NCBI GenBank assembly: GCA_020431405.1
Contig: JAGQIK010000346.1
Location: forward strand, 1 to 36,230
Length of the DNA stretch: 36,230 nucleotides
Direction: 5' to 3'
From: Myxococcales bacterium
Lineage (GTDB): Bacteria; Myxococcota_A; Polyangia; GCA-2747355
In this document: one piece after another, positions 1-36,230 of the stretch
Position numbering within the stretch: position 1 is the stretch's first letter
Layout of the letters: each line of letters begins with the position of its first letter
Notes under the pieces: generated by a model
Databases searched by the model: none
Told to the model about the DNA's origin: nothing
The model's input: only the letters and a program-made list of their open reading frames with translations
Made by a program: the position numbers and the translations under genes

Positions 1-613
1 CCTGCTCCGGCACACACGTCCCCGTGCTGTCACAGCGCTCGCACGTCCCGCTGCAGTCGCTCGTGCAACACACGCCGTCGCGACACATCTTGCTCGCACA
101 CGCGTTGTTGTTCGTCCCGCACGCCGAGCCGGGCGGCAAGTTCGCCTGGCACTCCGTGCTCACGCACTGAAACTCGCCCGTACACTTTTTGTCGACGTCG
201 TTGTCGTCGCACGGCTTGTCCCGACACTTGCCGTCCTTGCACGTGTAGCCGCCACAGCTGCCCTCCGTGCTCGACGCCACGCACGTGCCCGCCCCGTCGC
301 AGAACGACATCTTGATGCGGTCTTCCACCGTCGTCGTCCCAGGCACGCACGTCCCACCGCACTCGACATTCGTCCCCGGGAAGCGGCACGCCGCATTGCC
401 ATCGCAAACGCCCTTGCACGCGTCGGGCTGCCCAGCGACCTGGCAGTCGTCGCGCACATCATCGCCGTCAGCCACGTTGGAGCACTTGCCCAGCGAGCCG
501 GCCAGATTGCACGCGATGCACTTACCCACACACGCGGTTTCGCAACAGACGCCATCGGCGCAGTTGCGGCTCTTGCACTGGGTGGCATTCACGCACTTCT
601 CGCCGCCCTCCAG
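1..613. repeat. Long inverted repeat, left arm (partner 3731-4343)
   Basis: Read on the minus strand, this stretch lines up without gaps with plus-strand 3731-4343. Position 1 matches 4343 and position 613 matches 3731. The match is nearly base-for-base in the half close to the window edge and drifts slightly towards 613. It lies inside coding sequence of two paralogous Cys-rich lipoproteins. The left arm is cut by the window end, so the true repeat may be longer. Confidence 0.9.
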
Positions 614-724
614 GCTCTGGCTGGGCGTGTCGGTCGCAGCATCCCTCCTGACGGGCGAGCTGTCGCCGCAGCCGCAAGCCAGCACCACGACGAGGGCCAC
701 GATGAGCGTTCTTGCGCTAGACAT
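1..724 (-). CDS. Cys-rich lipoprotein, C-terminus cut off by the window edge
   Basis: The frame is open from the ATG at 724 to the window edge (241 residues, no stop reached). The N-terminus is a lipoprotein signal ending in a V-L-A-C lipobox (Cys17), so the protein is probably exported and lipid-anchored. After a short linker come Cys-rich modules: two copies of a pattern containing D-G-V-C-C followed by C-x-G-x-C-x-x-C, near residues 40-80 and 200-240. It is a close paralogue of the lipoprotein at 3443-5554, which continues into a beta-helix domain. Whether this copy does too cannot be seen. The start is 36 nt downstream of the HNH gene on the same strand, so co-transcription is possible. 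Function unknown; an extracellular surface role is inferred. Confidence 0.85.
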   Translation of the reverse strand, partial: MSSARTLIVALVVVLACGCGDSSPVRRDAATDTPSQSLEGGEKCVNATQCKSRNCADGVCCETACVGKCIACNLAGSLGKCSNVADGDDVRDDCQVAGQPDACKGVCDGNAACRFPGTNVECGGTCVPGTTTVEDRIKMSFCDGAGTCVASSTEGSCGGYTCKDGKCRDKPCDDNDVDKKCTGEFQCVSTECQANLPPGSACGTNNNACASKMCRDGVCCTSDCSGTCERCDSTGTCVPEQ

Positions 725-759
725 TCGTGCGAAGGATACCTCGTAAATCCATCGCGCCG

Positions 760-2070
760 TCAACCAGTACGCAGAAGACCCGCTACCGCCCAGTCGTAGT
801 CGCAGCGCTCGCCGCGCCAGGTCGGCATCGTCGAGGCGTCCACGCTCGGATCGTCGACGAGCGTGGTCCAATCGCCCTCCGGCATACGTGGGACAGGGGC
901 TAGTGCTTGATTCGCAGCGACGACTTCGACGGCGCCATCAGCCAGGCGACGCAGCCTGAAACGGCCCTCGTGCAGCGCGCGGTGATGGTGGCTGCACAGC
1001 AGCACGAGGTTCTCCAGCGACGTCTCACCGCCATGCGCCCAGTGCACGATATGATGCGCTTCCAGGTAGCGTGTGCACGAGCACCCAGGGAATGCGCAGG
1101 CAGGCTGGCGGCCACGCAGGGCTCGGCGCAAGGCAGGCGAGACGACGCGCGTCTTGCGGGCAACGTCGATGAGGCGATCACCTTCGCCATGGCGCACCGT
1201 CACCATCGCGGCGTCGCAGCTGAGGCCGAGCGCGGTGGCCTCGGGCAGCGCGCCAGCGTCCTCCAGATGACAACAGCCGCGCGACGATCCCGCCGGCTGC
1301 AGCACGCGCTCGTCGACGTGCAGCACGACCTGCACGTGGTCGGCGCATTCGCCGCGCGCCATCTCGCTCGCCAGCGCCGAGCACGCCACCCGCTCGAGTG
1401 CGTCCGCTCGACGCTGCTCCGGCGTCGGCTCATCCATCGCGTCGCACGTTTCCGCGGGAACGCCCTGCCGCTCGGCCTCCTCTCGGCGCTGCGCTCGCTC
1501 TAACGCCCGCAACACGAGCGCTCCTTGCAGCGGCGAGAGCCGCGCCTCGATCACGACCATGCCGTCGTCGTCGACGCGGCTGCGTAGGTAGCGCCCATCG
1601 CTGTGTTGCTGCGCCGCCAGCTCGGACTCCGCGACCGACCGCGCGCGCCGATAGAGCCGGCAGACCTTCTCCACGTGATGCGCCGTGCCGTGCAGCGCGA
1701 TCTCGAGCAACTCCTGCTCGAGCTCGGGCGTCGCCACGCGTGTGAGCGCCCGCACCTTGGAGTAGCTGATGCGTCCGGCCTCGAGGGCTGCGGCGATTTG
1801 CGGCAGCGCTGGCAGCGCGCGGGCGACGCGAACGCGCTCGCGCGCCGCGCCGCCGTCGAGCCCGATGCGCCAGCTTAGCCACGCAGCGCAGCTGCGAAAG
1901 CCGCCCGCCGCCCAGTACTCGCGGGCGTCGTACTCGGCGATCAGCTGCAGCAGCCGATGCTCGGCTGACGCGACGTGGGCAGCCAACGTGGCGATGGCGT
2001 CTTCGAGCCGGCCGGCCTCATCTCGGGGTGACAGCGCGGGCGCATGCAAGGCGACGAGTGCGGAGTGCAT
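760..2070 (-). CDS. DUF222 / HNH endonuclease family protein
   Basis: A 436-residue protein with a mostly helical, Arg/Glu-rich N-terminal region typical of DUF222 (about residues 25-300) and a C-terminal HNH nuclease domain (about 325-370). The visible HNH signature is C-x4-C, then E-A-H-H-I-V-H-W, an Asn in S-L-E-N-L, then L-C-x-H-H-H-x-x-L-H-E-G, which are the expected metal-binding and catalytic positions. The ATG at 2070 has AAAGGAA about 10 nt upstream. This architecture is the 13E12-type family abundant in Actinobacteria and also found in myxobacteria. Its role is unclear; mobility-associated or DNA-processing functions have been suggested. Here it lies between two inverted copies of a lipoprotein gene. 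All key residues look intact. Confidence 0.85.
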   Translation of the reverse strand: MHSALVALHAPALSPRDEAGRLEDAIATLAAHVASAEHRLLQLIAEYDAREYWAAGGFRSCAAWLSWRIGLDGGAARERVRVARALPALPQIAAALEAGRISYSKVRALTRVATPELEQELLEIALHGTAHHVEKVCRLYRRARSVAESELAAQQHSDGRYLRSRVDDDGMVVIEARLSPLQGALVLRALERAQRREEAERQGVPAETCDAMDEPTPEQRRADALERVACSALASEMARGECADHVQVVLHVDERVLQPAGSSRGCCHLEDAGALPEATALGLSCDAAMVTVRHGEGDRLIDVARKTRVVSPALRRALRGRQPACAFPGCSCTRYLEAHHIVHWAHGGETSLENLVLLCSHHHRALHEGRFRLRRLADGAVEVVAANQALAPVPRMPEGDWTTLVDDPSVDASTMPTWRGERCDYDWAVAGLLRTG

Positions 2071-2300
2071 CGTTCGATTCCTTTCGCAGCTTCTTGCATA
2101 ACACGCGGTATTTCGGCCTCTGCTGGCCGGCTGTGAGCCATCGCAGCTCTACCGAGAGCGAAATCGCACTCTGCACACCGCGCCGTGGCGGCAGCGCGCC
2201 ACCAGCGGCGTCTTGGCGAGGTTCTGGTAGACGGTTGGAGCGCTGGCGCTGGCTGGCGCCGAAACCTGTCAAGAACAAACGCTTCGAAGTGGCCAATAGT

Positions 2301-2338
2301 CGCCAAAGCTTGGCGCTTCTTTCGAGATTGCATACGAT
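2301..2338 (+). promoter_or_regulatory. Probable sigma70-type promoter with overlapping palindrome
   Basis: TTGGCG (2310-2315), a 17-nt spacer and TACGAT (2333-2338) form a good -35/-10 pair. The expected transcription start would be only a few bases before the ATG at 2348, and no Shine-Dalgarno is visible, so the mRNA may be leaderless. The -35 box is the right arm of a palindrome (CGCCAA at 2301-2306, TTGGCG at 2310-2315), a plausible operator. No experimental support. Confidence 0.4.
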
Positions 2339-2347
2339 GCGCCCGAT

Positions 2348-3430
2348 ATGAACACGTTCCGTTCGCTCGCCTTCGTAGCTGCGCTACTACCGCTGCTGCT
2401 CGCGGGTGACGCGCTCGCCAACATCGAAGCTGGTACGTCGATCGCCGTGCTGCCGCTGCGCCACGCCGGCGACGTCAGCGACACGGCGGCCTCGCGCATC
2501 GCCGACGACATCCGCGCGCTGCTCAAGTCGCGAGGCGCCAACGTGCTCGCCAAGGACAAGAGCGAGCGCCTCTCGCACAACCGGCGCGCCGCCTGCACGA
2601 GCAAGAAGTGTCTCGACGATCTGATCGCGTTGTGCGACGCGCGCATGCTGCTGGGCGGTCGTCTGACCCGCGAAGGGGGAGCGCTGACGCTGCAGATTTG
2701 GCTCTACGACGCCAAGCGACAGACGCAGGGCAAGCCGCTGCTGATGGCGACGCTGCAGGACCGCTGCTCGGGCAAATGCGCCGACGCCGCCGCGCAGAAG
2801 ACGCTCGCCGAGCGCGCCACGCGCGATCTGATCGCCAAAGCGCGCTCGCTCGGTGCGCCGGCGTACATCACCGTGCAGTCGACGCCGGCTGGCGGCACCG
2901 TGCGCATCGACGGCGCGCCGATGGGCGTGACCAACATGACGTTCGGCGTCACGCCGGGCAAGCACGTCATCACGGTCGAGAAGCCCGGCTTCAAGCTCAG
3001 CATGCACGAGCTCGATGTCGAGGCCGGGGCGCGTGGCAACGTCAGCGCCGAGCTGCAGAAAAGCGAGAGCGGCGACGGCTCTGGCGGCAACAGCGGCGGC
3101 GGCGGTGCTGGCGGGAGCAAGGTCACGCGCCTGTTTGCCTGGATCACGCTCGCCGCGGCGGTTGGCGGTCTGGCCGCGGGCATCCCGCTCATCGCAATCG
3201 ATGGCCAAGGCACCTGCGACAGCGGCCACGTCGCCGGGCTCTGCAAGGAGCGCTACGCCACGCTGGCGGGCGGTGTCACCCTCACCGCCATCGGTGCAGC
3301 AGCCGCGATCACCTCTGCTATTCTGTTCTATGTCTCTTCATCTTCGACTCGGGGCGAAACGCGCAAAGCGTCCTTGACGCCACTCTTCGGCGCAGGGACG
3401 GCTGGGCTTCGCGTCGACCTTACATTCTGA
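2348..3430 (+). CDS. PEGA-domain membrane protein with TolB/CsgG-like N-terminal region
   Basis: A 360-residue protein. Residues 1-24 form a signal peptide. Residues 30-165 resemble the periplasmic nucleotide-independent fold seen in CsgG/TolB-N-like proteins of deltaproteobacteria (A-V-L-P-L, then an alternating helix/strand pattern ending in G-G-R-L). This part is a weak, pattern-based call. Residues about 171-238 are a PEGA domain (T-P-A-G-G-T-V-R-I-D-G ... P-G-K-H-V-I-T-V-E-K-P-G-F). A Gly/Ser linker (241-257) leads to two hydrophobic segments (about 260-284 and 303-330). PEGA domains are usually on the outer face of membranes and interact with surface structures or polysaccharide. The next gene begins 12 bp downstream, so the two likely form an operon. 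The exact role is unknown. Confidence 0.75.
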   Translation: MNTFRSLAFVAALLPLLLAGDALANIEAGTSIAVLPLRHAGDVSDTAASRIADDIRALLKSRGANVLAKDKSERLSHNRRAACTSKKCLDDLIALCDARMLLGGRLTREGGALTLQIWLYDAKRQTQGKPLLMATLQDRCSGKCADAAAQKTLAERATRDLIAKARSLGAPAYITVQSTPAGGTVRIDGAPMGVTNMTFGVTPGKHVITVEKPGFKLSMHELDVEAGARGNVSAELQKSESGDGSGGNSGGGGAGGSKVTRLFAWITLAAAVGGLAAGIPLIAIDGQGTCDSGHVAGLCKERYATLAGGVTLTAIGAAAAITSAILFYVSSSSTRGETRKASLTPLFGAGTAGLRVDLTF

Positions 3431-3442
3431 TTGGGGCGCCGC

Positions 3443-5554
3443 ATGAAAGCTCGCACCTTGCTCGTCGCGCTCGTGCTGTTGTTGTCGAGCGCCTGCACGG
3501 AGAACGATCCGCTCTACTGCGCGCAAGACAGCGAGTGCACCGACGCCAACGCGCAGCGCTACGATCCCGCGACGCCCTACTGCAACACGCTCGGCAACTT
3601 CTGCTTCGCCGGCTGCAAGACCGACGCGGACTGCGCCGACCCCAGCTCCAAGGCCTTCGAGGGCACCAGCAAGCCGACCTGCAACACGGGGACGGGGCAC
3701 TGCGTCGGCGGCGACACGCTCCCGACTGGGCTGGAGAACGGCGAGAAGTGCGTCAACGCCAACCAGTGCAAGACCAGCAACTGCGTTGATGGTGTCTGCT
3801 GCGATCTGGCCTGCGTGGGCAAGTGCATCGCGTGCAATCTCGCCAGCTCGCTGGGCAAGTGCGCCAACGTGCCCGACGGCGATGACGTGCGCGACGATTG
3901 CCAGGTCGCTGGGCAGCCCGATGCGTGCAAGGGCGTTTGCGATGGCAACGCGGCGTGCCGCTTCCCTGGGACAAATGTCGAGTGCGGAGGGACGTGCGTG
4001 CCTGGCACGGGCACCGTGGAAGACCGCATCAAGATGTCGTTCTGCGACGGCGCGGGCACTTGCGCGGCGTCGAGCACGGAGGGCAGCTGTGGCGGCTACA
4101 CGTGCAAGGACGGCAAGTGTCGGGACAAGCCGTGCGACGACAACGACGTCGACAAGAAGTGTACGGGCGAGTTTCAGTGCGTGAGCACGGAGTGCCAGGC
4201 GAACCTGCCGGCGGGCTCGGCGTGCGGGACGAACAACAACGCGTGCGCGAGCAAGATGTGTCGCGACGGCGTGTGTTGCACGAGCGACTGCAGCGGGACG
4301 TGCGAGCGCTGTGACAGCACGGGGACGTGTGTGCCGGAGCAGGCGGGGGCGATGCCGATGGGCGACTGCGAGGTGAGCGGTCAGCCGGTGGCGTGTCGGG
4401 GTAGCTGCGATGGCAATCGGGCGTGCACGTGGCCGACGGCGTCGTGCAAGGCGGGGACGTGTGGGACGGGCAGTGACGGCAGCCCGGTGGCGCAGACGTA
4501 TTCGTGCAACATGGGCAGCTGTCCGGCGCAGCCCAATGGCGAGAGCAGCTGTAACTTCAGCTTGTGCAGCGGCGGGGCGTGCATGGATGGGTGTGCGACG
4601 AAGAGTGATTGTGTGGCCAACAGCGTCTGTGATCGGACGGCGGCGCACACGACGGGGCGTGGGGCGTGTGTGGATCCGACGAAGGTGCAGACGGTAACGA
4701 CGACCATTCAGGACGCCGTCAACGCGGCGCTTGGCGCGAGCAAGACGCACGTGGTCGTGCCGAACAATGCGACGCCGTACACCGCGGGCGCGAACATCAC
4801 GTCGGGGGCGATCACGATCATTGGCGACGGCAGCGTGACGGTGAGGCCGACGAGCGGGGCCGCGTTCAGTGTGACCGGTGGCGGGCTGTCGCTGTCACTG
4901 CAGAACGTGACGGTGAATCAGTCGCCGGACGTTGGCGTGAGCTGCGGGTCGCTGGGGGCGCAGTCGACGCTGGTGGTGGTGGAGTCGACGATATCGAGCT
5001 CGGCGAAGGAGGGCGTGTTTGGGACGAAGTGCAACGTCACGCTGCGCCGCAACACCATCAACAACAACACGGGTGGTGGCGTGAGTCTTGGCAACGGCGC
5101 TTTCACACTTGTGAACGACGTTATCTACGGCAATGGGGCAGCCGGCGCTGCGGGCAGCGATGTCGGCGGCGTGGGGCTCAGCTCGGTGCAGGGGGCGCTG
5201 GTGTTTGCCAACAACACGGTGGCAGACAACTTGGCCAAGACCGGCGTCGCTGCGGGCATCAGTTGCGCTGGCAGCGCTGATACGGTGCGAAACAGCATCG
5301 TGTGGGGCAATCTCGGTGGCTCCCAGTTCCTCGGCTGCTCCTTCGAATACTCCACCGTCCAGGGCGCCTCTGCGCCGGCCGGCACCGGCAACCTCAACGT
5401 CGACTGCAACCTCAGCGCTACATACCGGCCGCAGGCCGCTGGCTGCTTCAACGTAGGCAGCAACACGGCTGCCGGCGTAGGCGCTATCGATCGCGCTAAC
5501 GATGCTCGCGTGAAGGGCAATACGATCGACCTCGGCGCTTACGAGGTGCAGTAG
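3443..5554 (+). CDS. Surface lipoprotein with Cys-rich modules and C-terminal parallel beta-helix
   Basis: A 703-residue protein from the ATG at 3443; an in-frame TTG at 3431 is less likely because the signal peptide begins neatly at the ATG. The lipobox is S-S-A-C (Cys18). Residues about 20-400 are Cys-rich, with two copies of a D-G-V-C-C ... C-x-G-x-C-x-x-C module. Residues about 410-700 are rich in short beta repeats, N-N-T ladders and small residues, as in right-handed parallel beta-helices. The C-terminus D-L-G-A-Y-E is the usual ending of the 'choice-of-anchor Q' beta-helix family. Such folds often bind or cleave polysaccharide, but no catalytic residues can be assigned here. It follows the PEGA gene by 12 bp. 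It shares a 613-bp near-identical block with the partial gene at 1-724. Confidence 0.85.
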   Translation: MKARTLLVALVLLLSSACTENDPLYCAQDSECTDANAQRYDPATPYCNTLGNFCFAGCKTDADCADPSSKAFEGTSKPTCNTGTGHCVGGDTLPTGLENGEKCVNANQCKTSNCVDGVCCDLACVGKCIACNLASSLGKCANVPDGDDVRDDCQVAGQPDACKGVCDGNAACRFPGTNVECGGTCVPGTGTVEDRIKMSFCDGAGTCAASSTEGSCGGYTCKDGKCRDKPCDDNDVDKKCTGEFQCVSTECQANLPAGSACGTNNNACASKMCRDGVCCTSDCSGTCERCDSTGTCVPEQAGAMPMGDCEVSGQPVACRGSCDGNRACTWPTASCKAGTCGTGSDGSPVAQTYSCNMGSCPAQPNGESSCNFSLCSGGACMDGCATKSDCVANSVCDRTAAHTTGRGACVDPTKVQTVTTTIQDAVNAALGASKTHVVVPNNATPYTAGANITSGAITIIGDGSVTVRPTSGAAFSVTGGGLSLSLQNVTVNQSPDVGVSCGSLGAQSTLVVVESTISSSAKEGVFGTKCNVTLRRNTINNNTGGGVSLGNGAFTLVNDVIYGNGAAGAAGSDVGGVGLSSVQGALVFANNTVADNLAKTGVAAGISCAGSADTVRNSIVWGNLGGSQFLGCSFEYSTVQGASAPAGTGNLNVDCNLSATYRPQAAGCFNVGSNTAAGVGAIDRANDARVKGNTIDLGAYEVQ
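3731..4343. repeat. Long inverted repeat, right arm (partner 1-613)
   Basis: This is the plus-strand partner of the block at 1-613, colinear without indels and entirely within the Cys-rich half of the lipoprotein gene. The arms are separated by about 3.1 kb holding the HNH gene and the PEGA gene, so recombination between them could invert that segment. Confidence 0.9.
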
Positions 5555-5647
5555 CGCTCGTCGTTTCTCGCCGCGAAAAATGAACACCGGCGCACGCCCC
5601 GCGCAACGTAGGCCCTCGAAGTTGCCTACCACAGCGCAGGAGGTGTG

Positions 5648-7627
5648 ATGAGGTCACGACGCCGGGGTCCGCTCGTGCTGTTTTCGGGCTTACTAGTCTT
5701 CGCTTTCACTTCGATGCCTGGCAGGGCTCGGGCGGCGGGGGGCTCGATGCCGGCCGTGCGGATGCTGCCGGAGAGCCCAGCCTTGGCGCGCGCGATGGTG
5801 CTGTCGCAGGCGCGTCATCTGGCGCAGCTGCACCGCAGTCAGCCGCGCCTCGAGGGGCTGCGGCGCATCGCTTCCACCGAGCCGCTGCAGGTGTCGGCCG
5901 TGGACACCAAGCTGGTGTTGGCGCCTTCGGCCGGGACGGTCTCGAGCGTGAGCACGATCACGTTCGTGGCGGCGTCGGGGACCTACGGCGCGCTCTACGT
6001 GCTGGCGCCGGAGCTGCCGGGCGTGACGTTCAGCGACGCGCAGGGCGCGCTGACGTCAACACCGGTGGGCCAGGGGATTCACGAGGTGACGCTGCGGCAG
6101 GCGCTGTCGGCGGGCGGGTCGGCGACGCTGACCGTCTCGGCGGCGGGCGCGCCGAGCTGCGGCGGCGGCGTGGGTGGCGGCATCGCCTGTCAGGTCAACA
6201 CGACGCTGACGTTTAGCATGTCGGCGCGCTGGCACGCAGTGGGTATCAGCGGCGCGCTCGACGCGCTGCTCACGCCGGCCAGCGCCAAGCTCTCGGTGAC
6301 GGTGCCCGACCCGGTGGTGGTCGCCGCCAGCGGCGTGCAGACCGGCAAGCAAGCCAACGCCGATCAGACCACGACCTACTCGTTCGTCAACGACACCAAC
6401 GGGCTGTTCGCCCTCTCGGCGGCGCCGTTCTCCGTTGGCCAGACCGCCTTCGGCGCGGGCAAGCAGATCGGCTCGTACCTGCTCGGCCCGGCCGCGTCGG
6501 CGGCCGCCGCGTGGCGCGACGCGATGAAGGACATCATGAGCTATCACATCGGTCGCTATGGGCCCTACGAGGCGTCCAAGATCGATATCACGCAGGTGCC
6601 CGACGCCGTCGGCGCCGCGTTCGGACCGTTCAGCACGATCTTCATGCCCGACTCGCTCGTCGCGCAATCGCCGCTCGACTGGCAGTACACCACCACGCTG
6701 GCGCACGAGCTGGCGCATCAGTGGTTCGGCAACATGATCGACCTCGCCGACAACAGCTCGGCATGGCTCAACGAGGGCTTCGCGACCTTCGCCGAGATGG
6801 AATACACCATCACGCAGGCGAGCAAAGACTTCGGCATCGACTACGGGCCGACCTATCGCAACTACCACAAGCAGCTCTACATCTACGGCATCCCCGTGCA
6901 GGCCGATCTGCCGATCAGCTCGATGCAGGTGCGCCAGGCACCGCTGCAGATCTACTACGTGCTGACCTACAAGAAGGGCGCGATGGTGCTCGGCATGATC
7001 CGCCACGCCCTCGGCGGCAACGCCGAGCTCGATAAGGCGCTGAAGCGCTATCGCCTCGATCATCTCGGCACGCGCGGCGCCACGCTGCAGAGCCTCGCAG
7101 CGTCGGTCAAAGCCGCCACGGGCAAGGACATCGCGCCGCTGCTCAGCGAGTGGGCGAGCAAGGCCGGCTATCCGACCTACAGCATCGGCGTCGAGCGCAG
7201 CAAGGTCGGCGCCAAGCACCGCCTCACGCTCACAGTCGATGCCGACCGCGACTTCCACGTGCCCGAGGAGGTCGAGATCGTCGGCGCCGATGGCACGCGC
7301 ACGCGCAAGCGCATCGAAGCGGACGGCAAGCAGCAGACGTTGGTGGTCGACAGCGACGTGGAGCCGATCTTCGTCAACTTCGATCCCGACAAGCAGCTGG
7401 TCTGCCTCAGCCGCGGCGCGCTCGAAGGCGACGTGATCCTCAACGGCGCCGTCGACGGCACGGACCTGATCTACGCCGCCTGGGCCGTGGGCCAGCAGGC
7501 GCAGTCGCAGCAGCAGCAGACAAACTTCGCCGACTGGGCCGACCTGGTCTTCGACGGCAAGGTCGACCAGAGCGACCTCGACCGCGTCACCAACAACTTC
7601 GGCAAGCGCTCGGGCGCGGGGAGCTAG
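5648..7627 (+). CDS. Secreted M1-family-like metallopeptidase with C-terminal dockerin-like module
   Basis: A 659-residue protein, with AGGAGG just upstream of the ATG (a GTG at 5645 is in frame but abuts the ribosome site). An N-terminal signal peptide ends in A-R-A. The gluzincin zinc site is complete: H353-E-L-A-H357, then 18 residues, then E376 in N-E-G-F-A, plus a candidate catalytic Tyr in Y-Y-V-L-T-Y-K-K-G. The exopeptidase motif GAMEN expected upstream of HExxH is not recognisable; the region reads V-G-A-A-F-G-P-F. The enzyme may therefore not be a classical aminopeptidase. Residues about 595-655 hold two calcium-loop-like segments (N-G-A-V-D-G-T-D-L and D-G-K-V-D-Q-S-D-L), a dockerin type I pattern. 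The next gene starts 2 bp after the stop and encodes a cohesin-like lipoprotein, which could anchor this enzyme on the cell surface. Confidence 0.85.
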   Translation: MRSRRRGPLVLFSGLLVFAFTSMPGRARAAGGSMPAVRMLPESPALARAMVLSQARHLAQLHRSQPRLEGLRRIASTEPLQVSAVDTKLVLAPSAGTVSSVSTITFVAASGTYGALYVLAPELPGVTFSDAQGALTSTPVGQGIHEVTLRQALSAGGSATLTVSAAGAPSCGGGVGGGIACQVNTTLTFSMSARWHAVGISGALDALLTPASAKLSVTVPDPVVVAASGVQTGKQANADQTTTYSFVNDTNGLFALSAAPFSVGQTAFGAGKQIGSYLLGPAASAAAAWRDAMKDIMSYHIGRYGPYEASKIDITQVPDAVGAAFGPFSTIFMPDSLVAQSPLDWQYTTTLAHELAHQWFGNMIDLADNSSAWLNEGFATFAEMEYTITQASKDFGIDYGPTYRNYHKQLYIYGIPVQADLPISSMQVRQAPLQIYYVLTYKKGAMVLGMIRHALGGNAELDKALKRYRLDHLGTRGATLQSLAASVKAATGKDIAPLLSEWASKAGYPTYSIGVERSKVGAKHRLTLTVDADRDFHVPEEVEIVGADGTRTRKRIEADGKQQTLVVDSDVEPIFVNFDPDKQLVCLSRGALEGDVILNGAVDGTDLIYAAWAVGQQAQSQQQQTNFADWADLVFDGKVDQSDLDRVTNNFGKRSGAGS

Positions 7628-7629
7628 CG

Positions 7630-8265
7630 ATGATGACCACACTTCCCTGGCGATCTCGCCCGGCCATCATCATGGCCTTCGTGATGGCGCTGCTGCTCGC
7701 CGCGTGCGGCGATAGCCAACCACCAGCCGGCAGCGACGCCGCCGTGGCCGACAGCCAGAGCGGCGACGGCGCGACACCTACGCCCGACACCAAGCCCCTC
7801 GGCGCCTGGACCTTCACACCCGACGCGCCGCAAGGCGGCCAGGCGACAAGCGTCGACATCGTCGCCGCCAGCATCGAAGGCGACAAGGCGACCCTCGAGC
7901 TGCGCGTGCGCGGCGTCGCGCAGCTTCAGGGCGTGGCGTTCCGCCTGCGCTACGACGCGGCGCGCGTCAGCATCGGCACGACCGAGCGCGCCAGCGCCTG
8001 GGGCGCACAGCAGGTCGTCGACCGCTTCGCGGCGCGCGACGCCCCAGGTGAGAAGTTGGACGGCGAGCTGTGGGGTGGCATCGGCTACCTCGGGCCGCGT
8101 GGTCTCGCCGCCAGCGCGCAGACAGTGCTCGCTCGCGTGCAGGTCACGCTCTCGGGTGCCGACCCGATCCACGTCGACTTCCGCCCCGCGCACAACGTGC
8201 TGCTCACCCCGGAGCTGCGCTCGCTGCCCGCCGAGTGGCTCGGCGGCACCTTCAGCCGGAAATAG
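7630..8265 (+). CDS. Lipoprotein with cohesin-like domain
   Basis: A 211-residue protein; the start is taken at the first of two adjacent ATG codons, 2 bp after the preceding stop. The lipobox is L-L-A-A-C (Cys26), followed by an Asp/Ser/Pro-rich linker to about residue 60. Residues about 70-205 resemble a cohesin fold: an opening strand pair, L-Q-G-V-A-F-R-L-R-Y-D (the characteristic 'G-x-x-F-x-L-x-Y-D' segment), then alternating strands ending in V-L-A-R-V-Q-V-T-L. Cohesins bind dockerins. The immediately upstream gene encodes a dockerin-bearing secreted peptidase, so a receptor-ligand pair is inferred. The assignment rests on pattern only; another beta-sandwich such as a CBM-like domain is the main alternative. 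The 3' end overlaps the convergent gene by 14 bp. Confidence 0.65.
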   Translation: MMTTLPWRSRPAIIMAFVMALLLAACGDSQPPAGSDAAVADSQSGDGATPTPDTKPLGAWTFTPDAPQGGQATSVDIVAASIEGDKATLELRVRGVAQLQGVAFRLRYDAARVSIGTTERASAWGAQQVVDRFAARDAPGEKLDGELWGGIGYLGPRGLAASAQTVLARVQVTLSGADPIHVDFRPAHNVLLTPELRSLPAEWLGGTFSRK

Positions 8266-9001
8266 CGCCAGACGCCGCGGCTTCGTGCCCTCGCGCGGCG
8301 AGCTGCGCGGCCATCTCGCTCTGGCGCTGCTCGATGCGCGCGACCATCGACGCGCCGGTGATCGCCGCCGCCACCAAGAGCAGGTCGGCGAAGGCGCCAA
8401 CCCACAGCCCGGTGTTGAGCATGCTGGCGTTGCCCGTGAAGCGCGAGGCGATGTACGAGATGATGTTGCCGCCGAGCCAGAAGCCCCACCAGCGGTTGAC
8501 GATGCCCCAGTTGGTGGAGGCCTCGTCGTTCTTGCTGTTCATCCAGATCTCTCGCGCGATCTGCTGCGGGCGGATCAGGTTGAGGATCGGCACGAAGAAG
8601 CTGCCCGGCGCCCAGCCGAGCTTGAAGGCGGTGTAGTCGCTGCCGAGCCCGAGCAGATTGGCGTAGGCGCGATAGAACCAGATGCAAAACGGGATCGCGC
8701 AAGCGACGCGCGCGATCACCGCGACGATGATCAGCAGCGAGTAGACCAACAGCGCTTTGGGCATGTGGGCGATGTAGCTGCGTCCGCCGCCCGAGGCTGC
8801 CCAGATCGCCGCGCTCATCGACAGCGCGGCGACGACCGCGTTGATGTAGAGGAACACGCGCGCGACGACCGCCGCGCCGCGCGCCGAGCGGTAGCTGCCG
8901 AGGCCATAGGCCAGCTGCACGCTGCCCTGCTGCGAGCTCGGCGGATCGACCGCTACCGAGGGCGCCGCGTACGGGTTGTCCTGCTTCGTCTTGTCGCTCA
9001 T
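8252..9001 (-). CDS. DUF4328-family membrane protein
   Basis: A 249-residue protein. The ATG at 9001 is preferred over an in-frame upstream start at 9037 because GGGGAGG precedes it and the upstream codons are a basic, low-complexity run. A soluble N-terminus carries D-N-P-Y-A-A-P, a short motif often placed ahead of membrane domains in myxobacteria and planctomycetes. About four hydrophobic segments follow, with F-C-I-W-F-Y-R-A-Y-A-N and the P-I-L-N-L-I-R-P-Q motif between them, as expected for DUF4328. The function of the family is not known. It is the downstream gene of a two-gene minus-strand unit with the metallophosphoesterase (50-bp gap) and overlaps the cohesin-like gene tail to tail by 14 bp. 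Confidence 0.75.
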   Translation of the reverse strand: MSDKTKQDNPYAAPSVAVDPPSSQQGSVQLAYGLGSYRSARGAAVVARVFLYINAVVAALSMSAAIWAASGGGRSYIAHMPKALLVYSLLIIVAVIARVACAIPFCIWFYRAYANLLGLGSDYTAFKLGWAPGSFFVPILNLIRPQQIAREIWMNSKNDEASTNWGIVNRWWGFWLGGNIISYIASRFTGNASMLNTGLWVGAFADLLLVAAAITGASMVARIEQRQSEMAAQLAARGHEAAASGAISG

Positions 9002-9051
9002 GCCGACCGCGCCTCCCCTTCGCCGCCGCCGCGGCACGGCCAGTATAGTAG

Positions 9052-9831
9052 CTAGACGAGCTCGAGCAGCGCCACCTCGGGGGTTGCCGCGGCACCGAGG
9101 CGCAGCGAGATCGCCGAGGCCCCCAGCCCGGCGTTGACGTAGAGGCGCGCGCCGTGCGCGAGGTCGTACCAGCCGGCGATGTAGCGCTGACGTGTGAGCC
9201 GCTTGACGGCGCGCTCGATGCGCGGCGTGTTGAGCTGTCCGGCGTGGGTGTGGCCGGAGAGGATCAGCCGCCCGCCGCGCGCGGCGATCTCGTCAGCGGC
9301 CGCCGGCGAGTGCGAGAGCACCAGCGCGCTCGCCGCATCTTCGACGCCGTCGAAAGCGCGCTCGACGTCGTGTCGGCCGGTGAACGCGTCGTCGACGCCG
9401 ACGACCTCGAGCACGCGGCCGTCAGCGAGCGAGACGCGCTGGCTGTTGTTGCGCAGCACCGGGATGCCGTGGCGCTCGATGGTGCCCGTGATCACCTCGA
9501 CGCCAGAGTAGTGGTCGTGGTTGCCGAGCGACGCCACGCACGGCCGCGGCAGCGCGCGCAGGAAGCGCTCGAGCTCGCCGATGTGCTTGAGGGAGTGGTT
9601 GAGGTAGTCGCCGGTGAGCACCACCAGGTCGGGGCGCAGAAGCGACGTCTGCGCCAGCGCCGTCTGCAGCACGGCGTCGGGTGTGGCGCGGCCGATGTGA
9701 AGGTCTGTCAGGTGAACCAGGCGCAGCGGCGAGAGCCCTGGCCAGGGGACGTGGTGGCGACGGACGGTGATGCGGTGGGCACGAGAGCGGGCGCGCTCGC
9801 GGGCGAGGGCGAAGCGTCGGGCAAGGCTCAT
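9052..9831 (-). CDS. Metallophosphoesterase (calcineurin-like, YaeI type)
   Basis: A 259-residue protein from the ATG at 9831, which has AAGGAG 6 nt upstream; the frame is open further upstream but without a comparable ribosome site. The dinuclear metal motifs appear in order: H-L-T-D-L-H-I-G, V-L-T-G-D-Y-L, L-G-N-H-D-H-Y, L-S-H-S-P and S-G-H-T-H-A-G-Q. These match bacterial YaeI/YkuE-like phosphodiesterases, some of which act on lipid A precursors or cell-envelope lipids. There is no clear transmembrane anchor, only an Arg-rich N-terminus that could bind membrane. The substrate cannot be deduced. Likely co-transcribed with the DUF4328 gene downstream. Confidence 0.85.
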   Translation of the reverse strand: MSLARRFALARERARSRAHRITVRRHHVPWPGLSPLRLVHLTDLHIGRATPDAVLQTALAQTSLLRPDLVVLTGDYLNHSLKHIGELERFLRALPRPCVASLGNHDHYSGVEVITGTIERHGIPVLRNNSQRVSLADGRVLEVVGVDDAFTGRHDVERAFDGVEDAASALVLSHSPAAADEIAARGGRLILSGHTHAGQLNTPRIERAVKRLTRQRYIAGWYDLAHGARLYVNAGLGASAISLRLGAAATPEVALLELV

Positions 9832-10070
9832 AGGCGCTCCTTGGCTGCGAGTGAGCTCGCTGTGGGTGGATCGCTGTGTGAGATCGCGCGAAGCAGAGAA
9901 CCTGGGACTGCACGGGCGCGCGTCAAGGCCCTCTTCGAAAATGCGCCGGCAGGCGGCGACCGCGGAGGCCACCCCCTGCTGCGTGCTGTCAGCTAGGCGC
10001 TGAAGTGGCGGTAATCGTGTGTGTGTGCGCGCGGCACGGCTGTTGCTCGACCCACGGTATTGGAGTGACT

Positions 10071-11657
10071 GTGTCCCAATCGAGGCGGATCCCGTACGCC
10101 AGGTCGTCGAGGCTGGCGCTCGTTGCAGCGCTGTGTCTTGTCGCGCTCGGCAGCCAGGCAGCGTTCGCGCGCGGCAAGGGCCAGCGCAGCCCGCTCTCGC
10201 TGTCCGATCGGGCGCGCGCGCAGCTGTCGCAAACCGCCAAGCGCGAGGCCATCGCCAAGTACGGCGTCAAGGCGATGGCGCTCAAGCGCACCTTCCTCGC
10301 CAAGCACAACACCGACTACAGCGTGGTGATCCCGCGCGGGCGCACGCCCTACGAGATCCGCAACCAGCGCCAGAGCGGGCGCTGCTGGCTGTACGCCTTC
10401 GACAACGTGCTGCAGAGCAAGCTGGCGCTCAAAGGCGTGCGGCCGCGCGACCTGTCGACCTCGTTCATGAACTACCACGCGCTGCGCACGCAGGCGTTCG
10501 CGCTGCTCAAGGAGGCCGCGTCGTCGCGCGCGCTTCCCGACCTCGCGCGCATCGGCGAGCTCGACGAAGGCGGCCACCAGCCTTGGGCGCGCGCCATCGT
10601 GCGCAAGCACGGCATCGTACCCGAGCGCGTGATGCGCTCGACCTACGACGGCAACAACTCGGCGCTGACCATCAACAAGCTGCGGCAGCTGATCGTCGCG
10701 GCCTATCGCGAGATCGGCAAGCAGTCGGCCGACAAGGCCGGCGAGCGCGCGTCGAAGGCGATCGCCAAGAGCTACCAGAAGAAGATCGAGAAGCTGCTCG
10801 ACTCGACCATCGGCAAGCCGCCCAGACAGTTCACCATCGACGGCGTGCGGTACACGCCCAAGACCTATCTGAGCCGCAAGCTCAAGATCTCCGACGCCGA
10901 CCTCGACTACGTCGTGCTGCTGCACGACCCCGAGCGCGGCTTCAACCGCGGCTACGTGCAGGGCGGCGACCTCGGCTTGAAAGACTTCGTCGCCTACAAC
11001 GTCTCGATGGCGACCATGCAGGCGGCGGTGAAGAGCACCATCAAGGGCGGCGAGTCGGTGTGGTTTTCGGCCAACGCGGCGAGCGGCAACCCGCATCGCG
11101 CCGGCGTCTCGAGCGCCGAGCCGCGAGAGGCGCGCGGCGTGCTCGCCATCGGCGCCTTCGACTACGAGCCCTACATCCCGTCGCCGAAGATGAGCAAGCG
11201 CGAGCGGCAGCAGGCGATGATCAACCTCAGCGACCACGCCATGGCGCTGACGGCGTTCGATCCCAAGGCCGGCTCGCGCGGCACGGTGCTCAAGTGGCGC
11301 GTCGACAACAGCTGGGGTCGTCAGAAGGCTGGCAAGGACGGTCACTTCCACATGTACGACGACTACTTCAGACACTACGTCGACTCGGTGGTCGTCCCGC
11401 GCAGCGCGCTGAGCAAGGCGATGCTTACCAAGCTCAACGCCAAGCCCATCGTCGGCCTCGAGCCCGCGGTCAAGCTGGCGAAGAAGCCAGCGGCCAAGTG
11501 GCGCGCGCCCGAGCGGCGCAAGCTCGTGCTGCAGGTGATCGCCGGCGCGCTCAGCGTCGACGAGGCGGCGCACCAGCACGGGCTCAAGGCCAGCACCGTG
11601 CAGCGCTGGCACGACAATGCGCTGCAAGCGATGAACGACGCGCTGCGTAGCGATTAG
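10071..11657 (+). CDS. Exported C1B-type cysteine peptidase (bleomycin hydrolase/PepC-like) with C-terminal HTH-like segment
   Basis: A 528-residue protein from the GTG at 10071, preceded by TTGGAG; this start places a signal peptide (about residues 1-34, ending A-A-F-A-R) at the N-terminus. The papain-like triad is complete for the C1B group: Gln in N-Q-R-Q-S-G-R-C with Cys105, His389 in L-S-D-H-A-M and Asn413 in V-D-N-S-W-G. Bleomycin hydrolase/PepC enzymes are normally cytoplasmic aminopeptidases, so export is unusual. After a Lys/Pro-rich linker, residues about 483-525 look like a transposase-type helix-turn-helix (I-A-G-A-L-S-V-D-E-A-A ... G-L-K-A-S-T-V-Q-R-W). This is odd for an exported enzyme. 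The next gene starts 29 bp downstream. Confidence 0.85.
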   Translation: MSQSRRIPYARSSRLALVAALCLVALGSQAAFARGKGQRSPLSLSDRARAQLSQTAKREAIAKYGVKAMALKRTFLAKHNTDYSVVIPRGRTPYEIRNQRQSGRCWLYAFDNVLQSKLALKGVRPRDLSTSFMNYHALRTQAFALLKEAASSRALPDLARIGELDEGGHQPWARAIVRKHGIVPERVMRSTYDGNNSALTINKLRQLIVAAYREIGKQSADKAGERASKAIAKSYQKKIEKLLDSTIGKPPRQFTIDGVRYTPKTYLSRKLKISDADLDYVVLLHDPERGFNRGYVQGGDLGLKDFVAYNVSMATMQAAVKSTIKGGESVWFSANAASGNPHRAGVSSAEPREARGVLAIGAFDYEPYIPSPKMSKRERQQAMINLSDHAMALTAFDPKAGSRGTVLKWRVDNSWGRQKAGKDGHFHMYDDYFRHYVDSVVVPRSALSKAMLTKLNAKPIVGLEPAVKLAKKPAAKWRAPERRKLVLQVIAGALSVDEAAHQHGLKASTVQRWHDNALQAMNDALRSD

Positions 11658-11667
11658 CGCTAGAGTC

Positions 11668-11685
11668 GCCCCTCTCGGGAGGGGC
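11668..11685 (+). promoter_or_regulatory. Hairpin that buries the Shine-Dalgarno of the thioester-protein gene
   Basis: GCCCCTC (11668-11674) and GAGGGGC (11679-11685) pair perfectly around the tetraloop TCGG, ending one base before the ATG at 11687. The only ribosome-binding sequence of that gene lies in the loop edge and 3' arm. The hairpin starts 10 nt after the peptidase stop codon (11655-11657). It could couple translation of the two genes or act as a switch. There is no T-tract, so it does not look like an intrinsic terminator. Confidence 0.5.
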
Positions 11686-11686
11686 T

Positions 11687-14600
11687 ATGGACAGGCAGCG
11701 CACCGTCAGGGTCGACTACCAGCGCGCGCACGAGGTCGGATCTAACGTACACGTCGGCGAGGGCTTCGCGTTCATCGGCGCAGGTGGGCTGAGCAAGCTC
11801 GGCTTGTCGTGGCTGACGCGCGTGCCTGGCGTCGCGAGTGCTGGCCAGCTGGTGATCCCGCTCGTCGGTGACGAGGCCATCGATCTGCTCGCCGGGGCGG
11901 CGGTGCGCCCGATCTCGGTCACGCCGCTGTCGATGCACAGTGTGACGGCGGACAAGGCGCTCTATCGCGAGGGCGCCGACGTGGTGAACCTGCTGCTGGT
12001 GAGCCCGTTTCACGCGGGGCGCGAGCGCACGCTGCGCGTGCTGTGCGGACACGAGGAGCACGCTCGGCTGACCGTGCGCTGCGATGCCGGCGGCTGTGCC
12101 GGAGCCGAGCTGCGCGGGCTGCCCGCCGGTGGCTACACGGTCGGCATCGTCGACGATGACGGCAACTGGCTCGGCGATCCCTCTTGCACCTTCACGGTCG
12201 CGACCTATCGGCTGGCGCCGCTGACGGCGACGCTGCGCTCGCGCGAGCTCGACGGCTCGCGCCTGCTGCTGCGCGTGGGGCTGACGACCTTCGGCGTGCC
12301 GGCAGAGGGCGAGGTGCAGCTCGAGCTGCTCGACGACGGGCGCCGCATCCAGACGAGGCGCGCGCAGGCCGAGCAGGGCGTGCTCGAGACGACGCTCACG
12401 CTCACCGGCGAAGGACCGCACACGGTCAACTTCGTGCTCGGCAGCGATCCGTCGCGCACCGCCACGCTGCCGATCGTGGGCAGTCGCCGCGCCGAGCGTT
12501 CGGCGACGCGCGCGAGCAACCTCGGGCGCGAGATCGACCTCTCGCTGATCCCGGCCGCGGGCGCGCGCGAGGTGCGCGGCCTGTACCTGAGCGAGGGCGC
12601 TAGCCGCACCGCGCCGCTTTCGCTCGAGCGCATTGACAGCGGCGTGGCTAGGCTGACGGCGCGCGCCGACGTCTCGACGCTGCGCGCGCTGGTGATCGAC
12701 CCCGCGCGCCCGCGCGCCGCGCACGACGCGGTCGACATGGCGGCCGCGCGACACCCCGAGACCTACAGCCGCCGCTATCAGCTCGGCGCCAAGCAGTTCG
12801 GCGAGGGACGCTACGAGGAGGCGCTGCGGCAGCTCGAGAAGGGCCGCGCCGAGGACGCACAACGGCACCCGTACTTCGCCTACTACCTCGGCTGCTGCTA
12901 CGCGCGCTTGGGTCGCCGCGCGCAGGCGGTCGCCTGGCTGCGCGCCGCCGTCGAGGACGGCTTCGACGAGGTCGCGCGCTGGCGCGAAGACGAGGACCTG
13001 GCCGACCTCGCGGGCTACGGGCCTTTCGCGGCGCTGCTCGCGCCGGCCGTGCGCGAGGTCGAGCTGCCCGAGCGCATCGCAGCCGGAGAGACGGTGGAGA
13101 TCGCGCTCGACGCGCCGCTGTCGCTGCTCGGGCTGGGCGGCTTCGTCGACGACAACCCGTGGGAAGGCTGGGCCGCGATGATCGCGCCGTCGCGCGTGGA
13201 CGCCGAGCTCGACGTGCCCGAGGTCGTCGAGCCGGGCGCGCCGCTGCGCGTGGCCGTCACGCTTTCGGGCGGCGCCGCCGTGCGCGACTCGGCGAGCGCC
13301 TATCTGATCGTCAAGGACGCGCGGCTGGTCTCGCCGGACTCGCCGCAGAACCGCCTCGCCGCCGGCATCAAGGCCCAGCTCGATGCGTCACAGTCGCTGC
13401 TGGCGGCCACTGGCGAGGTCGAGCAGACGGTGGCCGAGCTGGTGCCGCAGTTCATGCCGCCGCCCGGCCCGCCGATGGGGATGCCGATGCCCATGCGTGC
13501 GATGAGCTTCAGCGGCGCGATGCCGGGGAGCGCGATGCCGGCGCCGGTGGCTGTCGGCGGCGCGCCGCACATGATGGACGCGATGGTCTCGGAGAGCGCG
13601 GCTGGTCTTGGCGATCTCGACTACGCCTTCGCGGAGGAGAGCGGGGCGGGCGCGGAGGACGGTGCGCGCGACGGCGGCGAGGGCAAGGCGCCCGACGACG
13701 CGGGCGACGACGTGCCGGAGGTGCTCTTCGCGGGCTTGGTGGCGCTCGATGCCGAGGGGCGCGGCCAGGTCGAGGTGGCGCTGCCCGACGCGTTCACCGA
13801 CTACGTGGTCGAGGGTTTCGCCATCGCAGGGCTCGACTGGCGCGGCAGCGAGGCGCGCTTTCGCGCCGCTAAAGACCCGTTCGTGGCGCTGCAGATGGCG
13901 CCTTTCGTCCAGCGCGGCGACGGCGCCGTGGGCACGCTGCACGTCGGCGCCAGCAACGGGCCGGCCGAGGTCACGCTCACCTGCGACGGCGCGCCGCTGG
14001 CGTTGGCCAGCGGTGATATGGACTTCAGCGCGGGGCACGTCGAGGGCGGACGCGCGGCGCTGAGCTTTCTCGTGGCGAGCCCCGGCGAGTACGTCGCCGA
14101 GGTGCGCGACGCCGCGGGCAAGCAGGACCGCGCGGTGCTGCGCGTGTACGAGCCCGGGAAGATCCGGCACGTGGCGCGTACGCTGCGACTGCTCGAGGAC
14201 GGCCAGAGCGTCGCGCTCTCGCCGCCCGAGGCCGAGCACATCGTCGCGCTGCGCGTGCTGCCGGCGCTCGACAAGCCGTTCAAGGCGCTGGTGCACGCCA
14301 CGTCGGACTACGGGCACGCCTGCTGCGAGCAGACGGCGGCCAAGATGCTCGCCGCCGTGACGCTCTACGCGCTCGTCCCGGCGGAGCGACAGCGCGCCGA
14401 GTCGATCATCCTCACCGGCATCAAGCGCGAGGAGTCGATGTGGCTGCGCGGGCGCGGCTTCAAGATGTATCCCGACTCGTCGGCCAAGCCCGACGTGTAC
14501 TGGGGCCCCAAGGCAGCGCAGTACCTGCACTACGTTGGTCTGCTGCGCGAGCTCTCGCCGTCGCGCACGCTTTCGGCGGCGATCGATCGCTGCCTCGAGA

Positions 14601-15562
14601 TGGCCGCCGACACGTGTAAGGCCTACAAGCTCGACTGGCCGCCGACCAAACCCGAGTCGCTGCAGAGCGCCTACGACGCGGTGCGCTTCGGTGACAACAA
14701 GCGCGCGCGCACGCGCGCGGTGGAGCTCGCGCTGCGCGTGGCCGAGGCTGCCAGCGGGGCGATGGGCGCCGTGCAGGCGCGCGTCGACAAGGCCTACGCG
14801 GCGGCGGTGCTGTTGCGCGCCGAGGGGCGCGGGCAGATTCGCTCGGCGCTCGAGCTGGCCAACGCGGTGGTCAGCGAGATCGGCGAGAACGGCGCGCTCT
14901 ACTCGACCTATGACTCGGTGGCGGCGATCGCGATGATGTCGGAGCTGTCGGCCGCGGGGCTGGTGGGCGGGAGCACGGGTGGCACGACGCGCGTGGACGT
15001 GGACGGGCGCGAGATGTCACTCGCCGAAGCGGTCAGGCTCGGCGCCGAGTGTGGCGAGCGCGTGACCTGCCGCGGCGGCGTGGTGGCCGTCGAGGTCACG
15101 CGGGTCATCGAGGAGGACTGGGGGCAGTTCGCCAGCAGCGCACCGCTGCGCGTCTCGCTCGAGCGTGCCGGCCGCGCCAGCGCGACGTTTTCGCCGGGCG
15201 ATCTGCTCGACCTCGTCGTGCAGCTCGAGAAGGGCTACGTCAGCGGCGACCTGCTCTGGATCTGCTTGCCCGACGCGCTGACGTCGGTCGAAGGTGGCGG
15301 ACAGATCAAGCGCCGCGCCATCGACTTCGCGGGGCGCGACGAGCTGCGCGTGCCGCTGACGGCGACCGCCGTGACGGTGAGCCCAGAGGGCAGCAGCGCG
15401 CCGCAGCGCTACGCCGTCTGCGTGCGCAACATGTTCGACGAGGAGCGCGCCGGCAACCCGGGGCTGCTCGAGGTCACGGTGGTGCCCGGACGCGGCGACG
15501 GCGGCGCCGGAGGATTGCTGTCGCGCGCGCGCGCGCTGTTTCGGCGGTTGGCGGGAGGCTAG
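11687..15562 (+). CDS. Alpha-2-macroglobulin-like thioester protein with internal TPR segment, no signal peptide
   Basis: A 1291-residue protein. Residues about 75-300 look like macroglobulin-type beta domains (Y-R-E-G-A-D-V-V segment). Residues about 355-445 are TPR-like and finish in the pattern of the TPR 'end-of-group' module. A Met/Pro/Gly-rich linker lies at about 589-632. Residues about 675-790 match the A2M domain (L-P-D-A-F-T-D-Y-V-V-E-G-F-A). The thioester site is A-C-C-E-Q, with Cys879 and Gln882 in place, followed by a helical thioester domain to about 1150 and a C-terminal beta region. Bacterial A2Ms are normally periplasmic lipoproteins that trap proteases. Here the N-terminus is polar, with no signal peptide or lipobox. 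The preceding gene encodes a cysteine peptidase, so a protease/inhibitor relationship is possible but unproven. Confidence 0.8.
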   Translation: MDRQRTVRVDYQRAHEVGSNVHVGEGFAFIGAGGLSKLGLSWLTRVPGVASAGQLVIPLVGDEAIDLLAGAAVRPISVTPLSMHSVTADKALYREGADVVNLLLVSPFHAGRERTLRVLCGHEEHARLTVRCDAGGCAGAELRGLPAGGYTVGIVDDDGNWLGDPSCTFTVATYRLAPLTATLRSRELDGSRLLLRVGLTTFGVPAEGEVQLELLDDGRRIQTRRAQAEQGVLETTLTLTGEGPHTVNFVLGSDPSRTATLPIVGSRRAERSATRASNLGREIDLSLIPAAGAREVRGLYLSEGASRTAPLSLERIDSGVARLTARADVSTLRALVIDPARPRAAHDAVDMAAARHPETYSRRYQLGAKQFGEGRYEEALRQLEKGRAEDAQRHPYFAYYLGCCYARLGRRAQAVAWLRAAVEDGFDEVARWREDEDLADLAGYGPFAALLAPAVREVELPERIAAGETVEIALDAPLSLLGLGGFVDDNPWEGWAAMIAPSRVDAELDVPEVVEPGAPLRVAVTLSGGAAVRDSASAYLIVKDARLVSPDSPQNRLAAGIKAQLDASQSLLAATGEVEQTVAELVPQFMPPPGPPMGMPMPMRAMSFSGAMPGSAMPAPVAVGGAPHMMDAMVSESAAGLGDLDYAFAEESGAGAEDGARDGGEGKAPDDAGDDVPEVLFAGLVALDAEGRGQVEVALPDAFTDYVVEGFAIAGLDWRGSEARFRAAKDPFVALQMAPFVQRGDGAVGTLHVGASNGPAEVTLTCDGAPLALASGDMDFSAGHVEGGRAALSFLVASPGEYVAEVRDAAGKQDRAVLRVYEPGKIRHVARTLRLLEDGQSVALSPPEAEHIVALRVLPALDKPFKALVHATSDYGHACCEQTAAKMLAAVTLYALVPAERQRAESIILTGIKREESMWLRGRGFKMYPDSSAKPDVYWGPKAAQYLHYVGLLRELSPSRTLSAAIDRCLEMAADTCKAYKLDWPPTKPESLQSAYDAVRFGDNKRARTRAVELALRVAEAASGAMGAVQARVDKAYAAAVLLRAEGRGQIRSALELANAVVSEIGENGALYSTYDSVAAIAMMSELSAAGLVGGSTGGTTRVDVDGREMSLAEAVRLGAECGERVTCRGGVVAVEVTRVIEEDWGQFASSAPLRVSLERAGRASATFSPGDLLDLVVQLEKGYVSGDLLWICLPDALTSVEGGGQIKRRAIDFAGRDELRVPLTATAVTVSPEGSSAPQRYAVCVRNMFDEERAGNPGLLEVTVVPGRGDGGAGGLLSRARALFRRLAGG

Positions 15563-15604
15563 CTCGCTACAAGGCGGCCGCCGCGAGGCGCGCGGCGCGA
15601 GGCG

Positions 15605-16531
15605 CTACTTGGGCCCGTAGCCGAACCAGGTCAGACACGGGATCTTGGCCTCGACGGTGGCGCCGTCTGCGCTGACCTTGCCGCTGCCGTAGTTGACCCA
15701 CTGGCCCTCGCCGACGAGCGTGCCGTCCTCGAGGATGCAGTCGAGGCCGCCGAGCAGATAGAGCGCCACGTCGCTGTTGGCCGGCAAGTTGGTGCCGTTT
15801 GGAATGCGCGCGGTGAAGCCGCCGTCGAGCAGGTTGCCTTCCGGCGAGAACGCGTAGAGGGCGGAGACCTTGGCGCGCTGCGCGGCGTCGAGAAAGCAGA
15901 CGCCGGGCGCGTCGGGGGCGAGGCGACGGGCGGCGAGGCCAGCGTAGCCGGGCGCGGCGAGGAAGGTGTCCTTGGGGATGACGTCGATCTCGAGGCCGTC
16001 GTCGAAGCGGACCACGCGCGCCTGCGCGACATCGCCTTCCGGCGGTAGCGTCGTCGCCGGCTTGGTGGCAAAGACCGTGAATGGTGACGCGAGCGCGACG
16101 TCGGGCGAGGCGTCCGACGGCAGCGAGACCGGGCAATAGGTGGTGGCGTTGGCGGTCGAGGGCACCAGCGCGCGCATCACCGCCTCGGCAATGCAGCGCG
16201 TGCTCTCGGGCACGTTGATCTCGAACTTGCCCTCTGCGTCTGTGAAGGGCGGATCGAGACACACCAGCGCGGTGTTGGCGAGCCGCAGGCATAGCTGCGG
16301 GCGCGCGTTGGCGATGCCCTTGCCGTTTTCGTCGACGACCGAGCCGGTGACACGCTCGGTGTAGCGCGCCGTGCAAACGGCCGCGTCCGGGCTCGCGTCG
16401 GGCGTCGTCTGTTCGGTGGAGGCGTCACGCGGCGTCGTGTCCGCCGCGCTGTCGGCGGGCGAGCTGCTGTCAGAGCAGCCCACCGTCGCCAGCACGAGCA
16501 GCGCCGCGAACGCGGCTGCGCGCGCGATCAC
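15605..16531 (-). CDS. Lipoprotein with carboxypeptidase-regulatory-like (Ig-like) domain
   Basis: A 308-residue protein from the GTG at 16531. The start overlaps the stop of the upstream redoxin gene as GTGA, indicating translational coupling, and gives a clean signal peptide with lipobox A-T-V-G-C (Cys19). After an Asp/Thr/Pro-rich linker, residues about 58-130 resemble a CarboxypepD_reg-like beta-sandwich (V-T-G-S-V-V-D-E-N-G-K-G-I-A-N-A-R, then F-T-D-A-E-G-K-F-E-I-N-V-P). The C-terminal 170 residues are not recognised. It is the last gene of the minus-strand unit with the DUF4388 protein and the redoxin. The coupling suggests it may work with the redoxin in the envelope; its role is unknown. 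Confidence 0.8.
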   Translation of the reverse strand: MIARAAAFAALLVLATVGCSDSSSPADSAADTTPRDASTEQTTPDASPDAAVCTARYTERVTGSVVDENGKGIANARPQLCLRLANTALVCLDPPFTDAEGKFEINVPESTRCIAEAVMRALVPSTANATTYCPVSLPSDASPDVALASPFTVFATKPATTLPPEGDVAQARVVRFDDGLEIDVIPKDTFLAAPGYAGLAARRLAPDAPGVCFLDAAQRAKVSALYAFSPEGNLLDGGFTARIPNGTNLPANSDVALYLLGGLDCILEDGTLVGEGQWVNYGSGKVSADGATVEAKIPCLTWFGYGPK

Positions 16532-17274
16532 GGCCCGAGCAGGCCGTCGATCACGGGACCGACGGTGGACTCGCCGCCGCCCGCGCCGCCGCCGCCGCCC
16601 TCGAGCTTGAGCTGGATCACGCCGGCGGCGTCGAGCACGAGATCGGCGTCGCGGTTGGCGGGGATCTTGAACGTCGACTGGATCGTGTTGCCCGTCGGGT
16701 CGCGCAACACCGTCATCGGCAGGTTGTACTGCGGGTTGTTTTTGATCTGGTTGCAGTAGGTCGCCGTGGGGATGGCGAAGTTGGAGTCCTGCGTGAGAAT
16801 GAAAAAGGCTTCGAAGTTGTTTCCGTGGGCGTTTTTGTACTTGTTGTAGAAAGCCGCAGCCGACCTGGCGCGGTTGATACAGCTGCCTCACGAGCCGCGG
16901 AAGATGAATATCCAGGCTGCCTTCTTGCCGCACAGGTCGTGGATGTCGTGGTTGTTGCCGGCGCAGTCTTTGAGCGTCAGGTTGGGCAGCTTGTCGCCCT
17001 TGTTGGTGCCGAAGGGGCCCTGCGGCGGGCAGGTGATCGCGATGGCGTCGGCGGTGGTGTCGCCGCTGCCGGTGTCGGGCAGCGGGCCGTCCGGCCGCGG
17101 GCCGTCGGCTGCGGGGCCGTCGACGCTGGTGTCGCCGACGATGGTCTCGGAGCGTTGGAGGTCGGCGATGGCTTCACCGCCGCCGCCGTCGCGCGTCGGC
17201 GATTCGTCGCTGCAGGCCACACCGACCAGCAGCAGCGTCGCCGCGCCGAATACTCGAAGCGATAGGTTTTTCAT
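16528..17274 (-). CDS. Redoxin-fold lipoprotein, probable selenoprotein (in-frame TGA at 16890-16888 read as Sec)
   Basis: Read through one TGA, the frame gives 248 residues. Residues 1-20 are a signal peptide with lipobox G-V-A-C (Cys21). An Asp/Gly/Pro-rich linker runs to about residue 80. A thioredoxin/AhpC-like domain follows (G-D-K-L-P-N-L-T-L-K-D ... K-K-A-A-W-I-F-I-F-R-G-S). Codon 129 is TGA, and the sequence continues in the same frame with G-S-C-I-N-R-A-R-S-A-A-A-F-Y and normal redoxin features (L-P-M-T-V-L-R-D-P-T-G-N, V-L-D-A-A-G-V-I-Q) up to the stop at 16528. The TGA sits exactly where the first Cys of C-x-x-C belongs, giving U129-G-S-C132. A bSECIS-like stem-loop follows directly. 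A nonsense mutation or sequencing error is the alternative. The gene lies 13 bp after the DUF4388 gene and its stop overlaps the next start. Confidence 0.8.
16856..16890 (-). promoter_or_regulatory. Candidate bacterial SECIS stem-loop next to the TGA
   Basis: Downstream of the TGA (16890-16888), GCAGCTG (16886-16880) pairs with CGGCTGC (16862-16856), including one U-G pair. A 5-nt bulge follows, then ACC (16874-16872) pairs with GGT (16865-16863), capped by the 6-nt loop GCGCCA. The loop begins with G, 16 nt after the TGA. A G near the start of a small apical loop at about this distance is what bacterial SECIS elements show. Stems form easily in GC-rich DNA, so this supports rather than proves recoding. 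Confidence 0.6.
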
Positions 17275-17287
17275 GGACGGTAGTTTA

Positions 17288-19225
17288 TCAGCTGCCGAGC
17301 AGAATGCGCTCGTCGGCGAGGCCGGGCATGCTCGGGTCGGAGCTCTCGGCCAGCTGCAGATGCTGGCGCGCGCGCGTGGGGCGACCGAGCTCGCGCATCA
17401 CGTGGCCGAGCACCATGTGCGCGAGGGCGTTGTCGTGCTGGCGACGGTGAACGCGCTCGGCGAGCTTGCGCAGCTTCTCGAGGCGGCGCTTGGAGGCGCG
17501 CCCCTTGCGGCGGTAGGACATCCAGCGCTCGTGCAGCACGTACTCTTCGACCTCGGGGTCGAGGCGCGCGGCCTTGGCGAAGGCGCTCTGTGCCGCGTCG
17601 AGGTCGTCCTCGCGCCAGGCGGCGAGGCCTTCTTGGCTCCAGCGCTCGGCTTCCAGTCGACGCTGGCGCAGCTTGGCCGTCGACCGCGTTTCGGGCTCGC
17701 CTTCGGCGCTCTCGGTCGGCTGGAAGGTGGTCGAGACCTCGCCGGTGGTGAAGCGCGCGAAGGCGCCGCTGCCGAGCGAGTCGATGCCCTCCGGCGTGGC
17801 CAGCTCGTAGCTGCCGCTGCCGAACTCTCTCGACGCGGAGCTGCCTGTCAGCTCGTCGAAGGAGTCGCCGAGCGAGTCGCTCGCGGCGCTGGCGCTGGCG
17901 CGACCGGCGACGCTGCGTGGCGACGCCGTCTCGCCCGGCGTCATCAGCCCCATCACAGCCGAGTCGGCTCCGGTGCGCTTGTGGTTCGGATCGCGCGGCG
18001 TCTCGAGCGGCTCGGGCGTTGGCTGGCGCGCGGCGCTGGCCTTGCTGGGCGTGTTGTTCTGCGGCGCCACCAGCTGATCGGCCTTGCCCTCGAGCACGCG
18101 CTGGATCAGCGCGCACGGCGCGCTGCGCGTGTCGATGGTGGCGAGCTTGCCGACGATCAGCAGCGCTATCAGCTGGTCGATCTGCTCGCGTCTGAGCGGC
18201 CCGAGCACGCGCAGCGAGTCGACGGCGCGCTTGCCGTCGATCGACATCACGAACGACGCCTCCCCCTCGTCGAGCCCCGCACGATCGGCGAGCTCCCAGA
18301 AAGGCACGGTGACCTCGAGCCGCCCGTGGGCGTGAGGGCTGAGGAAGCGCGTCACGTCGACCTGCGGCGCCCGCTTGATGCAGGCGAGCAAGATGCTCGG
18401 CATCGGCGGCGAGAGCGACGACTTGTCGCCGATGTCCTCGGCGGCGGCGCCGAGCCGGATGCCGAGCGGCGGCGCTTCGCAGCAGACCGCGACGCGGTCG
18501 CCTGTTTGCGCGCTGAGCTCGGCGCGCAGCGTGTCGATGTTGATGTGGCCCAGCTGCAGCAGCGCCTCGCCGAGCAGCATCGGGTTGTCGAGCCGGTTGC
18601 CTTCGCCGATGGCGTCGACGGCCTGCGAGAACTGCTTGCCGTCGATCACGCCGCGGTTGAGCAGCCGCCGGCCTAGCGTGTCGCTGATGTCGTCGTGGTC
18701 GGCGAAGAGCACCTCGCCGCCGCGCAAATAGATGCGCACCTCGCCGCGCTCGGTGCTAACCAGCAGCTCGCCCGTGCGCTTGGCGTGCCACAGGTGTGCG
18801 AGCAGCTCGATCAGGTCAAAGCTCATCACGGCGCCGGCGCGTCGCACGGGCGCGTGCTCGCGTGTGACACGCACGCGCACCAGCCCGCCGACGAGCGCCA
18901 CGAGCTCCTGGTCGCTGACGGGGCGCACCAGCACCTGCGCGCCGGGAGTGGCGTGTAGGTCGTTGCGGTCGCTGACGAGCACGACGTGGGGGGCGGTGTC
19001 GCCTTCGCGCAGGGCAGCGATCAGCGGCTTCTGAGCCGACGCGTCGCCGGGGGCGTCGACGATCACGAGCTTGACGCTGGCGTCGCGCGTCGCCGAGATC
19101 AGCGACCAGGCGTCCGCAGCGCTGCGGCATTCGTATCGCTGCGATGCGAGCAGCGCGACGATCCGCTGCGTGCGCTCGGGATCGGTGGCGAAGACCGCGA
19201 CAACTGGCTTGCGACTGCTAGGCAC
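17288..19225 (-). CDS. Receiver-like / DUF4388 (PATAN) / TPR signalling protein
   Basis: A 645-residue protein from the GTG at 19225, chosen because the receiver-like domain begins seven residues later. An upstream in-frame GTG at 19288 would add a basic tail; no start has a strong ribosome site. Residues about 8-115 resemble a response-regulator receiver (V-V-A-V-F-A-T-D-P-E; candidate phospho-Asp in L-V-I-V-D-A-P). Residues about 133-290 form a DUF4388/PATAN domain (G-E-L-L-V-S-T-E-R-G-E-V-R-I-Y-L-R-G-G-E-V-L-F-A), common in myxobacterial signalling proteins. A low-complexity Ser/Gly/Thr region follows, then TPR-like helices (about 530-640). It is cytoplasmic and probably a scaffold or output protein. 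It is the first gene of the unit with the probable selenoprotein. Confidence 0.8.
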   Translation of the reverse strand: MPSSRKPVVAVFATDPERTQRIVALLASQRYECRSAADAWSLISATRDASVKLVIVDAPGDASAQKPLIAALREGDTAPHVVLVSDRNDLHATPGAQVLVRPVSDQELVALVGGLVRVRVTREHAPVRRAGAVMSFDLIELLAHLWHAKRTGELLVSTERGEVRIYLRGGEVLFADHDDISDTLGRRLLNRGVIDGKQFSQAVDAIGEGNRLDNPMLLGEALLQLGHINIDTLRAELSAQTGDRVAVCCEAPPLGIRLGAAAEDIGDKSSLSPPMPSILLACIKRAPQVDVTRFLSPHAHGRLEVTVPFWELADRAGLDEGEASFVMSIDGKRAVDSLRVLGPLRREQIDQLIALLIVGKLATIDTRSAPCALIQRVLEGKADQLVAPQNNTPSKASAARQPTPEPLETPRDPNHKRTGADSAVMGLMTPGETASPRSVAGRASASAASDSLGDSFDELTGSSASREFGSGSYELATPEGIDSLGSGAFARFTTGEVSTTFQPTESAEGEPETRSTAKLRQRRLEAERWSQEGLAAWREDDLDAAQSAFAKAARLDPEVEEYVLHERWMSYRRKGRASKRRLEKLRKLAERVHRRQHDNALAHMVLGHVMRELGRPTRARQHLQLAESSDPSMPGLADERILLGS

Positions 19226-19314
19226 CGAGGCTGAAGAGTAGCTTCGGACCCGACCTGCCTGCCAGCGCAAACGGCGGCGTGCCCGCACCTCTTTCTGGTC
19301 GAGGAGGTGGAGGT

Positions 19315-19620
19315 TTGGAGCTGCCTTGCAAGGACCAGATCATCGTCGAGATCTATCGCTACCTGGAGACCATGGGGGGCGACGCCACCAAGTGGTTCGT
19401 CGGTGTCACGCGTGACGCGGAACGCCAGCTATTCGAGGTCCACAACGTCGATCGCGCGGCCGACCGCTGGATCTGGCGGGTGTCACAATCGGCGGCGGAA
19501 GCGCGTGAAGTGGAACGGTTCTTCGTCGAGACGGTGGGTACCGACGGCGAGGTCGACGGCGTGACCGGCGAAGGACGAACGGTATACGCGTTTCGCAGGT
19601 CTTCGCGAACGCGTCGCTAG
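19315..19620 (+). CDS. Small GIY-YIG-like protein, copy 1
   Basis: A 101-residue protein from the TTG at 19315, preceded by the purine-rich GAGGAGGTGGAGG; an in-frame start at 19279 would add twelve low-complexity residues. The core reads W-F-V-G-V-T-R-D-A-E-R-Q-L-F-E, then W-I-W-R, S-A-A-E-A-R-E-V-E-R-F-F-V, and a C-terminal V-Y-A-F-R-R. The order of Y/F-V-G, R, H and a late Glu resembles the second half of a GIY-YIG fold, but no GIY strand is seen, so nuclease activity is uncertain. It is a paralogue of the gene at 21112-21444. The amidase gene starts 19 bp later. The role is unknown. Confidence 0.75.
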   Translation: MELPCKDQIIVEIYRYLETMGGDATKWFVGVTRDAERQLFEVHNVDRAADRWIWRVSQSAAEAREVERFFVETVGTDGEVDGVTGEGRTVYAFRRSSRTRR

Positions 19621-19639
19621 GCGGAGCGTGTGCCGCGTT

Positions 19640-21076
19640 ATGCTCTCGGCCGTGACGACCACGACCGCCCCTCACATCCCGCCGACGCTCGTGTCGGCGG
19701 CTCGCGCCCTGCGCCGCGGCGAGCTCACCAGCCGGCAGCTCGTCTCCCACGCCATCGCGTCGCGCCGTGACGAGCTCGGCGCCTACCGCAGCGTCGACGA
19801 CGAGCACGCGCTGGCGCAGGCAGCTGCCGCCGATGCTGCGCTTGCGGCGGGTTTTGATCTCGGCCCGCTGATGGGGCTGCCCATCAGCGTCAAGGATCTG
19901 TTCGGCGTGCCGGGCTTTCGCACCTACGGGGGGACGCCGCGCGCGCTCGCGGCGTCGTGGGAGCAGGCGGGGCCGGTGGTGCAAGCGCTGCGTAGCCAGC
20001 TCGGCGTGGTGGTCGGCAAGACGCACACGGTGGAGCTCGCGTTCGGCGGCATCGGCACCAACCCGCACTACCCGACGCCAAAGAACCCCTGGGACGCCGA
20101 CGCGGCGCGCGTGCCGGGCGGCTCGAGCGCGGGCGCCGGCGTGAGCCTCGTCGAGGGCAGCGCGCTGCTCGCGCTCGGCACCGACACCGCGGGCAGCGTG
20201 CGTATCCCGGCGAGCTTTTGCGGTGTGGTGGGGCTCAAGACGACGGTGGGTCGCTGGAGCACGCGCGGCATCGTGCCGCTGAGCGCGTCGCTCGACACGG
20301 CGGGCATCCTCGCGCGCGACGTCGCGGACGTGGCGCTCGCGTTCGAGGCCATCGACGGGCGCGTGCGCGCGGGTGACGCGAGCTGCGGCGCGCGTCGAGG
20401 GGCGATCGATCTTTCGCGCCTGCCTCTTTCGCGCCTGCGTCTGGCGCGCTGCGACCAGCTCTTCTGGAGCGACTGCTCGCCGGGCGTCGTCGAGACCGTC
20501 GATGCGGCGCTCGGCGTGCTCGTGCAGCACGGTGCCGATGTCGCGCGCGTCGAGCTGCCCGAGGTGGAGGCCGCCTATCAGGTCTTTCTCGCCGGCGGTC
20601 CGGTGGCCATCGAGCTCGAGCGCTTCTTGCAGAGCGAGCTTCCCGAGGCGCTCGACACGCTCGACCCCAACGTGCGCGCGCGGCTTCAGGGTGCCACCAC
20701 GGTGCCCGCCAGCGAATACCTGCAGCGGCTCGAGCGGCTCGCTCAGCTCGGCGCGAGCGCGGCCGAGACCATCGGGCCCTTCGACGCGCTGGTGGCACCG
20801 ACCGTGGCGCTCACGCCGCCGACCTTCGAGGAGGTCGCCGATGGGGAGGGCTACCGGCGCAACAACCTGCTCGCGCTGCGCAACACGAGCAGCGCCAACT
20901 ACCTCGGCTGGTGCGCGATCACGCTGCCGGTGGGCTGCGACGCGGCGGGTATGCCGGTGGGGTTGATGTTGATGGGCCGCGGCGGCACGGACGCGCATCT
21001 GATCGAGGTCGCGCGCGCGGTGCAAGCCGAGCTCGGTGATGCCGAGACGCTGCTCGGTGTGGCGCCGCGCTTGTAG
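19640..21076 (+). CDS. Amidase-signature family hydrolase
   Basis: A 478-residue protein from the ATG at 19640; a GTG at 19652 is an alternative, and neither has a good ribosome site. The Ser-cisSer-Lys triad is present: Lys85 in S-V-K-D-L-F-G, cis-Ser162 in P-G-G-S-S-A-G-A and Ser186 in G-T-D-T-A-G-S-V-R-I-P-A. The family hydrolyses or transfers amide groups. GatA of the tRNA amidotransferase belongs here, but no gatB or gatC neighbour is present, so a stand-alone amidase is more likely; substrate unknown. There is no signal peptide, so it should act in the cytoplasm. It is flanked by two small paralogous GIY-YIG-like genes on the same strand, possibly one unit. Confidence 0.9.
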   Translation: MLSAVTTTTAPHIPPTLVSAARALRRGELTSRQLVSHAIASRRDELGAYRSVDDEHALAQAAAADAALAAGFDLGPLMGLPISVKDLFGVPGFRTYGGTPRALAASWEQAGPVVQALRSQLGVVVGKTHTVELAFGGIGTNPHYPTPKNPWDADAARVPGGSSAGAGVSLVEGSALLALGTDTAGSVRIPASFCGVVGLKTTVGRWSTRGIVPLSASLDTAGILARDVADVALAFEAIDGRVRAGDASCGARRGAIDLSRLPLSRLRLARCDQLFWSDCSPGVVETVDAALGVLVQHGADVARVELPEVEAAYQVFLAGGPVAIELERFLQSELPEALDTLDPNVRARLQGATTVPASEYLQRLERLAQLGASAAETIGPFDALVAPTVALTPPTFEEVADGEGYRRNNLLALRNTSSANYLGWCAITLPVGCDAAGMPVGLMLMGRGGTDAHLIEVARAVQAELGDAETLLGVAPRL

Positions 21077-21088
21077 CCGCGAATCCAC

Positions 21089-21111
21089 GACGGACAGCAC
21101 CTCTGTCCGTC
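21089..21111 (+). promoter_or_regulatory. Perfect 9-bp hairpin abutting the ATG of small GIY-YIG-like copy 2
   Basis: GACGGACAG (21089-21097) and CTGTCCGTC (21103-21111) form a perfect inverted repeat around a 5-nt centre (CACCT), ending at the base before the ATG at 21112. No Shine-Dalgarno is visible outside it. It could be an RNA hairpin limiting translation, a DNA operator, or the end of the amidase transcript. There is no T-tract. Confidence 0.5.
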
Positions 21112-21444
21112 ATGACAAGCAAGCAACGCATCCGAATCGACTTCAAGAGCTTCATCGCCCGTCTGGGCGGCGGGCCGGACCAGTGGTACGTCGGCGTGAG
21201 CCGTGACGCGCGGCGCAGGATGTTCGAAGAGCACGGCGTGCACGAGACGCGCGACACGTGGATCATTCGTCGCGCTTCGTCTGCGGCCGAAGCGCGCGAG
21301 CTCGAGCGCTACTTCGTCGACGTGCTGGGCACCGCCGGCGGGCCCGGCTGCTGTGACGCTTCGACGGACAAATGCCTTCCGAGGCCAGGCGGAGCCTTCC
21401 TGATGATCTACGCCTACCGCCGCGGCACGCACACGCGGCCGTAG
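21112..21444 (+). CDS. Small GIY-YIG-like protein, copy 2
   Basis: A 110-residue protein with the same core as the copy at 19315: W-Y-V-G-V-S-R-D-A-R-R-R-M-F-E-E-H, W-I-I-R-R, S-A-A-E-A-R-E-L-E-R-Y-F-V and a C-terminal I-Y-A-Y-R-R. It has an extra Gly/Cys insert near residue 80 (G-P-G-C-C ... K-C) that the other copy lacks, which could bind metal or form a disulfide. A 9-bp hairpin ends at the base before the ATG. No catalytic function can be assigned. It lies downstream of the amidase and convergent with the DNA glycosylase gene, with a 4-bp gap between the two stops. Confidence 0.75.
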   Translation: MTSKQRIRIDFKSFIARLGGGPDQWYVGVSRDARRRMFEEHGVHETRDTWIIRRASSAAEARELERYFVDVLGTAGGPGCCDASTDKCLPRPGGAFLMIYAYRRGTHTRP

Positions 21445-21448
21445 CCCG

Positions 21449-22159
21449 CTAGTGCGTTGGCGCCGGGGCGGCTTCGCCAGCATCGAGCCAGACGTAGTCG
21501 CGCCCTTCGATGACGCCGCGCCGCAGCGGGTTCTTGCTGCAGTATGCGCCGTGCTCGGCGTGCACGAAACGGTAGGGCAGGTGGGCGTCGCGCTCGGCGC
21601 GAATGCCGAGGCGCGTGGTGACGAGCGCCGGGGGTCTCGGCGGGGCGGCGGCGCTCACGTAGAACGCGTCGGGGTGAAACGTCTGGCCGCTCCACGTCTC
21701 GCGCGCGATGGCGAGCGAGCGACAGAGCAGCGCTTGACCGGCGCACAGTCGCTCTCGCGCGCGCGGCGGCGTGTCGTCGTCTTCTCCTGGCGGCGGGTTG
21801 AGACGGCGCATGGCGGCGAGCACGTTCGCGTCGTCGGGCGGGAGGGCTGCCTTGATCAGCACGGCGTTGCCCGGCCCGCCGGCGCTGACGTTGAGCGAGT
21901 CGCCGGCGCGCGAGTGATAGACGTAGAGCGTGCCGGGCGTCGCCCACATCGGCTCGCGGCTGGGCGTGCGTCCCAAGGACGAGTGGCTCGCCTTCTCGTC
22001 ACGGTAGTAGGCCTCGGTCTCGATGATCGTGGCGCGAAGCCAGCGCGAGCGCGGCGTGAGGCGGCGGTGCAGCGTGGCGCCGAGCAGGTCGCGCGCCACC
22101 TGGCAGGGGTCGCGATCGAAGAAACCCGCGTCGAGCATGCGCGGCGCTTGCGCCGTCAC
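21449..22159 (-). CDS. mpg: 3-methyladenine DNA glycosylase (AAG/MPG family)
   Basis: A 236-residue protein from the GTG at 22159, which overlaps the stop of the kinase gene as GTGA; an internal ATG at 22138 is the alternative. The family motifs are visible: D-L-L-G-A-T-L near the N-terminus, I-E-T-E-A-Y with the catalytic Glu, S-H-S-S-L-G-R-T-x-R, G-T-L-Y-V-Y, and G-P-G-N-A-V-L-I-K-A-A-L-P. The enzyme excises alkylated purines such as 3-methyladenine and hypoxanthine from DNA in base excision repair. Length is normal. The overlap with a PfkB-family kinase suggests translational coupling, an unusual partnership for a repair enzyme. Confidence 0.9.
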   Translation of the reverse strand: MTAQAPRMLDAGFFDRDPCQVARDLLGATLHRRLTPRSRWLRATIIETEAYYRDEKASHSSLGRTPSREPMWATPGTLYVYHSRAGDSLNVSAGGPGNAVLIKAALPPDDANVLAAMRRLNPPPGEDDDTPPRARERLCAGQALLCRSLAIARETWSGQTFHPDAFYVSAAAPPRPPALVTTRLGIRAERDAHLPYRFVHAEHGAYCSKNPLRRGVIEGRDYVWLDAGEAAPAPTH

Positions 22160-23031
22160 AGCGCGGCGGACGTGCTCGGGTTGCGCTCGCCGTCGCGCAG
22201 CCGTCGCGCGATGCTGGCGCGGTCGGGTACGCGCTGCAGCGCCGGCGCCTCGACGATGAACGAGGCAGCGCAGGCGGCGAAGCGCGCCGCGGGCTCGACT
22301 TCGAGGCCGTCTCCGCGGGCGACGAGATAGGCCGCGGCGAAGATGTCGCCGGCGCCCGTGGGGTCGACGGTGTTGGCCGAAAACGCCGCGACGTGGGCGC
22401 TGTTGGCGCTGCCGCGCAGCACCCGTGCGCCGTCTTCGGCGAGGGTGTAGAGCAGCGGGTCGACCAGCGCGCGCCAGGCGTTGACGGCGGCGTCGCGCTC
22501 GTCGGGCTGGAGATCCTCGGGCGAGAGAAAGGCCGCCTCGAGGCTCGGCAGCAGCGCGCGCGCGTCGAAGCGCTGAAATGGTCGCGCGCTGACGCGGCCG
22601 TCGCCGTCGACCTGGCGCAGCCAGCCCTGAAGGCAGGCGGCGACGCGTGTGTTGGGCTCGAAGGCGCGCGCCATCGACGCGTCGACCTCGCCGATGACCG
22701 GTCCGAGCAGCACCAGCTTGGTGGCGCGCCACTCGGCGGGCAGGTCGGCGGCTGCGATATCGGGTGCGCGCGAGAGCAGCCGCTGCGCGCGCGCGCTGCC
22801 CTGGTATCGGTTGTCGAAGCGGGTCGGCTCGTCGACGACGCGGCCGCGCACGTCGATGCTCGCCAGCGCTGGGTGCTCGAGGAGGTCTCGAGAGGTTACC
22901 GTCAGCACGCCGACGCGCAGCCCGAGCGCGCGCCCGAGCGCAGAGGCGTAGGCGGCCGTGCCGCCGATGCGGTAGCTGCCGTCGTCGAGCACGTCCTTGA
23001 CGACGTGGCCGACGACGAGAAGATCGATCAC
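22156..23031 (-). CDS. PfkB-family carbohydrate/nucleoside kinase
   Basis: A 291-residue protein with the ribokinase-like fold: N-terminal strand L-L-V-V-G-H-V-V-K-D, the substrate-site G-G-T-A-A-Y-A-S-A-L-G, and the C-terminal signature D-P-T-G-A-G-D-I-F-A-A-A-Y, whose final Asp is the catalytic base and whose GAGD forms the anion hole. The family phosphorylates sugars or nucleosides with ATP; the substrate cannot be told from sequence. Its stop overlaps the start of the DNA glycosylase gene by 4 bp. It starts only 10 bp downstream of the collagen-like gene on the same strand. Confidence 0.88.
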   Translation of the reverse strand: MIDLLVVGHVVKDVLDDGSYRIGGTAAYASALGRALGLRVGVLTVTSRDLLEHPALASIDVRGRVVDEPTRFDNRYQGSARAQRLLSRAPDIAAADLPAEWRATKLVLLGPVIGEVDASMARAFEPNTRVAACLQGWLRQVDGDGRVSARPFQRFDARALLPSLEAAFLSPEDLQPDERDAAVNAWRALVDPLLYTLAEDGARVLRGSANSAHVAAFSANTVDPTGAGDIFAAAYLVARGDGLEVEPAARFAACAASFIVEAPALQRVPDRASIARRLRDGERNPSTSAAL

Positions 23032-23041
23032 GGCGTGGGCT

Positions 23042-24265
23042 CTAGGGCGGGAAACGCAACAGCGTGAAGTGTTGCTGGTCGCCGCGCAGCGAGTCGCCCT
23101 GCGAGTTGGTCAGCGCGCCGCACACGCCGAACTCGTAGGTCGCGGTGGCGGGCGAGACGAAGAGCTCGTTGATCGTCACATTGGCGCCGTAGGGCGGGAA
23201 GGTGAAGACGCCGCGGTTGTCGACGGTGGTCGCCCGCGAGGCGTCCGTCGAGCCGGTGCCCGTGTAGGCGATGCCGCCGGTGGACGGGTTGCGGTAGCAG
23301 GGGCGCAGCGTGGCCGAGATCGAGCCCGATGACGAGGGCACCAGCACCATCGTGCCGATCATGTGCACGCGATCGCCGACGTTGACCGCCAGCCGCGAGC
23401 CACCCAGCCACACCGGCGACGTGCCGCTCATCACGCTGGGGCCCGTCGCGGTGTGCGTTGCACCCGCCGCGAGCAGGCCAGGTGTGCCCGCCGGACCCTG
23501 CGGGCCGGTGTTGCCCTGCGGGCCGACGTTTCCTTGCGGGCCTTGCGGGCCGGTGTCGCCCTGCGGTCCTTGCGGGCCGACGTTGCCCTGCGGTCCTTGC
23601 GGGCCGACGTTGCCTTGCGGTCCCTGCGGGCCGCTGTTGCCCTGCGGTCCTTGCGGTCCGACGTTGCCCTGCGGTCCCTGCGGGCCGGTGTTGCCGACGG
23701 GGCCCTGCGGACCGCTGGGACCGCTAGCGCCGGTCGGTCCTGTTGGTCCCGTCGGTCCCGCGGGGCCCGTCGGTCCCGTCGGTCCGGCCGGACCTTGCAG
23801 GCCAGCGGGATCGCCGACCCACTTGCCGGTGCTGTCGATGACCAGCTTGGTGCCGATGGAGACCGACTTGGGATGAATGTCGCCGTCGACGTCGCCAGCG
23901 GTGACCGCGTAGGGCACCGACTGGATCGCCACGCGCGGCGAGAGCTTGGTGTTGCCGACGGTGATCTCGAGCCAGCGCGCAGCACCGGGGAAGACCGTGC
24001 TGTCGAGCGCCGTGGCGCCGCCGAGGTCGACCGTGAAGACGCCGTCGCTGATCGAGACGCTGGCGTGGCTCTCCGACCAGACGCTCGTGCCGCCGGTCGC
24101 CGCGTCGAAGATCTCGAAGGTGATCGCCAGCGTCGCGTTGACCGGCTGGCCGCCGTCGAGCAGGCGGCCGGTGTAGGCAACCTTGGTCGGCACGGCCAGC
24201 GCCGGCGCCGCGAGCGCCATCACGCCAAGCAGCGCCATCGTCGTCGCGGTGACTGTTCTACGCAT
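23042..24265 (-). CDS. Secreted collagen-like (Gly-X-Y) repeat protein
   Basis: A 407-residue protein from the ATG at 24265, which has AAGAGGT upstream; an in-frame ATG at 24280 is the alternative. A signal peptide (ending A-P-A-L-A) is followed by a domain of about 110 residues of the kind found before tail-fibre or collagen segments in myxobacteria and planctomycetes ([13 protein letters not shown] ... [12 protein letters not shown]). Residues 155-263 are 36 uninterrupted Gly-X-Y triplets, many as G-P-Q-G-P-Q-G-N, which should form a trimeric collagen-like rod. The C-terminal 140 residues are a beta-rich domain I do not recognise, possibly the binding head. Likely an extracellular fibre. 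A small lipoprotein gene lies 15 bp upstream. Confidence 0.85.
23477..23803 (-). repeat. Collagen-like tandem repeat (36 Gly-X-Y codon triplets)
   Basis: A run of 9-bp units, partly organised into 27-bp super-units, encodes Gly-Pro-Gln, Gly-Pro-Thr and Gly-Asn-Val triplets. The near-identical units towards 23500-23700 suggest recent expansion by slippage or recombination, so length variation between strains is likely. Confidence 0.9.
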
Positions 24266-24280
24266 GTGTGACCTCTTCAT

Positions 24281-24685
24281 CTACCAAGGGATGATCGACG
24301 CGTTCCAGCGCAGCTCGTAAGTGCCGCCGGTGGCTGGCTGCACGCCGAGGCCCGGCCCGATCTGCGATTGAAGGGTGTATGTGCCGCCGGTGGAGACGCC
24401 GCTGCCGCCGCCGAGGTTGCCCTTGCGAAGCACGCGGCCATCGAAGATCTCGCGCGGAGCGTCGGGGGGTGGCCCGTCGGTGGCGCCGTCGGGCGTGGGC
24501 CCTGCCTCGGATCGGGCGTCGTCGACGACGCCGTCGGTGACGCCATCCTTCGACGTGGGCAGGTCCTTGACCGCGCCGTCCTTTTGCACCGGGTTGTCGC
24601 TGGTGCAGGCGCCGAAGGCCAGCGCGAGCAACGCCGTGAGGCAGAGCAAGGCCAACCTGCGAGAAACACCTTGTAGTTTGGGCAA
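24281..24685 (-). CDS. Small lipoprotein with Asp-rich linker, paired with collagen-like gene
   Basis: A 134-residue protein. The TTG at 24685 is chosen because GGAGGAAG lies about 5 nt before it and the signal peptide begins there; the open frame upstream has no such support. Lipobox F-G-A-C gives Cys27. Residues about 30-85 are rich in Asp, Gly and Pro, typical of an extended tether. The C-terminus has G-G-T-Y-T-L and G-G-T-Y-E-L strands and ends in W-N-A-S-I-I-P-W. It is located 15 bp upstream of the collagen-like gene, so the two are probably co-expressed and may interact. No family recognised. Confidence 0.75.
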   Translation of the reverse strand: MPKLQGVSRRLALLCLTALLALAFGACTSDNPVQKDGAVKDLPTSKDGVTDGVVDDARSEAGPTPDGATDGPPPDAPREIFDGRVLRKGNLGGGSGVSTGGTYTLQSQIGPGLGVQPATGGTYELRWNASIIPW

Positions 24686-24780
24686 CTGCTTCCTCCGCGG
24701 GCGGGCGAGACGGTACCCAACACCTCGCTCTACGTAAAGAGACAATACTGCGATGCGGCTGTGGCGCGGGTGTCGCGAGC

Positions 24781-25053
24781 TCAGGTGGGGATGTCGCTCT
24801 GGAACGTGTCGGCCGTCTCCACACCCTCGCGCGCAGGCGCGGGCGTGGTGTCGTGCTCGCCGCGCACGCGCAGGTTGGACCAGCGCAACAGGCGCAGCCG
24901 GATCACGCGCAGCGCGATGTCGAAGTGGCGGCGCACGACGAGCCACTCGAGCAAGCGACCGATGTCGATGTCGCGCTTGGTCGCGTGGTAGACGTGCGTC
25001 AGGTAGCCGGCGATGAAAGCCGGCACCAACAGAAACAGCCAATACTGACTCAT
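24781..25053 (-). CDS. Small single-pass membrane protein
   Basis: A 90-residue protein. The ATG at 25053 follows AAAGGGGAGG with suitable spacing. Residues about 4-20 are one hydrophobic segment, followed by a basic amphipathic stretch (R-H-F-D-I-A-L-R-V-I-R-L-R-L-L-R) and a polar tail, so the bulk is probably cytoplasmic. No family recognised. It lies 49 bp downstream of the Nudix gene on the same strand. Confidence 0.65.
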   Translation of the reverse strand: MSQYWLFLLVPAFIAGYLTHVYHATKRDIDIGRLLEWLVVRRHFDIALRVIRLRLLRWSNLRVRGEHDTTPAPAREGVETADTFQSDIPT

Positions 25054-25102
25054 GAAATCGCCTCCCCTCTTTTGAAAGAGGTGGCGAGCGCGACGTTTTT
25101 GC

Positions 25103-25615
25103 TCAGCGATCGCGCCGTGCTTGCAGCGCCTGGCGAATCTCTGGCGAGGCGAGGGCGCGCGTGATGAAGGGCTGCTGAGCGGCCATGATCTTCGCGTCGG
25201 CTAGCTCGCGCGCGAACCAGCCTGCGCGGTCGACCTCGGGGTAGCTCTGTTTGCGCCCGGAGCCGCGCGGCCACTCCATCTCGAAGTTGTTGGACGAGAG
25301 CGCGGCGGGATCGGCGTCACCGACGGCGGCGAAGCCATAGACGATCTTGCCGCTCTTCTGGCGCACGGTGCCGAGATCGACGTACGGCGGCTGTGGCCTC
25401 GCGAAGCCCGTCTCCTCGCAGAACTCGCGCAGCGCGGTCTCGAGCGCGTCCTCGCCGGGCTCGATGAGGCCTTTGGGGATCGACCACCAGCCGGCGTCCT
25501 TGTTGCGGAAGAACGGACCGCCGGGGTGGACGAGCAGGAGCTCGCTGGCGCCGCCGAGGTTGCGCAACAGCAGCAGCCCGGCGCTGCGTTTTGTGGTGCC
25601 CTTGGCTTGGCTCAT
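25103..25615 (-). CDS. Nudix hydrolase
   Basis: A 170-residue protein with a perfect Nudix box (G-x5-E-x7-R-E-U-x-E-E-x-G-U) at residues 49-71: G49, E55, R63-E64, E67-E68, G70. The preceding W-S-I-P-K-G and the N-terminal strand match Nudix enzymes that cleave nucleoside diphosphates linked to other groups. The substrate is not evident. The ATG at 25615 lies 57 bp from the divergent lipoprotein gene, so the two share a promoter region. Confidence 0.9.
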   Translation of the reverse strand: MSQAKGTTKRSAGLLLLRNLGGASELLLVHPGGPFFRNKDAGWWSIPKGLIEPGEDALETALREFCEETGFARPQPPYVDLGTVRQKSGKIVYGFAAVGDADPAALSSNNFEMEWPRGSGRKQSYPEVDRAGWFARELADAKIMAAQQPFITRALASPEIRQALQARRDR

Positions 25616-25672
25616 GGGCGCTGATCAAAGCGCTCTCGCGTCCGCTTGGCAAGGCGGGCTATTCTGCGCCAC

Positions 25673-26425
25673 ATGTTCGTCGCCCGCGCGCTGCTATTGA
25701 CGCTGCTCGTCGCCGCGCCGCTGGGCTGCGCCAAGAAGCCGCGGACGGCGGCGGCGGGCTCGGGCTCAGCGGCTGTGACCGGCGTGCCCAAGCTGGCGGC
25801 GAGCGACGTGCGCGCGCTGCTCTATCGCTGCGAGGCGCGTGCGCAGGCCGACGACGTCAAAGGCTTTCGCGATTGTCTGACGCGCGCCAGCGAGCGGCGG
25901 CTCGACCAACAGTTTGCCAGTGTGCAGAAGCGGCTGTCGCAGGCGGCGCTGGTGGTCGATCCCATCGCGCGCCGCGCCAACGCGCTGGCGCCCGATCAGC
26001 GCGCCAAGGTTGCCAAGCAGCTGCTGGCGCTTTCGATGCTGCGGCTGCGCCTCTCGACGATGATGCGGCGGGTCAGCTGGAAGGCGCACCTCGCGAAGAT
26101 CGCCAAGGCGCCGCGCAGCGAGGTGATCGCGCTCGAGCAGAAGGACCGCCACGCCAAGTTCAAGAAGCGCTTCAAGGCGGGCGGCAAGGTCAACGAGACC
26201 TGGCACACGCTGGCCTACGAGCGCGGCGCTTGGCGGGTGGATCTGGTGGGCAACCCCGAGTTCGCCAAGCGCATCGTCGCGCTCGAAAAGGCGGTGCGCA
26301 GCGGCGTGACGGCGCTGCAGGCGCGGGCGGCGGCGTTGGGGACAGCCTTGGCGGGGGCGGAGTCGAAGTCTAAGTCTAAGTCTAAGGTTAAGGCCAAGGC
26401 CAAGACCAAGGGCAAGGGCGGCTAG
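25673..26425 (+). CDS. Lipoprotein with Lys-rich C-terminal tail
   Basis: A 250-residue protein from the ATG at 25673; a TTG nine codons earlier would spoil the signal peptide. Lipobox A-P-L-G-C gives Cys19. Residues about 45-205 are helical and basic, with a W-H-T-L-A-Y-E-R-G-A-W-R-V-D-L-V segment like the SnoaL/DUF4878-type cone fold, but this is a weak resemblance. The C-terminus alternates Lys with Ser or Ala for about 20 residues and could bind a polyanion such as LPS, DNA or teichoic-like polymer. The stop overlaps the convergent TMTC-like gene by 4 bp. Confidence 0.75.
   Translation: MFVARALLLTLLVAAPLGCAKKPRTAAAGSGSAAVTGVPKLAASDVRALLYRCEARAQADDVKGFRDCLTRASERRLDQQFASVQKRLSQAALVVDPIARRANALAPDQRAKVAKQLLALSMLRLRLSTMMRRVSWKAHLAKIAKAPRSEVIALEQKDRHAKFKKRFKAGGKVNETWHTLAYERGAWRVDLVGNPEFAKRIVALEKAVRSGVTALQARAAALGTALAGAESKSKSKSKVKAKAKTKGKGG
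26361..26411 (+). repeat. Short tandem repeat encoding the Lys-rich tail
   Basis: Repeats of the 6-mer AAGTCT (26366-26383) followed by AAGGCC-type units encode alternating Lys and Ser/Ala. The AT content is higher than in surrounding sequence, and such a run is prone to length change by slippage. Confidence 0.7.
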
Positions 26426-28335
26426 GGCCTCGTTGGAGAGACGCAGGAGGAGAGGTGCAGGCGGGCGGCTTGGTAGCTCGGTTTGAGTGAGAGCACGCGC
26501 TGGAATTCGGGGACGGCGGCCTTGCAGTCGCCACGCTTCATCAGTGCGAAGGCCAGGTTGAAGCGCGCCTGGACGTGTTTGGGCTGCGCGCTCAGAAACG
26601 CCCGGTAGGCGGCGATGGCGCGATCGCGCTGGCCGAGCTTCTGATAGGCCCAGCCGAGCAGGTAGCCGGCGTCCTTGTAGCCACGCGGGCTGAGGCGCAT
26701 CAGGCGCCGCAGCGGCGCGAGCGAGCGCTGTTCGTCACCGGCGACCTGCAGCGCGCGCGCTGCCGCGTACTGATACTCGATGTTGCGCGCGTCGAGCTCG
26801 GCGGCGACGGCGTAGTGGCGTGCCGCGGCGCGTTTGTCGCCCAGCTGGGCGAGGGTCAGCGCCACCCAGTAGCGCGGCAGCGGGGCGCGCGGATCGAGGC
26901 CAACCGCCTTGGTGCAGTGGGCCAGCCCTTCGCGCGTCTTGCCGAGGCCGACAAGCGCGCGACACACGTTGACGTGCGCCAGCACGAAGCGCGGCGCGAG
27001 GGCCAGCGCCTGGCGCAGCAGCGCGACGCGCCGCGGAAGCTCGTCGCGCCGGCCGAGCGCGACGGCTAGGTTGTGATGCGCCAGCGCGCCGCCGCCGTGC
27101 GCCACCGCGTGCTCCCACAGCGCGCGGTCATCGCGCCAGGCGCGGTTGTTGGCGAGCGCGACGGCGCCGAAGTAGAGCAGCGCCAGCGCGCACGCGCCGG
27201 CGCGCAGCAGCGGCTGCACGGCGAGCACGCGCCGCAGCAGCAGCGCGACGAACAGCCACAGAAACGGCGAGGCGACAAAGGGCCGATAGTCGACCGCCAT
27301 GGCGTGAAGCGGCAGCAAGGACGAGGTCGGCGCCATCGCCACCCAGTAGCCCGCGATGCAGAGCGCCTCGAGCGGACGCTCGCGCCGCCAGCGCGCCGCC
27401 AGCAGCAGCGAGGCGATGATCAGCGCGGCGCCGCAGATCGCGCCCAGGTCGAAGCTGTCGACAGCCTGTACGTGCGGGTCGACCGCCAGCGCGAGCGGCC
27501 ACAGCGCGTTGCGCAGGTAGTGCAGCAGGTGCAGCCGCGCCTGCGTCGCCGCGTAGGTCCAGGGGCTCTGCTGCGACGTGACGTGCGCCGCGTCGGAGAA
27601 GCCGAGACCGAAGTGTGTCCACGCGAAGAACGCCGCCACCACCAGCGCCGCGGGCAGCGCGCGCAACCACGGGCGCGCCGAGCGCGGCGACTCGCCGCCG
27701 ATCGTCAGCTCGAGCAGCACGATCAGCGCCGGCGCCACCGCGGCGTTGGTCTTCGACAGCAGCGCCAGCGCCAGCGCGAGCAGCGAGAGCCCCCACATCA
27801 GCCGCCCGCGCGTGGTAGGGCCCGCGCCGCGCGCCGCCAGGTAGGCGCACAGCGTGCCGAGCAGCCCGACCATCGCCAGCAGCAGATCGCGCGCGCAGAT
27901 GTAGTTGACGAGGATGCCCGAGACCGGGTGCACCGCGACGATGGCTGCCACGCCAAGCGGCAGCAGCCCGACTTCGACCCCAGCGCGCGCGAGCAGCTGT
28001 CTGACCAGCAGCCAGCAGAGCAGCGCCACCAGCATCAGCAGCGCGAGGTTGGTGGCGTGATAGTGCCGCAAGCTGTGGCGACCGCCGGCCGCCGCGTAGT
28101 CGATGGACAGCGACAGCGGCAGCAGCGGGCGGTACTGCGCGATCTTCTCGAGCGTCGACATCGTGCGCGGGTCGACGAAGTGGCGCGAGATGGGCGACAC
28201 GCGCCGGATGTCGGGGTTGTCGCGGACGCGGTAGAAGTCGTCGAGGTGGAAGCTGTTATCGAAGGTGTTGACGTGCGCGAGCAACGCCAGCGCGGCGATC
28301 GCCACCAACTGCAGCCAGCCGCGGCGCGCGATCAT
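26422..28335 (-). CDS. TMTC-like multi-spanning membrane protein with C-terminal TPR repeats
   Basis: A 637-residue protein. The ATG at 28335 overlaps the cytochrome stop as TGATG, so translation is probably coupled. Residues about 1-400 contain roughly ten to twelve hydrophobic segments. The first loop carries F-H-L-D-D-F-Y-R-V-R-D-N-P-D-I-R, matching the N-terminal acidic motif of TMTC/GT-C-type glycosyltransferases. Residues about 410-625 are about six TPR units (L-G-W-A-Y-Q-K-L-G-Q-R-D-R-A-I-A-A-Y and similar). In eukaryotes TMTC proteins O-mannosylate cadherins; bacterial relatives are mostly uncharacterised. The link to a multihaem cytochrome could mean glycosylation or assembly of that cytochrome, which is inference only. 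Confidence 0.82.
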   Translation of the reverse strand: MIARRGWLQLVAIAALALLAHVNTFDNSFHLDDFYRVRDNPDIRRVSPISRHFVDPRTMSTLEKIAQYRPLLPLSLSIDYAAAGGRHSLRHYHATNLALLMLVALLCWLLVRQLLARAGVEVGLLPLGVAAIVAVHPVSGILVNYICARDLLLAMVGLLGTLCAYLAARGAGPTTRGRLMWGLSLLALALALLSKTNAAVAPALIVLLELTIGGESPRSARPWLRALPAALVVAAFFAWTHFGLGFSDAAHVTSQQSPWTYAATQARLHLLHYLRNALWPLALAVDPHVQAVDSFDLGAICGAALIIASLLLAARWRRERPLEALCIAGYWVAMAPTSSLLPLHAMAVDYRPFVASPFLWLFVALLLRRVLAVQPLLRAGACALALLYFGAVALANNRAWRDDRALWEHAVAHGGGALAHHNLAVALGRRDELPRRVALLRQALALAPRFVLAHVNVCRALVGLGKTREGLAHCTKAVGLDPRAPLPRYWVALTLAQLGDKRAAARHYAVAAELDARNIEYQYAAARALQVAGDEQRSLAPLRRLMRLSPRGYKDAGYLLGWAYQKLGQRDRAIAAYRAFLSAQPKHVQARFNLAFALMKRGDCKAAVPEFQRVLSLKPSYQAARLHLSSCVSPTRP

Positions 28336-30230
28336 CAGCGGGCAGCGGCCTTGGGGCTTCGCGCCGCGATGCCCAGCTGTGCGCGTGCGCGCGCGCGCAG
28401 TGTCGCGCCGGGCAGCGACATGTCGATGCGCAGCGGCTTGCCGGTGATGCGCTGGATCGCCTCGCGGGCGAAGTAGCGCACCAGGGGGTAGGCGTTGGCG
28501 AGCTCGTCGATGATAGCCGGCAGCGCCGCGCGCGAGCGCGCCTTGCCGAGCGTGATCATCGCGACGGCCTTCTCGTGGGCTCTGCCGCGCGCGAGGGTCA
28601 GGGCCATCGTCGGCTTGTCGAGGTCGTCGCCGTAGAGCGCCTTGATGGCGGCGCGATCGAAGCGCTTGCCTTTGCCGCCGCCCGCGCCGCCCCACCAGCG
28701 CTCCATCGACGCGAGCAGGGAGCTGACGCTGCGCTCGGGGTGACAGAGGGCGCACTCGAGCGGGCGATCGCGCGTTACGCGCGCCGCGTCGTTGGGCGCG
28801 CCGATGCGGTGATAGCGCGTCAGGCCGTAGCGCAGCCCCATGTTCTTCTTCGGCATGTGGCAGCCGACGCACGAGCCGCCGGCCTTCGCCGGGTCGTGGT
28901 GCGCGTGCGCGCGCAGGGCGGCCGGCGCGGCGTACTTCGCGTGGCAGCCGGTGCAGATGGTGTTCTTGGCGGGCGTCGCCAGCGCGTGCAGCGCCGCCCT
29001 GGTGTCGCGCGCGTGCGGGTCGTGGCAGGTGCTGCAGGCGAGCTTGCTGAAGCAGCGGCCGAGCAGCAGGTCGCGCGCCTCGCTGGAGTTGATGTTCGAG
29101 CCGCCCGGGTTGCTCGAGCGCTGGCCGCCCTCCCAGGTGTGCGGATAGCCCGAGAAGAGCACGTTGTGGCAGCGCAGACAGGTGCGGTTGACCCAAGGCG
29201 CCTTGTTGCCGGCGGCGACCGACGCGCGCATGTGCGGCGGCACCAGCGCGCGAAAGAGCGTCGTGCGCGGCGCGAAGCTCGGGCGCAGCGCCGGGTTCTC
29301 GACGTGCTGCTTACTGCCGCCGTGGCAGGCCTCGCAGCCGATGCCGACCTCGACGAGGTGTTTTTCGTCGAAGCGCCGCCGCGTGGCGTAGGCCGCGCCG
29401 CGCAGCAGCTTGTCGAGACCGGTACGCTGCCAGCGAACCGGTCGCGGCGACCACAGCCGCGTGAGCTCGGCGCCGAGGGCGGCACGCAGCCGCGTCAGAT
29501 CGCGCGGCTGCAAGCGCCAGGCGCGCGTCGCGGGCAGCAGCGTGTCACCGAGCGTGCCCTGGTAGCCGAACTGCTTCGGGCCGCGGTAGAGGTCGTCGTA
29601 GTAGTAGGTCAGCTGCGGCGCCGTGTTGTGGCACAGGATGCACGTCTTTCGCCATACGGGGCCGGGCTTGAGGCCGGGTCGCTCGGGCAGCATCACCGAG
29701 TAGCCCTTGTAGCGCAGCTCGTGGGCGAAGCGCACCCACGAGACGGGCAGCACCAGCTCTTCGGCGTCGCGTCCGCGCGGCTTGCCCGTGACGCGCACGC
29801 CGACGAAGTCCTCGCGGTAGCGCCCGCCGATGACGCGCGTGATGCGGTAGGTGTGCTTGCCGGCGTAGCGCGAGTCGAAGCGCATGCGGCGCTGGCCGCC
29901 CACCGTCTCGAGCACCACGCTGTCGTCTTTGAAGCGAAACGTGCGGCCGTCGAAGGGGGCGTCGACACGCGCCTCGGCGATACGGCGCGTCATGTTGCGC
30001 ATCGGCGAGGCGCGCCACTTGGCGTAGATGCGGCCGTGGCAGGTCTTGCAGGCCGCCGAGCCGGCGTAGTCGTCGCGCAGCACGTTGCTGCTGACCCAGC
30101 GCGAGGCGCGCGCGGTGGCGACCTTGCCGCGCGCGCGCGTGCCCGTCGGCGCCGGTGGGCGGCAGGCGCTGGCGGCGAACGCGACGAGCAGCACGAGGGG
30201 GAGCTTTCGCAGCGGGCGGCGCGCGGGCAT
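28335..30230 (-). CDS. Octahaem c-type cytochrome lipoprotein
   Basis: A 631-residue protein from the ATG at 30230. Signal peptide and lipobox A-S-A-C (Cys23) predict an exported, lipid-anchored protein. There are eight C-x-x-C-H haem motifs, starting at residues 61, 197, 299, 351, 399, 426, 454 and 493. The first is isolated by about 135 residues of beta-rich sequence, while the last six are closer together, as in multihaem electron-transfer proteins. The C-terminal 120 residues carry HEAT-like helices (A-L-P-A-I-I-D-E-L-A-N-A-Y). It could carry electrons at the outer membrane or act as a reductase; no active-site haem variant (for example C-x-x-C-K) is seen. Its stop overlaps the TMTC-like gene start. 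Confidence 0.88.
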   Translation of the reverse strand: MPARRPLRKLPLVLLVAFAASACRPPAPTGTRARGKVATARASRWVSSNVLRDDYAGSAACKTCHGRIYAKWRASPMRNMTRRIAEARVDAPFDGRTFRFKDDSVVLETVGGQRRMRFDSRYAGKHTYRITRVIGGRYREDFVGVRVTGKPRGRDAEELVLPVSWVRFAHELRYKGYSVMLPERPGLKPGPVWRKTCILCHNTAPQLTYYYDDLYRGPKQFGYQGTLGDTLLPATRAWRLQPRDLTRLRAALGAELTRLWSPRPVRWQRTGLDKLLRGAAYATRRRFDEKHLVEVGIGCEACHGGSKQHVENPALRPSFAPRTTLFRALVPPHMRASVAAGNKAPWVNRTCLRCHNVLFSGYPHTWEGGQRSSNPGGSNINSSEARDLLLGRCFSKLACSTCHDPHARDTRAALHALATPAKNTICTGCHAKYAAPAALRAHAHHDPAKAGGSCVGCHMPKKNMGLRYGLTRYHRIGAPNDAARVTRDRPLECALCHPERSVSSLLASMERWWGGAGGGKGKRFDRAAIKALYGDDLDKPTMALTLARGRAHEKAVAMITLGKARSRAALPAIIDELANAYPLVRYFAREAIQRITGKPLRIDMSLPGATLRARARAQLGIAARSPKAAAR

Positions 30231-30247
30231 GCGCCAACCATATGCTG

Positions 30248-30937
30248 CTACTTGTAGGCGGACCAGGTTCCCTTTGCCTCGGCGAAGAACCCGCCGAAGG
30301 AGACGCTGATAAACACGGGTCCGTTGTTGAAGCCGAGCGGCATGAGGTTGTCGAGCTGGCCGCTGAGGTCGCCCTTGGCGGGCACGCCCGAGCTGACGAC
30401 GGTCATCTGCAGCGTGCGGCAGTTGAGCTGGCCCTGCAGCGCGAGCGTGTTGATGATCGGCACGCCCTGCAGGTTGAGGGTGCCCTTGGCGTCCATCAGG
30501 CCCGGAGGCTTGTTGGGTGACTGGCTGAGCGAGATCTGCAGCGTGCCGCTGACGGGGAAGCCAGAGCCGCCGCCGCCGCCGCCGATGGTGGCGATTCCGT
30601 TCCACTTGCCGTTGTACGTGCCCTGCACCGCGGCGATGGACGCGGGCAGGCAGCCGGGCGGACCACCGTCGAAGGGAAAGAAGGCATCGGGCGGCGGTGG
30701 CCGATCGATGTCCCGCGTCAGATCGGGGAAGCCGAAGTCGGGGAAAAATACGTCGTCGGGGAAACTGAAGTCCGGCGGCAGCAGCGTGTCGTAGTTGTTC
30801 GGCGAGTCGACGGTGGTGTCGCGCGGCACGCCGCCGTCGTCGCGGCCGCCCGCCGAGCCGGCCGGCGTGCGCGCGCCGCAGGCGCCGAGCAGCAGCAGCG
30901 CGCCGAGGGCGGCGATCAGGCTGCGGTGTCTAAGCAC
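30248..30937 (-). CDS. Lipoprotein with Asp/Phe/Pro-rich tether
   Basis: A 229-residue protein from the GTG at 30937, preceded by GGAGG at suitable distance; in-frame ATG codons at 30955 and 30949 are alternatives. Lipobox L-L-G-A-C gives Cys20. Residues about 25-95 are an Asp/Pro/Phe-rich tether with repeats like F-P-D-F-G-F-P-D. Residues about 98-229 look like a beta-barrel or beta-sandwich (G-T-Y-N-G-K-W-N-G ... V-S-G-T-L-Q-I-S-L-S-Q ... G-T-L-N-L-Q-G-V) with alternating strands, perhaps lipocalin-like. Function unknown. It lies 17 bp upstream of the cytochrome gene and 27 bp downstream of the PhoD-like gene, in one long minus-strand unit. Confidence 0.78.
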   Translation of the reverse strand: MLRHRSLIAALGALLLLGACGARTPAGSAGGRDDGGVPRDTTVDSPNNYDTLLPPDFSFPDDVFFPDFGFPDLTRDIDRPPPPDAFFPFDGGPPGCLPASIAAVQGTYNGKWNGIATIGGGGGGSGFPVSGTLQISLSQSPNKPPGLMDAKGTLNLQGVPIINTLALQGQLNCRTLQMTVVSSGVPAKGDLSGQLDNLMPLGFNNGPVFISVSFGGFFAEAKGTWSAYK

Positions 30938-30964
30938 GGGTACCTCCATATCCATAAGCTCGAG

Positions 30965-32446
30965 CTAAGAGGAGGTTAGCACGTCCCCTGCGCGGTCCTC
31001 GGGATCGCGGCCTTGGCTGAGCGCTTTGTCGTAGCGCACCTCGCCGTCGTCGCCGACGAAGCGCACGCGCACGGTGTTTCGGCGCGGGTCGAGCGTCAGC
31101 GTGGTGGCCGCCGTCTTGGAGCTGAAGAAGTCGAACTGCTCGGGCGGCACGCCGCGCTTGAAGAGCACCGGGTTGGCTTCGAGCGACGTCCAGAGCTGGT
31201 TATCGTTGCCGCCGGGTCCGGCGAGGATCTCCCACAGGTCGCGGCGCGGCCCCTCGCGCTCGACGCGCGCGACCATGCCGATGTGAAAGTCACCGCTGAC
31301 GAACCACACGTTGTCGATGCTGTCGACGATGTCGAGCACCGTCTGGCGCTGCCGTTCGTAGCCCTGCCAGCGGTCGTCCTGGAAGATCCAGAAGTCCGGG
31401 AAGCCGATGATGGGCACCGAGTTGAGCACGAGCTTGAAGTGGCACTTGGACGCCGTGATCGCCGCGCGAAACCACTCGAGCTGCGCCTTGGAGATGTAGA
31501 TCGGGTCGTCGCTCTCGCGCGACGCGACGTCGCGCTCGCTGCGGCAGTCGAGCACGAAGATCTCGACGGTGTCGCCCCAGCGGTAGCTGTTCCAGATGCG
31601 GCCGTCGCCGAGGTCGGGCGTGGCGACGTGCTCGAACAGCGCTTCGCGCGCGATGGCGCGCTGCTCGGCGGGGAGCTTGTAGAGCACCGAGTTGTCGCTG
31701 ACCTCGTGATCGTCGAGCGTGTGATAGAGCGGCGCCACCGGCAGAAGCTCGCGGTAGCCCTTCTGCGAGAGCGTGCGGCGCCACTTCTCGCGATAGCCCT
31801 CGCGGTCCTTGGCGCCGTCGTTGTAGGACATGTCGCCGGTGTGACAGAAGATGTCGATGTCCTGGACGGCGAGCTGCGAGAGCGCCGGGAACGGCGCGCG
31901 CTTCATGCTCGTACAGGCCGTGGCGCCGATGGTCAGCGTGGGCCGGTAGCCTGGCGGGTAGGGCGCCCTGAAGTGGTTGATCGGCGAGCGGGCAACCAGC
32001 TTGCCGCCCTCTTCGGCGAACAGCGCGGCGCGATAGGCGTGACCCGGCGAGAGGCCGCGCAGCGTCTCGCGCACGTAACCGTCCACCGGCGAGAGCGAGC
32101 GCTCGTCGACGAGAAACTGCTTGCCCGGCTCCTCGGCCTCGCGCCACACGCGCAGCCGCAGCTTGCTGTCGTCGGCGCAGTAGCCGACCAGAAGCCCGCT
32201 GCTGCCGGCCAGCGCGCCGACCTGTGCGGCGAGAGGGAAGCGTTTTTCGTCGTCGGCGATGGCGGCGGCGTCGAAGTCGACGTAGGCGGCGCTGTCGTCG
32301 GGCGGCGGCAGCGAGAGGTCGTCGGGGGGCTCGCTGCAGCCGCTCGCGCCGGCGCCGAGAGCGAGGGTGGTCAGCGCGGCGCCACCGCCGATCAGCAGAT
32401 CGCGGCGCGAGAGCTTGGCTTGGTCTTTGTCGCGGTTGTCAGACAT
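30965..32446 (-). CDS. phoD: PhoD-like alkaline phosphatase/phosphodiesterase, Tat-exported lipoprotein
   Basis: A 493-residue protein. The N-terminus has a twin-arginine motif S-R-R-D-L-L (residues 13-18), a hydrophobic stretch and a lipobox G-A-S-G-C (Cys37), so it should leave the cell folded with its metals and be lipid-anchored. A fibronectin-like N-terminal domain precedes the catalytic domain. The metal motifs are H-T-G-D-M-S-Y-N-D, T-L-D-D-H-E-V-S-D-N, L-D-C-R-S-E-R-D and F-V-S-G-D-F-H-I-G. PhoD enzymes release phosphate from mono- and diesters using Fe and Ca. The beta-propeller gene ends 16 bp before its start. No Pho-box was looked for beyond visual reading, and none was obvious. 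Confidence 0.88.
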   Translation of the reverse strand: MSDNRDKDQAKLSRRDLLIGGGAALTTLALGAGASGCSEPPDDLSLPPPDDSAAYVDFDAAAIADDEKRFPLAAQVGALAGSSGLLVGYCADDSKLRLRVWREAEEPGKQFLVDERSLSPVDGYVRETLRGLSPGHAYRAALFAEEGGKLVARSPINHFRAPYPPGYRPTLTIGATACTSMKRAPFPALSQLAVQDIDIFCHTGDMSYNDGAKDREGYREKWRRTLSQKGYRELLPVAPLYHTLDDHEVSDNSVLYKLPAEQRAIAREALFEHVATPDLGDGRIWNSYRWGDTVEIFVLDCRSERDVASRESDDPIYISKAQLEWFRAAITASKCHFKLVLNSVPIIGFPDFWIFQDDRWQGYERQRQTVLDIVDSIDNVWFVSGDFHIGMVARVEREGPRRDLWEILAGPGGNDNQLWTSLEANPVLFKRGVPPEQFDFFSSKTAATTLTLDPRRNTVRVRFVGDDGEVRYDKALSQGRDPEDRAGDVLTSS

Positions 32447-32462
32447 TCGGTAGGTCGTAGCG

Positions 32463-33383
32463 CTAGTAGGGGATCGGCGCCAGTCCGCTGCTGCCGCCGC
32501 TGCCGCGCCAGATCACGCCGTTCTCGGCGCCGATATACACGACGCCGAGAGGCGAGCAGAAGACGCTCCACAGGTGATCGCGGCCCAGCTTGTCGTGCTT
32601 CTTGAACGTGCGCCCGCCGTCGTGCGACGAGGCGACGAGCCCGCCCGAGCCGACGACGTACATCTCGCCGTAGGGGCCGAGGCAGATGTCCTCGAGGTCG
32701 GCGCTGACGCCGAGATCGATGCGCTCGAAGCGCGCGCCGCCGTCGGCGCTGCGCAGCAGCACCCCGCCGTCGCCGACGATCCAGACGTCGTCGTCGCTGG
32801 CGCCGCACAGCGAGCAGAGCGGGCTGCTCACGCCGCTGTCACGCGCCTCCCAGGTCTCGCCGCCGCTGTCCGAGCGCAGGATCGTGCCGCCGTCGCCGAC
32901 GGCCCAGACCACGCCGCTGCTGCCGAAGCCAGGCCCGACCCAGATGTTGAGCAGCCGGTAGCTGACGCCTGTCTCGCAGACCTGAAATGACTGCCCCTCG
33001 TCTTCCGAGCGCAGCACGGCGCCGCTGTCGCCGCAGGCGAAGACGTGAAAGTCGCCGTCGCCGTCGATCTTGTAGATGCAGCCGCTGACGCCCTCGACCT
33101 CGACCTCGTCGATGGTGCTGCCGCCGTCGGTGGAGCGCAGCACCGTGCCCCACTCGCCCACGGCGTAGATCGTCTCGGGCGAGGCGCCCCACACGCCGCG
33201 CAGCCCGTGGCCGCCGCTCTTCAGCGCGCGCCAGGCGTCGCCGTCGCTTTGCACCAGCGAGCCGGAGCCGATGCCGCCCGCGGCGAAGATACGGTTGCCG
33301 CTGCCCCACATGGAAAGCAGCGTGGCGTTGGTGGCGCGCTTTCCGTCGCCGGGGTGGTCCTTCTTGAACTCGACATCGGCCAT
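32463..33383 (-). CDS. YCF48/BNR-type beta-propeller protein
   Basis: A 306-residue protein from the ATG at 33383, with AGGAGG upstream; an in-frame start at 33419 lacks this. It contains about seven blades with the signature W-x-V-G-D-G-G-T-I-L-R-S-x-D-G-G-x-T-W (clear at five places, such as V-G-E-W-G-T-V-L-R-S and V-G-D-G-G-V-L-L-R-S), as in YCF48-type photosystem assembly factors and sortilin-like proteins. No signal peptide or membrane segment is visible, so it should stay in the cytoplasm unless exported by another route. It lies directly upstream of the PhoD-like gene in the same unit, and may help assembly, but this is inference. Confidence 0.82.
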   Translation of the reverse strand: MADVEFKKDHPGDGKRATNATLLSMWGSGNRIFAAGGIGSGSLVQSDGDAWRALKSGGHGLRGVWGASPETIYAVGEWGTVLRSTDGGSTIDEVEVEGVSGCIYKIDGDGDFHVFACGDSGAVLRSEDEGQSFQVCETGVSYRLLNIWVGPGFGSSGVVWAVGDGGTILRSDSGGETWEARDSGVSSPLCSLCGASDDDVWIVGDGGVLLRSADGGARFERIDLGVSADLEDICLGPYGEMYVVGSGGLVASSHDGGRTFKKHDKLGRDHLWSVFCSPLGVVYIGAENGVIWRGSGGSSGLAPIPY

Positions 33384-33463
33384 GGCTCGGTGCTCCTCCT
33401 CTGCGCGGGCGCGGCGCATCTTAACAGCCCGATGCGATGGACGACCGTGCTACAAGATTCGCC

Positions 33464-34216
33464 ATGAAGCTCTCCGTCAACCTCAACAAAGTAGCGCTGT
33501 TGCGCAACTCGCGCGGCCACCAGAACCCTGGCGTGCGCGTGGCGGCCGAGGCCGTCCTCGACGCCGGCGCCTACGGCGTGACGCTGCATTGGCGCGAAGA
33601 CAACCGCCACACGCGCGCCGACGACGTGCGCGCGCTGGCAGCGCTGTGTCGCGAGCGCGGCGTCGAGCTCAACCTCGAGGGCGATACGCGCGACGAGCTG
33701 GTCGAGCTGGCGCTCGAGCTTGGCGTCTCGCAGCTGACGCTGGTGCCGGTGACGCCGGGCGAGATCACCAGCGACCACGGCTGGGATCTGCCGCGCGAGA
33801 CGCCGGCGCTGCAGCCGATCATCGCGCGCGCGAAAGCACGCGGCATCCGCACGTCGATCTTCGTCGACGCCGATGCCGAGCGCATCGAGCACGTGCCCGC
33901 CACGGGCGCCGACCGCGTCGAGATTTACACCGAGCCCTACGCCGCCGCGTTTGGCGGCGCGCAGCACGAGCGGGAGTTCTCGCGCGTGCGCGACACGGCG
34001 CGGGCGGCGGCCAAGCTCGGCATCGGCGTCAACGCCGGCCACGACCTCGATCTGTTGAACCTGCCGCTGCTCGCGCGCGAGGTGCCCGAGATCGTCGAGG
34101 TCAGCATCGGCCACGCGATCGTCTGCGACGCGCTCTACCTCGGCCTGCACGAGACGATCACGCGCTACGTGGCGGCGACGCGCGGCGAAGCGGTCAGCGC
34201 GCCGTGCACCCGGTGA
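33464..34216 (+). CDS. pdxJ: Pyridoxine 5'-phosphate synthase
   Basis: A 250-residue protein from the ATG at 33464 (an upstream in-frame ATG at 33437 would add nine residues not found in the family). The N-terminus [16 protein letters not shown] is the PdxJ start. Further family features are [49 protein letters not shown], and S-I-G-H-A-I-V. PdxJ condenses 1-deoxy-xylulose 5-phosphate with 3-amino-2-oxopropyl phosphate to form pyridoxine 5'-phosphate, in vitamin B6 synthesis. Length is normal. It is transcribed away from the beta-propeller gene across an 80-bp gap. Confidence 0.95.
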
Positions 34217-34322
34217 TGAGAGACTCGGCAAAAACTTTGGCCACTGCGTGATTGGCGACACCATCTGCTCGGGCGCACAGGAGCACACTGTGGGACATAC
34301 GCCCTTACGAAGGAGATTGGGA

Positions 34323-34610
34323 ATGAGACTGCGTGTTCTGATCACTCTGGTCGTGGTGTTCGTAACGCTCGTGGTGGCCAACGCCTGTGGCGGCAAGCCG
34401 AGCACCTGCAGCGGCCTGTGCGGCGAGTACGATTCGAGCACCGATCAAGAGAAGAGCTGCGTGGCGGCCTACGTTGCTCAGCGCCAGCCCGCCGTGCTGC
34501 TCAACGCCACGTGCGCGGGCATCAACAGCGCCAGCAGCTGCAGCGACTGCTACGCGCAGGTCGGCGTGTCCGACTCGCTCTGCGCTGACGCCGCCGACTC
34601 CTGCCTGTAG
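34323..34610 (+). CDS. Small Cys-rich lipoprotein
   Basis: A 95-residue protein. The ATG at 34323 follows AAGGAG with good spacing. Lipobox A-N-A-C gives Cys22. The mature part is short with eight further Cys residues in pairs (C-S-G-L-C, C-S-D-C), which probably form disulfides outside the cytoplasm. No family recognised. Its last 61 bases are antisense to the end of the ABC1-type gene. Confidence 0.75.
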   Translation: MRLRVLITLVVVFVTLVVANACGGKPSTCSGLCGEYDSSTDQEKSCVAAYVAQRQPAVLLNATCAGINSASSCSDCYAQVGVSDSLCADAADSCL

Positions 34611-36109
34611 CCAGTCGCCGCCGAAGGCGCCTGCGGCGCAGCTAGCGCCTTCACCGCCGCCGGCTCGGCGCGTGCCGGTAGAAAGCGGGCGGGCAGCTCG
34701 GCGCCGGCGTGCGCGAGGCTCGGCGCGATGTCTTCGGCCGGGTAGAGATAGCGCCGGTAGAGCCGCTGGAAGTTCGCGCGCGCGCCAAGCTGGGCGAAGA
34801 TCGCGTTGAGCCCGAACGTGATGCGATTGAAGAAGAGCAGGTCGGGCGGCAGGTTGAGCATCTTGAGGTCTTTGAGGTTCATGACCTGCTTGGCGCGCGC
34901 GACGTACTCGTGGGTGAACTCGAACTCGGCGTCCTCGGCGAACGGCGCCGCGTGGTACTGGAAGAAGTCCCACGTCATCTCTCGCGCGTAGGGTCTGCCT
35001 GGCAGCACGATCTCGAGCTTGTGGATGTGCTCGTCGAAGGCCTCGCGGTCGCGCTCGACGATCGCGCGGTTGAGCGCTTGCATGTGTGCGAGAAACGCGG
35101 CGTCGAAGTATTTGATGCAGCCGAAGTCGAGAAACGTGACGCCGCCGTCCTCGTGAAAGAGGTAGTTGCCAGGGTGCGGGTCGCCGTTGAAGACGTGAAA
35201 GCGGTGCATGGAGTCGAAGACGAAGTCGTTGAGCACGAAGACGGCGAGCTCGCGCTCGCGCGCGTTGGAGCGCTCGAGGAACTCGTAGAACGACATGCCG
35301 CGGCAGTAGGCCTGACACAGCACGCGGCGCGCTGACAGCTCGGGGTAGACCTCGGGCACGCGGATGTACGGGTGGCCGCGCCACAGCTGGCAGAACAGCT
35401 GCTGGTTGCGAAGCTCGCGCCGATAGTCGAGCTCGTCGTCGAGGCGCTCGGCCAGCTCGGCGAGCACCGCCTTGTGATCGGCGTTGGGCAGAAAGAGCTG
35501 GATGATGCTGCCCAGGCCCGCGGCGGCGCGCAGGTCGCTGCGGATCGCGGTGTCGACGTCGGGGTACTGCACCTTGAAGACGACGTGGCGGCCGTCACGA
35601 AGGCGCGCCTCGTGCACCTGGCCGATAGAGGCCGCCGCGAGCGGCTCCTCGTCGATGTGCTTGACCTGCTCGCGCCAGCGCTTGCCGAGCTCGCGCTCGA
35701 GCATCGCCTCCACCAGCTCGAAGGCCATCGGCGGCGCGTCCTTCTGCAAGCCGCGCAGCATCGCGCGCGCCTCGCTGGGCAGCGACTCGTCGGCAAACGA
35801 GATGATCTGCCCGAGCTTCATGAACACGCCCTTCATGTTGCCCATCAGCTGGGCCGCCTCCTGTGCGCTCTTGACGTGGTACTGGCTGCGCAGCTGCTGG
35901 CGACGGCGGCGGCTGGCGAGCAGCTGGCGCGCGCGCAGCACGAGCTTGCGCAGCGCCGAGCGCGTCAGCAGTGCGCCGACTTGCAGCGTGCGCGAGGTCG
36001 CGGTGGTGTTGATGCCGGCGGCGTTTCGCCGGCGCGCGAGCAGCCACAGCACGAGGCCGGCGGCGACGATGACGCCGCCGGCGATGGCCCAGGGGATGTA
36101 GGAGTGCAC
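34550..36109 (-). CDS. ABC1/UbiB-family protein kinase-like membrane protein
   Basis: A 519-residue protein. One N-terminal hydrophobic segment (about residues 7-25) is followed by the family's extension motif K98-L-G-Q101, the Ala-rich nucleotide loop A-A-A-S-I-G-Q (158-164), Lys179 in F-K-V-Q-Y-P, the catalytic-loop-like N-G-D-P-H-P-G-N and the metal-binding F-L-D-F-G. These are diagnostic of ABC1/ADCK/UbiB atypical kinases, linked to quinone synthesis and membrane lipid homeostasis. No ubi neighbours are present, so a specific UbiB function is not claimed. The C-terminal 60 residues are Ala/Pro-rich and likely disordered, and overlap the small lipoprotein gene on the other strand. Confidence 0.88.
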   Translation of the reverse strand: MHSYIPWAIAGGVIVAAGLVLWLLARRRNAAGINTTATSRTLQVGALLTRSALRKLVLRARQLLASRRRRQQLRSQYHVKSAQEAAQLMGNMKGVFMKLGQIISFADESLPSEARAMLRGLQKDAPPMAFELVEAMLERELGKRWREQVKHIDEEPLAAASIGQVHEARLRDGRHVVFKVQYPDVDTAIRSDLRAAAGLGSIIQLFLPNADHKAVLAELAERLDDELDYRRELRNQQLFCQLWRGHPYIRVPEVYPELSARRVLCQAYCRGMSFYEFLERSNARERELAVFVLNDFVFDSMHRFHVFNGDPHPGNYLFHEDGGVTFLDFGCIKYFDAAFLAHMQALNRAIVERDREAFDEHIHKLEIVLPGRPYAREMTWDFFQYHAAPFAEDAEFEFTHEYVARAKQVMNLKDLKMLNLPPDLLFFNRITFGLNAIFAQLGARANFQRLYRRYLYPAEDIAPSLAHAGAELPARFLPARAEPAAVKALAAPQAPSAATGYRQESAASAQSESDTPTCA

Positions 36110-36151
36110 TAGCGGGAGGCTAGCAAGGCGGCGGGAAGATGGTAGGCCGCG

Positions 36152-36230
36152 CTAGCGGCGACGGCGTCCGCCCCCGCCACGGCTGCGCACCTGGCCGCCG
36201 CCGCCGCTGCTGCGACGCGAGGCGCCGCCG
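36152..36230 (-). CDS. C-terminal end of a Gly/Arg-rich protein, N-terminus outside window
   Basis: Read in from the right edge, one frame gives a 25-residue Gly/Arg/Ser-rich run ending R-G-G-G-G-R-R-R-R before a TAG at 36154-36152. RGG-like tails of this type end DEAD-box RNA helicases and RNA-binding proteins in GC-rich bacteria. With so little sequence, coding is likely but the identity is a guess. Confidence 0.45.
   Translation of the reverse strand, partial: GGASRRSSGGGGQVRSRGGGGRRRR

Follow-up and report, generated by a model that had tools for sequence, protein, structure and literature searches.

The 36,230-nucleotide stretch of DNA analysed here ('the window') carries, on its minus strand, a gene whose product can be identified with high confidence as a selenoprotein with a U-x-x-C redoxin domain, and which is very probably a lipid-anchored, TlpA/ResA-like thiol oxidoreductase. 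The gene begins at an ATG (position 17274) and occupies a single frame, 17274-16531, that encodes 248 residues and ends at a TGA stop codon (16530-16528). Its sole interruption is a second TGA at 16890-16888 (codon 129), which falls at the first position of a U-G-S-C active site (in the context F-R-G-S-U-G-S-C) and is most readily read as selenocysteine (Sec129). A first-pass annotation had described two open segments (17274-16891 and 16887-16528) split by this one TGA and had proposed that they form one selenoprotein gene; both the description and the selenoprotein interpretation are borne out by the analyses below, in which the Sec machinery proves to be present, homologues have Cys or TGA at the corresponding site, and paralogues in the same genome have TGA at the matching position.

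The continuity of the frame is visible at several levels. Codon bias is equal on the two sides of the TGA (third-position GC of 0.89 before and 0.91 after), and matches to the Pfam families Redoxin (PF08534; E 3.2e-7, 30.7 bits against a gathering cut-off of 26.6) and AhpC-TSA (PF00578; E 1.3e-6, 28.8 bits against a cut-off of 26) both cross it. When the two halves were compared separately with a profile made solely from Cys-containing relatives, the segment before the TGA matched positions 6-98 (E 7.6e-19) and the segment after it, searched alone, matched positions 103-193 (E 2.7e-8), and thus the two halves follow directly on one another within a single protein. Matches of this kind, to Pfam across the TGA and to the profile on either side of it, would not be expected of an accidental reading frame in GC-rich sequence. 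The possibility that the UGA is a true stop, giving a truncated lipoprotein of 128 residues, draws on the presence of a start codon and signal peptide in the first segment, but such a product would lack the catalytic residues and the greater part of the thioredoxin fold, and the half that follows the TGA is conserved. Decoding of the UGA as another amino acid is countered by the identification of the genome's TCA-anticodon tRNA as tRNA-Sec, and by the use of TGA as the stop codon of the redoxin gene itself, which indicates that UGA is not generally reassigned. Termination and alternative decoding are accordingly regarded, taken together, as most improbable.

Comparison with relatives places the TGA exactly at a catalytic position, as had been claimed at the outset. 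In an alignment of 37 sequences, the column that contains codon 129 holds either Cys or another in-frame TGA in all 36 other proteins, and the second Cys of the motif and the lipobox Cys are likewise invariant. The genome (an assembly of 11.2 Mb in 733 contigs, 95.7% complete) also encodes everything that was sought for selenocysteine insertion: a tRNA-Sec with anticodon TCA, together with SelA (553 bits), SelB (353 bits) and SelD (359 bits), all above their curated cut-offs and all, like the tRNA-Sec, located on other contigs of this fragmented assembly. SelD itself contains an in-frame TGA (C-A-G-U-A-S-K).

A search of the redoxin-type genes in the same genome recovered 12 further members of the superfamily in which the only internal TGA occupies the position of the active-site Cys (GSUSSC, VGUKTC, HWUPYC, TPTUSR, FSUPYA, PGUTIE, PGUTVE, RWUPFC, KTUTEC, GWUGFC, YGULFC and EWUPPC). 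With the window gene and SelD, this brings the genome to at least 14 candidate selenoproteins, several of the redoxins being lipoproteins. The 13 redoxin-type genes are spread over eleven contigs and have their TGA at the same functional position, a pattern for which a single sequencing error cannot account. Two different candidate selenoredoxin genes (EWUPPC and KTUTEC; L088 and L120) adjoin one another on contig C650 (14391-15443).

The same assembly does contain a TGA of another kind. On contig C705 (L156, about 10472-11155), a lipoprotein redoxin has a TGA in place of a Trp codon directly before an intact CGPC motif (S-A-G-[TGA]-C-G-P-C), where Sec would not be expected; it represents an error, decay or something odd, and its position shows that spurious TGAs do occur in these data. 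This case and the draft state of the assembly lend some weight to the view that the window gene is a pseudogene, or that its TGA stands for a TGC or TGT misread during sequencing or assembly, as does the behaviour of the hairpin that follows the codon. A bacterial bSECIS model specifies a loop of 3-9 nt with a G among its first two nucleotides, a stem of 4-16 bp, a spacing of 16-37 nt and an energy of -7.5 kcal/mol or lower (PMC13188914). In the window's candidate (16854-16873, minus strand; CCGCGCC-AGGUC-GGC(U)GCGG, -11.3 kcal/mol) the loop, AGGUC, lies 21 nt beyond the UGA. Its size, the placement of its G, the spacing and the energy agree with the model, but a one-base bulge divides the stem into 3 + 4 pairs and breaks the contiguous 4-bp stem; against synonymous recoding this hairpin is not significant alone (z -0.77, p 0.31). 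Folding energy over the full 42 nt after the UGA (z -0.67 for the window gene) was uninformative in this GC-rich DNA, and a position-constrained hairpin test was therefore adopted. Across the genome's UGAs, 11 of 14 are followed by hairpins that satisfy a strict version of the model, with four contiguous pairs, where synonymous recoding leads one to expect 3.1 (P=4e-7), and the best hairpins after UGAs are more stable than those in 31 Cys redoxins (-10.1 versus -4.6 kcal/mol; Mann-Whitney p=3e-7). This enrichment, the frame and codon bias that continue unbroken past the TGA, the distribution of the 13 redoxin genes and the complete Sec machinery all argue against decay or error, which we consider very improbable, and for a selenoprotein.

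The selenoprotein is predicted to consist of three parts. A lipoprotein signal peptide (17274-17212, minus strand) ends in V-G-V-A-C, with Cys21, the residue predicted to be lipidated, lying behind a hydrophobic stretch; the Gly at -3 is slightly atypical. An Asp/Pro/Gly-rich tether follows (17211-17034), modelled by AlphaFold2 with low confidence (pLDDT about 50-60) and apparently disordered, and leads into a thioredoxin-fold redoxin domain (17033-16531; about residues 81-248), for which confidence is mostly above 90. The closest solved folds to the modelled domain are ResA and DsbE/TlpA-like proteins (TM-score normalised to target about 0.8 for ResA/TlpA-like entries), with Etrx2, which ranks lower, and some peroxiredoxins also among the matches. 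A search of the PDB by sequence gave no match, the ResA model NF002854 scored 13.4 bits against an NCBIfam cut-off of 170 bits, and no NCBIfam model claims the protein. The UGSC-containing selenoprotein family NF041046 was considered and rejected, as it gave no match at E<=1 despite the UGSC motif in the redoxin.

Envelope thiol-disulfide reduction or repair is the most likely function, with Sec129 as the nucleophile and Cys132 as the resolving residue, and a disulfide-reductase role is judged probable. A selenoprotein that acts mainly as a peroxidase, in the manner of peroxiredoxins, would fit the AhpC-TSA and Redoxin matches and the peroxiredoxins found among the fold matches. The peroxidatic T-x-x-C/U motif is, however, absent from F-R-G-S-U-G-S-C, whereas peroxiredoxin paralogues in the same genome do carry it in T-x-x-U form (TPTU, TPGU), and the U-x-x-C motif and best fold matches point to ResA/TlpA/DsbE-like proteins; a peroxidase is thus an unlikely, though still credible, assignment. 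Even as a disulfide reductase, the protein could differ in activity from ResA and TlpA, because no Trp precedes its active site and because the cis-Pro site, where most relatives have Pro, is aligned with an Asp.

In the mechanism that we propose, the ribosome would read UGA codon 129 as Sec with the help of tRNA-Sec, SelB and the hairpin shortly downstream. The product would then be exported and lipidated at Cys21, and the flexible Asp-rich tether would hold it on the envelope and set the thioredoxin-fold domain, with its Sec129-x-x-Cys132 pair, outside the cytoplasm. There the Sec selenolate would attack an oxidised substrate such as a disulfide, and the resulting bond would be resolved by Cys132, as in TlpA/ResA-type oxidoreductases, after which a DsbD/CcdA-type partner is assumed to re-reduce the enzyme; substrate and electron donor alike are presumed.

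The arrangement of the neighbouring genes suggests that three of them share one transcript. Upstream, a gene encoding DUF4388 and TPR domains (19288-17288, minus strand) ends 13 bases before the redoxin ATG. Downstream, as the first-pass annotation had noted, the redoxin stop overlaps the next gene, a lipoprotein gene with weak similarity to CarboxypepD_reg (16531-15605, minus strand), whose GTG start (16531-16529) shares two bases with the stop and which may be translationally coupled. A protein similar to the downstream lipoprotein was found in just 4 of 96 genomes, this one included, and it was thus not identified as a conserved partner. Elsewhere in the window, 24280-23042 (minus strand) encodes a predicted protein whose repeats resemble the collagen triple helix (Pfam Collagen).

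The combination of a lipoprotein signal with an Asp-rich tether, which had at first seemed unfamiliar, turns out to be the usual layout of a large, class-wide lipoprotein family that joins such a tether to a C-x-x-C domain, mostly with Cys at the active site. The family profile matches 317 of the 318 genomes of the class, the weaker matches probably being general thioredoxin-like proteins. Among the best-scoring matches listed, ten genomes have TGA forms. TGA flags in G310 and G074 were discarded as ordinary stops at the gene end. SelA was found in nine of the ten (in one as a partial match only), compared with 137 of the 308 others (p=0.007), and the tenth genome, G147, has a tRNA-Sec. Related genomes share their TGA forms: GWUGTC in G147 and G148 (L157/L158), and GWUTRC in G149 and G151 (L159/L161). 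In a tree of 45 domains, the window protein groups with three Cys forms (L019, L045 and L058) and two Sec forms from G251 with support of 99/92. At least nine Sec/Cys changes are needed, four of them forced by well-supported branches, and the tree gives no direction for them; by this reconstruction, Sec and Cys forms appear to have interchanged repeatedly in the family. The resulting close Cys/Sec pairs are natural experiments on the choice of Sec.

Selenoproteins with a U-x-x-C redoxin domain are themselves established in bacteria, as had been stated at the start: families on record include a Redoxin family (PF08534, UxxC) and a Prx-like thiol:disulfide oxidoreductase (PF00578, UxxC/UxxU) (PMC13188914). 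The window redoxin shares their Pfam superfamily, their motif and their predicted thiol-disulfide chemistry, but that source mentions neither lipoproteins nor any Myxococc- or Polyangi- taxon. It resembles the extracytoplasmic thioredoxins TlpA, ResA and DsbE in predicted fold, membrane anchoring and two-residue active site, but differs in having Sec for Cys, a lipid anchor with a long Asp-rich tether, and only about 15% identity. Etrx2, a surface lipoprotein thioredoxin of Streptococcus pneumoniae (4hqz, 2yp6), also presents a lipid-anchored extracytoplasmic thioredoxin-fold domain, but is a Cys enzyme of a Gram-positive bacterium with about 20% identity. Within the myxobacterial lineage, Anaeromyxobacter dehalogenans has a selenoproteome of 11 genes that includes three Prx and two thioredoxins (PMC1794560); it too uses Sec-containing redoxins, but probably belongs to a different class, and no lipoprotein redoxin is named there.

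Among the papers searched, nothing relevant emerged on selenocysteine or selenoproteins in Myxococcota or other myxobacteria, and the lipoprotein branch and redoxin-heavy selenoproteome of this lineage look new. More tentatively, and with rather more doubt than conviction, the selenoproteome of this class of large-genome bacteria (probably Polyangia) may be dominated by redoxins, with much of it extracytoplasmic, and may so far have gone unreported. In it, a lineage-wide family of tethered lipoprotein oxidoreductases would have gone back and forth between Sec and Cys on many occasions, and the subclade of the window protein, having lost the Trp ahead of the active site and the cis-Pro that are usual in thioredoxins, may have distinct chemistry. 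The number of candidates, and the presence of lipoproteins among them, would carry Sec chemistry beyond the cytoplasm in bacteria seldom discussed for selenium use. Gene callers that treat TGA solely as a stop truncate such genes and may consequently give a false picture of envelope redox in these organisms.

The Sec trait is patchily spread in the class: of its 318 genomes, 135 have selA above the cut-off. Among Sec forms, the two G251 lipoprotein redoxins, encoded in tandem on contig C639 (L162), are the closest to the window protein, and one genome, G063, apparently has two tRNA-Sec genes (C30 and C421) and two selA genes (C30 and C441).
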